A model generated the notes under the pieces. The model saw only the letters and a program-made list of their open reading frames with translations. It made no database searches and was not told where the DNA came from. Source: Planctomycetota bacterium (lineage in GTDB: Bacteria; Planctomycetota; Phycisphaerae; Phycisphaerales; SM1A02). From it: a DNA stretch of 64,000 nt. The stretch spans positions 1 through 64,000 of the forward strand of contig VGXR01000003.1 of assembly GCA_016873255.1 (NCBI GenBank), read 5' to 3'. The translations under genes were made by a program, and so were the position numbers. Below, piece after piece: positions 1 to 64,000 of the stretch (the stretch's first letter is position 1; each line of letters starts with the position of its first letter).

Positions 1-1
1 C

Positions 2-1708
2 GCGCAGCCGCTGCATGCGCTGCACGTCGACCTGGTGGGCGCGGAAGGCCGGCCGATCGCGCCCGCGGGCGCGCGGCAGCGCGAGGTGCGCCGCATCGGG
101 CTGCGGACCTGCGAGCTCGACACGGATCCCGACGAGTTCGGCACGCGGTTTGCGTTCCGCGTGAACGGCGTGCACGTGCCCGTGACCGGCGCCAACTGGA
201 TCCCGGCGTCGCCCTTCCCGGTGGCGGGGCGCGACGATGCCGCGATCGATGCGCTGCTCGACCTCGCCACGGGCGCCAACCTCGGCATGCTGCGCGTGTG
301 GGGCGGCGGCATCTACGAGCACCCGCGCTTCTACGAGCGCTGCGACGAGCTCGGGCTCCTCGTGTGGCAGGACTTCATGTTCGCGTGCGCCACCTATCCC
401 GAGGATCACCCGATGCCAGCGCTCGTCGAGCGCGAGGCGCGCGAGCAGGTGGCGCGCCTCTGCGCGCACCCGAGCGTGGTGCTCTGGTGCGGCGGCAACG
501 AGGACGTGCTCGCATGGCAGAGCTGGGGCTTCCGCGAGCGCCTTGCGCCCGGGCAGTCGTGGGGCATCCGCTACTGGCAGGAGATCCTGCCACGGGCGTG
601 CGCGGAACTCGACCCCACGCGGCCGTACTGGACCGACAGCCCATGGAGCGGTTCGCTCGATCGCCACGCGAACGACCCCGACCACGGCGACCGCCACACG
701 TGGGACCTGAAGCTCGATGCGTACCGGGAGATGGTGCCGCGCTTCACGAGCGAGTTCGGGCACCAGGCCCCGCCGACGCTGCGGACGCTGCGGGAGGCGC
801 TCGGCGACGCGGCGCTCCGCATCGGCTCGCCGGAGCTTGCCCTGCGCCAGCGCGCGTGGGGCGGCGACGAGGCGCAGTACGCGCCGTACCTCGAGGCGGC
901 GTTCCACCCGGCGCGGGACTTCGGCGAGTGGCTGTGGCAGGCGCAGCTCCTGCAGGCGCGTGCCATGGAGACGCAGGTCGCGTGGCTTCGCGCCAACCCC
1001 GCGCGCAGCGCAGGCAGCCTGTTCTGGCAGCTCAACGACGCGTGGAGCGGGCACAGCTGGAGCGTGGTCGATGCGCGTCTGCGCGCCAAGCCCTCGTACC
1101 ACGCGGTCCGCCGAGCCGCGGCGCCTCGGCTCGTGACCATCCAGCCCCTCGGCGAGGCGGGCCCCGACGGCGCGCGCTCGCTGCGCGTGGCGCTGGTGAA
1201 CGACACGCCATCGCGCTGGGCCGCGCGCGTGCACGTGCGCCGCGTCGATGCGGCGGGGCGGGTGCTCGCGGAGGCGGAGGCACCGGTGCGCGTGCCGGCG
1301 CGCGGCTTCGACGCATCGATCGACGTCGCCGCGCTCGTCGGTGCGCCGGTCGACCGCGTGTCCGAGGGGATCGTCGCCGACGTCGCGAGCCACGAGGATG
1401 ACCTGCGCGGTGAGGTCCCGATGACCGACCGCGACCGCATGCGCGCCTGGTGGTGGTTCGCGCCGGATGTGGCACGGCCGCGGACCGAGCCGCGTTTCGA
1501 GCTCTCCGTTCGCCGGTTCGCCGCCGACTGGGTCGTGCAGGTGCATGCGCGCTCGCTGGTGCGCGACCTGTGGATCGAGCCCGACTGCGACTGGCTGGAG
1601 TGCAAGCCGAACCTGCTGTCGCTCCTGCCGGGCGAGCGTGTGCAGGTGGCCCTGCGGGTCCGGGGCGAGTCCTCCGTGGCGCCCGCGCTGCGCACCCACG
1701 CGACGTGA
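2..1708 (+). CDS. Beta-mannosidase-like glycoside hydrolase family 2, 5' end outside window
   Basis: The reading frame is open from base 2, so the N-terminal sugar-binding domain lies outside the window. Numbering from the in-frame GTG at 35, the protein shows the (beta/alpha)8 catalytic core of GH2 mannosidases. The acid/base Glu156 lies in WCGGNED and the likely nucleophile Glu240 in FTSEFGHQ. The block GSLFWQLNDAW...SW...D (about residues 327-346) is typical of beta-mannosidases. Family enzymes release beta-linked mannose from manno-oligosaccharides or N-glycans. The C-terminal 200 residues look like the immunoglobulin-like domains that follow the barrel. No signal peptide can be judged because the start is missing. 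Exact substrate is inferred from family resemblance; another GH2 activity is possible. Confidence 0.88.
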   Translation, partial: AQPLHALHVDLVGAEGRPIAPAGARQREVRRIGLRTCELDTDPDEFGTRFAFRVNGVHVPVTGANWIPASPFPVAGRDDAAIDALLDLATGANLGMLRVWGGGIYEHPRFYERCDELGLLVWQDFMFACATYPEDHPMPALVEREAREQVARLCAHPSVVLWCGGNEDVLAWQSWGFRERLAPGQSWGIRYWQEILPRACAELDPTRPYWTDSPWSGSLDRHANDPDHGDRHTWDLKLDAYREMVPRFTSEFGHQAPPTLRTLREALGDAALRIGSPELALRQRAWGGDEAQYAPYLEAAFHPARDFGEWLWQAQLLQARAMETQVAWLRANPARSAGSLFWQLNDAWSGHSWSVVDARLRAKPSYHAVRRAAAPRLVTIQPLGEAGPDGARSLRVALVNDTPSRWAARVHVRRVDAAGRVLAEAEAPVRVPARGFDASIDVAALVGAPVDRVSEGIVADVASHEDDLRGEVPMTDRDRMRAWWWFAPDVARPRTEPRFELSVRRFAADWVVQVHARSLVRDLWIEPDCDWLECKPNLLSLLPGERVQVALRVRGESSVAPALRTHAT

Positions 1709-1850
1709 GTCGCTCGAAGCCCGCGGTTCGCCGCCGTGATCCTGCGCCGAGCGCCCCGTTCGGATTGAACTTTGGCCGATTTCCGCCGGCGGTTCCGCCG
1801 CCGTCCCTAGGTTGTCCGCTGCACGCAAACCACACCACAGGAGGTGCAGC

Positions 1851-2546
1851 ATGTGCTTCGGGACAGGACGGCCGGACGACGGGACGCAGGGGCAGGGCAC
1901 GGTTTCTCAGCCGGCGGAGCGGCCGCGGGTCGCGCGAAGGCGGGCGTTCCGCAGCCGCGTGCCGGAATCGCAGCTCGACGAGATGGCGGCCGACATGCGC
2001 CGCTTCCGCGACGAGCAGCACGCGGAGCGGGCCCGGCGCATCGATGAGCTGGTGGAGGAGGCCAGGCGCGGCGGGCTCGACACGGATCGCGTGCATTGGT
2101 CGATGCACTACGACATGGAGTGCTCTCCCGCGACGACGGGCCGCGCGATGCTCCTCGAGCACCGGATCGTCCCCGTGCCGCCGCAGGACCTGCCGAGGCC
2201 GGACGAACTGCACGACGAGCTCTGGACGGTGATCGAGGCCCTTGCCGCAAGCGGCGTCTTCCTGCTGCACACGGACCACCTCCCGGACCGGGACCTCTAT
2301 GCGAGGCTCTACTACCGGATCCTCGACGAGCCCACGCGGCTCATGCCGCCGCAGTCAGAGGCCGCCGAGTACATCGACTGCCTGCATCCCATGGACCTCG
2401 GCCCCGGATCCGCGGGCGACCTGCTGCACCGCAGGCTCGCGAACACCGGCGAGTCCGCGCCCGCGCGCGGGCCCGGCATCCGCGGGCCGAGGTTCGATGC
2501 CGGGCTCGGAGAGCGTGATCGCTGGATGCCGAGGCCCTGGGCATGA
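1851..2546 (+). CDS. Uncharacterised cytosolic protein, 231 aa
   Basis: I do not recognise this family. The ATG at 1851 is chosen because GGAGGTG sits at 1840-1846; an upstream in-frame GTG at 1812 would add 13 unconvincing residues. The N-terminal 90 residues are charged and probably helical, with many Arg and Glu, followed by a more conserved-looking core (roughly residues 90-190) rich in His, Asp and Pro (VHWSMHYDMEC, LLHTDHLPDRDLY, YIDCLHPMDLG). No signal peptide or membrane segment is visible. A perfect 12-bp GC hairpin follows the stop codon. It stands alone, between the mannosidase and a two-gene secreted-protein unit, so context gives no function. Confidence 0.75.
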   Translation: MCFGTGRPDDGTQGQGTVSQPAERPRVARRRAFRSRVPESQLDEMAADMRRFRDEQHAERARRIDELVEEARRGGLDTDRVHWSMHYDMECSPATTGRAMLLEHRIVPVPPQDLPRPDELHDELWTVIEALAASGVFLLHTDHLPDRDLYARLYYRILDEPTRLMPPQSEAAEYIDCLHPMDLGPGSAGDLLHRRLANTGESAPARGPGIRGPRFDAGLGERDRWMPRPWA

Positions 2547-2551
2547 GCTCT

Positions 2552-2597
2552 CCGCGCGCCCGGGAAGCGCCCTCGCGGTGCGGTTCCGGGCGCGCGG
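2552..2597. terminator. GC-rich hairpin without U tract after the 1851-2546 gene
   Basis: Arms 2552-2563 and 2586-2597 (ccgcgcgcccgg / ccgggcgcgcgg) pair perfectly over 12 bp around a 22-nt loop, five bases after a stop codon. There is no following T-run, so it may be a U-less terminator or an mRNA 3'-end stabiliser. It ends 8 bp before the -10 element of the next gene. Confidence 0.4.
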
Positions 2598-2605
2598 ATC
2601 TGCGC

Positions 2606-2611
2606 TACCGT
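2606..2611 (+). promoter_or_regulatory. -10 element TACCGT, predicted leaderless start
   Basis: TACCGT ends 6 bp before ATG 2618, so transcription would begin at or next to the A of the start codon. No Shine-Dalgarno sequence is present. Confidence 0.5.
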
Positions 2612-2617
2612 GTGGCG

Positions 2618-3025
2618 ATGAGACGCCTCGCCTGGGCAATCGCGGCCATCGCCGCGTCGAGCATCGCCGCCTGTCGCTCCGCACCGAAGGTCGAGGAGCC
2701 CGATGCCGCCATCGTCGGCTCGTGGCGGTCGACCAATGGCGTGGCCACGTTCACGTTCTCGCGCGGCGGCCTGTATGAGCTGCGGCTCGCCGACAAGCCC
2801 CGGCCGGTGATGGGTGCATTCACCTACAGCCCCAAGGAAGGCACGCTGGTGCTGCAGACGAGGCGCGAGTCGTCGGTGTGCGGCGACGACGTGGGCACCT
2901 ACAACGCGCGGCTCAGCGCACTGACCCTCGACCTGGAGCTGGTGCGCGACACCTGCGATGTCCGGGCCAATGCGCTCGCCAAGCCGCTCGCCCGCATCGG
3001 GCCCGGCACCGGGAGCCCGAGGTGA
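2618..3025 (+). CDS. Small lipoprotein, possible lipocalin-like fold
   Basis: The 135-residue product begins MRRLAWAIAAIAASSIAAC, a classic lipoprotein signal with the lipobox SIAAC and the lipidated Cys at residue 20. The rest (IVGSWRSTNGVATFTFSRGGLYEL...) has the alternating pattern of a small beta-barrel like those in lipocalin-type lipoproteins, with two further Cys (in SSVCGDD and RDTCDV) that could form a disulfide. ATG 2618 is preferred over the upstream in-frame ATG at 2543 because it gives a clean signal peptide and lies 6 bp after a -10 element. Its TGA overlaps the GTG of the next gene, so the two secreted proteins are probably co-translated. Confidence 0.8.
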   Translation: MRRLAWAIAAIAASSIAACRSAPKVEEPDAAIVGSWRSTNGVATFTFSRGGLYELRLADKPRPVMGAFTYSPKEGTLVLQTRRESSVCGDDVGTYNARLSALTLDLELVRDTCDVRANALAKPLARIGPGTGSPR

Positions 3026-5286
3026 GCGGGTCGTTCCTCGTCCTGCGCGCTGCCTCGGTGGCCTGCCTGCTCACGCCTGGCGTGGCGGTGGCACCCCTTG
3101 CGCCCGTACATGCCGCGCCGCAGGACGCGGGCGTTCCCGCCAAGGGTCCGTGGCCGCAGACCGTCGGCGACGGAGGCCTTTCGTTCGTGGTGTACGCACC
3201 GCAGTACCTGTCGCTTGCGGGAGACGCGGTCACCTTCGTGCAGGCCGTGTCGAAGGTCCCGCCGCCCGGCATGGCCACTGCCGCGGTGATGGGCTCGATG
3301 ACCGTCAGCGGACAGGTCACGCAGGGTGCCGATGACGGCGAACTCGAGCTCTCCGGCTTCGTCGTCGGCGACTTCACGATCGGCGGCGCCGCGGCCGAGG
3401 CCTCCGACCGCGATGCGATGCAGCGCGCCATCGGCGGAAAGGCCATCTCCATCACCCGTCGAGCGCTTGTCCACGACATGCAGCTGGAGAACCCGCGAGC
3501 GAGCGGCACTCCCGGCCTCGGCGACGACCTGCCGTCCTTCGTGGTGGCGAACCGCCGCAGCGTGCTGCTGCAGCTCGACGGCGACCCGAGGCTGGCGGAC
3601 ATCGGCGACACCGGGTGGCGACGCGTGATCAACACGCCCTTCATCCTCCTGCAGGCACCGGACGGCAGCTTCGTCACCCGGCTCGGAGCGGCCCGTTGGG
3701 TCGGGAGCACGGACCTCGCCAAGGGCTACGCGCCCGTCGCCGCCCCGCCTGCGCAGGTGGTCGCCGCGCTCGGCACCGTGCCCGTTCCGCCCGTCGCCGC
3801 CGCGGGCTCCGCAGGCACGGGCTTCGCCCCGCGGGCCGCGGACGCCGGGTCGACGCCGTCAGCACCGCTCCCCGACGTGCTGGTGGTCACCGAGCCCACC
3901 GTGCTCGTCGCCACCAACGGCGCGCCGACGCTCGCAGACGTCGCGCCGGGCGTGCAGTGGATCGACAACTGCCGGACCCCGCTCCTGCGGACGCGCTTGC
4001 CCGACGCGTGGTGGACGCTGGCCTCCGGCCGGTGGTTCACGGCTCCGGCCCTCGACGCAACCTGGTCCCGGGTTCCGCCCGGCGGGGTGCCGGCGTCGTT
4101 CGCCGCGCTCCCCGGCGGCCGCCTCTTCGACGCCGTGAAGGCGAGCGTGCCGGGAACCCCCGAGTCCGCCGCCGCGGTGGTGGCCGCGCAGGCCGGCCGC
4201 AGCGTGACCGTCTCGCGCGCAACCGTGCGATGCGGCGTCCGGTGGTTCGGCGAGCCCGCCTGGCGAGGCATCGACGGCACGCTGCTTCGCGGATCGGTCA
4301 ATGCCTCGCAGCCGGTGATCTGGTGCGATCGCACGTTCTACTGCTGCGACGGCGCGGCCTGGTTCAGTGCACCGGCGGCCGACGGACCATGGACCCTCTG
4401 CGAGTCCATCCCCGACGCCATCGACACGATCTCCGCATCGAGCCCGCTGTTCCCGGTGACGGGCGTCGACATCGTCGCATCGGATGCATCGACCGTGACG
4501 TTCGCATGCCGGCCCGCGTACCTCGGCACGTGCGTCGATGCCGGCACCGTGGCGTACGGCACCGGCTGGTCGTGGCCGGGCGTCGCATCGCCCGACGGCA
4601 GCTGGTCCGCGCAGCCGCAGACCTACGGCATGCCGGTGGCGTTCGATGCCGACACCGGGACGTTCGCGCCGGATGTGGCGGATACGGACGCGGACACGCT
4701 CCCGGCCGTGATGCCCGAGGTGCTCTACGGCGGGTGGACCGGCTGGGGCTGGTGCCCGGGCTGGTCGAGCGCCTGGGCCTGGGGCCTGCGCGCCCCTGCC
4801 TCATGGGACGCCTGGGGCCCGTGGTGGCAGGCATGGCATCCGTACTGGAACCGCTGGGCGAACGCGCGCACCGAGGCGCAGCGCCGGCGCGACGATGCCG
4901 CGGCGCTGGAACTCGCCGAGCGCCAGCGCGACGCCGCCGAGGCCGACGCAGCGTCCGAGGCGAACCGGCTGCGCGAGGTCTCGCAGGAGGAGGCTGCCTG
5001 GCGCGAGCGGCAGCGCGCGTCCGCGGAGGCCGCCGCGGCCGCCGACCGCGAGGCCCGCTCGGAGGCCGCCCGCCTTCGCGATGCCCGCGATGCCGCGCAG
5101 CGCGAGCGCGACCAGGCCGAGCGCGAGGCCATGCGCCGCCGAGGCCCGATCGCGCCGCGCGGCTCGATCGAGTGGTGGTACCAGTACTACAACGACTATT
5201 CCGACGGCTACCTGAGCCGCGCCACCGGCTACCGCGACCCGCGCTACGCACCCGCAGCGCGCACCGGCGCCGCGGGCGCGCAGTAG
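3022..5286 (+). CDS. Secreted Trp-rich repeat protein with C-terminal coiled coil
   Basis: The start is GTG 3022 in a GTGA overlap with the lipoprotein before it, giving 754 residues with a signal peptide (MSGSFLVLRAASVACLLTPG...HAAP). The central region holds repeats of a motif with paired aromatics and Gly-Pro-Trp (WWTLASGRWFTAP...TWSRVPP; FYCCDGAAWFSAP...GPWTLCESIPD). Such repeats occur in proteins often labelled carbohydrate-binding family V/XII, though that function is not established. A very Trp-rich patch (about residues 570-615) comes next, then some 90 residues of Ala/Glu/Arg coiled coil (615-705) and a Tyr-rich tail (EWWYQYYNDYSDGY). Likely periplasmic or surface protein. Its 3' end overlaps the convergent ATPase gene by 43 bp. 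Confidence 0.75.
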   Translation: MSGSFLVLRAASVACLLTPGVAVAPLAPVHAAPQDAGVPAKGPWPQTVGDGGLSFVVYAPQYLSLAGDAVTFVQAVSKVPPPGMATAAVMGSMTVSGQVTQGADDGELELSGFVVGDFTIGGAAAEASDRDAMQRAIGGKAISITRRALVHDMQLENPRASGTPGLGDDLPSFVVANRRSVLLQLDGDPRLADIGDTGWRRVINTPFILLQAPDGSFVTRLGAARWVGSTDLAKGYAPVAAPPAQVVAALGTVPVPPVAAAGSAGTGFAPRAADAGSTPSAPLPDVLVVTEPTVLVATNGAPTLADVAPGVQWIDNCRTPLLRTRLPDAWWTLASGRWFTAPALDATWSRVPPGGVPASFAALPGGRLFDAVKASVPGTPESAAAVVAAQAGRSVTVSRATVRCGVRWFGEPAWRGIDGTLLRGSVNASQPVIWCDRTFYCCDGAAWFSAPAADGPWTLCESIPDAIDTISASSPLFPVTGVDIVASDASTVTFACRPAYLGTCVDAGTVAYGTGWSWPGVASPDGSWSAQPQTYGMPVAFDADTGTFAPDVADTDADTLPAVMPEVLYGGWTGWGWCPGWSSAWAWGLRAPASWDAWGPWWQAWHPYWNRWANARTEAQRRRDDAAALELAERQRDAAEADAASEANRLREVSQEEAAWRERQRASAEAAAAADREARSEAARLRDARDAAQRERDQAEREAMRRRGPIAPRGSIEWWYQYYNDYSDGYLSRATGYRDPRYAPAARTGAAGAQ

Positions 5287-7202
5287 GCGAGCAGCCGGAG
5301 GCTGTTCAGCACCACCGCCACGGTGGACCCCTCGTGCAGGATCACCGCAAGCCAGATGGGCACCGCGCCCGCGACGGCCAGCGGGATCAGCACGAACACC
5401 ATGCCCATCGAGAGCGTCACGTTCTGGCGCACGATGCCGCGCGCCGCGCGCCCGATGCCCACCGCGAAGGGCAGGCGCATCAGGTCGTCGGACATCAGCG
5501 CCACGTCCGCGGCCTCGAGCGCCACGTCCGTCCCTGACTTGCCCATGGCGATTCCGACGGTCGCCGCCGCGAGCGCGGGCGCGTCGTTCACGCCGTCGCC
5601 GACCATGGCCACGCTTCCGTGGGCCGCGGCAAGCCCGCGCACCTCCTCGATCTTCCGCTCCGGCATGAGCGATGCGTGCACGTCGTCGACGCCCACCAGC
5701 CGGCCCACCGCCTGCGCCACCTGCGGGTTGTCGCCGGTGAGCATCACCACCGGCCGCACGCCGAGCGCATGGAGCGCCGCGATGGCCTCGGCCGCCTCCG
5801 GCCGCGGCCCGTCGATGAGGCCCAGCGCCCCGAGGAAGCGCCCGCCCCGGGCCACCAGCATGGCGGTGCATGCCTCGCGCTCGAGTGCATCCACCGCCGC
5901 GCGCGCCTCGGGCGTGGCCGCGGGAGGCGCATCGGCGGCACCGCCCGGCTCGAAGAGCCGCAGCGCGCCGAGGTGCACCGGCGTGCCGTCGACGCTTCCG
6001 GACATTCCCCTGCCGCGCACCGCCTGCGTGGAGGCCGCGGGCGTGAACGCGATGCCGCGCTCGCGCGCCGCCGCCAGCACCGCGTGCGCCAGCGGGTGCG
6101 TCGAGTGCTCCTCGAGCGCGGCCGCGCATCGCAGCACGTCATCGTCGCTCGAGCCCCCGAACGCCACCACGCGCCGCAGCGCCGGCCTGCCGACCGTGAG
6201 CGTCCCGGTCTTGTCCATCGCGAAGCAGCGCACCGAGCCCAGCGACTCGAGGTGCGCGCCGCCCTTGATGAGGACGCCGCTGCGCGCCGCGCGCGCCACC
6301 CCGGCGAGCACGGCCGCAGGCGTGCTGATGGCGAGCGCGCACGGCGACGCGCCCACGAGGAGCGTCATCGCGCGCAGGAATGCCTCGCTGCCGGGAAGCC
6401 AGCCCGCCCACCACGGCACCAGCGCCATGGCCACCGTGGCGGCGATCACCGACGGCACGTAGATGCGCGTGAAGCGCTCCGCGTATCGCTGCGTGGTGGA
6501 CTTCTGGCCCTGCGCCTCCTCCACCAGGCGGATCATGCGGGCCACCGTGCTGTCGGCGGCAACGCGGGTCACGCGCACCTCGAGCAGGCCGTCGCCGTTG
6601 AGCGTCCCGGCGAAGACGCCGTTGCCCGGTGCCTTCTCCACCGGAACGCTCTCGCCCGTGATGGGGCTCTGGTCGATCGAGCTTGCGCCCGACGTCACCA
6701 CGCCGTCCATCGGCACGCGCTCCGACGGCCGCACGCGCACCACGTCGCCCGCGGCGACGTCGCCCACGGGCACCTCGACAAACGTCCCGCCGCGGCGCAC
6801 CCATCCCGAGGTGGGCGTCAGCCTGCCGAGCGCGCGGATCGCCTGCCGTGCCTGGCCCATGGCGTAGTGCTCGAGCCCGTGCCCCAGCGCGAACAGCACC
6901 AGGAGCATCGCGCCCTCCGCGAAATCGCCGATCACCGCGGCGCCGCCGGCCGCTGCCACCATCAGGAAGTCGATGTCGAGCCGTCCCCGCAGGAGCGCAC
7001 GCAATCCCTCGAGCGTGGGCTCCCACCCCGCGGCGGCGAAGCTCAGCGCGTAGCACGCGCCCCAGGCCGCGCCAGGCGCGCCGCCGCGCTCGAGGAGCCA
7101 GCCGGCCAGCAGCGAAGCCGCCGCGACCGCCGCCTCCACGAGCTCGCGCTCCCTCCGCCACCAGGGAAGCTCGGCGGGGTTGTGCTTGCACGCGGCGCTC
7201 AC
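5244..7202 (-). CDS. P1B-4-type heavy-metal efflux ATPase
   Basis: A 652-residue P-type ATPase that would pump metal ions out across the inner membrane. Visible motifs are TGES (about 182-185), phosphorylation site D330 in DKTGT, LTGDNP, and GDGVNDAP. The transmembrane metal motif is SPC (286-288) instead of CPC, and the last helix carries HEGST...LNS (from about 623). That combination marks the P1B-4 group (CtpD, CoaT, PfeT), which exports Fe2+, Co2+ and sometimes Zn2+. There is no N-terminal heavy-metal-associated domain, only a short leader with CKHN, as is usual for P1B-4. The start is GTG 7202, 10 bp after TATCCT. It is transcribed divergently from the flavoprotein gene. The metal cannot be fixed from sequence. 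Confidence 0.9.
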   Translation of the reverse strand: MSAACKHNPAELPWWRRERELVEAAVAAASLLAGWLLERGGAPGAAWGACYALSFAAAGWEPTLEGLRALLRGRLDIDFLMVAAAGGAAVIGDFAEGAMLLVLFALGHGLEHYAMGQARQAIRALGRLTPTSGWVRRGGTFVEVPVGDVAAGDVVRVRPSERVPMDGVVTSGASSIDQSPITGESVPVEKAPGNGVFAGTLNGDGLLEVRVTRVAADSTVARMIRLVEEAQGQKSTTQRYAERFTRIYVPSVIAATVAMALVPWWAGWLPGSEAFLRAMTLLVGASPCALAISTPAAVLAGVARAARSGVLIKGGAHLESLGSVRCFAMDKTGTLTVGRPALRRVVAFGGSSDDDVLRCAAALEEHSTHPLAHAVLAAARERGIAFTPAASTQAVRGRGMSGSVDGTPVHLGALRLFEPGGAADAPPAATPEARAAVDALEREACTAMLVARGGRFLGALGLIDGPRPEAAEAIAALHALGVRPVVMLTGDNPQVAQAVGRLVGVDDVHASLMPERKIEEVRGLAAAHGSVAMVGDGVNDAPALAAATVGIAMGKSGTDVALEAADVALMSDDLMRLPFAVGIGRAARGIVRQNVTLSMGMVFVLIPLAVAGAVPIWLAVILHEGSTVAVVLNSLRLLAYCAPAAPVRAAGA

Positions 7203-7212
7203 TCGGCAGCGG

Positions 7213-7218
7213 AGGATA
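7213..7218 (-). promoter_or_regulatory. -10 element TATCCT for the metal ATPase
   Basis: On the minus strand TATCCT ends 10 bp before GTG 7202. No Shine-Dalgarno sequence is seen; it shares a 44-bp divergent intergenic region with the element at 7233. Confidence 0.4.
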
Positions 7219-7232
7219 TCGGTGCGCCCGGA

Positions 7233-7238
7233 TACGAT
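7233..7238 (+). promoter_or_regulatory. -10 element TACGAT for the flavoprotein gene
   Basis: TACGAT ends 8 bp before ATG 7247; predicted leaderless or near-leaderless transcript. Confidence 0.45.
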
Positions 7239-7246
7239 TGGGAATC

Positions 7247-7915
7247 ATGGGCAACGGCGACTTCCGCTTCGATCCCCCGGCCCCGAGCGACCTCGGCGAC
7301 CACGAGGTCCCCCGTGACGGCGACCTGCTCGACGGCGTCCGAGTGGCGCTGCTCGTCACCGGCGGCATCGCGGCGTTCAAGGCGCCGATGGTGGCGCGCG
7401 CGCTGCGCAGGCAGGGTGCCTCGGTGACGGCCTTCGCGACCACGGAGGCGCTCCGCTACGTCGCGCGCGAGGCGCTCGAGTGGGCGTGCGCACGGCCGGT
7501 GGTGGTGGAGCTGTCGGCCGACGCCGAGCACCTCTCCGATGCCGCGCCCTTCGACGTGTACCTGGTGGCACCGGCCACCTACAGCGTGATCGGGAAGGCC
7601 GCGCACGGCATTGCCGACACGCCCGTCACCGCGACGCTGGCGAGCGCGATCGGCCGCATGGAGCGCGGGCTTGCCGCCGTGCTCTTCGCGCCCACCATGC
7701 ACGGCTCGATGCACAACTCGATCCTCGTGTCGAACCTCCGCGCCCTGCACGAGATCGGCTGCGGCATCGTGCCGCCGCGCGATGCCTACGGCAAGCACAA
7801 CCTGCCCGACGAGCAGGCCCTCGTCGAAGCCTGCGCCGCCGCGCGCCGCGCCCCGCGGCCCGTCCCCCGCGGGCCCGTCCCCCGCGGGCCCGTCCCCGGC
7901 CAGAGCCACGCATGA
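7247..7915 (+). CDS. Dfp/CoaC-like flavoprotein (phosphopantothenoylcysteine decarboxylase family)
   Basis: The 222-residue protein has the flavoprotein fold of PPC decarboxylases: VALLVTGGIAAFKAP (FMN phosphate loop, about residues 33-47), the VYLVAPATYSVIGKAAHGIADT segment (about 104-125), and an APTMHGSMHNS stretch in place of the usual APAMN.xM. It lacks the CoaB half found in bifunctional CoaBC, and the downstream Cys loop of true decarboxylases is not obvious. It could be the CoaC step of coenzyme A synthesis or a relative acting on another substrate. The C-terminus ends in a short proline repeat (PVPRGPVPRGPVPG) encoded by a tandem DNA repeat near 7858-7903. The stop overlaps the next start (ATGA). 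Confidence 0.75.
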   Translation: MGNGDFRFDPPAPSDLGDHEVPRDGDLLDGVRVALLVTGGIAAFKAPMVARALRRQGASVTAFATTEALRYVAREALEWACARPVVVELSADAEHLSDAAPFDVYLVAPATYSVIGKAAHGIADTPVTATLASAIGRMERGLAAVLFAPTMHGSMHNSILVSNLRALHEIGCGIVPPRDAYGKHNLPDEQALVEACAAARRAPRPVPRGPVPRGPVPGQSHA

Positions 7916-9288
7916 ACATGCCCCTGATCGCACCATTCGCCGTCGCTTTCCTTGCAGCCGCAGCGCAGCAGCCGGTTCCGGCCCCCTCCGCACCGCCGGC
8001 CGCCGATGCGGCGCCCACCGTCGACCTCGTCTCTGCTCCCGAAGGCACGTCGGCTGCGGTGGCGCTTGCGCCCATCACCGAGTCGGCGCTCCTCTCATCG
8101 CCCGTGCCCACCGTGTCGCCCGCCTGGGGCTACCGCGCGACGCTCGTCGGCGGGGCAGTGGCCGTGACGGGCGGCGAACGCGCCGTCGCGCCGGGCGCGG
8201 CAGGGCAGCTGGCGCTGTTCCGCCGCGTCGGCACCGAGTGGACCTGCGACCCCAACCTCGCGCAGGTCGACCGCATTCCGTCGGGCGCGTTCTTCCTGAG
8301 CCGCATCGTCCGCGCCGGCGCCCGCATCCTGACGGCCGTCGATCGCCGCGACGTCGGCTCGTCCGTGCGCGTGATGGAGCCCCGGGACGGGCGCCTCGAG
8401 GAGACGGCCTCGCTGACGCTGCCGCCCGAGCACGACCTGCCCTCGTTCGCATCGGCCTACGCGGGCACCGGCGAGACGGCGTTCGTGGGCAGCGCGGACC
8501 TCCGCTTCAACCTCGGCGATGCAAGCGACAGGCGCGTCCGCGATCCGCGCGTCTTCGTCTACGCGCGCTCCGGCAACGTGTGGGCGGTGCAGGGCTTCGT
8601 GCGCTGCCCCAATCCGTCACCCGGCACTCCCGCCGACGCGATGTGGTTCGGCGCATCGCTGGCTGCCGACGGGGACGTGCTGGTGGCGGGGCAGCCGGCG
8701 ACCATCCCGCCGCGGCCGTCGGAGGCGCTCCCGTACTCCGGCAGGGCCGCCGTCCACGTGTTCCGGCGCACCGGGGACCAATGGGTGCCCGAGGCGCGCC
8801 TCGATGGCGCGGCCGTCACGCCGTCGCCGTGCTTCGGACTGGACGTGGCGGTGCAGGGCGACCTGCTCGCCGTCCGCAGCGCCGACCTCTCCTCGGCCAA
8901 CGCGCCCGGAAGCGTGTGGCTCTTCGAGCGGCGCAACGGCACGTGGGCGTTCGCGCAGGAACTGCTTCCGGCCGCCGGCATCGCCAAGGGACGCGGCTAT
9001 GGCCTCGGGCTTGCCGTCTCGGGCGGCCGCGTCCTCGTGGGCGACGGCACCGCGCGCGGCGCCGACGAGACGGTCGCTGCGGGCCCCGGCATGGTGCTGG
9101 TGTTCGAGCGCAAGGACGGCGCGTGGGCCAACACCATGCGCCTGATGCCGAAGGCACCCTGCGGGTCGCGGTCGTTCGGAAACGACGTGACCGCGGAGTG
9201 GCCGCTGGTGGCGGTGGGGCGTCCCCGCAAGGAGCCGCTCGGGCTCGAGCCCGGCGGTGCGTACCTGTTCGACCTCTCGGGGAAGTGA
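7912..9288 (+). CDS. Secreted FG-GAP-like beta-propeller protein
   Basis: The 458-residue product starts with a signal peptide (MNMPLIAPFAVAFLAAAAQQ) and a Pro/Ala-rich linker. Repeated blades of about 55-70 residues then follow, in which a hydrophobic strand with a G-D-x-L-x-V pattern (WFGASLAADGDVLVAGQPAT, GLDVAVQGDLLAVRS, GLGLAVSGGRVLVGD) alternates with an aromatic strand (VFRRTGDQWVPEARL, LFERRNGTWAFAQEL, VFERKDGAWANTMRL). This is the layout of integrin-alpha-type FG-GAP propellers found in secreted planctomycete proteins. It would act outside the inner membrane, perhaps in binding; no catalytic residues are evident. Start codon overlaps the flavoprotein stop. Confidence 0.75.
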   Translation: MNMPLIAPFAVAFLAAAAQQPVPAPSAPPAADAAPTVDLVSAPEGTSAAVALAPITESALLSSPVPTVSPAWGYRATLVGGAVAVTGGERAVAPGAAGQLALFRRVGTEWTCDPNLAQVDRIPSGAFFLSRIVRAGARILTAVDRRDVGSSVRVMEPRDGRLEETASLTLPPEHDLPSFASAYAGTGETAFVGSADLRFNLGDASDRRVRDPRVFVYARSGNVWAVQGFVRCPNPSPGTPADAMWFGASLAADGDVLVAGQPATIPPRPSEALPYSGRAAVHVFRRTGDQWVPEARLDGAAVTPSPCFGLDVAVQGDLLAVRSADLSSANAPGSVWLFERRNGTWAFAQELLPAAGIAKGRGYGLGLAVSGGRVLVGDGTARGADETVAAGPGMVLVFERKDGAWANTMRLMPKAPCGSRSFGNDVTAEWPLVAVGRPRKEPLGLEPGGAYLFDLSGK

Positions 9289-9295
9289 GCGCGCC

Positions 9296-9631
9296 TCAGG
9301 CCGTCTCGCCGCGGCCCCAGTAGCGCACCACGAACGCGCCGGCGGTGGCGCCGCACAGCAGGCTCATCGCCGTGGCCCACTTGTCCCAGGGCAGCGGCTG
9401 GTGCCATGCCGTGAGCTTCACCCAGGGGTTCCAGCCGATGGCAAGCGCGGCGAAGATGGCGGCCCACAGCGCGTTGCTCGCCTTCACGCTCACCGCCGCG
9501 GCGATGACGAAGACGCCGAACAGCGCGGCCTGCGCCCACACCACGAAGTTGGAGTCGTTGACGATGCCCGCCCCGCGGAGGAGCAGGTAGATCGAGGCGG
9601 CCATCACGGCGATCAGGGCACCCTTGGGCAT
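9296..9631 (-). CDS. Small integral membrane protein, 111 aa
   Basis: Four hydrophobic segments can be seen (about residues 4-21, 29-48, 55-70 and 84-101), separated by short loops including WNPWVKLTAWHQPLPWDKW. It resembles small uncharacterised multi-pass proteins (DUF6804-type), but I cannot name it firmly. It converges on the propeller gene, only 7 bp apart, and lies divergent to the kinase gene. No Shine-Dalgarno or -10 signal was found near ATG 9631. Confidence 0.65.
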   Translation of the reverse strand: MPKGALIAVMAASIYLLLRGAGIVNDSNFVVWAQAALFGVFVIAAAVSVKASNALWAAIFAALAIGWNPWVKLTAWHQPLPWDKWATAMSLLCGATAGAFVVRYWGRGETA

Positions 9632-9736
9632 GACCCGTCTTTCGGCTCGGCGCGCCCGTCGACCGCAGTCTTCGCCGCCGCCGCCGCCGGAGGCCGTCGC
9701 TCCCGTCCAGATAATGCGCCCGAAACGGCGCCTCCG

Positions 9737-9742
9737 TACACT
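9737..9742 (+). promoter_or_regulatory. -10 element TACACT for the Ser/Thr kinase gene
   Basis: TACACT ends 8 bp before ATG 9751, with no Shine-Dalgarno sequence between. Confidence 0.45.
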
Positions 9743-9750
9743 CGCGGCGC

Positions 9751-11709
9751 ATGGACGCGGACCGCGCTCGGATCAGGGAACTCGCGGAGTCGGCGCGTCG
9801 GCTCCCCGTGGCCGAGCGCAGGGCGTTCCTCGATGGCTTCCGTCTCGACGCCGACCTGCGGCGCGAGGTGGAGTCCCTGCTCGCCGCGGACGTGACCCGA
9901 ATGTGGAAGCCCGCCGACGGCCCGGCCGCGGCCGAGTCGCCGACCGAGGTGCCCGCTGCGGGCGATGCCGGCGAGCGCGACCGGCCGGTCCGGCCCGAGT
10001 CGCTCGACCCGCTCCTGGGGCGCGACTTCGGCGGCGTGCGCGTGGAGCGCATCCTCGGGTCCGGCGGCATGGGCCGCGTGTACCTCGGCACCGATGCCGC
10101 CACCGGCACGCGCGTGGCGCTGAAGGTGCTGCTGCGCACGCAGCGCGACGATGCCGTGCGCCGCCGCTTCGACCGCGAGTCGCGGCTCCTCGAGCGCCTC
10201 CGCCATCCCGGCATCGCCGCCGTGCTCCGCAGCGGCGTGGAGCAGGATGCCGACATCGACGTCCCCTACATCGTGATGGAGTACGTGGACGGCGTGCGCA
10301 ACCTCTCCGACCACGTGTTCCGCGAGCGCCTGGGCGTGCGCGAGACGGTCGAGGCCTTCCTCCAGGCGTGCGACGCGCTGGCGCATGCCCACCGCCAGGG
10401 CTACATCCACCGCGACATCAAGCCGCAGAACGTGCTGGTGGACCGCCATGGGCGCGTGAAGGTGATCGACTTCGGCGTGGCGCGCGCCATCGCCGTGGAC
10501 CCGGCGGCCGCCACCGTGCGCACCGAGACCGGGCAGATCGTGGGCACCATGCAGTACATGAGCCCCGAGCAGTTCCTGGCCGATCCGCGCGGGGTGGACG
10601 CGCGCACCGACGTGTACGCGCTGTGCGCCGTCCTCTACGAGCTGCTCACCGGCGTGCAGCCGCATGACCTTCGCGGGCTGCCCGTGCACGAGGCCGCGCG
10701 CACCGTCTGCGAGACCGACGCCGCCGACGTCCGCGAGTGCAATGCGCGCATCGACGACCGCCTCGCGGCCATCGTGATGGACGGGCTGTCGCGCGAGAAG
10801 TCCCGCCGCCCCGACGATGCCGCGGCCCTCGGGCTGCGGCTTCGGGGCTGGCTCTCCGACGGCGGCACCACCGCGATGCGCGTGGCCGACGACGTGGCCG
10901 CCGCGCCGCGCGGCGACCGGCCGCAGGTGCTCGCGGGCGCCGCCGGCGCCGTGCGCGTGGATGCACCGCGCCGCCCCGTGCCGAAGGCTGCCCGCGGCGG
11001 CCTCGGCTGGGGCCTCACCGCATTGCTCGTGGTGCTGGTGGCGGGCTCGCTCGCCGTGGCGTTCGGCTGGGTCGACCTGCGCGCCATCATGTCGCGCGTG
11101 CGCGGCGGCCCGGGCGGCGGCCCCGTCGAAGCGGGCGCGGCGGATGCCGGCGCGCCGGCGGCGGCCGCGAAGGTCATGGACTTCCGCGTGGTCGCCAGCG
11201 CGCCCGGTGCCTCCGTGCGCGTCGATGGCGCCGAACGGGGCCGGGCGCCAGCGGTGGTGCTCCTTCCCCAGGACGGCAGGCCGCACGAGGTCGAGGTGTC
11301 GGCGGAGGGGTTCGGCACCTGGCGCGGCGCGTGGCGGCAGGGCGATCCGCCGCTGGTCGCGGCCAACCTGGAGCCGACCGCCGATGTCGACTCGCTGGTG
11401 CGGCTCCTGGTGCTCGACGTGGGCGCGCTGCCGCGCGGCGCGATGCTGCGCCTTGCGTCGAGGCTCGCCTGCGAACCGCCGCCGGGCATCGGCGGCCTGC
11501 AGCCCGGGATCACCTGCGTGACGGTGCCGTTCACGCGAAGCGGCAAGGGCGCCCCGTGGCAGCCGGCCGACGCGCTCGTGCTGCAGGCGGTGCGCGCCGA
11601 CGGCACGCCCGCGGAGATCGAGTTCGGCGCGATGCGCGCGATGGGCGAGGTGCGTCCCGCGCTCACGCCGCAGGATGCGTCGGCGCGGGTGCGCGTCCGC
11701 GTCCACTGA
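9751..11709 (+). CDS. Transmembrane Ser/Thr protein kinase with C-terminal PEGA domain
   Basis: The 652-residue protein starts with a helical region of the type common in planctomycete kinases (residues 1-50, ending LREVESLLAAD-like). The kinase domain (about 91-365) has a Gly-rich loop GSGGMGRV (103-110), Lys125 in VALKV, the catalytic HRDIKPQN (Asp222), Asp240 in the IDFG magnesium loop, and GTMQYMSPEQ. All canonical residues are present, so activity is expected. One membrane helix (about 420-440) follows. The outer part contains a PEGA-like beta domain (about 478-540: VVASAPGASVRVDGAERG). The kinase faces the cytosol and could relay envelope signals. It is a single-gene unit ending convergently with the secretion cluster. 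Confidence 0.93.
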   Translation: MDADRARIRELAESARRLPVAERRAFLDGFRLDADLRREVESLLAADVTRMWKPADGPAAAESPTEVPAAGDAGERDRPVRPESLDPLLGRDFGGVRVERILGSGGMGRVYLGTDAATGTRVALKVLLRTQRDDAVRRRFDRESRLLERLRHPGIAAVLRSGVEQDADIDVPYIVMEYVDGVRNLSDHVFRERLGVRETVEAFLQACDALAHAHRQGYIHRDIKPQNVLVDRHGRVKVIDFGVARAIAVDPAAATVRTETGQIVGTMQYMSPEQFLADPRGVDARTDVYALCAVLYELLTGVQPHDLRGLPVHEAARTVCETDAADVRECNARIDDRLAAIVMDGLSREKSRRPDDAAALGLRLRGWLSDGGTTAMRVADDVAAAPRGDRPQVLAGAAGAVRVDAPRRPVPKAARGGLGWGLTALLVVLVAGSLAVAFGWVDLRAIMSRVRGGPGGGPVEAGAADAGAPAAAAKVMDFRVVASAPGASVRVDGAERGRAPAVVLLPQDGRPHEVEVSAEGFGTWRGAWRQGDPPLVAANLEPTADVDSLVRLLVLDVGALPRGAMLRLASRLACEPPPGIGGLQPGITCVTVPFTRSGKGAPWQPADALVLQAVRADGTPAEIEFGAMRAMGEVRPALTPQDASARVRVRVH

Positions 11710-11725
11710 GGCCGCGCGCCGCGCC

Positions 11726-13021
11726 TCAGCCCGGGCGCATGTTCTTCGACATGTTGAAGATCGGGAGGAGCATGGCCGCGGCGATGCCTCCGACCACGCC
11801 GCCCATGCCCACGATCATGATCGGCTCCACCATGCTGGTGGCGCCCTTGACCGCGATGTCGAGGTCCTCCTCGGCCGCGCTCGCCGCGGCCTCGAGAACG
11901 TCGGGCAGGCGGCCCGACTTCTCGCCGCTTGCGATCATGGCCACCACGTTTCGCGGCACGAAGGGGAATTCGCGGAAGGTCGGCGCGATCTCCTGGCCCT
12001 TGCTGATGCGGTCCTCGAGCGTGGTCCAGAGCTGCGTGTAGTGGACGTTGCCGGTCACGTCGCGGCAGATGCGGACGATCTCCACAAGCGGCACGCCGGC
12101 CGCCAGCAGCGTGGCCATGGTGCTCGAGAAGCGCACCAGGTACAGGCAGCGGAACATCGGGCCCAGCACCGGCATGCGCAGCTTCATGGCGTCGATGGTG
12201 CGGCGGCCCACCTCGGTCCGCACCCACCACCAGGTGCCGCCGGCCGCGGCCAGGATCACGGGCACGTAGATGGCCCATCCGGTGCGCAGGAACGCGCTCA
12301 GCCACACGAGCGCCTTGGTCGGCGCCGGGAGCCGGTCGCCCTGCGCTCGGAACAGCGGGCCGAACTTCGGCAGGACGAACACCATGATCACGGACACGGC
12401 GAGCACCGCCACCGCGAGCATGATGGCCGGGTACATCATCGCGCCCTTGATCTGCTTGGCCGTCTTGCGCGCCTTGGCCAGGTCCTTCGCGACGCGGCCG
12501 AGCATCTCGTCGAGCTTTCCCGAAGCCTCGGCCGCCTGCATCAGCGACACCAGGATCGTGGGGAACGTGGCGGGGTACCTCGCCAGCACGGCGCTGAAGT
12601 CCTCGCCCTCGCAGACGTCGGCCTTGATGAGCCGGACGAACTCGCCGACATCCTTGCGCGAGGCCTGCTCGGCGAACGTCTCGAGCGCATCGGCCAGCGG
12701 CACGCCGGTGCGCAGCATCACCGACAGCTGCTGGCAGAACGCCACCACGTCGTCGCGGCGCATCGCGCGCGACAGGCGGCGCCGCAGCTTCATGGGGTCG
12801 GATTCCTCGCCCACGGAGGCCTGCAGGTCGCCGAGCTCGACGCTCAGGATCGCCAGGCCCTGCCGGCGGAGGTCGCGCACCGCGGAAGCGTGGTCGAGCG
12901 CCTCCACCACGCCGCGCACGAGCTCGCCGCCCTCGGTGCGGCGTGCGCGGTAGGTCCACTTGCGGACCGAGGCGCCCGCCGGGGGCGCGGCGGCGGGGCG
13001 TGCTTCAGCGGCGGCAGGCAC
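11726..13021 (-). CDS. gspF: Type II secretion/type IV pilus inner-membrane platform protein GspF/PilC
   Basis: The 431-residue product has the duplicated GspF architecture: two cytosolic helical domains (about 80-200 and 280-400) with conserved blocks FCQQLSVMLRTGVPLADAL and VRFSSTMATLLAAGVPLVEIV, each followed by membrane helices (AIMLAVAVLAVSVIMVFVLPKFGP; GWAIYVPVILAAAGGTWWW; IVGMGGVVGGIAAAMLLPIFNMS). It anchors the pseudopilus or pilus assembly machine and contacts the GspE ATPase. The GTG start lies inside the end of gspE (17-bp overlap), making it last in the minus-strand pilM-N-O-P-gspE-gspF unit. Confidence 0.95.
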   Translation of the reverse strand: MPAAAEARPAAAPPAGASVRKWTYRARRTEGGELVRGVVEALDHASAVRDLRRQGLAILSVELGDLQASVGEESDPMKLRRRLSRAMRRDDVVAFCQQLSVMLRTGVPLADALETFAEQASRKDVGEFVRLIKADVCEGEDFSAVLARYPATFPTILVSLMQAAEASGKLDEMLGRVAKDLAKARKTAKQIKGAMMYPAIMLAVAVLAVSVIMVFVLPKFGPLFRAQGDRLPAPTKALVWLSAFLRTGWAIYVPVILAAAGGTWWWVRTEVGRRTIDAMKLRMPVLGPMFRCLYLVRFSSTMATLLAAGVPLVEIVRICRDVTGNVHYTQLWTTLEDRISKGQEIAPTFREFPFVPRNVVAMIASGEKSGRLPDVLEAAASAAEEDLDIAVKGATSMVEPIMIVGMGGVVGGIAAAMLLPIFNMSKNMRPG

Positions 13022-14801
13022 CGTAGATCTCCTCGATGGTGGTCAGTCCGTCCAGCACCTTGCGGACGCCGTCGTCCCAGAGGCCCTCGAAGCCGCCCTT
13101 GCGGAGCGTCTCGCGGATCTTCGCAGGGTCGGGGTCGGTGCTGATCACGTCGACCAGCGCCTCGTCGGGCACCATCAGCTCGTAGACGCCCAGGCGCCCG
13201 GACAGGCCGGTCTCGTGGCACTTGCGGCAGCCCGTGCCCTTCCAGAGCCGGGTGACGCCGTTTCCGTGCTCGCCGAGCGAGCTCAGCTGCTGCGCGTCGG
13301 GCTCGAACTCCTGCTTGCACTGGCTGCAGATGCGGCGCACCAGGCGCTGCGCCAGCACGCCCTTCAGGCTGGCGGCCACCAGGAACGGCTCCACCCCCAG
13401 GTTCTGCAGGCGGGTGATGGCGCTCGGCGCGTCGTTGGTGTGCAGGGTGCTCAGCACCATGTGGCCGGTCAGGGCGGCCTGCACCGCGATCTGCGCGGTC
13501 TCGCCGTCGCGGATCTCGCCGACCATGATGATGTCCGGGTCCTGGCGGAGCAGGGCGCGCAGCGCGCCGGAGAACGTGAAGCCCGCCTTCGGGCTCACCT
13601 GCGCCTGGTGCACGCCCTCGAGGTTCGCCTCCACCGGGTCCTCCACCGTGGACACGTTGTATGACACGGTGTCGAAGGTGCCGAGGGCCGAGTACAGGGT
13701 GGTCGACTTGCCCGAGCCGGTCGGGCCGGTCACCAGCACGATGCCGTACGGCTCGTCGATCACCCTGCGGAAGCGCTCGAGCATCTGCGGGCGGAAGCCG
13801 AGGCGCTCGAGGCCAAGCTTGGCCGCGGAGACGTCGACGATTCGCATCACGATCTTCTCGCCGAACTTCCCGGGCAGGGTGCTCACGCGCAGGTCGATCG
13901 GCTTGCCCTTGACGCGCACGGAGATCTCGCCGTCCTGCGGGACGCGGCGCTCGGAGATGTCGAGGTGCGCCATGATCTTCACCCGGCTCGAGATGGCCGC
14001 GTGCATGCGGTAGGGCGGGCTGAGCTTGTGGAACAGCACGCCGTCGATTCGGTAGCGCACGCGCAGCTTGCCGTCGTCGGGCTCGATGTGGATGTCGCTG
14101 GCGCCCTCGGCGGCCGCGCTGCAGATGATGAAGTTCACGAGCTTCACCACCGGCCCGACGTCGTCGGTGGCGTCGAAGCCGACCATCTCCTCGACGGCCT
14201 TCTCCTGCAGCTGGTAGTCGTTCTCGTCGGCGCCGTCGAAGAGGTCCGCGACCAGCTCCTCTGCCTGCTTGTTGACGTTCTCCGCGGCCCGCGTCGGGTC
14301 GCTCAGCAGCGCGTCGATGCGTTCGTCGGGGCTGGCCACGAAGCGGACGCGGAAGCCGGTCTCGCGCGCGATCAGCTCCTCCACGAAGTAGTTCTGCGGG
14401 TCCGCGGTGGCGACGATCAGCTCGTTGCCCGCGAGGAACAGGGGGCACACGCGGTGCTCGCGGCGGATCGACTCCGGCACCAGCGCCATGGCGCCCTCCT
14501 CGAACATGGCCGCGGGATCGTCCACGAAGTCGGTGCCGCGGCTCTTGGCCACGGCCTGGAGGAGCACCGTCTTGTCGACGAGGCCCATCTGGATGAGCAC
14601 CTCGCCGAGCAGCATCCGCTGGCCACCGCGCACCTGCGCGGCAAGCGCCTGCCGCAGCTGGTCCGCGGTGAGCGTCCCGTCCTCCACCAGGATCTGGCCG
14701 AGGGGCGGCAGCGTGGCCAGCTCCAGGTGTCCCGGCCTGGGGCCGGGCTCGTCGCACTTGCCCGCGGGGCCGCGATTCTGGTCGTCCCGGGGAGCGATCA
14801 C
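13005..14801 (-). CDS. gspE: Assembly ATPase GspE/PilB
   Basis: Hexameric traffic ATPase that powers pseudopilin assembly. The 598 residues contain an MshEN-like N-terminal domain (about 30-160), Walker A GPTGSGKST (359-367), Asp box, Walker B-like IIMVGEIRD (about 424-432), His box GHMVLSTLHTND, and the zinc tetracysteine motif (CSQC ... CRKC). These distinguish an assembly ATPase from PilT-type retraction ATPases, which lack the tetracysteine and N-terminal domain. The GTG start overlaps the preceding pilP-like stop (GTGA). No PilT gene occurs in the window. Confidence 0.95.
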   Translation of the reverse strand: MIAPRDDQNRGPAGKCDEPGPRPGHLELATLPPLGQILVEDGTLTADQLRQALAAQVRGGQRMLLGEVLIQMGLVDKTVLLQAVAKSRGTDFVDDPAAMFEEGAMALVPESIRREHRVCPLFLAGNELIVATADPQNYFVEELIARETGFRVRFVASPDERIDALLSDPTRAAENVNKQAEELVADLFDGADENDYQLQEKAVEEMVGFDATDDVGPVVKLVNFIICSAAAEGASDIHIEPDDGKLRVRYRIDGVLFHKLSPPYRMHAAISSRVKIMAHLDISERRVPQDGEISVRVKGKPIDLRVSTLPGKFGEKIVMRIVDVSAAKLGLERLGFRPQMLERFRRVIDEPYGIVLVTGPTGSGKSTTLYSALGTFDTVSYNVSTVEDPVEANLEGVHQAQVSPKAGFTFSGALRALLRQDPDIIMVGEIRDGETAQIAVQAALTGHMVLSTLHTNDAPSAITRLQNLGVEPFLVAASLKGVLAQRLVRRICSQCKQEFEPDAQQLSSLGEHGNGVTRLWKGTGCRKCHETGLSGRLGVYELMVPDEALVDVISTDPDPAKIRETLRKGGFEGLWDDGVRKVLDGLTTIEEIYGACRR

Positions 14802-15385
14802 TTGCGGGCTCCCTTCTGCGCGGCCTGGGGCCGGGGTGCCGCGTAGCCGAGCTCCGCGCGCCGGCTGCCCTCGCGGAGCACCACGCGCCGCTCGAGGATC
14901 TCCTCCACCACGAATCGCCGTCCGTCGCCGTCGATGACCTCGTCACCCACGCCGACGGTGTGCTCGCCGATGACGGCGTACTCGCCCGCGATGATGGCAC
15001 GCAGCGGCAGTCCCGCGGGTGCCGTTGCGGACGGTCCGGGCGCACCGGCTCGGCCGATGTCGGCCGCGGACTGCGCGGGCGCGACGTCGGCGACCAGGAA
15101 GAACGGACGGAAGGGGTCGCGCGCGGGCCTGGCCTCGAGCACCAGCTCGACGGTGCGGGCGGGGCCCGCCGACGCCTGCGTCGCGGCCGACGGTTCCTCG
15201 GAGGCTGGCTGCGCGGGCATGGCAGCGGGCGCCGCGGCCTTCGCGCGGGACGGCTTGAGCGCGGTCTTCGCCGCAAGCGCCCCGACGGCCACCACGGTGA
15301 CGGTGAGCAGCACGGCAAACTGCCGTGGCTTCACTCCCAGCCTGTCGCAGGCCGATTGCCAGCGCGCGGATGCGGAGGCGCTCAT
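14798..15385 (-). CDS. PilP/GspC-like periplasmic alignment protein
   Basis: The 195-residue protein has one N-terminal membrane helix (about 19-37, FAVLLTVTVVAVGALAAKTAL), a Pro/Ala-rich linker, and a RDPFRPFF segment followed by a small beta domain (LPLRAIIAGEYAVIGEHTVGVGDEVIDGDGRRFVVEEILERRVVLREG). That pattern matches the homology region shared by PilP and GspC, which connects the inner-membrane complex to the secretin. The start is ATG 15385 in an ATGA overlap with pilO; longer in-frame starts upstream only extend into pilO. Ordering after pilM-N-O favours a PilP-type role. Confidence 0.8.
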   Translation of the reverse strand: MSASASARWQSACDRLGVKPRQFAVLLTVTVVAVGALAAKTALKPSRAKAAAPAAMPAQPASEEPSAATQASAGPARTVELVLEARPARDPFRPFFLVADVAPAQSAADIGRAGAPGPSATAPAGLPLRAIIAGEYAVIGEHTVGVGDEVIDGDGRRFVVEEILERRVVLREGSRRAELGYAAPRPQAAQKGARK

Positions 15386-16032
15386 CGGTCGCCTTCCTTG
15401 GCCCCGGGCTTGGCGCGCTCGGACGCGGGCGCCTCGAACCACTCGTCGAAGACCATGGTGGCGCGAACCGCCGGGTTGCCCTCGGTTGCCTGCTCGATGG
15501 GGCCGGTCAGCACCACGATCTCCACGGTGCGCGGGGTCACCAGCTGGTCGATGCCCTCGGCCGCGTCCAGCACGCCGAAGATCGACTCGAACGACGCGGT
15601 CATCTCCACGGTCACGTCGCGCCGGCGGACCGGGCCGCCGATCGCGACGCCGTCCACGGGCACCATCTGGCCGGTGCGGATCGACTGCTCGCGCACGACG
15701 TTGCCGTCGGTCGGTCGGGTGATCGCGGCCAGGAGGCGGTCGTGCTCCGCGCCCTCGGCAAGCGGGCGGCAGCGGCGGGCGCAGGTCTCGCGCAGCGCGG
15801 CCACGTTCGCCTCGAGGAGCTTCAGGTTGTTGCGCTGCGAGATGTTCTCGCCGGCGATCGCCTCGAGGCGCTGGGCCTCGTCCTGCATGCTGAGTGCGCG
15901 GACGTAGTTCGGGACGACGAAGAGCGCGGTGACCAGCGCCGCTGTGACCGCGGGCACCACCGCCCATACCACGGTCTCGCGGTCGAGCATCCCGCGCACG
16001 GAGTCGACGGCCGCGTTGAGCTTCGCGTTCAT
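15382..16032 (-). CDS. pilO: PilO-like inner-membrane alignment protein
   Basis: The 216-residue protein has a short cytosolic N-terminus, one membrane helix (about 22-42), a coiled-coil segment (about 48-85) and a periplasmic ferredoxin-like domain (VTVEMTASFESIFGVLDAAEGIDQLVTPRTVEIVVL). This is the PilO/GspM layout, which pairs with PilN to form the periplasmic clamp. The start overlaps pilN by four bases (ATGA). Sequence identity in this family is low, so the call rests on architecture and position between pilN and the pilP-like gene. Confidence 0.8.
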   Translation of the reverse strand: MNAKLNAAVDSVRGMLDRETVVWAVVPAVTAALVTALFVVPNYVRALSMQDEAQRLEAIAGENISQRNNLKLLEANVAALRETCARRCRPLAEGAEHDRLLAAITRPTDGNVVREQSIRTGQMVPVDGVAIGGPVRRRDVTVEMTASFESIFGVLDAAEGIDQLVTPRTVEIVVLTGPIEQATEGNPAVRATMVFDEWFEAPASERAKPGAKEGDR

Positions 16033-16757
16033 CGGCGCACCTCCCCCGCGGATGCCACGGCGTCGGCCGCACGGCCGGGACGCACGTAGCGAACGTCGAG
16101 CGGGACGCGGCAGGTGATGGCGAACTCCTGGATCTTGGACCCGGGGACGTCGGTCGGGCGGTTCTCGCCGACGGTGACCGACTCGAAGGGCTGGGTGTTC
16201 GCGAGCTTGCGCTCGAGCTCGTAGAGCTCGCCGTTGCCGGCCGCGTAGCCGCGGATGGTCACCTCCATCCAGCGGGCGGGCTTCGCGGGGGCGGCCTTCG
16301 CCGAACCCTTGGCCGCACGCTTCGGGGCCGGCGCCTTCGCGGACGCGCCGCCGTCGGCAGCGTCGCCGACCTTCGTGGGCTGGTCCTCGCGGACCTCCAG
16401 TCGCACCATCGACAGGCTGGTCCGCTCCGGGAGCAGGTGGGTGATCGTGGCAAGCAGGTCGCTCTGCTCGACCGGCAGGGACAGTCGGTCGTAAATGCCG
16501 AGGTAGCGGCGCAGCTCCCGCTGCTCGCCGGCGAGTCGGTTCACCACGTCCCCGATGCCCGCGCCGTTGGTGGTCAGCGACAGCGACACCGCGCGGCGCG
16601 AGTCCGCCTCGCGGAACCTGTTCCAGGAATGGGCCGCCACCCCCACCACCGTGCAGCCGAGCAGCGCCAGGAGGAGCGCGCTCCGGCGGCGCGAGGCCGC
16701 CATCGCGCCCTTGCGCTGCAGGTCACGGGGCAGGAAGTCGACGACGAACTCGCTCAC
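16029..16757 (-). CDS. pilN: PilN-like protein (GspL C-terminal-like)
   Basis: The 242-residue product starts MSEFVVDFLPRDL; the FLP near the N-terminus matches the (I/V)NLLP peptide by which PilN binds PilM. One membrane helix (about 27-44) and a coiled coil lead to a periplasmic domain containing an Ala/Lys/Pro-rich insert (about 130-155) before the conserved WMEVTIRGYAAGNGELYELERKL block. The GTG start overlaps the pilM stop (GTGA). The alternative long frame upstream is only an antisense-like shadow of pilM. Confidence 0.82.
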   Translation of the reverse strand: MSEFVVDFLPRDLQRKGAMAASRRRSALLLALLGCTVVGVAAHSWNRFREADSRRAVSLSLTTNGAGIGDVVNRLAGEQRELRRYLGIYDRLSLPVEQSDLLATITHLLPERTSLSMVRLEVREDQPTKVGDAADGGASAKAPAPKRAAKGSAKAAPAKPARWMEVTIRGYAAGNGELYELERKLANTQPFESVTVGENRPTDVPGSKIQEFAITCRVPLDVRYVRPGRAADAVASAGEVRR

Positions 16758-17998
16758 GCGCGTCCTCCGGCGACGGTCAGCGGCTTGGGCTCGGGCTGGA
16801 GCGCGATGGTGCCGGACCCGCCGGCGGCCCGCCCGCGGGTGCGCCCGCCCGCACGGGTTCCGGCCGACGTGCGGGGCAGTGCCGCCGCACCCTGCTCGGG
16901 TTCCTCGCGCCGCGGGTTGCGCGCGAGCGCCGGGAGGTCCGCGCACGCACCGCCGATGGCGGCGATCCACGCGTTGCCGTGCACGCACGCCTCGGGTGCA
17001 TCGATCATCCGGATGGGCACGCACAGCGAGGTGCGCACGCCGCAGACGCTCTCGACCGTGGCCGCGGCCTCGGGGTCCACGGCCGCGGGGCCGGTGATCG
17101 CGACCTCCTGCGGCCACCAGCCGCCCGAGGCGCGCTCCACGTGCCGAAGGCAGCGGAGCGATTCCTCGGCAAGCGCGCACCAGCGCCAGGCGGTGCCATG
17201 GTCGCCGGTGTCGGATTCCAGCTCGATGGCGCCTTCGCCAAGGCCTGCCATGGTGCGGCCGGTGCGCGTGCGCCCGATCATGGTCATGCCTGCGGACGCC
17301 CACTCCCCGCGGATGGAGCGGAGGAAGCAGATGTTCCCCTCGCGCAGCACCAGCAGCGTGGCCACGCGGTCCTCCAGGTGCAGGAGCGCATAGTCGCGTG
17401 CGGCCGCGGGATCCTCGCACTCGCTGAGCCGCTGGCGCGTGGCCGCGCGAAGCGCCGCGAGCGAAGCGTGCTCGATCCGGACGGCCGCGGTGTCGCCGGT
17501 GTTGACCGCGCGCGTCGCGGTGGCCACCGCCTCCCGCGGGACCGCGAACATCAGCACCTCGTTGCCGCCGCCGGCGGTGCCTCCGAGGCGCAGGTGCCCG
17601 ATCACCGCGGAATCCGCGTCCATCCCGAAGCGGTCGAGCGCCTCGAAGCGCACGCTCTCCGCCAGCTCCTTGTCATCCATGGCCGGGAGGCGCGCGATGT
17701 CGGTCTGGAACAGCTCGGCGGGCAGGGTGGCCGTGGCGCGCTGGCCGCTGAAGCCGAGCCCACGGACGGTCTCGCGGATCCGCGCGCTCATGGCGTCGGC
17801 GTCGAGGCGCGGTCCGTTTCCCTCGAGGAGCGAGCCCGGGATCTCGGCGGCGGCAAGGCAGCGGTACGCGGTGCCTCCGGCTGCGAGCTGGAGGAGTCGC
17901 ACGCTCGAGCGGCCGAAGTCCACGGCGACGGGCGCCGAGTGGCGCCGGCGCGCGAACCATCCGCCCCGAGCGTTCCCTGCATTGCCGAATCCGAGCAT
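16754..17998 (-). CDS. pilM: PilM-like actin-fold cytoplasmic assembly protein
   Basis: The 414-residue protein has the PilM/GspL actin-like ATP-binding fold, with VAVDFGRSSVRLLQLAAGG near the N-terminus and the RATATLPAELFQTDIARLPAM segment typical of PilM. It would form a cytosolic ring binding PilN and the GspE ATPase. ATG 17998 is chosen because GAGGAGG lies about 7 bp upstream; an in-frame ATG at 18046 would lie inside the terminator stem. The C-terminal 60 residues are Arg/Gly/Pro-rich and look unstructured. It is the first gene after the intrinsic terminator that follows the pilin gene. Confidence 0.85.
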   Translation of the reverse strand: MLGFGNAGNARGGWFARRRHSAPVAVDFGRSSVRLLQLAAGGTAYRCLAAAEIPGSLLEGNGPRLDADAMSARIRETVRGLGFSGQRATATLPAELFQTDIARLPAMDDKELAESVRFEALDRFGMDADSAVIGHLRLGGTAGGGNEVLMFAVPREAVATATRAVNTGDTAAVRIEHASLAALRAATRQRLSECEDPAAARDYALLHLEDRVATLLVLREGNICFLRSIRGEWASAGMTMIGRTRTGRTMAGLGEGAIELESDTGDHGTAWRWCALAEESLRCLRHVERASGGWWPQEVAITGPAAVDPEAAATVESVCGVRTSLCVPIRMIDAPEACVHGNAWIAAIGGACADLPALARNPRREEPEQGAAALPRTSAGTRAGGRTRGRAAGGSGTIALQPEPKPLTVAGGRA

Positions 17999-18027
17999 CG
18001 TGAGCCTCCTCTTCCTGGTCGTCGATC

Positions 18028-18063
18028 GGAAAAGAGGCGCCGGCACTTCTGCCGACGCCTCTT
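18028..18063 (-). terminator. Intrinsic terminator between pilin and pilM
   Basis: On the minus strand, arms 18063-18050 and 18045-18032 form a 14-bp stem with one G.U pair and a GAAG loop, followed by four U (including two at the stem foot) and CC. It lies between the pilin stop (18096) and the pilM start (17998), so it should end most pilin transcripts and lower expression of the assembly genes relative to the pilin. Confidence 0.8.
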
Positions 18064-18095
18064 GATTTCGGGAATCACCCGAGTTCGGCGCCGGC

Positions 18096-18473
18096 TCAGG
18101 GCTCGGGCGTGAACTTGCGGGTCGTGGCGCTCCACACCCAGCCCTTGGTGGAGTCGACCTGGTTGGTCAGGTCGTCCGCGGAGCAGTAGCCGTTGTCGAC
18201 GAGCGCCTGCAGGTCGGCGGACGAGTAGACCGTGCCGTCCGTCAGGGTGACGCTGTCGCCGTTGGGCTGGAACTGGTTGAGGCGGGTCACCATGGTGGTG
18301 ATCTGCCCGCCGCGGGCGGACGCGGCCTCGGTGTTGGCATCGTCGAGGGCACCGGTCACGGAGGGGACCACGAGCGCCGCGAGCACGCCCAGGATGACCA
18401 CCACGATCAGGATCTCGATCAGCGTGAAGCCCTTGCGCGTCGTCTTCTTGGTGTTGTTCGTCGAGTTCGTCAT
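18096..18473 (-). CDS. gspG: Major pseudopilin/type IV pilin (GspG-like)
   Basis: The 125-residue prepilin has a 15-residue leader ending in RKG, then FTLIEILIVVVILGVLAALVVP, the classic class III signal with cleavage after Gly15, Phe1 and Glu5. The mature protein is about 110 residues, with a GspG-like C-terminal half (NGYCSADDLTNQVDSTKGWVWSATTRKFTPEP). ATG 18473 has AAGGAG upstream. The gene is followed by a strong intrinsic terminator and is transcribed away from the minor pseudopilin genes. A prepilin peptidase is needed but is not encoded in this window. Confidence 0.92.
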   Translation of the reverse strand: MTNSTNNTKKTTRKGFTLIEILIVVVILGVLAALVVPSVTGALDDANTEAASARGGQITTMVTRLNQFQPNGDSVTLTDGTVYSSADLQALVDNGYCSADDLTNQVDSTKGWVWSATTRKFTPEP

Positions 18474-18716
18474 GGTTCCAACTCCTTGTCGGTTGAGTCC
18501 CTGCGTCAGGCAGGCACAGCCTGGTTCGTCGCTCACGTGCGGGCTACTGCGCCCAATGCGCGGCAAGGGAACTGTCGGAAACAGGAGGGGGGACCTGCAA
18601 CCAATCCGACCGGAATTTTGTCTTTCGGAATCACTGATTTCGGGACCCGCGTGGGCCGATCGCCTTGTGGCTGCCCGTCCTGTATTGGATGGTCAGGCGT
18701 CGAAGGAGGTGCCGCC
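18474..18716. promoter_or_regulatory. Divergent control region between pilin and minor pseudopilin operons
   Basis: These 243 bp must hold promoters for both units of the pilus/secretion cluster. AAGGAG sits before the pilin ATG and AAGGAGGTG (18703-18711) before ATG 18717, so both mRNAs have leaders. I could not identify convincing -35/-10 pairs, nor an exact sigma-54 GG-N10-GC element. Confidence 0.5.
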
Positions 18717-19298
18717 ATGCTGGGACCCGAGGGTTCCCCGGTCGAACCGAAGCCAGCCGTGCCGGGCCCGCGCCCCGCGCCCGCTCCAGCCCCCGCCCCC
18801 GATCCCGGCGGCGGGACGTGGCAGGTCTCCATGCGCACGGGCGGCGCGCCGCGACGACGTCGCGGGTTCACGCTCCTCGAGGCGCTGATCGCATCGGTGA
18901 TCGTCGCGATGGTGGCGGCCACCGCGTCGATGTCCGTGGCCGTGGGCGCGGCCGTCGAGGAGCAGAACCGCCTGTCGGTGCTCGCGATGCAGGCCGCCGA
19001 GCTGCAGATGAGCTCGCTCCTCGAGCAGCCCTACGAGACCGTGGGCACGCTCGCCGGCACCGAGGCGGCGGGCTCGATGAAGGCGCCCGCGCGCCCGGGC
19101 GGCTCTGCGCGCCCCGACCTGCCGTCGTCGTTCGCGCGCCTCTCGCGCACCACCGCGGTGACCGCGGAGAACCGCACCTTCACGCAGCTCAACAACCACA
19201 CCGTCGAGGGCAAGCGACTCGAGGTGACCGTGACCGGCCCCGACGGATCGACGCTGGCCCGCCTTGTGCGGTTCCGCGGGAAGGAGCCGGACACCTGA
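18717..19298 (+). CDS. Minor pseudopilin, PilV/GspI-like, with unusually long leader
   Basis: The 193-residue protein carries a prepilin signal RRRRGFTLLEALIASVIVAMVA, but the cleavage-site Gly is at about residue 50. A Pro/Ala-rich stretch precedes it. The strong AAGGAGGTG six bases before ATG 18717 supports the long form; an internal ATG at about 18831 would give a normal leader of about 12 residues but lacks an obvious Shine-Dalgarno. The mature region (VEEQNRLSVLAMQAAELQMSSLLEQPYE) resembles PilV/GspI minor pilins. Its stop overlaps the next start by one base (TGATG). Confidence 0.82.
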   Translation: MLGPEGSPVEPKPAVPGPRPAPAPAPAPDPGGGTWQVSMRTGGAPRRRRGFTLLEALIASVIVAMVAATASMSVAVGAAVEEQNRLSVLAMQAAELQMSSLLEQPYETVGTLAGTEAAGSMKAPARPGGSARPDLPSSFARLSRTTAVTAENRTFTQLNNHTVEGKRLEVTVTGPDGSTLARLVRFRGKEPDT

Positions 19299-19939
19299 TG
19301 CGACCGCGAGCGCACCGCCGTCGGAACGCGATCAGCGGCTTCACCCTGGTGGAGCTGCTCGTGTCCATCACCATCACCGCGCTGGTCGCGGCATCGGTGG
19401 CGGCCACGGTGTCGGCCGTCGGCGTCGGCATGCGCTCTCAGGACGAGGCCTCGCAGGAGGTCGCCCGGCTCGCTCGGGCGCAGGCCCGCATCGCCGACCA
19501 CCTGTTCCGCGCCCGCATGATCCTTGCGCAGTCCGCCACCGAGGCCGCGCTCTGGGTGCCCGCCGAGCAGTTCGACGGCTCCTCGGCCAATGCCACGGAG
19601 TACGACACGATCCACGGGAACGAGCTCCGCTGGTACGTGTTCGACCGAAACGCGCGCTCCGTCTCGGTGCAGCGGCTGACGAGCACCGCCAACCGCGCCA
19701 CGCACGCGCTGTCGACCGACTGGGCCTCGCTTCGGTCGTCGCTTGCCGCCTCCGGCTCGCTCACCACCGCCGTGGTGCTCGAGGGCGTGCTGGATGCGGC
19801 GTTCCGCTTCGACTCGTTCAGCCCGTGCGAGGACCGGCGGCTCGTCCTGGAGGTGCAGCTCGACGACGACCACGGCGGGGCGCACCTTGAGCTCGGCGGG
19901 ATCGTTGATGCGCTGCAGAGGCACCCGAACTGCCAATGA
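19298..19939 (+). CDS. Minor pseudopilin, PilW/GspJ-like
   Basis: The 213-residue prepilin has leader MRPRAHRRRNAISG followed by FTLVELLVSITITALVAAS, with conserved Glu5. The long C-terminal domain with LRWYVFDRNARSVSVQRL and FRFDSFSPCEDRRLVLEVQL fits GspJ or PilW, which help start pseudopilus assembly. Start ATG 19298 shares one base with the previous stop; the end overlaps the next gene (ATGA). Confidence 0.85.
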   Translation: MRPRAHRRRNAISGFTLVELLVSITITALVAASVAATVSAVGVGMRSQDEASQEVARLARAQARIADHLFRARMILAQSATEAALWVPAEQFDGSSANATEYDTIHGNELRWYVFDRNARSVSVQRLTSTANRATHALSTDWASLRSSLAASGSLTTAVVLEGVLDAAFRFDSFSPCEDRRLVLEVQLDDDHGGAHLELGGIVDALQRHPNCQ

Positions 19940-21579
19940 ACCCGCGGATCCGTCCATCCCCTGCGGCCTCCCGCGCCGGGCGCGGGCGCATGCGCCTCGA
20001 GCGGGGCGCCGCGCTCATGCTCGCGCTCTTCGCCACGATGGTGGTGGGGACCACCACGCTGACGTTCGTCGCCAGCCGTGACACCACCACGGCCATTGCC
20101 CGAAACGCGCAGGCCGCCGCGGACGCGCGCACGCTTGCGTCGTCCGGCATGGACCTCGCCAAGTGCATCCTGCGGTCGAGCGAGACCCTCTGGCGGCGCA
20201 ACCACTCCAACGGGACGCTGCTCTCCGGCTATTCCCTCGACGGCGGCACTGTCACCGTGCGCCTCGTGGACATCGTCAAGCGCGATGCCGGCGCGGCGAC
20301 GACCGTCCCCGACGACACCACCACCGAGGTGGAGGTCACCGTCACCAGCGAGCGCAACGGTGCCACGTGGACCAGCGTGTCCGACATGAGCATCCCCAGC
20401 GTGGTGAAGGGCGAGTACGCCATCTTCGCCAACAAGATCATGATCGTGGGCGGGTCGAGCAACTTCATCGGCCGCTGGCCGAACGCGCCCATGAGCGCGC
20501 AGAAGCTGCGCGTCAACATCGGCACGCAGGCGGACCTTGCCTTCCTGAGCAACCTGTTCCCCTGGTTCGGCAGCGGCGTCTGGCTGCAGGGCGGCTGCCG
20601 CTTCGAGACGGAGGTTGCCGGCGCCTTGCCCACGGACGCCGACTCGATGAAGTCGACGTGGATCTACTACCCCTACGCGGCGAGCGGGCTGATCGTGCAG
20701 GGCTCGGCGGCCGGGCAGGTCGCCGCCAAGCGCATGGATCCCGAGGACTCGATCCGCATGGTGACCCCGCCGGCGTCGCCCTCGGTGTCCGGGTCGTTCG
20801 CGAACTACACCAGCAACTACGTGCTGAGCGGCGGCAGCCACAGCGTCAGCTCGTTCCGGGTGCGCGCGCTCTTCCTGCCGCAGCTCTTCACGCGCAACTT
20901 CGAGGTGCGCAACGGCGCCACGGTCACGCTCAACTCGGGGACCTACGAGGTCTGGGGCTCGTGGGTCATGCGCGACTCCCGCGTCATCATCAACGGCGAC
21001 GTGAAGTTCGTGGTCAACCCGAACCTGGCGCTGACGGGACTCGACTGGCGGAACTCGCGCGTGGAGCTGAACGCCAACAGCAACCTCGAGATCTACAACG
21101 GCTACTCGATGGACGTGCAGAGCTGCTGGGTGGGCCCGCGCGTCACGTACGTCTGCGAGGGCCAGCTCAGGGACGGCGACCCGCACGCCCGGAACTGGTT
21201 CGGCCAGTTCACCTCCGACGGCTGCTACGGCGTCGCGCCGTCCTCGCCGCAGTACATGGAGCCGTGGCGCGTGCGCTTCTACCCGATGCGCCAGTTCCTC
21301 TCGAACTTCTTCCTCTGGGACATCCGCGACACGTCCGTGGTGGGGTCGCTGTTCCTGCCGACCAACCCCATCCGGCTCTTCGGCCGGACGCAGGTCTACG
21401 GGCGCGTTGCCGCCAACCACCTGCTCATCTACGACACCGCGAGCTTCTTCTACGACCATGCGCTTGACCTGGTGACCGGGTTCACCGAGGGCAGGGCACC
21501 GGCGCGCGGCGGAGATCCGAACGACATGTTCCCCGTCCGCATGGTGCGGTACGGGTTCGACGCGGAGAACGCCCGGTGA
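19936..21579 (+). CDS. PilX/GspK-like large pilus-associated protein
   Basis: The 547-residue protein has an N-terminal RLERGAALMLALFATMVVGTTTLTFVAS helix like PilX/GspK proteins, followed by a helical region with an SSGMDLAKCIL block. Then comes a long beta-rich domain with runs such as NFEVRNGATVTLNSGTYEVWGSWVMRD that look like a beta-helix or beta-sandwich. Its size and position after the GspI- and GspJ-like genes suggest the tip component GspK, but the C-terminal domain is not the usual GspK fold by eye and may be an adhesin-like module. Both ends overlap neighbouring genes by four bases. Confidence 0.72.
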   Translation: MNPRIRPSPAASRAGRGRMRLERGAALMLALFATMVVGTTTLTFVASRDTTTAIARNAQAAADARTLASSGMDLAKCILRSSETLWRRNHSNGTLLSGYSLDGGTVTVRLVDIVKRDAGAATTVPDDTTTEVEVTVTSERNGATWTSVSDMSIPSVVKGEYAIFANKIMIVGGSSNFIGRWPNAPMSAQKLRVNIGTQADLAFLSNLFPWFGSGVWLQGGCRFETEVAGALPTDADSMKSTWIYYPYAASGLIVQGSAAGQVAAKRMDPEDSIRMVTPPASPSVSGSFANYTSNYVLSGGSHSVSSFRVRALFLPQLFTRNFEVRNGATVTLNSGTYEVWGSWVMRDSRVIINGDVKFVVNPNLALTGLDWRNSRVELNANSNLEIYNGYSMDVQSCWVGPRVTYVCEGQLRDGDPHARNWFGQFTSDGCYGVAPSSPQYMEPWRVRFYPMRQFLSNFFLWDIRDTSVVGSLFLPTNPIRLFGRTQVYGRVAANHLLIYDTASFFYDHALDLVTGFTEGRAPARGGDPNDMFPVRMVRYGFDAENAR

Positions 21580-22067
21580 CGCGGCGCCGCGGATTCACCA
21601 TCATCGAGCTCCTGATCGTCCTGCTGATCGCGGCGGTGATGGCGGGCCTTGCGGCGGACCTCTTCGGCGGCTCGCGCCACGAGCGAGTGGACGCGGGGAT
21701 CGGTCTGCTCGAGGCCGACCTCGGCTACGCGCGCAGCCTCGCCATCGCATCGCCCGCGGACCCGGTGATGGTCCGCGTGGCGGCCGACGGCTCCGGGTAC
21801 CACCTTGCCAAGGCGAGCGATCCGGACACCGTGCTTCAGGGCCCCAACGGCCCGATGCGGGTGCGCTTCGGGCAGGGGCGCGCGGACGTGGCCGCAGGGG
21901 TGACCATCGCAAGCGGCGGCACCCGCGACCTTCGCTTCGGCCCCTTCGGCGGGGTCATGGACCCGGTGCCCACCCTGACGCTGTCGCTTCCGGACGGCGC
22001 GGAGCGGGCCGTGATGGTTCTCGACCCCTTCACGGGGGATCCGACGGTCACTTATCAGTCACAGTGA
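21576..22067 (+). CDS. Minor pseudopilin GspH/FimT-like
   Basis: The 163-residue prepilin begins MTRRRGFTIIELLIVLLIAAVMAGLAADLF, cleavage after Gly6 with Glu5 of the mature form present. The C-terminal domain (DLGYARSLAIASPADPVMVRVAADGSGYHLA, and later DLRFGPFGG) resembles GspH/FimT. The GTG start overlaps the previous stop (GTGA). Confidence 0.85.
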   Translation: MTRRRGFTIIELLIVLLIAAVMAGLAADLFGGSRHERVDAGIGLLEADLGYARSLAIASPADPVMVRVAADGSGYHLAKASDPDTVLQGPNGPMRVRFGQGRADVAAGVTIASGGTRDLRFGPFGGVMDPVPTLTLSLPDGAERAVMVLDPFTGDPTVTYQSQ

Positions 22068-22074
22068 CGCCTGC

Positions 22075-22088
22075 CACAAGGACTTGTG
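22075..22088. other. Short palindrome between gspH and the secretin gene
   Basis: cacaag-ga-cttgtg is a perfect 6-bp inverted repeat in the 93-bp gap before the secretin start. It could be a small operator or chance. Confidence 0.2.
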
Positions 22089-22160
22089 CAGCCGTGGCCG
22101 ATGAACGGGGAAGGTGCCGGAGTCCGGCGCCGTGTTGCCGCACCTTCAGGGAGCTGCCCG

Positions 22161-24374
22161 ATGCGACCGAACGCAAAGACCACGACCCCACGTGCACGGC
22201 TTGCCGCAGGGCGCCGCGGGCAGATCGTCGCCGCGTCCGCCGCGCTCGTTGCGTCGACGTCGATTGCGCAGAGTCCGCCGCCGGTCGAGTTCCAGCCATC
22301 GCCGAACGCGCCCGCGAAGCAGGCCGCTCCCGCGCGCAGCGCTCCGCCGCCGCCGACCGCCACGGGAGGAGCGCCTTCGCAGTCGGCGCCTGCGCCCGCG
22401 CCGGGCGGGGCACCTTCGAACGCACCCGCACCGGGTGACGCGCCGCAGCCCGCGCCCGCGGCCGATGGTTCCGCTGCTCCCGAGGGCGGCGTGCCCTGGG
22501 GCGTGCCCGGCGCCAACGCCGCGCAGGGCGGCGTGTCCACGCCGCTCGCCGGTCCCGGCGGCGGTCCCCCGGATGCGGGAGCGCAGCGCTCCGCGGCACA
22601 GCGCCCCGAGCCCAAGGTCGACGTCAACGCCGAGGGCCGCATCACGCTCAGCGCGCAGGCGATCGACATCTCCAAGCTGCTCGAGCTCCTTTCCATCAAG
22701 GCACGCCACAACATCGTGGCCAGCGACAAGGTGAAGGGGCAGGTGACCGTCAACCTGTTCGAGGTTCCGCTCGAGGAGGCGCTCAACGCCATCCTCGAGG
22801 TGAACGGCCTGGCGTGGAAGCGCGAGGGCGACTTCATCTACGTGCGGACGCAGGCCGAGGTGGATGCCGCGCGCGAGCGCGTGGCGCGCATCTTCACCAT
22901 GCAGTTCCTGTCGGCCGACGACACCATCGCCTTCGTGAAGCCCGTGCTCACCGAGGGCGGCTCCGCGGTGGCCCTCGGCAAGGTGGATGCCGCGTACAAG
23001 CCGACCGTGGAGAACGGCGGCGCCGACAGCTTCGCCTTCTCCGCCAAGGTGATGGTCAACGACTACCCGGAGGTGGTCGAGCGCATCGCCCGGATCGTGG
23101 AGGAGCTCGACACGCCTCCCAAGCAGGTGCGCGTCGAGGCCACCATCCTCACCGTCGAGCTGACCGACGACACCGCGTTCGGGCTCGACATCTCCGTCGT
23201 GGGGAACATCGACTTCGCGAGCCTCGCGGGCGGGCCGCTGGCCGCGTTCGACGAGGTGAAGGCCGGCGACATCGCGCCTGCCACGCCCTCGACGGCGAAC
23301 CAGGCATCGCTGTACCCCTCGGCGACCGGCGCGCCGCCGCCGACGGCGAAGGTCGGCGTCATGACCAACGACGTGGCGGTCTTCCTGCAGATGCTCGACC
23401 AGGTGGTGGACAGCACCGTGGTGGCGCGCCCCACGGTCACCGTGCTCAACCGGCAGAAGGCGCAGGTGCTCATCGGCGAGCGCATCGCGTACCTGTCGAC
23501 CACGCAGACGCAGACCAGCACCACGCAGGAGGTGAAGTACCTCGACGTGGGCGTGAAGCTGGTGTTCCGCCCGTTCGTGTCCCCGGACGGCATGGTGCGC
23601 CTCGAGCTCGCGCCCGAGGTGAGCACCGCGCGCATCAAGGACATCGACGCCGCCGGCGGCGGCAAGGCCACGGTGCCCGACGAGGTCACGCAGACCCTCC
23701 ACACCAACGTGCGCGTGAAGACGGGCCAGACCATCGTCCTCGGCGGGCTCTTCCGCGAGCAGAGCACGGTCACCAACCGGCAGATCCCGGGGCTCGGCGA
23801 CCTGCTCCCCGGCGCCTTCAGCGGCGCCTCCGGGCAGATGAAGAAGCAGGAGATCATCTTCCTCATCACCCCGACGGTGGTCGAGGACGCGCAGGACTAC
23901 CGCGACGGCGAGCGCGCGCTCGCGGTGGCGGACGCCGCCAAGGTCGGCGGGCGCGCGGGGCTGCTGCCGTTCTCCGAGAGCCACCTCGCGGGCAACTACC
24001 AGCTGCAGGCGCTGGAGGCATGGAAGAAGGGCGACCGCTCCACGGCGCTCTACTACGCGGACCAGGCCCTGCGCACGCAGAAGGCCTCGCCCTCCATGCT
24101 GACGCTCCGCGAGGCGATCCGCACCGACAGCAAGGCCGGCTACCGCAGCGAGCTCGATGCCATCGACCTGCTCGAGCCACGGCAGCGCGAGCCGTTCAAC
24201 GGCGTGCCGCTCAACGACACGTTCAAGTACTCCAACGGCTGGGTGACGCCGCCCTCGCCCCAGGACCTCGCCAAGGACGTCCCGCCTCCCGTGGACGACG
24301 ACTACGCGCCGTGGAACCCGCTGCCCGTCCCCGACGGCGGCATGCCTGCGCCGCAGAAGGATCCCAAGCCATGA
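22161..24374 (+). CDS. gspD: Outer-membrane secretin GspD/PilQ
   Basis: The 737-residue protein would form the outer-membrane gate of the system. ATG 22161 has GGGAG upstream and gives a signal peptide (residues about 15-35, ...IVAASAALVASTSIAQS). A disordered Pro/Ala/Gly region (to about 160) comes next, then N-domains (ITLSAQAIDISKLLELLSIKARHNIVASDKVKGQ; FVKPVLTEGG...EVVERIARIVEELDTPPKQV) and the secretin core with VEATILTVELTDDTAFG, VKLVFRPFVS, VKTGQTIVLGGLFREQ and ITPTVVED. A helical C-terminal tail of about 150 residues (about 590-735) follows the barrel and could bind a pilotin or peptidoglycan. Confidence 0.93.
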   Translation: MRPNAKTTTPRARLAAGRRGQIVAASAALVASTSIAQSPPPVEFQPSPNAPAKQAAPARSAPPPPTATGGAPSQSAPAPAPGGAPSNAPAPGDAPQPAPAADGSAAPEGGVPWGVPGANAAQGGVSTPLAGPGGGPPDAGAQRSAAQRPEPKVDVNAEGRITLSAQAIDISKLLELLSIKARHNIVASDKVKGQVTVNLFEVPLEEALNAILEVNGLAWKREGDFIYVRTQAEVDAARERVARIFTMQFLSADDTIAFVKPVLTEGGSAVALGKVDAAYKPTVENGGADSFAFSAKVMVNDYPEVVERIARIVEELDTPPKQVRVEATILTVELTDDTAFGLDISVVGNIDFASLAGGPLAAFDEVKAGDIAPATPSTANQASLYPSATGAPPPTAKVGVMTNDVAVFLQMLDQVVDSTVVARPTVTVLNRQKAQVLIGERIAYLSTTQTQTSTTQEVKYLDVGVKLVFRPFVSPDGMVRLELAPEVSTARIKDIDAAGGGKATVPDEVTQTLHTNVRVKTGQTIVLGGLFREQSTVTNRQIPGLGDLLPGAFSGASGQMKKQEIIFLITPTVVEDAQDYRDGERALAVADAAKVGGRAGLLPFSESHLAGNYQLQALEAWKKGDRSTALYYADQALRTQKASPSMLTLREAIRTDSKAGYRSELDAIDLLEPRQREPFNGVPLNDTFKYSNGWVTPPSPQDLAKDVPPPVDDDYAPWNPLPVPDGGMPAPQKDPKP

Positions 24375-25534
24375 AGACCCCCGTCGTCATCCGTGCGGCC
24401 GCGTTCTCGCTGGCCGCCGCCGTCATGCTGGCCCAGGGCTGCGGCGAGAGCGCGCACTCGCAGCGAGTGCGCCGCGATGCCCGCGACCGCTACGACCGCG
24501 CCGGCGCGCAGATCGCCTACGACCAGGCGCGGCAGGCGTTCCAGTCGGGGCAGTTCGAGCAGGCGCTCGGGCACGTCGACCGGGCCGTCGCGCGCTTCCC
24601 CAAGGAGTCCTCCTACCACCTGCTGCGCGGCCGGATCCTGCACGAGATGACCCGCGTCGACGACGCCCACCAGGCTTTCGTGGCGTCCGCGGAGCTCGAC
24701 CCCAAGAAGCCTGAGCCCCACTACTTCATGGGCATCCTGCACCAGCGCTGGCGGGAGAACGACCGCGCCGCCGAGAGCTACGCCAAGGCCGCGGAACTGG
24801 ACCCCACCAAGCTCCACTTCGCCGCGGCGCGCATCGAGGTGCTGACGCTGTCCGGCCGTCTCGACGAGGCCGACGCCCAGCTCACCGCCATCGAGCGGCG
24901 CTTCGAGTTCAGCCCCATCATCGATCGCCTGCGCGCCGACGTGCACAAGATGCGCGGCGACGACGAGGCATGCACGCAGATGCTCGAGCGGGCCGCGGTG
25001 CGCGACACGTCGTCGCCCGAGCTCCTCGAGGAGCTCGCCTTCGCGCGCTATTCCAAGGGCGACTGGCACGGTGCGCTCGCCGTGCTCGACGACCCTGCGC
25101 TGGCCTCGCGCACCGGCCGCCCCGACCTGGCGCGGCTCCGTGCGCGCAACCTCATCCTGGCCGGGCGCGCCGCCGAGGCGCGCGACGTGCTCCTGGCCAT
25201 CCGCGGCGACAACGACCCCGAGGGCCGCACCTCGCTGCTCCTGGGGCATGCATGCTGGCGCACGGGCGACTGGGGCCGCGTCCGCGAGTGCGGCGAGGAG
25301 CTCGTGAAGCGCCGCCCGGAGATGGCCGACGGCTACATGTTCCTCGGTGCCTCGGCCGGCGCGATGGGCCGCCTCGACGAGTCGCTCGCCATGCTGGAGC
25401 AGGCCGTGGCGCGCGAGCCCGAGCGCGAGTCGGTGCGGCGCATGCTCTCCACCGTCGTCGCGCGCAAGGCGGATGCCGCCTGGCGGCCGCCGCAGCGGGC
25501 CTCGGCCGGGTCGGTGCGCAGCGAGGCACCGTGA
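24371..25534 (+). CDS. TPR-repeat lipoprotein of the secretion cluster
   Basis: The 387-residue product has a lipoprotein signal with lipobox LAQGC (Cys24), followed by tandem tetratricopeptide repeats covering most of the protein (QARQAFQSGQFEQALGHVDRAVARFP; AHQAFVASAELDPKKPEPHYFMGIL; ESYAKAAELDPTKLHFAAARIEVL). Its start overlaps the secretin stop (ATGA), so it may be a PilF-type pilotin that carries the secretin to the outer membrane, or a scaffold. The role is inferred from position and fold only. Confidence 0.82.
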   Translation: MKTPVVIRAAAFSLAAAVMLAQGCGESAHSQRVRRDARDRYDRAGAQIAYDQARQAFQSGQFEQALGHVDRAVARFPKESSYHLLRGRILHEMTRVDDAHQAFVASAELDPKKPEPHYFMGILHQRWRENDRAAESYAKAAELDPTKLHFAAARIEVLTLSGRLDEADAQLTAIERRFEFSPIIDRLRADVHKMRGDDEACTQMLERAAVRDTSSPELLEELAFARYSKGDWHGALAVLDDPALASRTGRPDLARLRARNLILAGRAAEARDVLLAIRGDNDPEGRTSLLLGHACWRTGDWGRVRECGEELVKRRPEMADGYMFLGASAGAMGRLDESLAMLEQAVAREPERESVRRMLSTVVARKADAAWRPPQRASAGSVRSEAP

Positions 25535-25543
25535 CGCCGCGCC

Positions 25544-25549
25544 TATCGT
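25544..25549 (+). promoter_or_regulatory. -10 element TATCGT that fixes a TTG start
   Basis: TATCGT ends 7 bp before TTG 25557, matching the spacing seen before other leaderless genes here. Confidence 0.4.
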
Positions 25550-25556
25550 TCTGACG

Positions 25557-26543
25557 TTGGTCCGCGTCCCGTCCATCCCGCGCTGGGTTCGCCGTGCGTC
25601 CATGGCGCTCGTGGCGGTGTCGGCGGCGCTTGCCGCCACGGCCGCGTGGGGCTGGTTCGTGCAGCCCTCGGTGATCGTCGTGCCGCTCCGCACCGTGCTC
25701 CGCTGGCAGCAGGGGATCGCCGCGCGCGAGGTCGACGTGGGCGGGCACCGGTGGCCGTACCTGGAGTCGGGGCCGCCCGACGGCGCGCCGATGGTGTTCC
25801 TCCACGGCTTCGGCACCAGCAAGGACGCGATGGCCTCGATGGCGCGCGAGTTCGGCGCGCGCGGCTGGCGCACGCTGTGCCCGGACCTGCCCGCGTTCGG
25901 CGAGCATGCGTTCCACGAGGGGGACACGCACGACGGCGCGTTCTACGCGCGCGAGGTCGGTCGCTTCATGGATGCCGTCGGCGCGCCGGCGGCGGTGGTG
26001 GTGGGCACGTCGATGGGCGGCGCGGTGGCCTGCGAGCTGGCGATCGAGCAGCCGGCGCGCGTGCGCGCGCTCCTCATGCTCTCTCCCGCGGGCGTGGTGC
26101 CCCCGGTCCGCAATGCCTTCATGCGCGAGGTCGATTCCGGCGGCAACCCGCTCGACATCGCCTGCCCCGAGGACTTCGACCGCGTGATGCGCACGGTGTT
26201 CGCGCGCCCGCCGTCGGTGCCGGCCCCGTTCCGTGCATGGTTCGTGGACGCGGCGCTGGCGCGGCGCGACCGCACGCTGCAGGTGGTCGACGCGGTCAAG
26301 CCGTTCCTCATGGCCGGGCTGCAGGGACGCCTGGGCTCGGTCAGGGCGCCCGCGTTCGTGCTCTACGGGACCGCGGATGCCGTGACCGATCCCTCGATGC
26401 TCTCGGTGTTCGCGCGCGAGATGCCCGCCGCGCGCACCGCGCTCATCCCGGGCGCGGGGCACGTGGCCTTCGGCGACGACTTCCCCGCGACCATCCGTGC
26501 GATGGCGGAGTTCCTCTCGGAATCGGGGAACGGGCCCGGTTAG
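25557..26543 (+). CDS. Membrane-anchored alpha/beta hydrolase
   Basis: An alpha/beta hydrolase with oxyanion motif HGFG, nucleophile Ser in VGTSMGGA, acid Asp in YGTADAVTDP and catalytic His in GAGHVAFGDD. The proposed TTG start at 25557 gives 328 residues with a positively charged n-region (RVPSIPRWVRRAS) before a membrane helix (MALVAVSAALAATAAWGWFV). The ATG at 25602 would remove these positive charges. The substrate is unknown; the family includes esterases, epoxide hydrolases and dehalogenases. It converges on the SYLF gene with overlapping stop codons. Confidence 0.82.
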   Translation: MVRVPSIPRWVRRASMALVAVSAALAATAAWGWFVQPSVIVVPLRTVLRWQQGIAAREVDVGGHRWPYLESGPPDGAPMVFLHGFGTSKDAMASMAREFGARGWRTLCPDLPAFGEHAFHEGDTHDGAFYAREVGRFMDAVGAPAAVVVGTSMGGAVACELAIEQPARVRALLMLSPAGVVPPVRNAFMREVDSGGNPLDIACPEDFDRVMRTVFARPPSVPAPFRAWFVDAALARRDRTLQVVDAVKPFLMAGLQGRLGSVRAPAFVLYGTADAVTDPSMLSVFAREMPAARTALIPGAGHVAFGDDFPATIRAMAEFLSESGNGPG

Positions 26544-26549
26544 CCGGGC
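26534..26549. terminator. Hairpin enclosing two convergent stop codons
   Basis: gcccgg-ttag-ccgggc forms a 6-bp GC stem whose TTAG loop holds the TAG of the hydrolase gene on plus and the TAA of the SYLF gene on minus. No T-run follows. Confidence 0.35.
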
Positions 26550-27283
26550 TTGCTCTCGGCCGGCACCTGGCCCGCGACGGCTGGCTCGGGCGCGGCTTCC
26601 GCGCTGCGCGGCGCGGCCTCGGGGGCCGTGTTCGCGATCCGGTCGATGCGTGCCACCAGCGCGGACTGGCCCTTCGGCGCCTGCACCTTGCCATCGAGGA
26701 TGTCCCACTCGGTGACGTCGTTGCCGTAGGCCGCGGCATTGGCGTCGCGGTCGATCTTGAAGCCGACGCCGCCGAGCGCCGCGGTGCCGTAGACGCCGCC
26801 TGCGATCGCGTAGACGTGCACCTGCTCGTCCCTCTGCGCGGGATCCCGGGTGCGGCCGTAGGCGTCGCCGAAGGTCCCCTGGGCCTGGGCCACGAAGTAG
26901 CTGCCGTCGGCCACGAACTGGTCGAGCGCCTCGTCGGTCGAGAAGACGATCACCACGCTGCGGCCCTCGCCGCCGAGGGTGAGTCCCACGCCGAAGCCCT
27001 CCACCTTGATGACGCAGGGCGCGGACCAGCCGGTGGCGTTGCGGCGCAGCAGCAGCCCGCGTCCGCCGGCGCCGCTGATCACGAGGCCCGCCTGGGTCTC
27101 GTCCACGATGGCAATGCCGCGGGCCTGCTTCAGCAGCACGGGGTCCACCTGCCATGACGTGGACTGCACCGCGGACAGGGTGCCGATCGATTCCGTGATG
27201 CGGGTCTGCATGTCCGGCGGCGTGCAGGCCGTCAGGACGGGGGCGAGTGCGGCCAGGGCGATGAGGCGCGTGTCCATGCGCAT
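26540..27283 (-). CDS. SYLF (Ysc84-like) lipid-binding domain lipoprotein
   Basis: The 247-residue protein has a lipoprotein signal with lipobox LTAC (Cys20). The SYLF domain spans about 45-200: LLKQARGIAIVDETQAGLVISGAGGRGLLLRR, GFGVGLTLGGEGRSVVIVF and VYAIAGGVYGTAALGGVGFKID. In eukaryotes this domain binds phosphoinositides; the role of bacterial lipoprotein versions is not settled. The C-terminus is Ala/Pro/Glu-rich and probably disordered. GGAG precedes ATG 27283, and a GATACT -10-like box lies about 30 bp upstream between two direct repeats. Confidence 0.88.
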   Translation of the reverse strand: MRMDTRLIALAALAPVLTACTPPDMQTRITESIGTLSAVQSTSWQVDPVLLKQARGIAIVDETQAGLVISGAGGRGLLLRRNATGWSAPCVIKVEGFGVGLTLGGEGRSVVIVFSTDEALDQFVADGSYFVAQAQGTFGDAYGRTRDPAQRDEQVHVYAIAGGVYGTAALGGVGFKIDRDANAAAYGNDVTEWDILDGKVQAPKGQSALVARIDRIANTAPEAAPRSAEAAPEPAVAGQVPAESKPG

Positions 27284-27299
27284 GGTTCGTTCTCCGGGA

Positions 27300-27331
27300 G
27301 GCAGGATGTGCGGAGTATCGGCAGGATGTGC
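27300..27331. promoter_or_regulatory. Direct repeats flanking the SYLF promoter
   Basis: ggcaggatgtgc occurs at 27300-27311 and again at 27320-27331, exactly 20 bp apart (about two helical turns). A minus-strand GATACT lies between them. This is an arrangement expected of an operator, but no regulator is identified. Confidence 0.35.
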
Positions 27332-27359
27332 CGATCGCCGTGAGCCGACGGGCTTTCCG

Positions 27360-28208
27360 TCACTTGGAACCGGGCTTGTTCCCGCCGACGGCGCCTTCGA
27401 TGCCCTTCAGGAAGCCGCCCACGGCCTCGCCGACCGCCTTGCCGGCGCCCTTGGCCGCATCGCCGATGGCGCCGATGGCCTGCGTCCCGAGCAGGCCGCC
27501 CGCCTCCACCGCGCCGCTGACGGCCTTGCCCACCTCGGCCGGCAGCTTGCCGCCTGCGCCGGAGATGACGGCCACCACGCTTGCCTCGAACACCTGCCCG
27601 ACGAGCTGCTCGGCGAGGTCCTTGCCCGCGGTGCGCGCGTTGATGTCCCGCACCTCGACCGTGTCGAGCCGCGCCACCACGGGCACGTCGCCGCCCGCCG
27701 AGGAGCGCTCGGCGTAGCGGACCTCGACGTCCGCCAGCGCCAGCCTCCGGATCAGGAGCTCCGTGCCCGGCCCGGCCGGCTCGGGCTTCGTGGCGTTTGC
27801 GTCATCCTGGGGGCCGGAGAGGTTGCGCACCAGCGCGCTGATGTTGTTGTCCAGGCCGTCGCGGATGAACCAGACCTTCATCGTGCGCAGCGTGATGTCG
27901 TCGACCACCAGCCGCTGCGTGCTGCTCTCGGAGCTGACGCGGATGCCGAGCTGCCCGATCTCGAGCGCCCGCGGTGCGCCCCATCCGGCGGGGTTGGCCA
28001 CCCGCACGCCCTCCACCTCCACCGCCAGGCCGAAGGCGTCGAGCCGCACGGCGTCCACCTCCACCGGCACGCCGAGGAGCCGGGTGGCGACGCTGCGGGT
28101 CACCGCCGTCGCGATGATGTTGCGGGAGAACCAGCCGACGAGCACCAGGGCCACCACGGCCACTCCGCCCCAGACCAGTCCCCTCCGGATGGGTCGGTTC
28201 ATTGCCAT
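27360..28208 (-). CDS. AsmA/DUF748-like inner-membrane-anchored protein
   Basis: The 282-residue protein has one N-terminal membrane helix (about 11-27), then NIIATAVTRSVATRLLGVPVEVDAVRLDAFGLAVEVEGVRVANPAG. This is the start pattern of AsmA-type proteins, which form beta-rich bridges for lipid transport or outer-membrane assembly. It is short for the family, and the last 70 residues are a Gly/Ala-rich amphipathic helix (GKAVSGAVEAGGLLGTQAIGAIGDAAKGAGKAVGEAVGG). A TAGCCT -10 lies 6 bp before ATG 28208. Confidence 0.72.
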   Translation of the reverse strand: MAMNRPIRRGLVWGGVAVVALVLVGWFSRNIIATAVTRSVATRLLGVPVEVDAVRLDAFGLAVEVEGVRVANPAGWGAPRALEIGQLGIRVSSESSTQRLVVDDITLRTMKVWFIRDGLDNNISALVRNLSGPQDDANATKPEPAGPGTELLIRRLALADVEVRYAERSSAGGDVPVVARLDTVEVRDINARTAGKDLAEQLVGQVFEASVVAVISGAGGKLPAEVGKAVSGAVEAGGLLGTQAIGAIGDAAKGAGKAVGEAVGGFLKGIEGAVGGNKPGSK

Positions 28209-28214
28209 GCCGCG

Positions 28215-28220
28215 AGGCTA
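28215..28220 (-). promoter_or_regulatory. -10 element TAGCCT for the AsmA-like gene
   Basis: On the minus strand TAGCCT ends 6 bp before ATG 28208; no Shine-Dalgarno sequence. Confidence 0.5.
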
Positions 28221-28255
28221 GCGCCCGGCCGTGGCGGCATCAACGGGAAGGTCGC

Positions 28256-30523
28256 TCAGCCTGCCGCCGCCTGCGGCGCCGGGCCGGCACGGTCGGGGCC
28301 ATCGGCGTGCATCGCGCGCACCGACGTGCACACCGTGGCGCCGGGGGCGATCGCGTGGCGGACTGCCGAGATCAGCGCCCGCGGGTCAACCGGCTTGCAG
28401 AGGTACTCGTCGCAGCCGGCCTCGATGCACCGCTCGCGGTCGCCGGGCATGGCGTGCGCGGTCAGCGCGATGACCGGCATGCGCTCGCCGGTGGCCACCA
28501 GGCGGCGCACGGCCTCGTAGCCGTCCATCACCGGCATCTGCATGTCCATCAGGACCACGTCGAACCGGTCCAGTCGCGAGCACTCGCGGATGCGCTCGAG
28601 CGCCTTGGCCCCGTTCTCGGCCACGTCCACGCGCGCACCCGCGCGCTCGAGGTGGAAGCGGATCAGCCGCTGGTTGTCCACGCCGTCCTCGGCCAGCAGC
28701 ACGCGGATCCCCGACAGCGGCTGGCGCACCGCCGACGGGAGCCGCAGCGCCCCCTCCGCAGGCTGCGACGCGGGGGCGCTCAGCCGGATGGGCTGCACCC
28801 CCGACACGTCGCCCGTCTCGACGGTGACCGCGAACGAGGTGCCCGTCCCGGGCACGCTCCGGACGGCGATGGTGCCGCCGAGGAGGTCCACGCACCGGCG
28901 CGTGATGGCCAGGCCCAGCCCGGTGCCGCCGTAGCGGCGCGTGGTGGAGCTGTCGGCCTGCGCGAACGGCTTGTAGAGCCTGGAGAGCTGTTCCGGGGTC
29001 ATGCCGATGCCGGTGTCCTCGATCTCGAACGCCATGCGCGCGGTCAGCGGGTCGGGACGGCGCAGCGTGAGCGTGACCGAGCCCTGCTCCGTGAACTTCA
29101 CCGCGTTCCCGAGGAGGTTGATGAGCACCTGGCGCAGGCGGGTGGGATCGCAGCTGATCGTGTCCGGCACCTCGCCCTCGATCGAGAGGCGAAGCGCGAT
29201 CCCCTTCTGCCGCGCGCGGTCGTCCATCAGCCGCAGCGCGTCCTGCACCAGGTCCATGACGCGCACGCGCTGGCGGTCGACCGGCATCTGGCCCGCCTCG
29301 ATCTTGGAGAGGTCGAGGATGTCGTTGATGAGGGCAAGCAGGTGCCGCGCGTTGCGGCGGATGGTGTCGACCGCCTCCTCCCGCGACGGCGCGCCGGGCT
29401 GGAGGTCGCCGTGGTCGGCGAGGAGGTCCACGTAGCCGAGGATGGCCGTCATCGGCGTGCGGATCTCGTGGCTCATGTTCGCCAGGAACTCGGTCTTGGA
29501 GCGGCTGGCCGCGTCGGCCTCGTTGCGCGCGGACACCAGCGCCACCTGTGCCCGCCGCTGCGAACGCGACTGCACGAGGAGGCCGACCGCGAGGAGACCG
29601 AGGGCGCCGATCGACGCCACGGTGGCCGCGCCCACCATCCGCGCGTGACCGAGCTGCGCGGAGAGCGCGCCGGCATCGGCGAAGCCCGCGATGAACGCCT
29701 GCGGCCGGCCGGCGACGCCGTTCCACGGCCCCGGGCGTGCGTGCGCGACGCCGCCGTCGGCATCAAGGCTCGCCGCGTGCGCGCCCGGGCGGCCGAGCAC
29801 GGCCGCGAGCGCGTGCATGCGCGGGTCGCCCCCTCCGCGTCCGTCCGCGAGCATGAGCGCGACGCCGCGGGTCGCGTGCGTGCGCAGCGCGGCATCGATG
29901 CGTTCGATGTCGATGCACACCACCACCGCGCCGCAGGCCGTTCCGTCCGCCGCAGTCACCGGCTGCACGCAGGCCATCGCGCCGCCGCTCCCCGGCAGCA
30001 CCGCGGCCCGCTCGGCATCCGTCAGCAGGGTCACGCCGGGCGCAGGCGTGCCGCGGAGCTCGATGTCGATCCGCGCATCCGGCGCACGCGCCGTCGCCGG
30101 CCCGAGGCTGGCGCCGACCCCGACGATCCGCCCCGCGCGATCGACGAGGACCACGGCATCCGCGCCCGGCACCGCGCCGCACTCGCGCTCGGCGAGGCGG
30201 CCGAGGGTCGATTGGTCGGCCCGCGCAAGCGCCGACGCGACCGCGGCGCGCGCCGCGATCCGGTTCGCATGGCGCAGTCCGGTCCGCGCGTGGCTCGCGG
30301 CCTCCGCGGCTGCGCGGTCCACCGCGTCGCAGAGTCCGGCGGTGGCTGCCGGGTCGTGCGGCGTCGCCACCGCTCCCGCGGCCGCGAGGCCGGGCTCGCG
30401 ATCTTCGGTTCCGGACGGGCGGCGGAGGTCCGTGACGGCCCAGGCGATCGCGGCACCGACGCCGACGACGGCAGCCATCCCCACGAGGGCGCTCCGAATG
30501 CCGCGCGACCACGGTTGCCGCAT
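28256..30523 (-). CDS. Membrane-bound hybrid sensor histidine kinase
   Basis: A 755-residue sensor with two membrane helices (about 10-32 and 297-317) flanking a 260-residue periplasmic domain, probably a Cache/PAS-like sensor. The cytosolic part holds HisKA with His352 ([11 protein letters not shown]), an HATPase domain with N box (LLGNAVKF), G1 box DTGIGM and GTGLGL, and a receiver with acceptor Asp660 (VVLMDMQMP) and conserved Lys in CKPVD. ATG 30523 has GGAGGAGG upstream. No response regulator or Hpt gene is adjacent, so the output partner is unknown. Transcribed alone from its own promoter region. Confidence 0.93.
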
Positions 30524-30549
30524 CCCTTGCCCTCCTCCGCCCCTGCGGT

Positions 30550-30567
30550 GCACGATGATCGTCGTGC
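30550..30567. promoter_or_regulatory. 18-bp near-palindrome in the hybrid kinase leader
   Basis: gcacgatgatcgtcgtgc is an inverted repeat with a single mismatched pair, 27 bp before ATG 30523 and downstream of the predicted promoter. It could be a repressor site or an mRNA hairpin. Confidence 0.3.
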
Positions 30568-30587
30568 CGCTCACAGGCGCTCCCGGG

Positions 30588-30616
30588 ACCATCGGGAGTT
30601 GCGGGGGATGGGTCAA
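30588..30616 (-). promoter_or_regulatory. Predicted sigma-70-type promoter of the hybrid kinase gene
   Basis: On the minus strand TTGACC (30616-30611) and GATGGT (30593-30588) are 17 bp apart. The -35 matches consensus at five of six bases, the -10 at only three. The leader would be about 55-60 nt and contains the palindrome at 30550. Confidence 0.4.
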
Positions 30617-30706
30617 GCCGATGCGCCGGGATCGGTCCAGAACGCGACGCGGGCCGCGGATTCCGTGGATTCCGCCGCACGATGCGTCCGGGAACGCCGC
30701 CCCTCG

Positions 30707-31810
30707 TCAGCCCTGCGGCGCGAACGCGGGCAGGGCGTCCATCGCGTCGCCCTCGGCCTTCGGCGCGTCCGGGGCACGAAGCCTCCGGAGGGTGTCCGCC
30801 TTCCAGGACGGGAGCTTGAACTCCCATCCCGCGAAGCGCGCATCGAGCGCGGCCCAGTCGGGCACGTGCGGGTCGCCCGGGTACTTCGGCGGTTGCGGCG
30901 CGGTGAAGCCCGGCCGGGCGAGCGCCGACAGGGTGAACCACACGCCGTCCGATTCCTCGCGTCCGCGCAGCGTGACGGTCGCGGTCTTCGCCTCGAAGGT
31001 CGCCGACCACTTCGCGTCGGCATCGCCCGCGCGCGCGCGGCGCACGCCGTCGAACTCGAGCCGCTCCAGGAACGAGGGCAGGGCGGTCTTCGCCTGGTCG
31101 ATCTGCGCATCGCTCCACGCGGCCTTGGCGGCATCCGTGACCGTCGGCACCCACGCGGGGCGCGGGCCGGCGGGCGCGGCATCGGCCTGCGCGGGCGCGG
31201 TCACGGTGAGCCCGTCGAGGGTCGCGCCCGTGGTCTCGCCCACGGGCAGGCTGAGCATGCTGCGTTCCATCCACGCCATCGCGTCGGCCGGGACCTGCAC
31301 GCGCCCGAGCGTGCGCCAGGTCTGGTCCTGCGACGGCAGCCGCGCGAAGACCGCGTCCGGCGAGAAGCGCTCCTCGCCCACCACCAGCTCGGCCACGGGC
31401 TCGGCATCGGGCTTGGACGAGAGGAAGCGCACCACGCGCGCCTTCCCCGACTCGTCCGGCCACGACAGGCCCAGCTCGCCGTGGCGCTCCTTCTTCGCGG
31501 TCATGCGGTCGTCCACGGTCAGCCCCGCCAGGCTCACCAGCATCGCGCGCACCAGCTCGCCGCGCGCGGGGTAGCTGTCGTTGGTGGCGATCGCCCACGA
31601 TCCGTCGGGCTGCCGCTCGAGGCGCACCGTCGCGTTGCCCCGGAGCACCTCGACGGCGCCCACCTCGGCGGCGCGCGCCTCCAGCCCCGGGAGCATCGGC
31701 TGGCCGCGCTCGCGCTCGGGGCTGGCCGCGCGCCTGGAGGACAGGAACCACGCGGCACCCACCAGGACCAGCGCCGCCACCGCCACCTTCACCGCCAATT
31801 CGCGCTTCAC
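30707..31810 (-). CDS. DUF4340 protein of the GldAFG-type ABC operon
   Basis: The 367-residue protein has an N-terminal membrane helix (about 9-25) and a large outer domain with NATVRLERQPDGSWAIATNDSYPARGELVRAMLVSLAGLTVDDRMTAK, the hallmark DUF4340 pattern (W-x-I...Y-P-A followed by a helix). GTG 31810 overlaps the upstream gldG-like stop and has GGAGG nearby. DUF4340 genes commonly follow GldG-like genes and are thought to work with the ABC complex; the biochemical role is unknown. Confidence 0.82.
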   Translation of the reverse strand: MKRELAVKVAVAALVLVGAAWFLSSRRAASPERERGQPMLPGLEARAAEVGAVEVLRGNATVRLERQPDGSWAIATNDSYPARGELVRAMLVSLAGLTVDDRMTAKKERHGELGLSWPDESGKARVVRFLSSKPDAEPVAELVVGEERFSPDAVFARLPSQDQTWRTLGRVQVPADAMAWMERSMLSLPVGETTGATLDGLTVTAPAQADAAPAGPRPAWVPTVTDAAKAAWSDAQIDQAKTALPSFLERLEFDGVRRARAGDADAKWSATFEAKTATVTLRGREESDGVWFTLSALARPGFTAPQPPKYPGDPHVPDWAALDARFAGWEFKLPSWKADTLRRLRAPDAPKAEGDAMDALPAFAPQG

Positions 31811-33681
31811 GACGTCGCCTCCCGGCGGCTCGAGCGGCCGCGCACCACGTACCACGCCAGCGCCGCGGCGGCCACCGCCAGCGGCCAGACCACCGAGTTC
31901 ACGACGAGGAGCCTCGTGCCGAGGCCCTCCACGCCCTTGCGCAGGTCATGCTGCACCTGGCGCAGCTCCTTGCGGGCCGCCGCCATGCGCTGCTGCAGCT
32001 CCTGGATGCGCTGCGCCTGCTCCGGCGTGAGCACGATCTGCTGCATGCCGTCCGCGGTGCGCTCGCGCTGCAGCTCGCCGATCTGCAGCTCCGTGCGCTG
32101 GATCTCGTCCTGCAGCTCCTTCTCGCGCGCGATGAACCGGGTCTCGGCATCCTTGCGCATGTCCTCCACCACCGTGAAGGGGCGCCGGAACTGGCCGCGT
32201 GCGCGGATCTCCGCGAGCGCGGGGTTGCCGGCGGCCAGCTCCACCGCGTTCAGCACCAGCGGGCCGTTGTCGGCGATGGCGCGCTTGCCGACGCTCATCC
32301 CGCCCACGCGGTCGTCGATCACCCAGGTGTCGTCGCTGACGAGGTCGGCGTCGGCGAAGAGCAGGATGTTGGCCTTGCCCGCGGCGGCCGTGCCGTCGGC
32401 GCCGGGGAACGCCGAGGCGATGTCGCCCGTGATGCGGGCGGCGACGAAGCGCCGGATGCCGTCGGCCTTGAAGTCCTTGAGGAGCTGCTCGGGGTCGCCG
32501 AAGAACCCGAGCTTCAGCGTCTGGATCAGCTGCGAGCGGTCGCTGGTGGTCACGAGCGGCTCGAGGACGCTCCGTGCGTCCTTGACCTTCTCGATGCTGC
32601 CGGCGCTCATGAAGTTCAGGGCCTGCAGGCCTCCCACGAGCGGGTCGCTCCTGGTGAACGCCTCGGGCGTCATCGAGAGCCACGCCGGGTAGTCGAGCTC
32701 GCGCACGCCGCCGTTGCGGGCCGGCGCGCGGATGCGCGTGGCGTGCGCGAGGTCGCCCACGACGTTGTCCTTCGGGATGTCCACGCCCCACGCCCCGAGC
32801 AGCGGCCCGAGGTCGTAGGTGGTGCCTCCGCGCTTGGCGCCCATCGCGCCGGCGTCGGGGCCCGTGTCCGTCTCCGCGTACGGATCCGCGAACACGATGA
32901 GCGGCTTGCCGGCGACTGCCCATGCGTCGATCGCGCGCAGCATGCCGTCGGAGAGCTTGCGCGGCTGCAGGAGCACCAGCGCCGCGATGCCCTCGGGGAG
33001 CGCGTCGGCGGTGGGCTCCACCGTCACCACGTCGGCCTGCTCGCGCAGCTGCTCGATCACGGTCGGCGCGCCGCGCATCGCCATCGGGTTGCGCGGGTCC
33101 ATGCCTCCCTCGAGCGGCAGCGTGCTGAGGAGGCCGACCTTCGGCTTCGTCGGGCGGCCCACCGAGCTGATCGCCCGCAGCAGCTCGTACTCCAGGAGCG
33201 GCTCGTTGTCGGGGGACAGGTACGGGATGACCTCCTTGCGGTCGGTCGGCCCGCGGATCACCAGGCCCAGGGTCAGCGTGCGGCCGCTGCCGTCGACGGC
33301 AAGCGCCGGCAGGCCGGCGGCGCGCGCCTCGTCCTCGGCCTCGCTGAAGGGCTCGGGGTCGATGAAGCGCACCTCGAGGTTGCCGCCGGCGCGGCGCTCG
33401 AGCTCCTCGAGGTACTCGCGCACGCGCTGCCCGTGCGCGCGGATCAGCGGCTGGTCCTTCGACCCCTCCTGCGTCCAGAAGTAGTCGATGCGCACCGGCT
33501 CGTCGAGCGTGGCCAGCACGCGGTCGACGCCGCGGCTCGTGCTGTAGAGGCGGTCCTGCGTGAGGTCGGCGCGCAGCCAGGGCACCACCACGTCGATGAC
33601 GGTGTTGAGGGCGACCACGCCCACCAGGACGGCGGCGATGGTCAGGATCGCGTTGCGTCGGGTCTCGGTTCGTGCTGCCAT
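31807..33681 (-). CDS. GldG-like auxiliary ABC transport protein
   Basis: The 624-residue protein has an N-terminal membrane helix (about 12-33), then the large GldG domain (DLTQDRLYSTSRGVDRVLATLDEPVRIDYFWT; VGLLSTLPLEGGMDP; PLIVFADPYAETD). A coiled coil (about 520-600) and a C-terminal membrane helix (about 593-613, VVWPLAVAAAALAWYVV) complete it. In Flavobacterium, GldA-GldF-GldG is linked to gliding; in planctomycetes and proteobacteria related systems occur without gliding and their cargo is unknown. GGAG precedes ATG 33681, 4 bp after the permease stop. Confidence 0.88.
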   Translation of the reverse strand: MAARTETRRNAILTIAAVLVGVVALNTVIDVVVPWLRADLTQDRLYSTSRGVDRVLATLDEPVRIDYFWTQEGSKDQPLIRAHGQRVREYLEELERRAGGNLEVRFIDPEPFSEAEDEARAAGLPALAVDGSGRTLTLGLVIRGPTDRKEVIPYLSPDNEPLLEYELLRAISSVGRPTKPKVGLLSTLPLEGGMDPRNPMAMRGAPTVIEQLREQADVVTVEPTADALPEGIAALVLLQPRKLSDGMLRAIDAWAVAGKPLIVFADPYAETDTGPDAGAMGAKRGGTTYDLGPLLGAWGVDIPKDNVVGDLAHATRIRAPARNGGVRELDYPAWLSMTPEAFTRSDPLVGGLQALNFMSAGSIEKVKDARSVLEPLVTTSDRSQLIQTLKLGFFGDPEQLLKDFKADGIRRFVAARITGDIASAFPGADGTAAAGKANILLFADADLVSDDTWVIDDRVGGMSVGKRAIADNGPLVLNAVELAAGNPALAEIRARGQFRRPFTVVEDMRKDAETRFIAREKELQDEIQRTELQIGELQRERTADGMQQIVLTPEQAQRIQELQQRMAAARKELRQVQHDLRKGVEGLGTRLLVVNSVVWPLAVAAAALAWYVVRGRSSRREATS

Positions 33682-33685
33682 GGGT

Positions 33686-34425
33686 TCACTCCGCCTTCTT
33701 CCATTCGACGACCACCCCGTTGAGGAACAGGAAGGCCGCGGTGATCGAGCCGAAGTACAGGACGTCGCGGCCGTCGAGGACGCCGCGCATCATGCTCTCG
33801 AAGTGCGTCATCGCGCTCATCGCGCTGATCGCCTCGACCGCCGCGCGCGGCAGCCAGCCGCTCACGAAGTCGAGCACCACCGGGAAGCCGGTGACGAGGA
33901 GCAGGAAGCTGGCGACGCCGCACAGGACGAAGGCGATCACCTGGTTCTTGGTGAAGGCCGACAGGAACGCGCCCACCGCGAGGAAGCCCGCGGAGAGCAG
34001 CGCGCACGCCAGGTAGCCCACCAGGATGGCGCCGTGGTCGGGGCTGCCGAGCCAGCCGACCGTCACCCAGAGCGGCACGGTCAGCGCCAGCGCGACGCAC
34101 GCGAACGCCCAGGCCGCGAGGAACTTGCCGAGCACCAGGTCCCACACCGAGTACGGCAGCGTGAGGAGGAGCTCGATGGTGCCCGTGCGCCGGTCCTCGG
34201 CCCAGAGGCGCATGCTGAGCGCCGGCACCAGGAACAGGTTGAGCCACGGCTGGCCCTGGAAGAACGGCCGCAGGTCGGCCTGGCCCCGCTCGTACAGCCC
34301 GCCGAGCTGGAACGTGAAGATGCCCGACATGAACAGGTAGATCACCAGGAAGATCCCGGCGAGCGGGCTGGAGAAGTACGCGGTGAACTCGCGCCGGAAG
34401 ACGCTTGCGATGCGTTGCGTGGCGG

Positions 34426-34429
<4 letters not shown>
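33686..34429 (-). CDS. ABC transporter permease, GldF-like
   Basis: The 247-residue permease has six predicted membrane helices of the ABC-2 type, including IFLVIYLFMSGIFTFQLGGLYE near the N-terminus and the conserved LRLWAEDRRTGTIELLLTLP segment. It partners with the ATPase immediately upstream (ATGA overlap) and the GldG-like protein downstream. The 1325-residue frame continuing upstream of ATG 34429 is an antisense shadow. Confidence 0.9.
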
Positions 34430-35190
<761 letters not shown>

Positions 35191-35199
35191 GGGACGCGC

Positions 35200-35205
35200 A
35201 GTTTA
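35200..35205 (-). promoter_or_regulatory. -10 element TAAACT for the GldA-type operon
   Basis: On the minus strand TAAACT ends 9 bp before ATG 35190; no Shine-Dalgarno sequence. Confidence 0.45.
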
Positions 35206-35227
35206 GCCCCGCCCCGGGCCGCGGGGC

Positions 35228-35233
35228 TATCCT
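35228..35233 (+). promoter_or_regulatory. -10 element TATCCT for galK
   Basis: TATCCT ends 6 bp before GTG 35240, placing the predicted transcription start on the start codon. Confidence 0.5.
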
Positions 35234-35239
35234 CGCCCC

Positions 35240-36436
35240 GTGCCCGACGCAGCGCCAGCCCCCGCCGCCGTACGCGCGATCGCCGCGTTCGCGCGCCGCT
35301 TCGGCGGCCGGCCCGCGGCGCTCGCCCGGGCCCCCGGCCGCGTCAACCTGGTTGGCGAGCACGTCGACTATGCAGATGGGTGCGTGCTGCCGATCGGCAT
35401 CGACCTCGATTGCGTGGCCGCGGTGCGGGTGGCGTCCGACGGTCGCTGGCGGGCGTGGAGCGAGGACCTGGCATCGCTTGCCGAGCTGCCCGCGCCAGCC
35501 GACCCGCGGCCGCTCGCCGTCGGCGATGCGGCGTGGTCGAACCTCGCGCTCGGGGTGCTGGCCGGCTTCTCTCGCGAGGGAGTCAAGGTGCCGCCGCTCG
35601 AGATGGCCTTGGCGAGCGACGTCCCCATCGGCGCGGGCCTGAGCTCGAGCGCGGCGTTCGCGGTCTCGCTCGGCACGGCAGTGGCCGAGGCGCTCTCGGC
35701 GCCGCTCTTCGGCCTGCCGCTCGCGCGGCTCTGCCAGGAGGCCGAGGGCGCGTTCCGAGGCGTGCCTTGCGGCATGATGGACCCGGTGACATGCGCGCTC
35801 GCGCGCGAGGGCCATGCGCTCCTCATCGACTGCCGGACGCTCGATGTCCGCTTCGTGCCGTTCCCGCCCGAGTCGCGCGCGCAGCTCCTGGTGTTCGACA
35901 GCGGCGTGCACCGCTCGCTGGAGGACGGCCGGTACGCGCAGCGGCGCCGCGAGGTGGAGGAGGCCACGCGCGCCCTGCGCGCGACGTCGCTGCGGGACGT
36001 CGACGAGGTGGCGCTGCGGACGGCGCGCCTGCCGGAGCTCCTCGAGCGCCGCGCGCGCCACGTGGTGCGCGAGATGCAGCGCGTGCAGCTCGGCGCCAAC
36101 GCGCTCCGCCGCGGCGACCTCGACGTCTTCGGGCTCTTCATGGCGCAGGGGCACCAGTCGCTGCGCGATGACTTCGCCGTGAGCACGCGCGAGCTCGACG
36201 CCATCGTCGACGAGGCGCGCGCCGTGGGCTCCGGAGGCGGCGTCTTCGGCGCGCGCATGACGGGCGCGGGCTTCGGCGGCAGCGTGATCGTGCTCGCCGA
36301 TGCCGCGCAGCCGGGCGTCGGAGACCGCATCGCGGCGGGCGCGGCGCGCCGGCTCGGCCGCCGGCCGGCGTGGCGGCGCGTCCACGCGGCGGCGGGGGCG
36401 TCCGTGATCCCGGCCGCGCGCTGGCCCGGCGCGTAG
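35240..36436 (+). CDS. galK: Galactokinase
   Basis: The 398-residue GHMP kinase would phosphorylate galactose at C1 in the Leloir pathway. The galactokinase signature GRVNLVGEHVDY (33-44) is present with sugar-binding Glu40, His41 and Asp43, along with the ATP loop IGAGLSSSAA (130-139), the catalytic Asp181 in CGMMD, and the C-terminal GARMTGAGFGG motif. Small departures are HVDYADG for HTDYNGG and GMMDP for GIMDQ, so a related sugar such as N-acetylgalactosamine cannot be excluded. No other Leloir genes are adjacent. The GTG start follows a -10 element by 6 bp. Confidence 0.85.
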   Translation: MPDAAPAPAAVRAIAAFARRFGGRPAALARAPGRVNLVGEHVDYADGCVLPIGIDLDCVAAVRVASDGRWRAWSEDLASLAELPAPADPRPLAVGDAAWSNLALGVLAGFSREGVKVPPLEMALASDVPIGAGLSSSAAFAVSLGTAVAEALSAPLFGLPLARLCQEAEGAFRGVPCGMMDPVTCALAREGHALLIDCRTLDVRFVPFPPESRAQLLVFDSGVHRSLEDGRYAQRRREVEEATRALRATSLRDVDEVALRTARLPELLERRARHVVREMQRVQLGANALRRGDLDVFGLFMAQGHQSLRDDFAVSTRELDAIVDEARAVGSGGGVFGARMTGAGFGGSVIVLADAAQPGVGDRIAAGAARRLGRRPAWRRVHAAAGASVIPAARWPGA

Positions 36437-36439
36437 GCT
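36434..36439 (+). promoter_or_regulatory. -10 element TAGGCT for the beta-CASP hydrolase gene
   Basis: TAGGCT overlaps the galK stop codon and ends 6 bp before ATG 36446, suggesting a separate leaderless transcript. Confidence 0.5.
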
Positions 36440-36445
36440 GCCTGC

Positions 36446-37840
36446 ATGCGCATCACGATCCTCGGCGCCGCCGGCGAGGTGACCGGCAGCGGCTACCTGG
36501 TGGAGACCGCGAAGTCCCGCGTGCTCGTTGACTTCGGCCTGTTCCAGGGGCGCGGCTCGGGCAACGGCAAGAACCGCGAGCTTGGCCCCGTGGAGCCCCC
36601 GCGCCTCGACGCCGTGGTGCTGACGCACGCGCACATCGACCATGTCGGGCGGCTGCCGCTCCTCGACGGGCTGCGCTGCCCCGTCCACGCCACGCGCGCC
36701 ACGTGCGAGCTGGCCGAGCTCCTGCTGCGCGACTCCGCGTCCATCCAGGCGGGCGACGCCGAGCGCGAGAACCGCTGGAAGGAACGCACCGGCCAGGAAC
36801 CCGACGCGGTCCCCCTCTACGGCGTGAAGGAGGTGGAGCGCGTGTGCGAGCGGTTCAGGGGGCACGGCTACGGCGAGGCCGTGGAGGTGGCCGACGGCGT
36901 CTCGTTGCGCTTCCAGGACGCGGGCCACATCCTGGGCTCCGCGAGCGTCGAGATGCGGGTTACCGAGGGCGGCACCACGCGCACCGTGGTCTTCTCCGGC
37001 GACATCGGCCAGGGCCGCATGCCCATCCTGAAGGACCCGGTCCCGTGCCCGCAGGCGGACCTGGTGTTCCTGGAGTCCACCTACGGCGACCGCAACCACC
37101 GTCCCGCCGAGCAGACGCTCGCCGAGCTGCGCGGCATCCTCGAGCAGAGCGCGTGGCAGAAGAAGAAGGTGCTGGTGCCGAGCTTCGCGGTGGGCCGCGC
37201 CCAGCTCCTGCTGCACGTTCTGGCGGAGATCGCACGCGAGGGCACGGCGCCGCAGGTGCCCGTCTACCTCGACAGCCCCATGGCCATCCGCGCCACCGAG
37301 ATCTACATGAAGTACCCGGAGGAGTTCGACGCGGAGTCGATCGGCCGCGCCCGAAGCGGCCAGACGCGGCGCGAGCTGGCGAGCGTCACCATGTGCGTCA
37401 CGCCGCAGCAGAGCCGCGAGCTGAACGACCGCTGGGACCCGGCGGTGGTCATCGCCGGCGGCGGCATGTGCGAGGGCGGCCGCATCCTGCACCACCTGCG
37501 GCACAATCTCTGGAAGCGCGGCGTCCAGGTGCTGCTCACGAGCTTCATGGCGGAAGGTTCGCTCGGCCGAAGGCTCGTGGACGGCGCCAAGTCGGTCCGC
37601 ATCTTCCGGGAGGACGTCGTGGTGCGGGCCGACGTCCGCACCGTCAACGGCCTGAGCGCCCATGCCGGGCAGGGCGGGCTGGAGTCATGGTTGGCGCCGG
37701 GCGGTTCGCCTGCCGCCCGGCGGGTGGTGCTCACGCACGGCGAGGATCGGCAGCGGGCGGCGCTGGCGGACCTGCTTGCGGCGCGCCACGGGTGCTCCGT
37801 GGAGCGCCCGGGCCGGTTTGCGACCGTCGAATTGCGCTAG
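36446..37840 (+). CDS. Beta-CASP metallo-beta-lactamase-fold RNase (CPSF73/YSH1-like)
   Basis: The 464-residue protein has the metallo-hydrolase motif THAHIDHVGRL (His61, His63, Asp65, His66), GHILGSASVEM, the FSGDIG Asp motif and ESTYGDR. The beta-CASP insert and C-terminal motifs (YLDSPMAIRATEIYMKYPEEFD; GGGMCEGGRILHHL; NGLSAHAG) are all visible. Family members are exo- or endoribonucleases acting in RNA processing. The protein lacks KH domains, as expected of bacterial forms. It is only 9 bp after galK but has its own -10 element. Confidence 0.92.
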   Translation: MRITILGAAGEVTGSGYLVETAKSRVLVDFGLFQGRGSGNGKNRELGPVEPPRLDAVVLTHAHIDHVGRLPLLDGLRCPVHATRATCELAELLLRDSASIQAGDAERENRWKERTGQEPDAVPLYGVKEVERVCERFRGHGYGEAVEVADGVSLRFQDAGHILGSASVEMRVTEGGTTRTVVFSGDIGQGRMPILKDPVPCPQADLVFLESTYGDRNHRPAEQTLAELRGILEQSAWQKKKVLVPSFAVGRAQLLLHVLAEIAREGTAPQVPVYLDSPMAIRATEIYMKYPEEFDAESIGRARSGQTRRELASVTMCVTPQQSRELNDRWDPAVVIAGGGMCEGGRILHHLRHNLWKRGVQVLLTSFMAEGSLGRRLVDGAKSVRIFREDVVVRADVRTVNGLSAHAGQGGLESWLAPGGSPAARRVVLTHGEDRQRAALADLLAARHGCSVERPGRFATVELR

Positions 37841-38010
37841 CCGCCGGGCGCGCGATTTTGCGGCCTTTTCGCCGGTTTTCCGCGCGTGCCCCGGCGCCCG
37901 GCCATTTGCGAATCCGCTGCCGATGCCGGTGCGTATGGTCCCGGTCCGCAGGTGGCCTCCGGGATCGGTTATCCTTCACGGCCGTCCCCGAAACGCAGAC
38001 AGGATTCCAG
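37841..38010 (+). promoter_or_regulatory. Upstream region of the 38011 lipoprotein gene
   Basis: A TATCCT hexamer at 37970-37975 is a plausible -10, giving a leader of about 30 nt with AGGA ahead of ATG 38011. The first 70 bp hold alternating T-runs and GC blocks, with no clear terminator. Confidence 0.35.
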
Positions 38011-38502
38011 ATGAAGCCGTCCCGCCTCGCCGTCCCGTTCGTCCTCGCCGTCCTCGCCCTGCAGGGGTGCTACACCCCGCAGCCGACCACGCTGTACCGG
38101 TCGGAGAAACTGCCGGAGACCCACTGGTACGAGCTCGAGGCCGGTGACTCGCGCATCAAGGTCCTGCCCGCGGCCCTCCAGAACGCCGTCACGCAGCAGC
38201 GCCAGGAAGTGGCAGCCGAGATGGCGGACAAGGGCGCCGTCTCGACGGACCTCTCCAAGAAGATCGCCGACCTCGACGAGACCTGCAACGGCGCGTACCT
38301 GGTGTCGTTCGACGCCATTGCCTCGAACCCCACCCCCGACCTCAACGGCCAGTTCGAGAGCTGGGACCGCCGCCGGCAGAACGACTCGATGGTCTACAAC
38401 CAGAACCTCCGCTCCCTCGCCGACGAGTGGAGCCGCTTCTGGCTGATGGAACGCCCGGGTGGCACGCCGTACGACACGGTGAACACCACCGGCCGCTACT
38501 GA
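38011..38502 (+). CDS. Small lipoprotein, 163 aa
   Basis: The product starts MKPSRLAVPFVLAVLALQGC with lipobox LQGC (Cys20). The remainder is mostly helical and charged (AALQNAVTQQRQEVAAEMADKGAVSTDLSKKIADLDETC), then a region with FESWDRRRQNDSMVYNQNLRSLADEWSRFWLMERPGGTPYDTVNTTGRY. No known domain is recognised. The last codons (Arg-Tyr-stop) form the first, degenerate copy of a 15-bp tandem repeat that continues beyond the stop. Confidence 0.78.
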   Translation: MKPSRLAVPFVLAVLALQGCYTPQPTTLYRSEKLPETHWYELEAGDSRIKVLPAALQNAVTQQRQEVAAEMADKGAVSTDLSKKIADLDETCNGAYLVSFDAIASNPTPDLNGQFESWDRRRQNDSMVYNQNLRSLADEWSRFWLMERPGGTPYDTVNTTGRY

Positions 38503-38575
38503 TCGGTTCGCTACTGGTCAGTTCGCTACTGGTCAGTTCGCTACTGGTCGGTTCGCTACTGGTCGGTTCGCCACC
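38494..38575. repeat. 15-bp tandem repeat, about five copies, at a convergent gene junction
   Basis: The unit cgctactggtcagtt is repeated at 38494, 38509, 38524, 38539 and 38554, with a partial copy from 38569. The first copy has TGA where later copies have TGG, and that TGA is the stop codon of the lipoprotein gene. The array fills the gap to the convergent Na/Pi transporter gene. The core GTTCGCTnCTGGT recurs in the inverted repeat at 53.6 kb. Confidence 0.9.
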
Positions 38576-38582
38576 GAGCGAT

Positions 38583-40244
38583 TCACGCGGGCTCGTCCTG
38601 CTCCTGTGCTCCGTCCGTGCCCGGTGCCCTCGTCGCCCCGTTGCCCGCGAGGTAGGTCGCGGCCTTGGCCGCGTGGTGGGCCATGCGGTCCGCGTAGCGC
38701 ATGGCGTCGAGCCCGCGGATGGCGCGCTCCGGGTCGAGCGCGCCGGTGGCGGTGCGGTTGAGCGCCGCGGTGCGCTCGGCCTTCCGCCGCGCGCCGAGCG
38801 CCGATGACGCGGCCTTGAGCGATGCGAGCGGCAGCGGCGACGACGGGTCCGCAAGCCATGACCGGAATGCCTCGAGCGCGGCAGCCGCCTCCGCGAGGTA
38901 CTCGTCGACCTCCGGCACCGTTGCGGGCGCGTGCCCGATGCGCCGGAGGTTGCGAACATCGCCGACGAGGCGTGCGAGGTGGTCGAGCGCACCCACCGAC
39001 CCGCGCTGCAGGTCCACCGTGCCCCGGTCGCCCTCCGGCACCGCGATCTCCCCGAGGAACTCGCGCGTGGCCTCGAGGCTGTGCGAGGCGTTGTCGATGC
39101 GGTCCTCGAGCGCGTCGTCGCGGCCCCGGAGCGCGGCAAGGCCGAGGTCGGTCACGGCTGCGGCGGCCTGCAGGAGCCCGCGACGCGCGGTGGCGGCCGC
39201 GACGCCGGGCACCTCGAGCGCGCTGCGGTCGTACTGCACCACGGGCGGGATGCCCGACGTGTCCGGCACGAAGAAGGCGATCGCGCGTGCCCACGCGCGG
39301 GGCGCGGCCACCAGCGGCACCAGGCCCAGGCCCGTGAACGCGGTGTGGAAGGCGGCGATCGCCACGGGGCCCTCCGGTGCGCCGAGCATGCTGCCCGCGG
39401 CGGCGCCGACCGCGTGCGCGAACCACGCGAGCGGCGCGAACGCAAGCATGGCGATCGCGGCCTGCACCGAGGCGCAGGTGGTCCACGCCGCGGCGATGCG
39501 CCGGGCGCTTGCGCGCGTGCCGAGCGTGGCCAGCAGGCCGGTGCTGGTGGTGCCGACGCTGGCGCCGACGGCAAGGTGCGCGGCCACGTCCCACGCGATC
39601 GCGCCGCCCTGCAGCCCGACGATCGCCAGCGCGATCGGCGCGGCGCTCGACTGCATCGCCACGCCGAGGAGGATGCCGATGGCAACGGTGCCGAGCCGCC
39701 CCGCGACCGACGTCGCCTCCTGCGACCCGAGGTCGAGCAGCGCCGCTATGTCGCCGACGCCTTCTCGCACCACGGCGATCGCGAAGAGCAGCACTGCCGC
39801 GCCGGCGATGGCGGTCCCCGCATGGCGCCACGGGCCGCGCCCGAGCGTGCGCAGCAGGGCGCCAACCGCCACCAGCGGCATCAGCACGCTCGATGCATCT
39901 CGGCTCAGGCCGACGGTCGCCACGATCCAGGTGGTGCTCGAGGTGCCGACCGTCGCGCCGGCGACCACGGGCACCGCCGAGGCCGTCGTCAGCATGCCCG
40001 CGGTCACGAAGCCGATGGTGGCGAGCACCGTGGCGCTCGAGGCCTGCGTGGCGACGGTCATCGCGACGCCCGCCCCGAAGCCCTGCGTGGGCCGCGCCGT
40101 GACGCGCTGCAGCGACCGGCGCAGGCCCGGGCCGGCCAGCGACTTCAGGCCCTCGGTGAGGAGCGTCATCCCGAGGAGGAACAGCCCGACGCCGCCGAGC
40201 AGCTGCGCGATGCCGTGCCAGTGGATCTGCGGGTCAGCCTGCAA
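38583..40244 (-). CDS. Na/Pi cotransporter family protein with C-terminal PhoU-like domain
   Basis: The 553-residue protein has two Na_Pi_cotrans repeats with the paired motifs QASSATVLATIGF (about 67-79) and QSSAAPIALAIVG (about 199-211), within eight or more membrane helices. These are followed by a helical PhoU-like cytosolic domain (about 330-530). Homologues include the Vibrio NptA type and the YjbB group; they import or export phosphate with sodium. The start is TTG 40244, 15 bp after the zinc-ribbon gene stop; other starts nearby would cut the first helix. Confidence 0.88.
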   Translation of the reverse strand: MQADPQIHWHGIAQLLGGVGLFLLGMTLLTEGLKSLAGPGLRRSLQRVTARPTQGFGAGVAMTVATQASSATVLATIGFVTAGMLTTASAVPVVAGATVGTSSTTWIVATVGLSRDASSVLMPLVAVGALLRTLGRGPWRHAGTAIAGAAVLLFAIAVVREGVGDIAALLDLGSQEATSVAGRLGTVAIGILLGVAMQSSAAPIALAIVGLQGGAIAWDVAAHLAVGASVGTTSTGLLATLGTRASARRIAAAWTTCASVQAAIAMLAFAPLAWFAHAVGAAAGSMLGAPEGPVAIAAFHTAFTGLGLVPLVAAPRAWARAIAFFVPDTSGIPPVVQYDRSALEVPGVAAATARRGLLQAAAAVTDLGLAALRGRDDALEDRIDNASHSLEATREFLGEIAVPEGDRGTVDLQRGSVGALDHLARLVGDVRNLRRIGHAPATVPEVDEYLAEAAAALEAFRSWLADPSSPLPLASLKAASSALGARRKAERTAALNRTATGALDPERAIRGLDAMRYADRMAHHAAKAATYLAGNGATRAPGTDGAQEQDEPA

Positions 40245-40259
40245 CGCGGGGCGCTTGCG

Positions 40260-40613
40260 TCAGGAAGCTCGAGCGTCGCCGCCGACGCGCCAGGACGGCA
40301 TCCAGGAGAAGAGCCGGTCGAGCATCGGGCTGGTGGTCTTCTGGTGCCTGGCCAGCGCCTCGAACTCGCCCGCGTCGAAGTAGACGCCTCCGCAGGCGGT
40401 GCACTGGTCGACCATCACCGACCCCATTGCGTGCTCCTTCATCTGGCCGCCGCACTTCGGGCAGCGCATCCAGTGGGCCGCCTTCTCCGCCGCTCGCCGC
40501 GCCTCCGCGCGCCGCGCGTCAAGCTGCGTGCGCAGCGCTGCGAGGGCCTGCTGGTCCTTCTCGTGGAACTGGCGCTCCGCCTCGTTGTAGCCGGTGGTGT
40601 CTGGGGTGGACAT
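40260..40613 (-). CDS. TFIIB-type zinc-ribbon protein, 117 aa
   Basis: A short helical N-terminus (EAERQFHEKDQQALAALRTQLDARRAEARRAAEKAA) precedes a zinc ribbon CPKCGGQM...VDQCTACGGVYFDAGEFEAL, which matches the zf-TFIIB family of small bacterial proteins of unknown role. It heads a two-gene unit with the Na/Pi cotransporter. TATCCT lies 10 bp before ATG 40613. Confidence 0.85.
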   Translation of the reverse strand: MSTPDTTGYNEAERQFHEKDQQALAALRTQLDARRAEARRAAEKAAHWMRCPKCGGQMKEHAMGSVMVDQCTACGGVYFDAGEFEALARHQKTTSPMLDRLFSWMPSWRVGGDARAS

Positions 40614-40623
40614 CGTGGCGGTG

Positions 40624-40629
40624 AGGATA
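40624..40629 (-). promoter_or_regulatory. -10 element TATCCT for the zinc-ribbon/Na-Pi unit
   Basis: On the minus strand TATCCT ends 10 bp before ATG 40613; no Shine-Dalgarno sequence. Confidence 0.4.
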
Positions 40630-40644
40630 CCCCCGCCGTGCGCC

Positions 40645-41499
40645 TCACGCGTCGCAGGCGCGCACGGCGGCGGCGAGCGCCTGCTCCGCGTCGCCTCGCG
40701 GCATGAACTCCTGCGCCACCCACCCCTTGAAGCCGGTGTCGGCGATCGCCGCGCAGATGCCGCGGTAGCTCAGCTCCTGCGTGTCGTCCAGGTTGGAGCG
40801 CCCGGGATTGCCCGCGGTGTGGTAGTGGGCGATCCACGCATGGTGGTCGCGGATGGTGCGGATCACGTCACCCTCCATCACCTGCATGTGGTAGATGTCG
40901 TAGAGCAGCCGGAACCGGTCGCTCCCCACCTGCTTGCAGAGCTCCACGCCCCAGGCCGTGCGGTCGCACATGTAGTCGCGGTGATCCACCTTGGAGTTGA
41001 GCAGCTCCATGATCACCGTCACGCCCGAGCGCTCGGCGAGCGGCATGATTCGGCGCAGGCCCGCCGCGCAGTTGCGCAGGCCCTCGGCGTCGGCCATGCC
41101 GTCGCGGTTGCCGCTGAAGACGATCATCTGCGGGATGCCGGCGGCACCCACCTCGGGGAGCAGCTCCTCGCTCCGCTTCACCAGCTGGTCGTGGTGCTCG
41201 GTGCGGTTCCAGCCCTTCGTGATGCCGCCCGGGCCGTTGGCCACGGCGCACTGCAGGCCCGCGGCCTTCACCGTGGCCCACTGCGGCTCGTCGAGGAGGT
41301 CCACGGCCCCGATGCCGCAGCGCCTGGCCATGGCGCAGAGGTCCTCGAGCTTCATGCCGCCGAAGCACCACGCGCACACGCTCTGGCGGATCCGCCCCTT
41401 GGGCTGCGCCGCCGCCGCGGTGACGTCGGCGGTGCCCGCGAGGGCTGCGGCCCCCGCGGAGGCCGCAATCCCGGCTCGGAGGAAGTCGCGTCGTTCCAT
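40645..41499 (-). CDS. Tat-exported hydroxypyruvate isomerase-like TIM-barrel protein
   Basis: The 284-residue protein begins MERRDFLRAGIAASAGAAALAG, a twin-arginine signal, so it is probably exported folded. The barrel is of the xylose isomerase-like group with likely metal ligands Glu in VIMELLNSKVDH, Asp/His in LLYDIYHMQVMEGD, His in HYHTAGNPGR and the C-terminal Glu in AQEFMP. The closest recognisable family is hydroxypyruvate isomerase, which converts hydroxypyruvate to tartronate semialdehyde; an epimerase role is also possible. It is divergent from the epimerase operon across 46 bp containing two -10 elements. Confidence 0.82.
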   Translation of the reverse strand: MERRDFLRAGIAASAGAAALAGTADVTAAAAQPKGRIRQSVCAWCFGGMKLEDLCAMARRCGIGAVDLLDEPQWATVKAAGLQCAVANGPGGITKGWNRTEHHDQLVKRSEELLPEVGAAGIPQMIVFSGNRDGMADAEGLRNCAAGLRRIMPLAERSGVTVIMELLNSKVDHRDYMCDRTAWGVELCKQVGSDRFRLLYDIYHMQVMEGDVIRTIRDHHAWIAHYHTAGNPGRSNLDDTQELSYRGICAAIADTGFKGWVAQEFMPRGDAEQALAAAVRACDA

Positions 41500-41505
41500 G
41501 CGCGC

Positions 41506-41511
41506 AAGGTA
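41506..41511 (-). promoter_or_regulatory. -10 element TACCTT for the isomerase gene
   Basis: On the minus strand TACCTT ends 6 bp before ATG 41499; no Shine-Dalgarno sequence. Confidence 0.5.
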
Positions 41512-41533
41512 CCGGGTGCGTGCGCACCGTCCC

Positions 41534-41539
41534 TATCCT
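41534..41539 (+). promoter_or_regulatory. -10 element TATCCT for the hydroxyproline operon
   Basis: TATCCT ends 6 bp before ATG 41546; predicted leaderless transcript. Confidence 0.5.
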
Positions 41540-41545
41540 GCGTCC

Positions 41546-42538
41546 ATGAGCGCCGGTGAAGCGATCACCTTCGTCGACAGCCACACGGAGGGCGAGCCGA
41601 CGCGCACCGTGCTCTCCGGCGGGCCCGCGCTCGCGGGCCGGACCGTCGCGGAGATGGCCGCCGACCTCGGCGGCCGGCACGACTGGTTCCGCGCCGCATG
41701 CGTGAACGAGCCGCGCGGCCACGATGTGCTGGTGGGCGCGATGCTCGTGCCCTCGCCGGACCCGGACTGCGTCGTGGGCGTGATCTTCTTCAACAACGCG
41801 GGCGTCCTCGGGATGTGCGGCCACGGCACCATCGGCGTGGTGCGGACGCTCGCGCACCTGGGGCGCATCGAACGGTCGGCGCGGCGCACCGTGCGGCTCG
41901 ACACGCCGGTCGGTACGGTGTCCGCGACGCTCGTGCCCGGGGACGACGGCACCGCCGCCGTGGAGGTGGAGAACGTGCCCGCGCGCGTCGCCGTGCGGGA
42001 CCTGGCGCTCGACCTCGGCGGCGGCCGCCGCGTCACGGGCGACGTCGCGTGGGGCGGCAACGGCTTCTACCTCTGCGCCGACCACGGAGAGCGGCTCGAC
42101 GTGGGCAACTGGCGCGCGCTCACCGACCTGTCGCTGCGCATCCGCGCCGCGCTCGATGCGCTCGGGCCCGGCGCCGCAGGCGGCGTGCGCGTGGACCACG
42201 TGGAGCTTGTCGGCCCGCCGCACGACCCGCGCAACAGCGCCCGCAACTTCGTCCTGTGCCCGGGCGGCGCATACGACCGCTCGCCCTGCGGCACGGGCAC
42301 CAGCGCCAAGCTCGCGTGCCTCGCCGCGCGCGGTGCGCTCGCGCCGGGTGACGTGTGGCGGCAGGAATCCGTGGTCGGGAGCGTGTTCGAGTCGTGGTAC
42401 CGGGCCGCGCCCGGCGGCGGGATCGTCCCCGTCATCCGCGGCCGCGCGTGGATCACCGCCGAGGGCTCGCTCGTGCTCGAGGCCTCCGACCCGTTCCGCC
42501 ACGGCATCGTGCCGCACGCGTCCGTCCCCGACCGATGA
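41546..42538 (+). CDS. 4-hydroxyproline epimerase (proline racemase family)
   Basis: The 330-residue protein keeps both catalytic cysteines of the racemase/epimerase group, Cys91 in MCGHGTIG and Cys248 in PCGTGTSAK. Enzymes with Thr or Ser at the first site are dehydratases instead. With Cys at both, it should epimerise trans-4-hydroxy-L-proline to cis-4-hydroxy-D-proline or a close analogue. Next to it, in an ATGA overlap, is a DapA-family gene, the arrangement seen in hydroxyproline degradation clusters. Start ATG 41546 is set by the -10 element 6 bp upstream. Confidence 0.87.
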   Translation: MSAGEAITFVDSHTEGEPTRTVLSGGPALAGRTVAEMAADLGGRHDWFRAACVNEPRGHDVLVGAMLVPSPDPDCVVGVIFFNNAGVLGMCGHGTIGVVRTLAHLGRIERSARRTVRLDTPVGTVSATLVPGDDGTAAVEVENVPARVAVRDLALDLGGGRRVTGDVAWGGNGFYLCADHGERLDVGNWRALTDLSLRIRAALDALGPGAAGGVRVDHVELVGPPHDPRNSARNFVLCPGGAYDRSPCGTGTSAKLACLAARGALAPGDVWRQESVVGSVFESWYRAAPGGGIVPVIRGRAWITAEGSLVLEASDPFRHGIVPHASVPDR

Positions 42539-43485
42539 ACACCCCCATGCAGCACCAGCCCATGCAGCGCGCCGACTGGCACGGAGTCTTCCCCGCCATC
42601 ACCACGCCGCTCCGCGCCGACGACACGATCGACCTCGAGCTCTTCGGCCGCCATGCCGCATGGATGGTGCAGCATGGGTGCTCCGCAGTCGTGACCCCCG
42701 GCTCGCTGGGCGAGGGTGGGCTCCTCTCGATGGACGAGAAGCGATCGCTCTGGCGTGCCGCCGTGCAGTCGGTCGGTGCTTCCGTTCCCGTGGTGGCCGC
42801 GGTCGGCGCCTGCTCGACGCGCGAGGCCGTGGACATCGCGCGGGCCGCGCAGGCCGAGGGCTGCCGCGGGCTGATGGTGCTCCCGCCCTACGCGTACCGG
42901 GGCCGCTGGCGCGAGACGCGCACGCACTTCGCGCGCATCCTCGAAAGCACGCCGCTCGGCTGCATGCTCTACAACAACCCGCCCGCCTACGGCACCGACG
43001 TGCTGCCGGAGCAGGCCGCGGAACTCGCGCGCGACCACGCGAACCTGCACGCCGTCAAGGAATCGAGCGGCGACATCCGCCGCATGACCGCCATCCGCGC
43101 CGTCGCCGGCGACCGCCTCTGCGTGTTCGTCGGGATCGACGACATGGTGCTCGAGGGCGTGGCCGCGGGAGCGGAGGGCTGGATCGCGGGCCTCGTGAAC
43201 GGTTTCCCCGCCGAGACCGTGCGGCTCTTCGAGCTGGCCGTCGATGCGCGTTCCGACCCCGCCCGCATGGAGGATGCCGAGGAGCTCTACCGCTGGTTCC
43301 TGCCGCTCCTGCGGCTCGATGCCGTGCCGGAGTTCGTGCACCTGGTGAAGCTCGCGCAGGCGCGCGCCGGCTGGGGGAGCGAGCGCCTGCGCCTGCCGCG
43401 CCTGCCGCTCGAACCCGCCCTCCGCGATCGTGCCATGAGCGTGATCGACGTGGCCATGAAGGTGCGGCCCGCGATCGCCCGCTGA
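42535..43485 (+). CDS. DapA-family lyase, likely pyrroline-4-hydroxy-2-carboxylate deaminase
   Basis: The 316-residue class I aldolase-type protein has the Schiff-base Lys175 (HAVKESSGD), Tyr146 in LYNNPPAYGTD, and TPGSLGEGG where lysine-biosynthetic DapA has GTTGE. The altered loop and the preceding hydroxyproline epimerase gene suggest 1-pyrroline-4-hydroxy-2-carboxylate deaminase, the third step of D-hydroxyproline breakdown. The intervening D-amino acid oxidase/dehydrogenase and the final semialdehyde dehydrogenase are not in the window. True dihydrodipicolinate synthase or N-acetylneuraminate lyase activity is less likely. Confidence 0.8.
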   Translation: MNTPMQHQPMQRADWHGVFPAITTPLRADDTIDLELFGRHAAWMVQHGCSAVVTPGSLGEGGLLSMDEKRSLWRAAVQSVGASVPVVAAVGACSTREAVDIARAAQAEGCRGLMVLPPYAYRGRWRETRTHFARILESTPLGCMLYNNPPAYGTDVLPEQAAELARDHANLHAVKESSGDIRRMTAIRAVAGDRLCVFVGIDDMVLEGVAAGAEGWIAGLVNGFPAETVRLFELAVDARSDPARMEDAEELYRWFLPLLRLDAVPEFVHLVKLAQARAGWGSERLRLPRLPLEPALRDRAMSVIDVAMKVRPAIAR

Positions 43486-43518
43486 CCGCATGCGGCCGCC
43501 GCGCCGCGCCCGGCGCGT

Positions 43519-44976
43519 TCAGCAGAGCACGCTGAGGGCCGCGGTGACGAGCGCCGCCATCGCCACGTTGAGGACGAACCCCACGCGCACCATGTCGCGG
43601 TAGCGGACCATTCCCGTGCCGAACACCAGGGCATTGGGCGGCGTGCCCACCGGCAGCATGAACGCGTAGCTCGCGCCCAGTGCCGTGGCGAACGCCACCT
43701 CCTGCGGGGTGAGCCCGAGCGCCGGCCCCGCCGCGGCCACCACCGGGATGGCCGTGGCCGCGAGCGCGGTGTTGCTTCCCACCTCGCTCGCGAACGCGAG
43801 GCAGGTGACGATGGTGCCGATGATGACGGGCCGCGGCAGGTCGCCGAGGCCCGCGAACGCGCTGCCGATGGCCTGCGAGACGCCGTTTCGCTCCATCGCC
43901 TCACCGATGGCCAGGCCGCCCCCGAACAGGATGAAGACATGCCACGGCATGCCCTTGGCCACGTCCCACGGCACGATCCGCTCGCCGCTGCCGTCGCGGG
44001 CGGGCAGCGCCAGGAGCACTGCCGCCGCCGCCGCCGCGATGGCGCCGTCGGGGAGGTCCTTGGGCTTCCAGCCCTCGGGCAGGCTCGGCAGCACCACCCA
44101 GCACGCGACGGTCGCCGCGAACACGGCGAGCGCGGCGCGCCCGGCGAACCCGAGCCGCGGGAACGCCTGCCTGCGCTCGTGCGACAGCCGGACGTGCCCG
44201 CAGGGCAGCATCCACGCGATCACCGCGATGCACACCGGCACCGCGAGCACCGCCACGGGAAGGCCCACCTTGAGCCACGAAAGGAACGTCACCTCCACGC
44301 CCTCGGCACGCAGGTAGTTGGCGGCCACGCCGTTCGGGGGGCTGCCGACGAGCGTCGCGCCTCCTCCCACGGTCGCGCCGTAGGCCACCGCAAGCAGCAC
44401 CGCCGACGCGAAGTTGCGGCGCGACCGTTCCTGCAGGTGCGCCTCGCTTCCGGGAAGGGGTGCCGCGCGGGCCACCAATCCCATCGCAAGCGGAAGCACC
44501 AGCGCGGCGGTCGCGGTGTTGCTGACGAATGCGCTGACGCAGGCCGATGCCACGAACACCGCGCCCATCACGGCCACCGGCCGCGTCCCGGCGGCCGAGA
44601 GCAGCGCGTGCACGAACCGCGCCGTGAGCCCGTGGCGGTCGAGCGCCATGGCGAGGACCGATCCGCCGGCGAAGAGGAAGATCACGCTGTCGGAAAAGCA
44701 CGCGGCCACCTGCCGGAACGAGGCAAGCCCCAGGAGCGGCAGCGCCACCAGCGGGATCAGCGCCGTCACGGCGAGTTCCACCGCCTGGGTGACCCACCAC
44801 ACCGACATCCAGGCGAGCATGCCCAGCGTCAGCGCGCCCTCGGCCGACAGCCCGCCGTGCGCGCCTGCCGACGGGTGCGTCCACGCGACCAGCGCCGCAC
44901 CGAGGCCCGGCCCGGCCAGGAGGCCGATCCGTCCGCCGAGTCCGCCGCTGGGTTCGGCATCCGAGGCTGCGCCCAT
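43519..44976 (-). CDS. DASS/SLC13-family sodium-dependent anion transporter
   Basis: The 485-residue transporter shows the paired SNT motifs of the divalent anion:Na symporters, FVSNTATAALVLPLA (about 150-164) and EVGSNTALAATAIPVV (about 396-411), each in a re-entrant loop. The motif WWVTQAVELAVTALIPLVALPLLG is near the N-terminus. It would import dicarboxylates, sulfate or related anions. It converges on the hydroxyproline genes, whose breakdown gives 2-oxoglutarate, but a functional link is only suggested. TAGAAT lies 9 bp before ATG 44976. Confidence 0.9.
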   Translation of the reverse strand: MGAASDAEPSGGLGGRIGLLAGPGLGAALVAWTHPSAGAHGGLSAEGALTLGMLAWMSVWWVTQAVELAVTALIPLVALPLLGLASFRQVAACFSDSVIFLFAGGSVLAMALDRHGLTARFVHALLSAAGTRPVAVMGAVFVASACVSAFVSNTATAALVLPLAMGLVARAAPLPGSEAHLQERSRRNFASAVLLAVAYGATVGGGATLVGSPPNGVAANYLRAEGVEVTFLSWLKVGLPVAVLAVPVCIAVIAWMLPCGHVRLSHERRQAFPRLGFAGRAALAVFAATVACWVVLPSLPEGWKPKDLPDGAIAAAAAAVLLALPARDGSGERIVPWDVAKGMPWHVFILFGGGLAIGEAMERNGVSQAIGSAFAGLGDLPRPVIIGTIVTCLAFASEVGSNTALAATAIPVVAAAGPALGLTPQEVAFATALGASYAFMLPVGTPPNALVFGTGMVRYRDMVRVGFVLNVAMAALVTAALSVLC

Positions 44977-44985
44977 CGCGGCCGG

Positions 44986-44991
44986 ATTCTA
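44986..44991 (-). promoter_or_regulatory. -10 element TAGAAT for the DASS transporter
   Basis: On the minus strand TAGAAT ends 9 bp before ATG 44976; best match to the -10 consensus among those seen. No Shine-Dalgarno sequence. Confidence 0.5.
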
Positions 44992-44999
44992 TCGGTGCG

Positions 45000-46250
45000 T
45001 CACTCCGAGCCGATGGGCGTGGTCACCACGAGCGCCGTCGGGATGATCGGATACCGCAGCGCCAGGCGGAACACCCGGAAGGATGCGGGCCTCCGGTCGA
45101 GCCAGCGCATGCAGTCATGGACCACCTCCCAGTGCCTTGGTGCCACGGGGGTGACCCATGACTTCGGCTCGATGCCGATCTCCATGGGCTGCTCGCAGAT
45201 CGGCATGCGCTGCCGTTCGCGGTCGGGCGTGTTCTCGCCGTTGCCGCCCGTGAGCAGCCCGAACAGCGCGGCCGAGGGCGTGCCCGCGAGCGGGATGTCG
45301 CGGTCCACGAAGATGTCCATGAGGACGTGCTCGGAGGGAATGTCAAGGCGCAGGAGCACCTCGGACCGCTCGATGCAGCCCGCGCGCGCCGCGGGGCCTG
45401 CGCTCGGCATGCGTTCGCCGAACATGCAGTCGACCGCGGCGGTGCCGCCGATCTCGCCCTCGGGAAGCTCGTACCAGAAGCCGTGCTCGGTGCTGATGGA
45501 GCGAAGGCTCTCGGCATTCACGCTGGAGTACTCGGACAGGAGCGGGGGCACATCCATCGGCACCGACGGATCGAGCGGCATGGCGATCCGCTCGCGGGTG
45601 CGTCCTTCGTGGCCGAGCACCCGTCGCCTCGCGAGCGGCCACGACAGGTCGCGCCGCATGCGACGGAGTCCGAGGAACCCGCTCACGAGCGTCACGTCCG
45701 TGCAGCGGTCGCCCGCGGTCAGGAATGCGCAGAGGAGGCGCGTGGTGGCCTCGATGCCCCACAGCGCGGAGTTGGCCTGGAATGCGGACCGGCGGAACTC
45801 GGTGCCGTGCACTTCGCCGGGCTGTTCGCTTGCGCAGTTGGTGAGGAGCGCGCGGAACGCGGCTCGACTCCCGGCGTGCTCCTTGACGACGGCATCGAGC
45901 GCATCGAGCGCCTCGGAGTACTCGGTGGCCACGGAGGCGGGCACCAGCCCCCCTCGGATGGCGCGCGCGAAGATGCGCAGGCCAGCGTCGCCGGGCAGGT
46001 GCTTGCTGCCGGCGAACACGTCGTCTTCCGCCGCGAACCGCACCAGGCGCCAGGAGAGGCTCTTGTCGATGGTCAGCTTTCGGCTCAGCGACAGCGAATT
46101 GAAGTCAGGGCCACCGGCCGCCACGAATGCCGTGCGGGCGGCGTCTCGGAGCCTCAGGAGGGCGCCCTGCGCGACCTTCTCGAAGGATGCGCCGGCGGCG
46201 TGCGTGGTGGTGTGCTTGGATGCCGTTGCCTGGATCGGGGGAGGTGCCAT
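45000..46250 (-). CDS. Uncharacterised 416-aa protein
   Basis: I do not recognise this family. The start is uncertain: ATG 46250, or GTG 46262 four codons earlier; neither has a clear ribosome site. The N-terminal third is helical and contains LSLSRKLTIDKSLSWRLVRF, which resembles a helix-turn-helix; two acidic or aromatic blocks follow. The C-terminal two thirds are mixed alpha/beta with several Cys and His (TAGDRCTDVTLVSGF; AAVDCMFGER; FVDRDIPLAG). No signal peptide or membrane helix is seen, so it is probably cytosolic and perhaps DNA-binding. The start of the DASS gene lies 23 bp beyond its stop on the same strand. Confidence 0.68.
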   Translation of the reverse strand: MAPPPIQATASKHTTTHAAGASFEKVAQGALLRLRDAARTAFVAAGGPDFNSLSLSRKLTIDKSLSWRLVRFAAEDDVFAGSKHLPGDAGLRIFARAIRGGLVPASVATEYSEALDALDAVVKEHAGSRAAFRALLTNCASEQPGEVHGTEFRRSAFQANSALWGIEATTRLLCAFLTAGDRCTDVTLVSGFLGLRRMRRDLSWPLARRRVLGHEGRTRERIAMPLDPSVPMDVPPLLSEYSSVNAESLRSISTEHGFWYELPEGEIGGTAAVDCMFGERMPSAGPAARAGCIERSEVLLRLDIPSEHVLMDIFVDRDIPLAGTPSAALFGLLTGGNGENTPDRERQRMPICEQPMEIGIEPKSWVTPVAPRHWEVVHDCMRWLDRRPASFRVFRLALRYPIIPTALVVTTPIGSE

Positions 46251-46262
46251 CGCTGTGCCCAC

Positions 46263-46417
46263 GGAAGGGGAAACCGGTGGACCAGGCCCACTGAGGGAAC
46301 GGGCATCAGTCGGACAGGCCTGGATCGAGCAGCCTCACCGTATCGGGTAACTCTGCGGAGTCACGCATTTCCCCAGAGAAATGACCCGCTTCCCACAGAT
46401 TCGGTTCGAGAGGCGAC
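46263..46417. other. Intergenic region between the unknown gene and the sulfatase gene
   Basis: About 155 bp with lower GC than its surroundings. A 7-bp inverted repeat (ggcctgg / ccaggcc) spans part of it, but no convincing promoter or terminator could be assigned. Confidence 0.3.
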
Positions 46418-47983
46418 TTACGTGCGTGGTGGTGTAGTCCGAATAATGCTTTCTACCGGCATTTCTCCGCGCGCCGCGCCCGGAAGCGCAAAGACCTCGC
46501 TGGGCATCCGCGCGTCGGTCATTCTTCTCCATGCCTCCGCCGTCTCCCGAGGGTGGTCCGCCGCCACGTCGTTTGCCTCGTTGGGGTCGGCGGCGAGGTC
46601 GAAGAGCTGCACCGGTGCCCACAGCCCGTCCGTGGCAAGCCGCAGGCGGATGGCCTTCCATCGGTGCGGTCCGTCGGTCCACGCCGCAGCCTGCTGGCCG
46701 CCGTAGCCGGGCGACTCCCAGTACCCCTCGAATGCTCGCGGGGGCTGGGGCGTGCGCCCGTCGAGCCACCCGGCGAGGTTCCGGCCGTCCGTGGGAGGGG
46801 CGCCCGCCGCGCACCATGCGTCGATGGTGGCCCGCAGGTCGACGGTCCACGCCTGGTCGTCGAGCACGCGGCCGGGCGCGATCCGCCCCGGCGCCCATGC
46901 CACGAACGGCACCCGCAGCCCGCCCTCGAAGTGGGTTCCCTTGCGGCCTCGGAGCCCTCCGGTCGACGCGAAGTACCCGGTGTCCACGCCCCCGACGTCG
47001 TGCGTCGCGCCGTTGTCGGCGGTGACCAGCACGATGGTCTCGCGCTCGATGCCGGCGGCGCGCACGGCATCGACGATGGCTCCCACGTCGCGATCGAAGC
47101 GCGAGATCATCGCCGCGTAGGCGGCGCGCGGCGTGGGGTGCGGCAGGTAGCCGCGCGACCCGTCGTAGGGCTGCTCCGGGAAGGCCCCCTCATACCCGCG
47201 CAGGTCCTCGTCGGGCACCTGCAGCGCCAGGTGCGGAAGCGGCGACGCGAGCACCAAGAGAAACGGCGCGCCCGCATGGTCCTCCACGAACCGCACGGCG
47301 GCGTCGCGGATGGCGTCGTTGGCGTAGGTTGTTCCGCCCAGCTCGACCTTCGTCCGGTCGCTCCAGAGTGATGGCGGATAGTGGTCGTGGGCCTTGCGCT
47401 GGCAGAGGTAGCCCGTGAAGCGGTCGAACCCGCAGTCAAGGGGCTCGCTTGCGCTGCCCGGGCCGCCGAGCCCCCACTTGCCGAAGAGCCCCGTCGCGTA
47501 TCCGCGCCGGTCGAGGTCGTGCACCAGCGTGGGGGTGGATGCGCCGATCGGCTGCTGGCCCTCGGCGCCGATCTCGCGGTTGTCCCGGATGCCTGCGTGG
47601 CCGGCATGCAGCCCGGTCAGGAGCATCGCCCGGCTCGGCGCGCAGACCGCGGCGGCGGAATCGAACGCCGTCAGCCGCACGCCCTCGCGTGCCAGCGCGT
47701 CGATGCGCGGGGTGCGGATCCGTGCCTGCCCGTAGCAGCCAAGCTCCGCGGCGCTCAGGTCGTCGGCAATCACGAGGATCACGTTCGGCGGGCGCGCGGC
47801 GCGCGTGCCCGGGGCCGGCAGCGGGGCGGACGGCCCTGACGCGGCGCGCGGCCGCGACGCGCAGCCCGCGAGCATCGCGCCCGCGAGTGCGGCGACGGCA
47901 AGTGCCGTCAGGGCAGCGGCCCCGGGCCGTGTCCGGCGGCCTGCGGGTAGCGTGGTGCGGTCCGGCGGGAAGGAGCGATGCAT
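46418..47983 (-). CDS. Lipoprotein sulfatase
   Basis: A type I sulfatase of 521 residues, using the formylglycine-forming motif CAPSR (Cys114, Pro116, Arg118) and metal ligands Asp74/Asp75 in IADDLSAAELGCYG. Further motifs are GKWGLGG, a downstream DNGATHDVGG metal site and GGLRVPFVAW. The N-terminus has a long Arg/Pro-rich region, then LAGAMLAGC (lipobox Cys41), so it is likely anchored in the cell envelope and acts on sulfated sugars. The proposed ATG at 47983 overlaps the H-NOX start on the other strand within CATG; an ATG at 47992 is also possible. Confidence 0.87.
   Translation of the reverse strand: MHRSFPPDRTTLPAGRRTRPGAAALTALAVAALAGAMLAGCASRPRAASGPSAPLPAPGTRAARPPNVILVIADDLSAAELGCYGQARIRTPRIDALAREGVRLTAFDSAAAVCAPSRAMLLTGLHAGHAGIRDNREIGAEGQQPIGASTPTLVHDLDRRGYATGLFGKWGLGGPGSASEPLDCGFDRFTGYLCQRKAHDHYPPSLWSDRTKVELGGTTYANDAIRDAAVRFVEDHAGAPFLLVLASPLPHLALQVPDEDLRGYEGAFPEQPYDGSRGYLPHPTPRAAYAAMISRFDRDVGAIVDAVRAAGIERETIVLVTADNGATHDVGGVDTGYFASTGGLRGRKGTHFEGGLRVPFVAWAPGRIAPGRVLDDQAWTVDLRATIDAWCAAGAPPTDGRNLAGWLDGRTPQPPRAFEGYWESPGYGGQQAAAWTDGPHRWKAIRLRLATDGLWAPVQLFDLAADPNEANDVAADHPRETAEAWRRMTDARMPSEVFALPGAARGEMPVESIIRTTPPRT
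47948..47975 (+). promoter_or_regulatory. -10-like element and Shine-Dalgarno of the NO-sensing operon
   Basis: TAGCGT at 47948-47953 could be a -10; GGAAGGAG at 47968-47975 precedes ATG 47982 with normal spacing. Unlike many unit-leading genes here, this one has a leader and a ribosome site. The whole element lies inside the sulfatase coding region. Confidence 0.35.
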
Positions 47984-48542
47984 GTACGGCATGGTGAACC
48001 AGGCGCTCGAGGCGATGATCAAGGAGACGGCGGGCCCCGAGGCCTGGGCCCGCATCACCGCGCAGGCCGGTGTCGACGAGCCCGCCTTCGTGGCCATGAA
48101 GCAGTATCCCGACTCCGTGACGTACGCGCTTGCAGGCGCTGCCGCGGAGGAACTCGGCATGCCCCTCCCGAAGGCGCTGCATGCCTTCGGCGTGTACTGG
48201 GTGTCCTACGCCGACCGCGGACCGTGGGGCAAGCTCATGCATGCCTCCGGGCGCAACACCTACGAGCTGCTGGCCGCTCTCGACGAGATGCATGCCCGCA
48301 TCGCGCTCAGCTTCCCGGAGCTCCGACCGCCGTCGTTCGGCGTCGAGCGCGTGCAGGACGGCGTGCTGGTCGAGTACCGCAGCGATCGCCCCGGGCTTGC
48401 GCCGTTCGTCGTGGGGCTGATCGAGGGCCTCGGCAGGCTCTACCGCGAACGCGTGGAGGTGCGGCAGGTCGATTCGCGCGATGCCGGCGCCCCGCACGAC
48501 CGGTTCCACGTCCGTGCGTTCCCGATGGAGGCGGAGGCCTGA
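47982..48542 (+). CDS. H-NOX heme nitric oxide sensor, first copy
   Basis: The 186-residue protein matches H-NOX along its length: MYGMVNQALEAMI start, heme-ligating His104 in LDEMHARI, and the YxSxR heme-propionate motif (Tyr132, Ser134, Arg136 in YRSDR). By alignment with Tyr140 of the oxygen-binding Thermoanaerobacter protein and Ile145 of guanylate cyclase beta1, the distal-pocket residue is Phe142. The lack of Tyr there predicts an NO sensor, not an O2 carrier. It is followed at once by a second H-NOX gene and a kinase with an H-NOXA domain, so it probably controls that kinase. Confidence 0.92.
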   Translation: MYGMVNQALEAMIKETAGPEAWARITAQAGVDEPAFVAMKQYPDSVTYALAGAAAEELGMPLPKALHAFGVYWVSYADRGPWGKLMHASGRNTYELLAALDEMHARIALSFPELRPPSFGVERVQDGVLVEYRSDRPGLAPFVVGLIEGLGRLYRERVEVRQVDSRDAGAPHDRFHVRAFPMEAEA

Positions 48543-49099
48543 TGCTCGGCTTGGTCAACCAGGCACTGCAGGAGATGGTCACCGAACGCCTCGGCACCGA
48601 GGCGTGGGACCGGATCCGCCAGCAGGCCGGCGTGCAGGACCGCGTGTTCGTGGTCATGCGCCAGTACCCGGACCAGGTGACCTACGACCTCGCGGGCGCG
48701 GTGGCCGCGCAGCTCGGGGTGCCGCTGCCGGATGCCCTGCATGCCTTCGGCCACTACTGGATGGCGTTCGCCGAGCGGCAGCCCTGGGGCAAGGTGATGT
48801 ACGGCATGGCATCGAGCGTGCGCGAGCTGCTCCCTGCGCTCAACGAGCTTCATACGCGCCTTGCGCTCTCGTTCCCCGGCGTCACCATGCCGCAGTTCCG
48901 GTGCGAGGATGCCGAGGGCGGGGCGCTGCTCGTCCACTACTTCTCGCCGCGGCCTGGGCTTGCGCCCTTCGTGCACGGCGTGCTCGAGGGGATCGGCGCC
49001 ATGTACGGCGAGGCGATCGAGGTGCGGCAGGTGCAGTCGCGCGACGGCGGTGCCGCGCACGATGCGTTCCTGGTCACGTTCCCGGGCGGGGGGGCCTGA
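48542..49099 (+). CDS. H-NOX heme nitric oxide sensor, second copy
   Basis: The 185-residue protein is a paralogue of the preceding one, about half identical by eye. It keeps His104 (LNELHTRL), YxSxR (Tyr133, Ser135, Arg137 in YFSPR) and a non-Tyr distal residue (Phe143). The start shares one base with the first copy's stop (TGATG), so both are translated together. The conserved ligands suggest that both bind heme; they may form homodimers, a heterodimer like the alpha/beta pair of soluble guanylate cyclase, or respond to different NO levels. Confidence 0.92.
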   Translation: MLGLVNQALQEMVTERLGTEAWDRIRQQAGVQDRVFVVMRQYPDQVTYDLAGAVAAQLGVPLPDALHAFGHYWMAFAERQPWGKVMYGMASSVRELLPALNELHTRLALSFPGVTMPQFRCEDAEGGALLVHYFSPRPGLAPFVHGVLEGIGAMYGEAIEVRQVQSRDGGAAHDAFLVTFPGGGA

Positions 49100-49101
49100 C
49101 C

Positions 49102-50715
49102 GTGCCGCAGGACGGGCCGGCCGTCATCGACCGCCTCTTCCCGTTCCACGTGCGCATCGCCGCGGACGGGACGGTGACCGCCGTCGGTCGCTCGCTCGCC
49201 AAGGTGTTGCCCGACGCGCCGGGCGCGGCATTCCTCGATCGCTTCGAGCCGCAGCGGCCGCGCGCATCGTCGATGGACGAGGTGCGGTCGCTCGTCGACC
49301 GGCTTGCGGTCATCGGCATCCGCGGCACCTCGCTCCAGATGCGCGGGCAGTTCGCCGACCTCGGGAACGGCGAGCTGGCCTTCGTTGGTTCGCCGCGCAT
49401 CGTCGACCAGAGCAGCATGTGGTCGTGGCCGGTGGGGATCCGCGACTTCGCGCCGCACGACGGCAGCGCCGACTACGCGATGGTGATCGAGGCCGCCAAC
49501 ATGCAGCTCGGCGACCTCGAGCGCCTGGTGGCCACCCTGCAGGAGAAGGAGCGCGAGGAGCGCCGGCTGCGCGAGGCCGCCGAGTCCGCCAGCGCGGCCA
49601 AGAGCAACTTCCTCGCCAACATCTCCCACGAGATCCGCACGCCGATGACCGCCATCCTCGGCTTCGCCGAGCTGCTCCGCGACGGCAACGCCGATCCTGC
49701 GGAGCGCGCCGACTGGGTCGAGACCATCCGCCGAAACGGTGACCACCTGCTGGCCATCATCAACGACCTGCTCGACCTCTCCAAGATCGAGGCCGGGCGG
49801 TTCGACCTCGAGCTGGGCGCCGTTTCCGTTCCCGACGTGGTGCGCGACGTGGCGCGCCTCCTCGCGGTGCGCGCCATGAGCAAGGGCATCCGGCTGGATC
49901 ACTCCGTGCAGGATGAACTTGCCCGCGTGCCCGTGCGCAGCGACCCGGTCCGCATCCGGCAGATCCTCCTCAACCTCGTGGGCAATGCCGTGAAGTTCAC
50001 CGAGCAGGGCGGGGTCGACATTGCCGTGTCCGCGGAGGCTGTGGGCACGCGCGACATCGATATCCGGGTGGCCGTGCGCGACACCGGCCGCGGGATCGAT
50101 GCGGCGCTCCTTCCCGGGCTGTTCGAGCCCTTCACCCAGTCCGACACCTCTCACACTCGCGAGCACGGCGGCACGGGGCTCGGGCTCTCCATCAGCCACC
50201 GCCTGGCGACGCTCCTCGGCGGGTGCATCGAGGTGGCCAGCGAGCAGGGTCGCGGGAGCGTGTTCACGTTCGTGTTCCGGGCACCGCGCGCCGACGCGGC
50301 CGACCTGCCCGAACCGCTGCCGCTGCCGGCGCGGCCGGCATCTTCGGGGCCGCTGGTGGGCGTGCGCGTGCTCCTCGTCGAGGACAGCATCGACTCGCAG
50401 CGCATCCTGGCGGCGCTGATGCGGATCGCCGGCGCCACGGTGGACGTCGCGGCCGACGGCATCTCCGCGGTCTCCCGCTTCGACGGCAGCTACTCGCCGG
50501 ACCTCGTGCTGATGGACATCCAGATGCCCGGGATGGACGGCATCGAGGCCACCGAACGCATCCGTGCCCGCGGCTACTCGGGGCGCGTGGTGGCCCTCAC
50601 GGCCGCGGCCCTCAGCATCGACCGCGAGCGGGCGCGCCGCGCCGGGTGCGCGGGCGTGCACCTGAAGCCGGTGTCTCGCGACGACCTGATCGCCATCTGC
50701 CTCGGCGAGAAGTAG
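49102..50715 (+). CDS. H-NOXA-domain soluble hybrid histidine kinase
   Basis: A 537-residue kinase without membrane helices. Residues 1-135 match the H-NOXA (HNOBA) domain: RLFPFHVRIAADGTVTAVG, LQMRGQFADLGNGELAFVGSP and VGIRDFAPHDGSADYAMV. A coiled coil (about 133-168) connects to HisKA (His176 in NISHEIRTP), HATPase (N box NLVGNAVKF; DTGRGID; GTGLGLS) and a receiver with Asp472 (VLMDIQMPGMDG) and Lys522. H-NOXA plus coiled coil is the linker of soluble guanylate cyclase. GTG 49102 begins 2 bp after the second H-NOX stop. The kinase is the likely target of one or both H-NOX proteins; its downstream regulator is not nearby. Confidence 0.92.
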   Translation: MPQDGPAVIDRLFPFHVRIAADGTVTAVGRSLAKVLPDAPGAAFLDRFEPQRPRASSMDEVRSLVDRLAVIGIRGTSLQMRGQFADLGNGELAFVGSPRIVDQSSMWSWPVGIRDFAPHDGSADYAMVIEAANMQLGDLERLVATLQEKEREERRLREAAESASAAKSNFLANISHEIRTPMTAILGFAELLRDGNADPAERADWVETIRRNGDHLLAIINDLLDLSKIEAGRFDLELGAVSVPDVVRDVARLLAVRAMSKGIRLDHSVQDELARVPVRSDPVRIRQILLNLVGNAVKFTEQGGVDIAVSAEAVGTRDIDIRVAVRDTGRGIDAALLPGLFEPFTQSDTSHTREHGGTGLGLSISHRLATLLGGCIEVASEQGRGSVFTFVFRAPRADAADLPEPLPLPARPASSGPLVGVRVLLVEDSIDSQRILAALMRIAGATVDVAADGISAVSRFDGSYSPDLVLMDIQMPGMDGIEATERIRARGYSGRVVALTAAALSIDRERARRAGCAGVHLKPVSRDDLIAICLGEK

Positions 50716-50763
50716 GGGCGGCCGCAAAAGGGCTTTGTTCCGCGGGGCGCCGCGCGCCGGCGA

Positions 50764-50769
50764 TATCGT
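50764..50769 (+). promoter_or_regulatory. -10 element TATCGT that supports GTG start at 50777
   Basis: TATCGT ends 7 bp before GTG 50777; no Shine-Dalgarno sequence. Confidence 0.45.
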
Positions 50770-50776
50770 GGGCGTC

Positions 50777-51655
50777 GTGGCTCGTCCCAACGCCATCTCA
50801 ATGCTTGCCGCCGCGGCGCTCGTCGCCGCGGCGCTGTCGTTGGCCGGCCACGCGGGAGCGGGGGACGACAAGGACAAGGACGACGGCCCGTCGGTGCCGA
50901 AGGCGCTGCCCGCGGGCGCGGCATTGCCAGAGCCGCCCAAGCTCGTGCCGGTGCGCCCCGACGTCTACGCCGGCCGCGTGACGGCGCTCAGCCGCATCGT
51001 CCAGTGCCCCAAGTGCTCTGGGGACGGCGTCAAGGTCTCGCGCGTGCGCGAGGCCACCGGGCACCTCCAGAAGCCCAAGGTCCGCGAGGTCCACGAGGAG
51101 TGCGCGGACTGCCGCGGCACCGGCTACAGCCTCGATCCCGACCGCGTGGCCCCGGTGCTCGACAGCTTCGTCTCGCTCCTCGGGGCGCTCCCCGCGGATG
51201 CGCCCGGCACCGCGAAGCAGCTCGAGAAGGCGCGCGGTGCGCTCCTGCGCCTCGGCGGCACGGGCGAATTGGCAGAGCGGATCACCACGCAGGACCGCAA
51301 CGAGGTCACGGCCGAGCGTGCCGGGAAGCCTGGCACGCCCATCGCGGTGACCGGCATCGTCGGCAAGCCCATCCCCGTGGCGGGCGGCCGCGTGCTCCCC
51401 GTGCAGGTCGAGGCCAACTCCGCCGTCCTGCTGCGTGCGCCGGTCATCAACGCGGCGCCGGCCGAGGGCAAGGTGCTCGTGGGCGGCATCGCCGCGGGCG
51501 CGGTCGCCAACGTCGAGTGGCAATGGGGCAAGGTGGTGGTGCTCGACCACGGTTTCATCGTGCCGCTCACCGAGCCCGTGAACAAGGGGGCCGCCGACGC
51601 CGCCAAGTCCGCGGAGCAGGGCTCCGGCAGCCGCCCGTCCGGCTCCGGCCGCTGA
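50777..51655 (+). CDS. Secreted protein with DnaJ-like CxxCxGxG motifs
   Basis: The 292-residue product has a signal peptide (MARPNAISMLAAAALVAAALSLAGHAGAG) and an Asp/Lys-rich linker. Two half zinc-finger motifs, CPKCSGDG (about 77) and CADCRGTGY (about 108), resemble the DnaJ central domain but number only two. The C-terminal part is beta-rich (PIAVTGIVGKPIPVAGGRVLPVQVEANSAVLLRAPVI), ending in a Ser/Gly tail. Similar Cys pairs occur in many planctomycete secreted proteins; function unknown. The GTG start at 50777, 7 bp after a -10 box, gives the cleanest signal peptide. Confidence 0.75.
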   Translation: MARPNAISMLAAAALVAAALSLAGHAGAGDDKDKDDGPSVPKALPAGAALPEPPKLVPVRPDVYAGRVTALSRIVQCPKCSGDGVKVSRVREATGHLQKPKVREVHEECADCRGTGYSLDPDRVAPVLDSFVSLLGALPADAPGTAKQLEKARGALLRLGGTGELAERITTQDRNEVTAERAGKPGTPIAVTGIVGKPIPVAGGRVLPVQVEANSAVLLRAPVINAAPAEGKVLVGGIAAGAVANVEWQWGKVVVLDHGFIVPLTEPVNKGAADAAKSAEQGSGSRPSGSGR

Positions 51656-51708
51656 CTCCCGCCCGCTGCGTTCCGGGTACACCTCCGGCCCACTCCCAGA
51701 GGTGACGC

Positions 51709-53616
51709 ATGCCCCGCAACGCCGATGCACCACCGCCAGTCCAGCTCGTCCTCGACTTCGACAGCACCATCGTCGCCCTGGAGGGGCTCGATGAGCTCGC
51801 CCGGATCGCGCTGGCTGAGGACCCCGAGCGCGAGCGGACCGTCGAGGCCATCGAGGCCATCACGCGCGACGGCATGAGCGGCGCCATCGGGATCGACGAG
51901 AGCCTCCGCCGCAGGCTGGCCATGCTCACCATCCGCCGCAAGCACGTCGATGCGGTGGTCCGCCTGCTGCGCCGGCGCCTCAGCCCCAGCTTCCGCAAGC
52001 ACATCGCCGCGGTGCGCCGCAACGCGGGACGCATCCACGTGGTGTCGAGCGGCTTCCGCGAGTACGTGGAGCCGGTGTGCGCGGACCTGGGCATCGCCGC
52101 GGGGCGGGTGCACTGCAACGCGCTCCGCTGGAAGGGCGACCGCGTGGTTGGTTTCGACGAGACCGGCCCGCTCGCGAAGCCCGGCGGCAAGGCGAAGGTG
52201 GTGCGGGGGCTGCGCCTCCCGGGGCGCGTGGTCGCCATCGGCGACGGCATCACCGACGCGGAGATCCGCGACGCCGGCGCCGCGCACGAGTTCGTGGCCT
52301 ACTGCGAGAACATCGAGCGCGAGGCGGCGGTGGCGCGCGCCGACCGCGTGGCGCGGTCGGTCGACGAGCTGCTCTGGCTCTACCGCCTGCCCGGCTCGCC
52401 GAGCTTCCCGAAGAGCCGCATGGCCGCGCTCCTCTGCGAGAACGTGCACCCCGACGCGGCCAAGGCGCTGCGTGACGAGGGGTACCGGGTGGAGATGGTG
52501 TCCGACGCCTTGCCCGAGGACGAGCTCGCGCGCGCGGTGCGCGGCGTCAGCATCCTGGGCATCCGTTCAAAGTCGCGCATCACGCCGCGCGTGCTCGCGG
52601 AGGCGGACCGGCTGCTTGCGGTCGGCTGCTTCTGCATCGGCACCGAGCAGGTCGACCTCGCGGCGGCCGCGGGGCGCGGCGTGGCGGTGTTCAACGCGCC
52701 CTACAGCAACACGCGCAGCGTCGTCGAGCTCGCCATCGGCGAGATCGTCATGCTGCTGCGGCGCGTCCCGGACTCGGTGCGGCTCCTGCACGACGGCGGC
52801 TGGCGCAAGAGCGCCACGGGCTGCACCGAGGTGCGCGGCAAGGTGCTCGGGATCGTGGGGTACGGGCACATCGGCTCGCAGCTCTCGATCCTCGCCGAGT
52901 CGATGGGCATGCAGGTCATCTACCACGACCTCGAGGAGCGGCTCGCGCTCGGCAACGCGCGCAAGTGCCGCACGCTCGGCGAGCTGCTCGCGAAGTCGGA
53001 TGCAGTCAGCCTGCACGTGGACGGCCGGCCGTCCAACCGCAACCTCATCGGCGAGCGCGAGCTTCGGCGCATGAAGCCCGGCGCGGTGCTCCTCAACCTC
53101 GCGCGCGGGCACGTCGTGGACCTCGACGCGGTGGCGGCGTCGATCCGCGCCGGCCACCTCGGCGGCGCGGGCGTCGACGTGTTCCCCGAGGAGCCGCTCT
53201 CCAACCGGGACCCGTTCGACTGCCCGCTGCGCGGCCTGCCGAACGTGATCCTCACGCCGCACGTCGGCGGCAGCACCGCCGAGGCGCAGCAGGCGATCGG
53301 CGAGTTCGTCGCCGCGCGGCTCGTCGACTTCGTGAACACGGGCGGCACGGGCGGATGCGTCAACCTGCCGCAGATCACGGCGCCGCCGGTACCGCGCGCG
53401 CACCGGTTCCTGCACCTGCACCGCAACCAGCCCGGCGTGCTGGCGGCGGTCAACGCGGTGCTCGCCAAGCGCCGGATCAACATCCTCGGCCAGGCGCTCC
53501 GCACCGACGACGCGATGGGCTACCTCGTCACCGACGTCGATCGCCGCTATGCGGCCGACGTCGTCGACGAGCTCAAGGCCATCCCCGGCACCGCGCGCCT
53601 CCGCGTCCTCTACTAA
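51709..53616 (+). CDS. Fused phosphoserine phosphatase and phosphoglycerate dehydrogenase (SerB-SerA)
   Basis: One 635-residue chain holds two serine-pathway enzymes. Residues 1-225 form a HAD phosphatase like SerB: DFDST (16-20, nucleophile Asp16), VSSGF, KPGGK and GDGITD (178-183). Residues 238-545 form a 3-phosphoglycerate dehydrogenase: GYGHIG NAD loop (384-389), Arg466, Glu495 and catalytic His518 (TPHVGGST). Residues about 565-635 are an ACT domain (FLHLHRNQPGVLAAVNAVL), the usual serine-sensing regulatory module. The chain joins the first and last steps of serine synthesis; the middle enzyme SerC is not in the window. AGAGGTGA precedes ATG 51709. Confidence 0.92.
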   Translation: MPRNADAPPPVQLVLDFDSTIVALEGLDELARIALAEDPERERTVEAIEAITRDGMSGAIGIDESLRRRLAMLTIRRKHVDAVVRLLRRRLSPSFRKHIAAVRRNAGRIHVVSSGFREYVEPVCADLGIAAGRVHCNALRWKGDRVVGFDETGPLAKPGGKAKVVRGLRLPGRVVAIGDGITDAEIRDAGAAHEFVAYCENIEREAAVARADRVARSVDELLWLYRLPGSPSFPKSRMAALLCENVHPDAAKALRDEGYRVEMVSDALPEDELARAVRGVSILGIRSKSRITPRVLAEADRLLAVGCFCIGTEQVDLAAAAGRGVAVFNAPYSNTRSVVELAIGEIVMLLRRVPDSVRLLHDGGWRKSATGCTEVRGKVLGIVGYGHIGSQLSILAESMGMQVIYHDLEERLALGNARKCRTLGELLAKSDAVSLHVDGRPSNRNLIGERELRRMKPGAVLLNLARGHVVDLDAVAASIRAGHLGGAGVDVFPEEPLSNRDPFDCPLRGLPNVILTPHVGGSTAEAQQAIGEFVAARLVDFVNTGGTGGCVNLPQITAPPVPRAHRFLHLHRNQPGVLAAVNAVLAKRRINILGQALRTDDAMGYLVTDVDRRYAADVVDELKAIPGTARLRVLY

Positions 53617-53623
53617 GTTCGCT

Positions 53624-53704
53624 CCTGGTGAGTCTGGCACCGATTTCCGCCTCTGGAGATCCAGCGTTTCTCCGGGGAATTTCATCGGTGCCAAACTAAC
53701 CAGG
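53624..53704. repeat. Long imperfect inverted repeat at a convergent gene junction
   Basis: Arms 53624-53644 and 53684-53704 (21 bp, two mismatches, both containing the TGGCACCGAT core or its complement) surround 39 bp that hold a small inner palindrome (ctggagatccag). It lies between the SerB-SerA stop and the convergent zinc-ribbon membrane protein, whose stop codon is inside the right arm. It is REP- or MITE-like, or a bidirectional terminator without T-runs. Confidence 0.75.
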
Positions 53705-54580
53705 GAAGGATTTGCCGCATTCCGGGCAGGTGCCGCCGCCGCGCAGCGGATAGCCGCACTCGAGGCACACGCCGCGCATCCATTGCATTCGGGTCCTGCG
53801 CGTGGCGATGAGCACGATCGCCGGTCCGCAGAGCAGGCCGAGCGACGTGATGCCCGCGACGATCGCCCACCAGCTGCCCCATGTGCAGTAGCAGTCGTCG
53901 CGCCGCGTGGCCACCACCAGGGTCGGTGCTGCGATGGCCAGTTCCACGCATGTGCCCGCGAAGACCCGGCGCACCATGCGGTCGAGCCCGTCGGGCCGTG
54001 CAGCGAGGCCCGCGCGGCGAATCAGGAGCGCCCAGATCGTGCCCGCCATCACCCACGCCGGCACCAGGAGCCACGGCACCATGACCAGCCCGCCGCCGCG
54101 AAGCAACTGCGTCGGCGCCGCGGGTGCCGGCGTCGCGGCAAGCCCCAGCACGTCCCATGCGGTCGCGATCACGCCCAGCACGCACGCGCCTCCCAGCACT
54201 GCCGCGCCCGCGACCGATGCCCGCAGCGACCGGCCGCGCGGGGTCGGCGGCGTGCTGCGGAGCGCGGGCGCGGCGATCATGGCCGGCCCGATCACCGCGA
54301 CCGCCACCACGGCAAGCCCTGCCGCGGCCTCCGGGCTGTCGGGATACAGGCTCCTCGCGGTGATGACCACGGTGTCCGCGCAGTTGCGGACGATCTCGAT
54401 CGCCGCATCCACGGCGCCGAGTTCCTCGCCGGTGTTTCCTCGCGGCAGCGTGACCGGAACGCCCCTTGCGAACGCCCCGATCAGCATCGCAATGATGGTT
54501 CCCACGGTCGCGGCGACCGTCCCGACGACGAGGTTCGCCGCCATCAGCGCCAGCAACGCAAGCCAGTTCGGGCCCCGCAT
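53696..54580 (-). CDS. Multi-pass membrane protein with C-terminal zinc ribbon
   Basis: The 294-residue protein has six or so hydrophobic segments (about 6-35, 88-108, 123-143, 165-190, 212-228, 236-262) and ends in CLECGYPLRGGGTCPECGKSFP, a four-cysteine zinc ribbon that would face the cytosol. Such membrane-plus-ribbon proteins are frequent in Phycisphaerae and Planctomycetes; their function is not known. TAGCCT lies 7 bp before ATG 54580. Confidence 0.8.
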   Translation of the reverse strand: MRGPNWLALLALMAANLVVGTVAATVGTIIAMLIGAFARGVPVTLPRGNTGEELGAVDAAIEIVRNCADTVVITARSLYPDSPEAAAGLAVVAVAVIGPAMIAAPALRSTPPTPRGRSLRASVAGAAVLGGACVLGVIATAWDVLGLAATPAPAAPTQLLRGGGLVMVPWLLVPAWVMAGTIWALLIRRAGLAARPDGLDRMVRRVFAGTCVELAIAAPTLVVATRRDDCYCTWGSWWAIVAGITSLGLLCGPAIVLIATRRTRMQWMRGVCLECGYPLRGGGTCPECGKSFPG

Positions 54581-54587
54581 GCGCCGG

Positions 54588-54593
54588 AGGCTA
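54588..54593 (-). promoter_or_regulatory. -10 element TAGCCT for the zinc-ribbon membrane protein
   Basis: On the minus strand TAGCCT ends 7 bp before ATG 54580; no Shine-Dalgarno sequence. Confidence 0.5.
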
Positions 54594-54634
54594 TCGCCCG
54601 CGAAGCCTGACGCGCGTGGCCCCCGAGGCGGGCA

Positions 54635-55690
54635 TCACCGGCACGGGCCCCAGTTGCCGAGCAGCAACCCCAGGTCCGACCCCGCGGTGAACCCGTTGCC
54701 GTCGAGGTCGCCCGACTGCCCGGGCTGGCCCCACTGGCCGAGCAGGATGCCGAGGTCAAACCCGGACACGCTGCCGTCCCCGTCGAGGTCGCCGAGGCAG
54801 GGCGGGGGCGGCGGGGTGGACCCGAGCTCGATCACCGCGATGTGCGGGAATCCCCCGCCCGAGTCCGGCATGTCGTTCCACGCGCCCTGCGTCCCGAGCA
54901 TCTCCGCCACGTCCTCGCCGGGCGCGGAGTTGTTCGGCTCGCCGCCGTTCCAGTTCGAATACCCCGCGGGCGTCCCGTCGGTCCATGCGAACGAGCCTTC
55001 CACCGCGACGTCGTTGAAGCCGATCCAGAGGCGGCGGCTGGTGCCCCCGAGCGTGCCGAAGCTCTGCTGCACGAACGCATTCTCGCCCGCATCCTCGATC
55101 GACACCAGGTGCCCGCCGAGCTGCTGCGCGAACGCCTCCGCCGAAGACCAGGTGGTGGCGTTGACCGCGATGTAGCGGTGCCCGTTCACCGGGTTGGTCA
55201 CGTCCGCCAGCGGCGGCACCGCCGCGAAGAGCACCTCGCCGGCGCCCGAGCCGCTGCTGCTGTACGCGCCGACGCGCACCATGTACGTCTGCCCGGCCTG
55301 CGCGACCCACTGCACCCGGCTTGCGTAGTTGCCCGTGCAGCCCGACAGGCACGCGCACGAGTCGTCGTTGCACGCGAGCGCGCTGCCTGCCGCCGGGCAC
55401 CCGCATCCGTCGTACACGGCCATCACCGTGTCGAACGTGGCGGTGCCGCAGAGCCCGGCCTGCACGACGCCCGTCTCGGGTGCCGTCCAGCAGAACCACA
55501 CGTCGTTGTACGCCTGGCCAAGCCCGCACGCCGGCTGCGTGATGCCGTCGCTCGTGGCGCCGACGGTGGTGAAGGGCACCGCCCCGTACCCCGCCGCCGG
55601 GGCAGGGCTAGAGCAGGAATCGTTCTGCGCCATCGCCGCACCGGCCGAGGCAAGGGTCAGGACGCACGAGGCAGCGGCCCGGTTCAGCAT
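54635..55690 (-). CDS. Secreted C-type lectin-fold protein with dockerin-like C-terminus
   Basis: The 351-residue protein has a signal peptide (MLNRAAASCVLTLASAGAAMAQ) and a Cys-rich N-terminal domain (about 22-160) of the type often found in planctomycete surface proteins. A C-type lectin-like domain follows (about 170-285: GHRYIAVN...WSSAEAFAQQLGGHLVSIED...WNGGEPNN..GEDVAEM...WND). It ends with two GDLDGDG...FDLGILLGQWG repeats, calcium-binding-like sequences at the C-terminus of many Phycisphaerae secreted proteins. The lectin fold suggests binding to sugars or proteins outside the cell. Confidence 0.88.
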   Translation of the reverse strand: MLNRAAASCVLTLASAGAAMAQNDSCSSPAPAAGYGAVPFTTVGATSDGITQPACGLGQAYNDVWFCWTAPETGVVQAGLCGTATFDTVMAVYDGCGCPAAGSALACNDDSCACLSGCTGNYASRVQWVAQAGQTYMVRVGAYSSSGSGAGEVLFAAVPPLADVTNPVNGHRYIAVNATTWSSAEAFAQQLGGHLVSIEDAGENAFVQQSFGTLGGTSRRLWIGFNDVAVEGSFAWTDGTPAGYSNWNGGEPNNSAPGEDVAEMLGTQGAWNDMPDSGGGFPHIAVIELGSTPPPPPCLGDLDGDGSVSGFDLGILLGQWGQPGQSGDLDGNGFTAGSDLGLLLGNWGPCR

Positions 55691-55827
55691 GGTCCCGGAA
55701 GTGTGTCACGGAAATCCACGCTCCACGATTGAAATCGGCCACGGTTTCCGCGCGTTCGGCTGCCGATGCAGGGCCGCGGTGCCCGGCAGGCCGCACGGTA
55801 GGCTTTGGCCCGCTCACGGTCTCTCCA

Positions 55828-57672
55828 ATGAACAACCTGACCCGCTTCGCCTGGCGTCCGGTCCTCCTCGCCTTCCTCGGCGCGTCGCTCGGTGCCGCGT
55901 CGCCTGCGCCGCAGTCGCCCCCGGGCGGCGCCGACCGCCCACGCGTGGCCGTCCGCGCCATCGCGGCCACGCCGTCGGTCTCCAAGCAGGCGAAGGACGA
56001 GGGCTCGGCCGATGCGCTCCTGCAGATCGAGCAGGGCGCCGACCCGCAGCTCATGGACGCGCTCGCCGGCACCGGCCGCTTCGACATCGTGGCGCGCGCG
56101 GACCTGCCCAGCGTGCTCAAGGAGCAGGACCTCGCGCAGAGCGGCAACGTCAGCGTCATCGACCCGCAGGCCGCGCGCGCGTACCAGCTCGCCGGCGCGC
56201 GGTACGTGGCCACCGTCACCATCGGCAACTTCCAGGACATCACCGAGCGCACCGAGCTCCTGAACCAGTTCGGCACCTCCAAGGCCGAGCGCCGCACCAT
56301 CAGCCTGCAGGCCACGGTGCGCCTCTTCGACACCACCTCCGGCACGCTCTTCCGATCCACGAACGTCGAGTTCGACGAGAGTGCCACCAACGAGATCCTG
56401 CCCGGCGTCGACCAGAAGGGCCGCAAGACGAACGTCGTGCTGGGCAAGGCCACGCGCCGCCTGGCGTCCGAGGCCGCCGCGGCCATCGCCGCGTCGATGG
56501 GCCCCGCGCCCGTGCCCGCGGGCGGCGGAATGCAGGAGGACTCCGCGGCCGGGGAGCCCGTCGCTGCACCGCCCGGCGCCGGGACCCTCGGCGGCGGGGC
56601 CGCCACGCCGCAGCGCCCCGTGCGCATGGCCATCTTCGTGAAGCAGCGCCCGGGCACCGTGCCCGACGACAAGGTCGCCACCTTCGAGGACCTCGTCTCC
56701 GCCGCAAGCACCGGCCCCGGCGCCGAGATCATCCGCCGCGAGGACGTGATGAATGCCGTCAACCGCCTCGCTCCCTCCGGCGCCAACGCGGGCACCGCGG
56801 GCCCGGACGCCGAGCGCGTCGACCGCCTGCTCTCCGACCGCACGTCGGCGGTGCAGCTTGCCGGGCAGCTGCGTGCGGACATGCTGCTCACCGCGTCCGT
56901 CAGCCAGCTCATCAAGGCCCGGCGCAGGCTCGACGACGCATCCACCGGCGTGGCCACCGACGTCGAGCAGTGGACGCTCGTCACCACCTACGGCGTCATC
57001 GACGGCACCACCGGCGCGAGCCTCGCCGCCGGCACCGTGCAGAGCGACTTCGCGCGCCGCGACACCAAGGAACTGAAGGTCGAGGTGGACGCGATCGACG
57101 CGCTCCTTCGCGACGCCGCCTCGCGCATCGGGCCGAGCGTCCGCTCCACCGTCGACGCCGCGCGCGCGCGCGCCGCCACGGCCGCCTCCGAGGTGCGCGT
57201 GCGCCTCGACGCCGTGCTCGCGGACCTGAGCGTGCCCGATGTCCGCAAGGACGCGTCCGGCGAGTACGTGGTCGGCGCCAACCGCTACGACCTGCAGCCG
57301 ATGGCCGTGCAGGTGACCATCGACGGGCTCGCCGCCGGCAACTGCCCCGGCGAGATCCCGATGCGCCCGGGCGTGCACAAGGCGCGCTTCGAGCGCCCCG
57401 GGCTCGAGCCCGTGGAACTCACCATCAACGCGCGCGAGGGCCTGGCCATCACCGTGCCGATGCAGCTGTCGCCGGAAGGCCGCGCCAACTGGCAGCGGGA
57501 CGCGAAGTTCTTCAACGACCTGAAGAACGGCGCCGTGCTCCGCGACGCCGACCTCATCCGGGTGCGTGCCGTCGCCGACTTCCTGCGAAACAGCAACATC
57601 CGTCTCGACACGACCAACGTTCAGAACCTGAACCTCGGGGGCGAGTCTCTGTGGTGGCAGATCCTGCGCTGA
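55828..57672 (+). CDS. CsgG/LpoB-like envelope protein, two-domain
   Basis: The 614-residue protein has a signal peptide (MNNLTRFAWRPVLLAFLGASLGAASP) and a CsgG-like domain (about 35-230: RPRVAVRAIAATPSV...TGRFDIVARADLPSVLKEQDLAQSG...AGARYVATVTIGNFQD). A second related domain follows a Pro/Gly linker (about 265-450: RPVRMAIFVKQRPGTVP...AEIIRREDVMNAVNRL...LRADMLLTASVSQLIK). The C-terminal 120 residues look PEGA-like (MAVQVTIDGLAAGNCPGEIPMRPGVHKARFERPGLEPVELT). A TAGGCT -10-like box lies 23 bp upstream. It heads the operon with the COG3014-like, YcfL-like and LpoB-like genes. Confidence 0.82.
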   Translation: MNNLTRFAWRPVLLAFLGASLGAASPAPQSPPGGADRPRVAVRAIAATPSVSKQAKDEGSADALLQIEQGADPQLMDALAGTGRFDIVARADLPSVLKEQDLAQSGNVSVIDPQAARAYQLAGARYVATVTIGNFQDITERTELLNQFGTSKAERRTISLQATVRLFDTTSGTLFRSTNVEFDESATNEILPGVDQKGRKTNVVLGKATRRLASEAAAAIAASMGPAPVPAGGGMQEDSAAGEPVAAPPGAGTLGGGAATPQRPVRMAIFVKQRPGTVPDDKVATFEDLVSAASTGPGAEIIRREDVMNAVNRLAPSGANAGTAGPDAERVDRLLSDRTSAVQLAGQLRADMLLTASVSQLIKARRRLDDASTGVATDVEQWTLVTTYGVIDGTTGASLAAGTVQSDFARRDTKELKVEVDAIDALLRDAASRIGPSVRSTVDAARARAATAASEVRVRLDAVLADLSVPDVRKDASGEYVVGANRYDLQPMAVQVTIDGLAAGNCPGEIPMRPGVHKARFERPGLEPVELTINAREGLAITVPMQLSPEGRANWQRDAKFFNDLKNGAVLRDADLIRVRAVADFLRNSNIRLDTTNVQNLNLGGESLWWQILR

Positions 57673-59084
57673 GACCCGGGCCCGCGGCCCTCGCCCCCGT
57701 TGCGCTCGCGTGCGCCGCCGCGCTCGCCGGGTGCCAGCGCGACCTGCGCTCCAGCGTCGCGCAGATCGACGCCGCGTTCGCGTCTGGCGACTACCCGCGC
57801 GCCGCGAGCCTTGCCGAGCGCGCCGCCGCGCGCAACGGCGACGACCGCCAGGACCGGCTGGTCTGGTGGCTCGAGGCCGGCCGTGCGCAGCAGGCGGCGG
57901 GCGACCTCGCGAAGTCCGCGGGGTGGTACGACATGGCCTACGAGGACGTGCGCCCGTACCTCGACTCCAAGGCCGAGGCCACCATCACCGAGGCGCTTGC
58001 CACCACCGCGGTCAACCAGACCATCCGCATCTACCGCGCCACGCCGCCCGAGCGCATCATGCTGTGCTCGCTGCAGGCGGCGAACTTCCTCGGGCGCGGC
58101 GACCTGCCGCGCGCGCGCGTGGAGCTCAACCGTGCCATGGACTTCCAGCAGGACGCCGTGGCGCGCTTCGCCGACGAGGTGAACAAGGCGCAGGAAGCGA
58201 CCAACAGGGCGTGGTCGGGGAAGGGCTGGGACAGCGGGCTCTCCGTCTCCGCCCTCGACAAGGTGCGGCGCGAGCAGTCGCGCGACCAGGCGACCCTCGG
58301 CAAGGCATCGTTCGCCAACCCGTTCGCCAGCTACCTCCGCGCGGCATTCCTCATCGCCACCAGCGCCGACCCCGGCGACCGCCAGAACGCGCGCGCGGAC
58401 CTGCGCTCCGTGCAGGAGATGGTGCCCGGGCTGCACGCGGCCGCGGAGGACATCGCGCTCATCGACCGCGCCGAGGACCCGTGCGCGACGCCCGTCACGT
58501 GGGTGTTCTTCCTCACGGGCCTCGCGCCCGACTACCGCGAGTTCCGGCTCGACATCCCCATCCCGGTGGGCAACGTCAACTACGTGTCCGCCGCGTTCCC
58601 CATCCTGCGCCGGCGCGCGGACTTCGTGCCCGCCTTCGGCGCCGAGCACGACGCGGGCGCCGCGAGCGAGACCATCGCCGACCTCGACGCGATGGTCGAG
58701 GCCGAGTTCGACGCGCGCCTGCCGCTCATCGTGACGCAGGAGATCATCAGCTCCGCCGGCAAGGCCGCCGCCACCTGGGCCGCCAGCCAGGCCGCGTACC
58801 AGCAGGGCAACACCGCCGGAATCCTGGTGCAGATCGCGGGCATCGCCTACCAGGCCGCGTCCACCGCGGCCGACCTGCGCTGCTGGTCCACAATGCCCAA
58901 GCGCGTGCTGCTCCTGCGCGTGCCCACTCCCGCGGACGGGCACCTGCACCTGGTCTCGGAGTCGGGTTCGCACCTCTTCTCGCTCGACCTCGAGCCCGGT
59001 GCGCCCAACATCGCCGTCGTCACGCTGCCGAACGCCCTGAGCAGGGCGCCCGGCGTCATCCTGTACCGTGGAGGCCACCGATGA
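57651..59084 (+). CDS. COG3014-like TPR-containing lipoprotein
   Basis: The start is GTG 57651 (or 57654), overlapping the previous gene by 22 bp, with GGGGGCGAG upstream; an N-terminal signal with lipobox ALAGC follows. The 477-residue protein has helical repeats near the N-terminus (AAFASGDYPRAASLAERAAARNGDDRQDRLVWWLEAGRAQQAAGDLAKSAGWYDMAYEDV) and a beta-rich C-terminal half ending RVLLLRVPTPADGHLHLVSESGS. Size and order before ycfL- and lpoB-like genes match the COG3014 lipoprotein of gammaproteobacterial clusters. Precise role unknown. Confidence 0.78.
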   Translation: MVADPALRPGPAALAPVALACAAALAGCQRDLRSSVAQIDAAFASGDYPRAASLAERAAARNGDDRQDRLVWWLEAGRAQQAAGDLAKSAGWYDMAYEDVRPYLDSKAEATITEALATTAVNQTIRIYRATPPERIMLCSLQAANFLGRGDLPRARVELNRAMDFQQDAVARFADEVNKAQEATNRAWSGKGWDSGLSVSALDKVRREQSRDQATLGKASFANPFASYLRAAFLIATSADPGDRQNARADLRSVQEMVPGLHAAAEDIALIDRAEDPCATPVTWVFFLTGLAPDYREFRLDIPIPVGNVNYVSAAFPILRRRADFVPAFGAEHDAGAASETIADLDAMVEAEFDARLPLIVTQEIISSAGKAAATWAASQAAYQQGNTAGILVQIAGIAYQAASTAADLRCWSTMPKRVLLLRVPTPADGHLHLVSESGSHLFSLDLEPGAPNIAVVTLPNALSRAPGVILYRGGHR

Positions 59085-59494
59085 AGCCCGCACGAATCGC
59101 CCTGACCGCACTCCTCGCCGCGGCCCTTGCCGCCTGCGGCACCGTCAACACCACCAGCACCCGCAACCGTCCCGCGGACACCGCCGTCGATGCCAAGACG
59201 CGCGTGAACGACCTGCTGCAGCAGATCTTCCTCACCGCCAAGGAGGTGCGCATGAGCCGCACCAAGGGCGGCCCGTACGAGGTGCAGGTGGACGTGGAGA
59301 ACAACGGCTTCGAGTACCGCTCGTTCGCCTACCGCTTCGACTGGGTCGACGCCGCGGGCAACGTGCTCGCATCGCAGACGAGCGTGTGGAAGTCGACCAA
59401 CGTCCCCGCGGGCGGCGCGACGGTCATCCGCGCGGTGGCGCCCACCGACGATGCCGCCGACTTCCGCCTGCAGATCCGCCGCGCCGACACCTGA
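59081..59494 (+). CDS. YcfL-like (DUF1425) lipoprotein
   Basis: The 137-residue lipoprotein (lipobox ALAAC, Cys19) has a single small beta-sandwich domain with the DUF1425 hallmark VQVDVENNGFEYRSFAYRFDWVDAAGNVL...WKSTNVPAGGATVIRAVAPTDDAADFRLQIR. In E. coli, ycfL sits directly before lpoB, as here. Start ATG overlaps the previous stop (ATGA). Confidence 0.85.
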   Translation: MKPARIALTALLAAALAACGTVNTTSTRNRPADTAVDAKTRVNDLLQQIFLTAKEVRMSRTKGGPYEVQVDVENNGFEYRSFAYRFDWVDAAGNVLASQTSVWKSTNVPAGGATVIRAVAPTDDAADFRLQIRRADT

Positions 59495-59528
59495 GCACCG
59501 CGCCCGCACGCAACCACGGAACACACCC

Positions 59529-60119
59529 ATGCGCATCACCGCCACCATCGCGTCCTTCGCCGTCCTCGCACTCGCCTCCGCCGGCTGCGAGCGCGCCCGC
59601 TACGTCGAGACCGGAAGCCCCGAGGGCATCATCAGCGTCGGCGACGTCGACTTCCAGGACATCCTCAAGGCCTCGAGCGGGATGCTCGAGTCGCTCGCCG
59701 AGACCGGCGTCCTCAAGACCGCGAAGCAGAAGCCCGCGCAGCTCATCATCGGCGAGATCGTCAACGACACCAGCTCGCGCTTCGACGTGGGCGAGCTGAC
59801 CTACCGCATGCGCGAGCAGCTGGTGAACTCGGGCCAGGCCGCGGTGGTCACCACCTTCGGCACCAGCCCCGAGGACAAGCAGGCGCAGGAGGTGCTGCGC
59901 CGCGAGAAGTTCCTGAAGGGCGAGACCTCCGAGCCGCTGCCGGACCCGGACTTCTCGCTCACGGGCAAGATCACGCAGGTGAAGCGCACCGCGGGCAACA
60001 CCAAGCAGGCCACCTACACCTTCCGCCTGACGCTCACCAACCTCCGCTCGGGCCTCGAGGCCTGGACCAAGACGGTCGACATGACCAAGCTCGGCAACAA
60101 GAACGCGGTCGGGTTCTGA
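59529..60119 (+). CDS. lpoB: LpoB-like penicillin-binding protein activator lipoprotein
   Basis: The 196-residue lipoprotein (lipobox ASAGC) carries the LpoB fold: VDFQDILKASSGMLESLAET, QLIIGEIVNDTSSRFDVGELTYRMREQLVNSGQAAV and YTFRLTLTNLRSGLEAWTKT. In E. coli LpoB is anchored in the outer membrane and activates PBP1b during cell-wall synthesis. Planctomycetes have thin peptidoglycan, so the partner here is uncertain. It ends the four-gene CsgG-like operon. Confidence 0.85.
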   Translation: MRITATIASFAVLALASAGCERARYVETGSPEGIISVGDVDFQDILKASSGMLESLAETGVLKTAKQKPAQLIIGEIVNDTSSRFDVGELTYRMREQLVNSGQAAVVTTFGTSPEDKQAQEVLRREKFLKGETSEPLPDPDFSLTGKITQVKRTAGNTKQATYTFRLTLTNLRSGLEAWTKTVDMTKLGNKNAVGF

Positions 60120-60304
60120 GAGCGGCAGCCATCGTCTGGCCGGGCACTTCCGTCGGAGCGGGTCCCTTCGGGGCACGTTCCGTGCGCGGGACGTGAATCC
60201 GTCCGCGGCGACCGAGCAATACCATCGGCCGTCGGCCGAGGTCCATGGATGGTCCGGGAGCCTTCGAGTCCTTCGTTCATCGTGCCAGGGAGGAACTGCA
60301 CGGA
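60120..60304 (+). promoter_or_regulatory. Upstream region of the dockerin-like gene
   Basis: TACCAT at 60220-60225 is a possible -10, and GGGAGGAAC at 60288-60296 precedes GTG 60305, so this gene has a leader with a good ribosome site. An ATG at 60245 in the same frame is less likely because it would spoil the signal peptide. Confidence 0.4.
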
Positions 60305-61171
60305 GTGAGCGCTCGTTTCAACGCTGCCGTTGGCCTGTCCGCGCTCGCCCTGTCCACCGCCGCCGCCTTCGCCGACATCGAGATTCTCGAGGAGTCCGAC
60401 CCGGTCGCCAAGAAGGGCGTCGAGGCCGTCGTCGAGGAATGCTCCGACGAGGTGATGGTCTCGGTCGTCTACAGCAAGGTTGACGGTCAGTGGGAGGTCG
60501 ACGAGTGCGCGACCGATGTCGTCGAGTTCGCCAAGGAAGGGGAAGCCCCGTTCAAGGGCCAGATCGAGCTGTGGCCGCTCATCACCACCGACTGCAACGG
60601 CAACGGCCAGTCCGACTCGGCCGACATCGCCGCCGGCGCCGCGGGCTGGGATGCCGACGGCACCCCGGACTCCTGCGAGCACGGCATCGGTGACCTCAAC
60701 CTGAACGGCACCATCGACAACCGGGGCGTCAGCATCCTGCTCGGCTGGTGGGGCGTCACGAGCCCGCAGTTCGGCGACCTCAACGGCGATGGCAAGGTGG
60801 ACGGCGCCGACATGGGCATCCTGCTCGGCCGCTGGGGAACGGTGGTGTTCCGAACCGCGGCCGCGGCACCGGCCGCGCGCCTGCACGGCCTTGGGTGGCC
60901 CGCATGTCGGGATATCATTCCGGGATGCGGGCCACCTTCCTTCCGTTCTGCCGTCCCTCCATCACGGAAGCGGACATCGCGGCGGTGGCCGAGGTGCTCC
61001 GCAGCGGCTGGATCACCACCGGGCCCAAGGTCGCGGAACTGGAGGACATGGTCCGGGCGCGCACCGGCGCCAGGCACGCCATCGCCGCCACCAGCGGCAC
61101 GGCGCTCATGCACCTGGCGCTGCAGGCCATGGGGATCGGCCCGGGCGACGAGGTGGTCGGCCCGTCCATGA
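60305..61171 (+). CDS. Secreted dockerin-like protein running into arnB
   Basis: GTG 60305 gives a signal peptide (MSARFNAAVGLSALALSTAAAFA) and an acidic domain (about 24-95). A thrombospondin type 3-like calcium motif follows (DCNGNGQSDSADIAAG...DADGTPDSCE), then two GDLN.NG...LLGWWG / LLGRWG repeats ending near residue 179. Related proteins normally stop within a few residues of the last WG, but here no stop occurs until 61171, giving a further 100 residues. These overlap arnB in another frame for 247 bp. The total is 288 residues. Either the tail is real or the original stop was lost. Confidence 0.7.
   Translation: MSARFNAAVGLSALALSTAAAFADIEILEESDPVAKKGVEAVVEECSDEVMVSVVYSKVDGQWEVDECATDVVEFAKEGEAPFKGQIELWPLITTDCNGNGQSDSADIAAGAAGWDADGTPDSCEHGIGDLNLNGTIDNRGVSILLGWWGVTSPQFGDLNGDGKVDGADMGILLGRWGTVVFRTAAAAPAARLHGLGWPACRDIIPGCGPPSFRSAVPPSRKRTSRRWPRCSAAAGSPPGPRSRNWRTWSGRAPAPGTPSPPPAARRSCTWRCRPWGSARATRWSARP
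60913..60918 (+). promoter_or_regulatory. -10 element TATCAT for the arn operon
   Basis: TATCAT ends 6 bp before ATG 60925, inside the tail of the dockerin-like gene; predicted leaderless transcript. Confidence 0.5.
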
Positions 61172-62106
61172 CCTGGGTCTCCACCCCCAACATGGTGGAG
61201 GTCCTCGGCGCGCGCAACGTCTTCGTCGACGTCGACCGCGACACGCTGCTCGCTTCCGCCGATGCGATCGACGCCGCCATCACCCCGCGCACGAAGGTCG
61301 TCATCCCGGTGCACTACGCGGGCGCTCCCGTGGACCTCGACGCCGTGCGCGCCGTCTGCGCGCGCCGCGGCGTGCCCATCCTCGAGGACGCCGCGCACGC
61401 CATCGGCACGCAGTACCGCGGCCAGGAGGTGGGCGGCCAGGACACCGCCATCTTCAGCCTGCACCCCATCAAGAACATCACCTCGGGCGAGGGCGGCGTG
61501 CTCGTCACCGGCGACGATGCGCTCGCGCAGAAGGTCCGCCGCCTGCGCTTCCACGGCCTCGAGGCCGATGCGCACCAGCGCAAGCAGCAGGGGCGCTCGC
61601 CGCTCGCCGAGGTGCAGGAGCCCGGCTACAAGCAGAACATGCCCGACATGAACGCGGTGCTCGCGGTGCGGCAGATGCCGCGCCTCGACGCGTTCATCGA
61701 GCGCCGCAACGCCATCTCGCGCATCTACCGCGAGCGCCTCGCCGAGGTCGACGGCATCCTGCCGCTGGGCGATCCTGCGTGGCCGCACCGGCACGCGCGG
61801 CACCTCTTCGTGGTCCGCGTCGACGAGCGCGCCTGCGGCATGGACCGCGCGACGCTCATGGAAGGCCTGAAGGCCCGAAACGTGGGCACGGGCGTGCACT
61901 TCCTGGCCTCGCACATGCACCGCTGGTACCGCGAGAGCCGCCCCGAGTGGCAGGGCCGCCTGCCGGCCACGGAGTGGAACAGCGAGCGCATCTGCACCAT
62001 CCCGTGCTTCCCCGACATGACCGACGAGGACGCCTTCGGCGTGGTCGACGCCATCAAGGACGTGCTCGCCGGCGCCCGCACCGCCGTTGCAGGAGCCGCA
62101 CGATGA
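60925..62106 (+). CDS. arnB: UDP-4-amino-4-deoxy-L-arabinose aminotransferase
   Basis: The 393-residue PLP enzyme of the DegT/DnrJ/EryC1/StrS family has the lysine site FSLHPIKNITSGEGG and the N-terminal FLPFCRPSITEADIAAVAEVL of ArnB. In the Arn pathway it transaminates UDP-4-keto-pentose to UDP-L-Ara4N. The next two genes are arnC and arnA in the E. coli order, supporting the specific name over other sugar aminotransferases. ATG 60925 is set by the -10 element 6 bp upstream; an in-frame ATG at 60748 would lie inside the dockerin-like gene. Confidence 0.9.
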   Translation: MRATFLPFCRPSITEADIAAVAEVLRSGWITTGPKVAELEDMVRARTGARHAIAATSGTALMHLALQAMGIGPGDEVVGPSMTWVSTPNMVEVLGARNVFVDVDRDTLLASADAIDAAITPRTKVVIPVHYAGAPVDLDAVRAVCARRGVPILEDAAHAIGTQYRGQEVGGQDTAIFSLHPIKNITSGEGGVLVTGDDALAQKVRRLRFHGLEADAHQRKQQGRSPLAEVQEPGYKQNMPDMNAVLAVRQMPRLDAFIERRNAISRIYRERLAEVDGILPLGDPAWPHRHARHLFVVRVDERACGMDRATLMEGLKARNVGTGVHFLASHMHRWYRESRPEWQGRLPATEWNSERICTIPCFPDMTDEDAFGVVDAIKDVLAGARTAVAGAAR

Positions 62107-63104
62107 GCGATCGCCCCTCCGTCAGCGTGGTCATCCCCGTCTACAACGAGACCGACAACCTGCCCGAGCTCCTCGACCGAACCGTGGCCGCGTGCCGCGC
62201 GCTCGGGCGCCCGTGGGAACTGGTGCTCGTCGACGACGGCAGCCGCGACGGCAGCGCCGACTGGCTGGTGCAGGCCGCGGACCGCCATCCCGGCGAGGTG
62301 AAGGCGGTGCTCCTCTACCGCAACGCGGGCCAGCACAACGCCATCCTGTGCGGGTTCGCCAGCGCGCAGGGCGACATCCTCGTCACCCTCGACGCCGACC
62401 TGCAGAACCCGCCCGAGGAGATCGGCAAGCTCGTCGCCAAGGTCGACGAGGGCTTCGACGTCGTCGGCTCGGTGCGCCAGGACCGCCAGGACGCGCTCTT
62501 CCGCAAGGTGTTCAGCGGCATCATCAACCTGATGGTGCGCCGCTCCACCGGCGTCATCCTGCATGACTACGGGTGCATGCTGCGCGCCTACCGCCGCCGC
62601 GTGGTGGACGCCATGCTCGGCTGCCGCGAGCGGCACACGTTCATCCCGGTGCTTGCCAACCTCTTCGCCAAGAAGGTGACCGAGGTCCCCGTGGCGCACG
62701 CCGAGCGCGCGCGCGGCACCAGCAAGTACTCGGTGCTCAAGCTCGTCAACCTGCAGTTCGACCTGCTCACCTGCATGACCGCGGCACCGCTGCGCGTGGT
62801 CACCTACGTGGGCGTCTGCATCTCCGCGCTCAGCGTCGGCTTCGGCGCGCTGCTCCTGGTGCTGCGCCTCGTCTACGGCCCGGAGTGGGCCGCGGCCGGC
62901 GTGTTCACGCTGTTCGCCGTGCTCTTCTTCTTCGTCGGGGCGCAGTTCGTGGCGCTCGGCCTGATCGGCGAGTACGTTGGCCGCATCCACGCCGACGTCC
63001 GCGAGCGCCCCCGCTACCTGATCGACCGCGTGGTCGGCGAGACGCTCGGTGAGCGCCGCGCCGCGCCCGCAAGCCACCGCGCCGCGCACCACGCCGGCGC
63101 CTGA
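62103..63104 (+). CDS. arnC: Undecaprenyl-phosphate 4-deoxy-4-formamido-L-arabinose transferase
   Basis: The 333-residue protein has a GT2 domain with SVVIPVYNETDNLPELLDR, the DDGS (about 48) and DADLQNPPEEI motifs, and QDRQD near the active site. Two C-terminal membrane helices (about 236-262 and 268-292) anchor it, as in ArnC/DPM1-like transferases. It would move Ara4-formyl-N from UDP to undecaprenyl phosphate at the inner membrane. Start overlaps the arnB stop (ATGA). Confidence 0.9.
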   Translation: MSDRPSVSVVIPVYNETDNLPELLDRTVAACRALGRPWELVLVDDGSRDGSADWLVQAADRHPGEVKAVLLYRNAGQHNAILCGFASAQGDILVTLDADLQNPPEEIGKLVAKVDEGFDVVGSVRQDRQDALFRKVFSGIINLMVRRSTGVILHDYGCMLRAYRRRVVDAMLGCRERHTFIPVLANLFAKKVTEVPVAHAERARGTSKYSVLKLVNLQFDLLTCMTAAPLRVVTYVGVCISALSVGFGALLLVLRLVYGPEWAAAGVFTLFAVLFFFVGAQFVALGLIGEYVGRIHADVRERPRYLIDRVVGETLGERRAAPASHRAAHHAGA

Positions 63105-63114
63105 GAGGATCCCA

Positions 63115-64000
63115 TGCGCACCGTCGTCCTTGCCTACCACGAGATCGGGGCGAAGGCCCTCGAGGCCACCATCAGGAACGGCATGGAGGTGGTCGCGGTC
63201 TTCACGCACCGCGACGACCCCAAGGAAGGCAGCTGGTTTGCGTCGGTGGCGCGCGTGGCCGCCGAGCACGGCATCCCCGTGTTCGCGCCCGACCGCCTCG
63301 ACCACCCGCTGTGGATCGAGAAGATCGCGGCGATGAAGCCCGAGCTCCTGCTCTCCTTCCACTACCGCAACATGGTGGGGGCCAAGGTGCGCGAGCTGTT
63401 CCCGGCCGGATGCCTCAACCTGCACTCGGCGCTGCTGCCAAGGTACCGCGGCCGCTGCCCGATCAACTGGGTGCTCGTGAAGGGCGAGGCCGAGACGGGA
63501 GTCACCGTGCACCACATGGTCGACAAGGCCGATGCCGGCGACATCGTCGGGCAGAGGCGCGTGGAGATCCATGCCGAGGACGATGCGTGGAGCCTGACCA
63601 AGCGCGTGGCCGCGGCCAGCGCCGAGCTGCTCGCGGAGGTGCTTCCGCAGGTGAAGGCCGGCAAGGCGCCGCGAACGCCGCAGGACGAGTCGAAGGCCAC
63701 CGTCATGGGCCGGCGCACGCCCGAGGACGGCCGCATCGACTGGAACCGCCCCGCGGAGGAGATCCGCAACCTCGTGCGCGCCGTGGCCCACCCGTGGCCG
63801 GGCGCGTTCACGCATGCCGGCGCCCGCAAGGTGATGGTCTGGCGCACGCGCGTCGCCGCGGGCACGGGCCGTCCGGGCGAGATCCTCTCCTCGGACCCGC
63901 TGACGGTGGCGTGCGGCACGGGCGCGCTCGAGATCGTGGAAGGCCAGGGGACCGACGGCGTCTGGGCCACGGGCGCGCAGCTCGCCAAGGAGCTGAACCT
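63115..64000 (+). CDS. arnA: ArnA, formyltransferase domain, 3' end outside window
   Basis: The frame is open to the window end, so the gene is truncated at about 295 residues. The visible part is a formyl-THF-dependent formyltransferase: SFHYRNMV, catalytic NLHSALLPRYRGRCPINW (Asn and His), and Asp in VDKADAGDIVGQ. In ArnA this domain formylates UDP-Ara4N, and a C-terminal dehydrogenase domain makes the 4-keto sugar; the latter would lie beyond the window, so a stand-alone formyltransferase cannot be excluded. ATG 63115 follows arnC by 10 bp. Confidence 0.88.

Follow-up and report, generated by a model that had tools for sequence, protein, structure and literature searches.

A duplicated H-NOX sensor beside a single H-NOXA hybrid kinase in a planctomycete: a variant of the Nostoc-type operon

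For the human NO receptor, structural work has yet to settle how an NO-bound H-NOX domain passes its signal to the H-NOXA domain and coiled coil, and structures of bacterial H-NOX proteins with their partners would help (PMC8196705). We analysed a 64,000-nucleotide stretch of DNA (the window) from a 2.78 Mb Planctomycetota genome; its family relatives, where named, are Phycisphaerales and other planctomycetes. Here two H-NOX genes precede one hybrid histidine kinase gene, and the locus raises the question of how such a set relates to soluble guanylate cyclase (sGC) and to known bacterial NO sensors, and of what a second sensor would do. We consider it likely that the locus is an sGC-related NO-sensing operon of the Nostoc type with a duplicated sensor, working by the mechanism and phosphorelay proposed below.

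Two H-NOX genes and one hybrid kinase

The three genes lie end to end on the plus strand: H-NOX-A, distal to the kinase (47982–48542, 186 aa), H-NOX-B, adjoining it (48542–49099, 185 aa), and the hybrid kinase (49102–50715, 537 aa). The ATG of H-NOX-B overlaps the stop codon of H-NOX-A (TGATG) and the kinase starts with GTG two bases past the stop of H-NOX-B. Both sensors match PF07700 (HNOB) over its full length, with 144.8 bits (E 3e-42) for A and 147.3 bits (E 4.9e-43) for B against a cut-off of 25.5. Gene calls and profile matches thus confirm two intact H-NOX genes followed directly by a hybrid kinase, as the original prediction had read from the sequence. A scan of the locus for promoters and terminators returned nothing useful.

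The heme residues expected from that prediction are all present in both copies. The proximal ligand His104 is encoded, together with Arg106, at 48291–48299 (plus strand) in H-NOX-A and at 48851–48859 (plus strand) in H-NOX-B, and the YxSxR motif reads YRSDR in A and YFSPR in B. Both sensors carry Phe142, a non-tyrosine distal residue, at the site of sGC Ile145; with no distal tyrosine, NO rather than O2 is the predicted ligand of both (PMC1435932). The closest PDB relative of H-NOX-B is Nostoc Alr2278 (E ~1e-41), followed by sGC β1 (~1e-30), with other bacterial H-NOX proteins at ~1e-9.

The kinase begins with an H-NOXA domain, a PAS-like fold at about residues 5–120 (49114–49461). PF07701 matches it in two stretches (E 3.6e-11, 43.4 bits against a cut-off of 23.4) and the Nostoc punctiforme H-NOXA structure 2p08 matches it by sequence (E 4.5e-5). 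In an AlphaFold model of the N-terminus (pLDDT 92.6) a PAS fold at about residues 5–108 is followed by a single long helix, residues 121–166 (49462–49599), that runs continuously into HisKA as a signalling helix or coiled coil. When this model was used in a fold search, sGC and N. punctiforme H-NOXA chains filled the 21 top ranks of the PDB matches, ahead of the best other PAS fold by roughly 1000-fold in E-value. The assignment of the N-terminus to H-NOXA is therefore borne out by profile and by fold, and the lack of an H-NOXA match that would have refuted the original prediction did not materialise. The predicted order of the remaining parts holds as well, through Pfam matches, motifs and the modelled helix: HisKA at residues 166–232 (49597–49797; PF00512, E 2.1e-24), with the phospho-acceptor His176 at 49627–49629 in the motif SHEIRTP; HATPase_c at residues 281–394 (49942–50283; PF02518, E 2.3e-28), with its N, G1 and G2 boxes; and a C-terminal receiver at residues 423–531 (50368–50694; PF00072, E 1.8e-21), with the phospho-acceptor Asp472 at 50515–50517 in the motif LMDIQMP. 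All of these plus-strand segments keep their active-site motifs intact (H176, N-box, G1, G2, D472), as expected of a hybrid histidine kinase.

Across the whole genome, we found no H-NOX or H-NOXA protein beyond the two H-NOX proteins and one H-NOXA protein of this locus, so that the pair of sensors and the neighbouring kinase make up a self-contained set.

Distribution of the system and origins of the sensor pair

H-NOXA is encoded in 64 of 301 genomes sampled from the order, all 64 within the window's own family and nearly always beside H-NOX. We also scanned bacterial and archaeal genomes with an alignment of the sensor, and in each of the 80 best relative loci the H-NOX gene is adjoined by one for an H-NOXA protein. 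These loci come from cyanobacteria (49), planctomycetes (24), organisms without a named phylum (4), and Acidobacteria, Gemmatimonadetes and Rhodospirillaceae (1 each). An H-NOX with a separate H-NOXA kinase is thus a widespread and already described arrangement, the usual bacterial form, and H-NOXA kinases have been known since the N. punctiforme structure (2p04/2p08). The novelty that the original prediction implied for the kinase is not supported. The window shows the same operon, with an H-NOX gene on the same strand directly beside an H-NOXA kinase gene. It departs from one sensor per kinase, which is usual although not strictly defining for Nostoc-type operons, in having two. What is new here is the duplicated sensor, which makes the locus a variant of a known system.

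The order A, B, kinase is found in 11 of the 14 genomes of the window's genus; the other three, which are 64–86% complete, encode neither an H-NOX nor an H-NOXA domain. Every system-holding genome of the genus has this layout, with each of the three genes at dN/dS well under 1, so a fault in a single assembly does not account for it. Nor is the second sensor gene a copy made by misassembly, as A and B are 58% identical in the window and their order is the same in 11 genomes. Between the closest genome pairs, dN/dS is ~0.03–0.08 for A and 0–0.14 for B, and both sensor copies are under purifying selection. B is the more divergent copy, with 49% identity to single relatives compared to 62% for A. 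Fifteen sites carry fixed copy-specific residues, the exchanges in B including His71 and Met116, and B retains Arg106, the heme histidine and YxSxR in each of the 11 system-holding genomes of the window's genus (g1).

Pairs also occur elsewhere in the family, in G123, G162, G193 and G277, and in G195 with the kinase gene first. Of the family loci that were read, 12 hold a sensor pair, and none of the 49 cyanobacterial loci does. The tree requires at least four separate duplications of the sensor in the family, each time with one kinase, and the side on which the derived copy lies differs between lineages. A single origin of all pairs is ruled out by branches that force separate origins and by AU tests (p 3e-49 and 8e-6), which reject one clade of derived copies. 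Repeated duplication of the sensor against a single kinase is a natural experiment in two H-NOX proteins sharing one output.

Sensor–kinase contact, output and the second sensor

All 150 H-NOXA-linked H-NOX proteins have Arg106, two residues past the heme-ligating histidine; none of the 14 unlinked ones does, all 14 having Glu or Gly at this site. The invariance of Arg106 across phyla points to a function and suggests a role in docking; linked and unlinked proteins form separate clades, so ancestry contributes to the contrast. By position, Arg106 corresponds to sGC β His107, which, when sGC is at rest, touches the partner coiled coil (PMC8196705). On the kinase side, Arg52 (49255–49257, plus strand) is the counterpart of sGC β1 Arg258 by alignment to 6jt0_B, and Arg81 (49342–49344, plus strand) aligns with sGC β1 Lys307. 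In sGC both β residues touch the heme helix, in the resting or the active state (PMC8196705). Among 142 H-NOXA proteins the first site is Arg in 122 and the second is Arg or Lys in all. Not every contact is kept: sGC Asp106 is mostly replaced by Ala or Thr in the H-NOX proteins compared, and Asp101 is Asn in H-NOX-B of the window. The original proposal of an H-NOX signal reaching the kinase by way of H-NOXA gains from the linkage in 80 of 80 loci, the Arg106 signature and these conserved sGC-type contact residues, and both sensors would use the heme helix to dock on H-NOXA and so alter the signalling helix. For a sister genus, H-NOX and H-NOXA were modelled with AlphaFold as a single chain, by translating across the H-NOX stop codon; the domain folds came out right, but the sGC β1 arrangement did not (TM ~0.5, rmsd ~14 Å), and the uninformative placement of the two domains speaks neither for nor against docking.

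We infer the following route, from sensor–kinase binding and the direction of switching to phosphorelay, c-di-GMP output and division of labour. Each H-NOX would bind heme and NO, upon which the His104–iron bond would be lost or shifted and the heme helix would move. The exposed face of this helix (position 101 and Arg106) would lie against the kinase H-NOXA (Arg52 and Arg81) and the signalling helix, so that its movement would change the signalling helix and alter autophosphorylation of His176. Phosphate would pass from His176 to Asp472 in the receiver of the same kinase, and then probably to a stand-alone Hpt and from there to the receiver-GGDEF protein encoded beside it, altering c-di-GMP. 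As these proteins are small and separately encoded, the signal-transfer step could be studied in isolation, with Arg106 and Arg52 as specific residues to mutate.

The output is probably c-di-GMP, because sister operons add a receiver-HD-GYP gene. A receiver gene lies 3' of the kinase in 12 sister-clade loci (genera g5, g8 and g10); the HD-GYP motif, typical of c-di-GMP phosphodiesterases, occurs in 11 of these, and all three that were scanned against Pfam are receiver-HD proteins. The Hpt route is proposed because the window's genome yielded only one stand-alone Hpt, encoded beside the receiver-GGDEF protein (contig 34 of G000). This makes a route from Hpt to receiver-GGDEF to c-di-GMP plausible; the same Hpt is also present in genus members without H-NOX. 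Elsewhere, cyanobacterial H-NOXA proteins with GGDEF-EAL outputs are encoded beside H-NOX (L143 and L187), and in one species (G223) a class III cyclase is fused to the H-NOXA protein. Given such varied outputs, H-NOXA looks like a general adaptor that connects H-NOX to several of them. Other family members carry HWE kinases. Local denitrification was rejected as the source of NO on a genome search confined to two protein families, which found no copper nitrite reductase above the cut-off and one oxidase-family match.

Since A and B share the docking face, a common kinase dimer is their most likely target. They would either take one H-NOXA domain each or compete, and would differ in heme environment or affinity. 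That they compete for one site with differing NO affinity or off-rate, giving a wider response range, is a real possibility that we hold tentatively. Their docking residues are shared while the surroundings differ (His71, Met116 and the other fixed exchanges in B), and Saccharophagus degradans offers a precedent (PMC8738867), but the differences could also be drift under weak constraint. It seems rather doubtful that A and B are instead an obligate pair, seated on both H-NOXA domains of a single kinase dimer and forming a split counterpart of sGC α–β. Histidine kinases are indeed dimers, the presumed docking face is kept in both copies, all 11 genomes keep both copies, and the 15 fixed sites set them apart; however, single sensors suffice in most relatives that have this type of kinase, so that a pair is not needed generally, and the derived copy does not keep to one side. 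A heterodimer of A and B, which the original prediction raised as a possibility, would be attractive. The composite reading is unlikely, namely that each sensor sits on one H-NOXA domain of the dimer as in an sGC α–β heterodimer, that the two are tuned to different NO levels, and that such sets arose at least four times independently in one planctomycete family. The greater divergence of B might instead mean that it has left this kinase for another partner or ligand, redox sensing being one example. We regard this as distinctly improbable, as B keeps Arg106 and its heme residues in all 11 system-holding genomes of the genus, is the copy directly adjoining the kinase, and has a genome in which no other H-NOXA protein was found.

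Relation to soluble guanylate cyclase and other NO sensors

The original prediction saw the locus as a dismantled guanylate-cyclase-like sensor, which would mean that the operon descends from an sGC-like fused protein. The domains and their order are the same, and one relative has an H-NOXA-cyclase (L073). However, separate genes with a kinase predominate in five bacterial phyla, and only one of 181 family genomes has the cyclase form. Animals are inferred to have acquired H-NOX from cyanobacteria (PMC1435932), and bacteria usually keep H-NOX and the H-NOXA kinase apart, so the fused sGC appears to have come later. We therefore reject a dismantled sGC on the distribution of the separate-gene form, and consider such a descent extremely improbable. 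In animal sGC, H-NOX, H-NOXA and coiled coil follow in the same order as here, and several contact residues have counterparts in the window. The planctomycete operon differs in that its sensors and kinase are separate proteins, that its output is a kinase rather than a cyclase, and that both sensors carry the heme residues. Thus H-NOX, H-NOXA and cyclase do not share one chain as in sGC; the chains are separate and none has a cyclase domain.

As the original prediction stated, bacterial H-NOX genes are usually single, but in S. degradans two H-NOX proteins (SDE_3804 and SDE_3557) are listed with one histidine kinase, SDE_3803 (PMC8738867, Table 1), as here. The two S. degradans genes are far apart by their locus numbers, whereas those of the window are in tandem. 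A literature search that covered few subscription journals returned no paper on tandem H-NOX or on planctomycete H-NOX. H-NOX proteins also govern histidine kinases in Shewanella oneidensis and Vibrio cholerae, where the relay alters c-di-GMP (PMC8738867), the output that we propose; the S. oneidensis H-NOX is more distant from the window sensor, with a PDB match of only ~1e-9. The closest PDB relatives remain those from Nostoc, Alr2278 for the sensor and the N. punctiforme H-NOXA kinase (2p04/2p08) for H-NOXA. In N. punctiforme NIES-2108 (locus L184), a separate H-NOX gene lies directly upstream of an H-NOXA histidine kinase gene, as in the window. Nostoc-type loci have one sensor where the planctomycete operon has two, and most of their kinases are shorter (reading frames of ~490 aa).

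Receiver and Hpt genes of the supposed phosphorelay

In related genera of the family, a receiver gene lies 3' of the H-NOXA kinase and on the same strand at the loci L048, L051, L053, L059, L061, L064, L071, L077, L081, L085, L087 and L093, and an HD-GYP motif is present in every one of these 12 receiver genes except that of L081. In the window's own genome (G000), a stand-alone Hpt gene followed by a receiver-GGDEF gene is found on contig 34 (locus L208, 1438-2710). This Hpt is the only stand-alone one found in G000, and it is kept in 13 of the 14 genomes of the genus.

Separately, the window encodes a HAD hydrolase (phosphoserine-phosphatase-like) fused with a D-3-phosphoglycerate-dehydrogenase-like protein and an ACT domain (51709-53616), with an identity of about 82-87% in five sister genomes.

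Decay and a second copy

At L092 (genome G018) the H-NOX is broken across two frames and the H-NOXA reading frame is short; this system appears to be decaying. Genome G362 has, besides the paired locus, a second H-NOX and H-NOXA locus with a single sensor (L205, contig 15), which may represent contamination of a bin that is 79% complete.

A weak H-NOXA match, and large H-NOXA proteins of cyanobacteria

One protein gave a weak Pfam H-NOXA match (E 3.5e-4), under the cut-off.

In cyanobacteria, large H-NOXA proteins adjoin H-NOX at L143 (1472-4276), L187 (5114-7903) and L152 (1565-4393). The proteins of L143 and L187 have the Pfam domain order H-NOXA-GAF-PAS-GGDEF-EAL, in which H-NOXA is joined directly with c-di-GMP enzymes.
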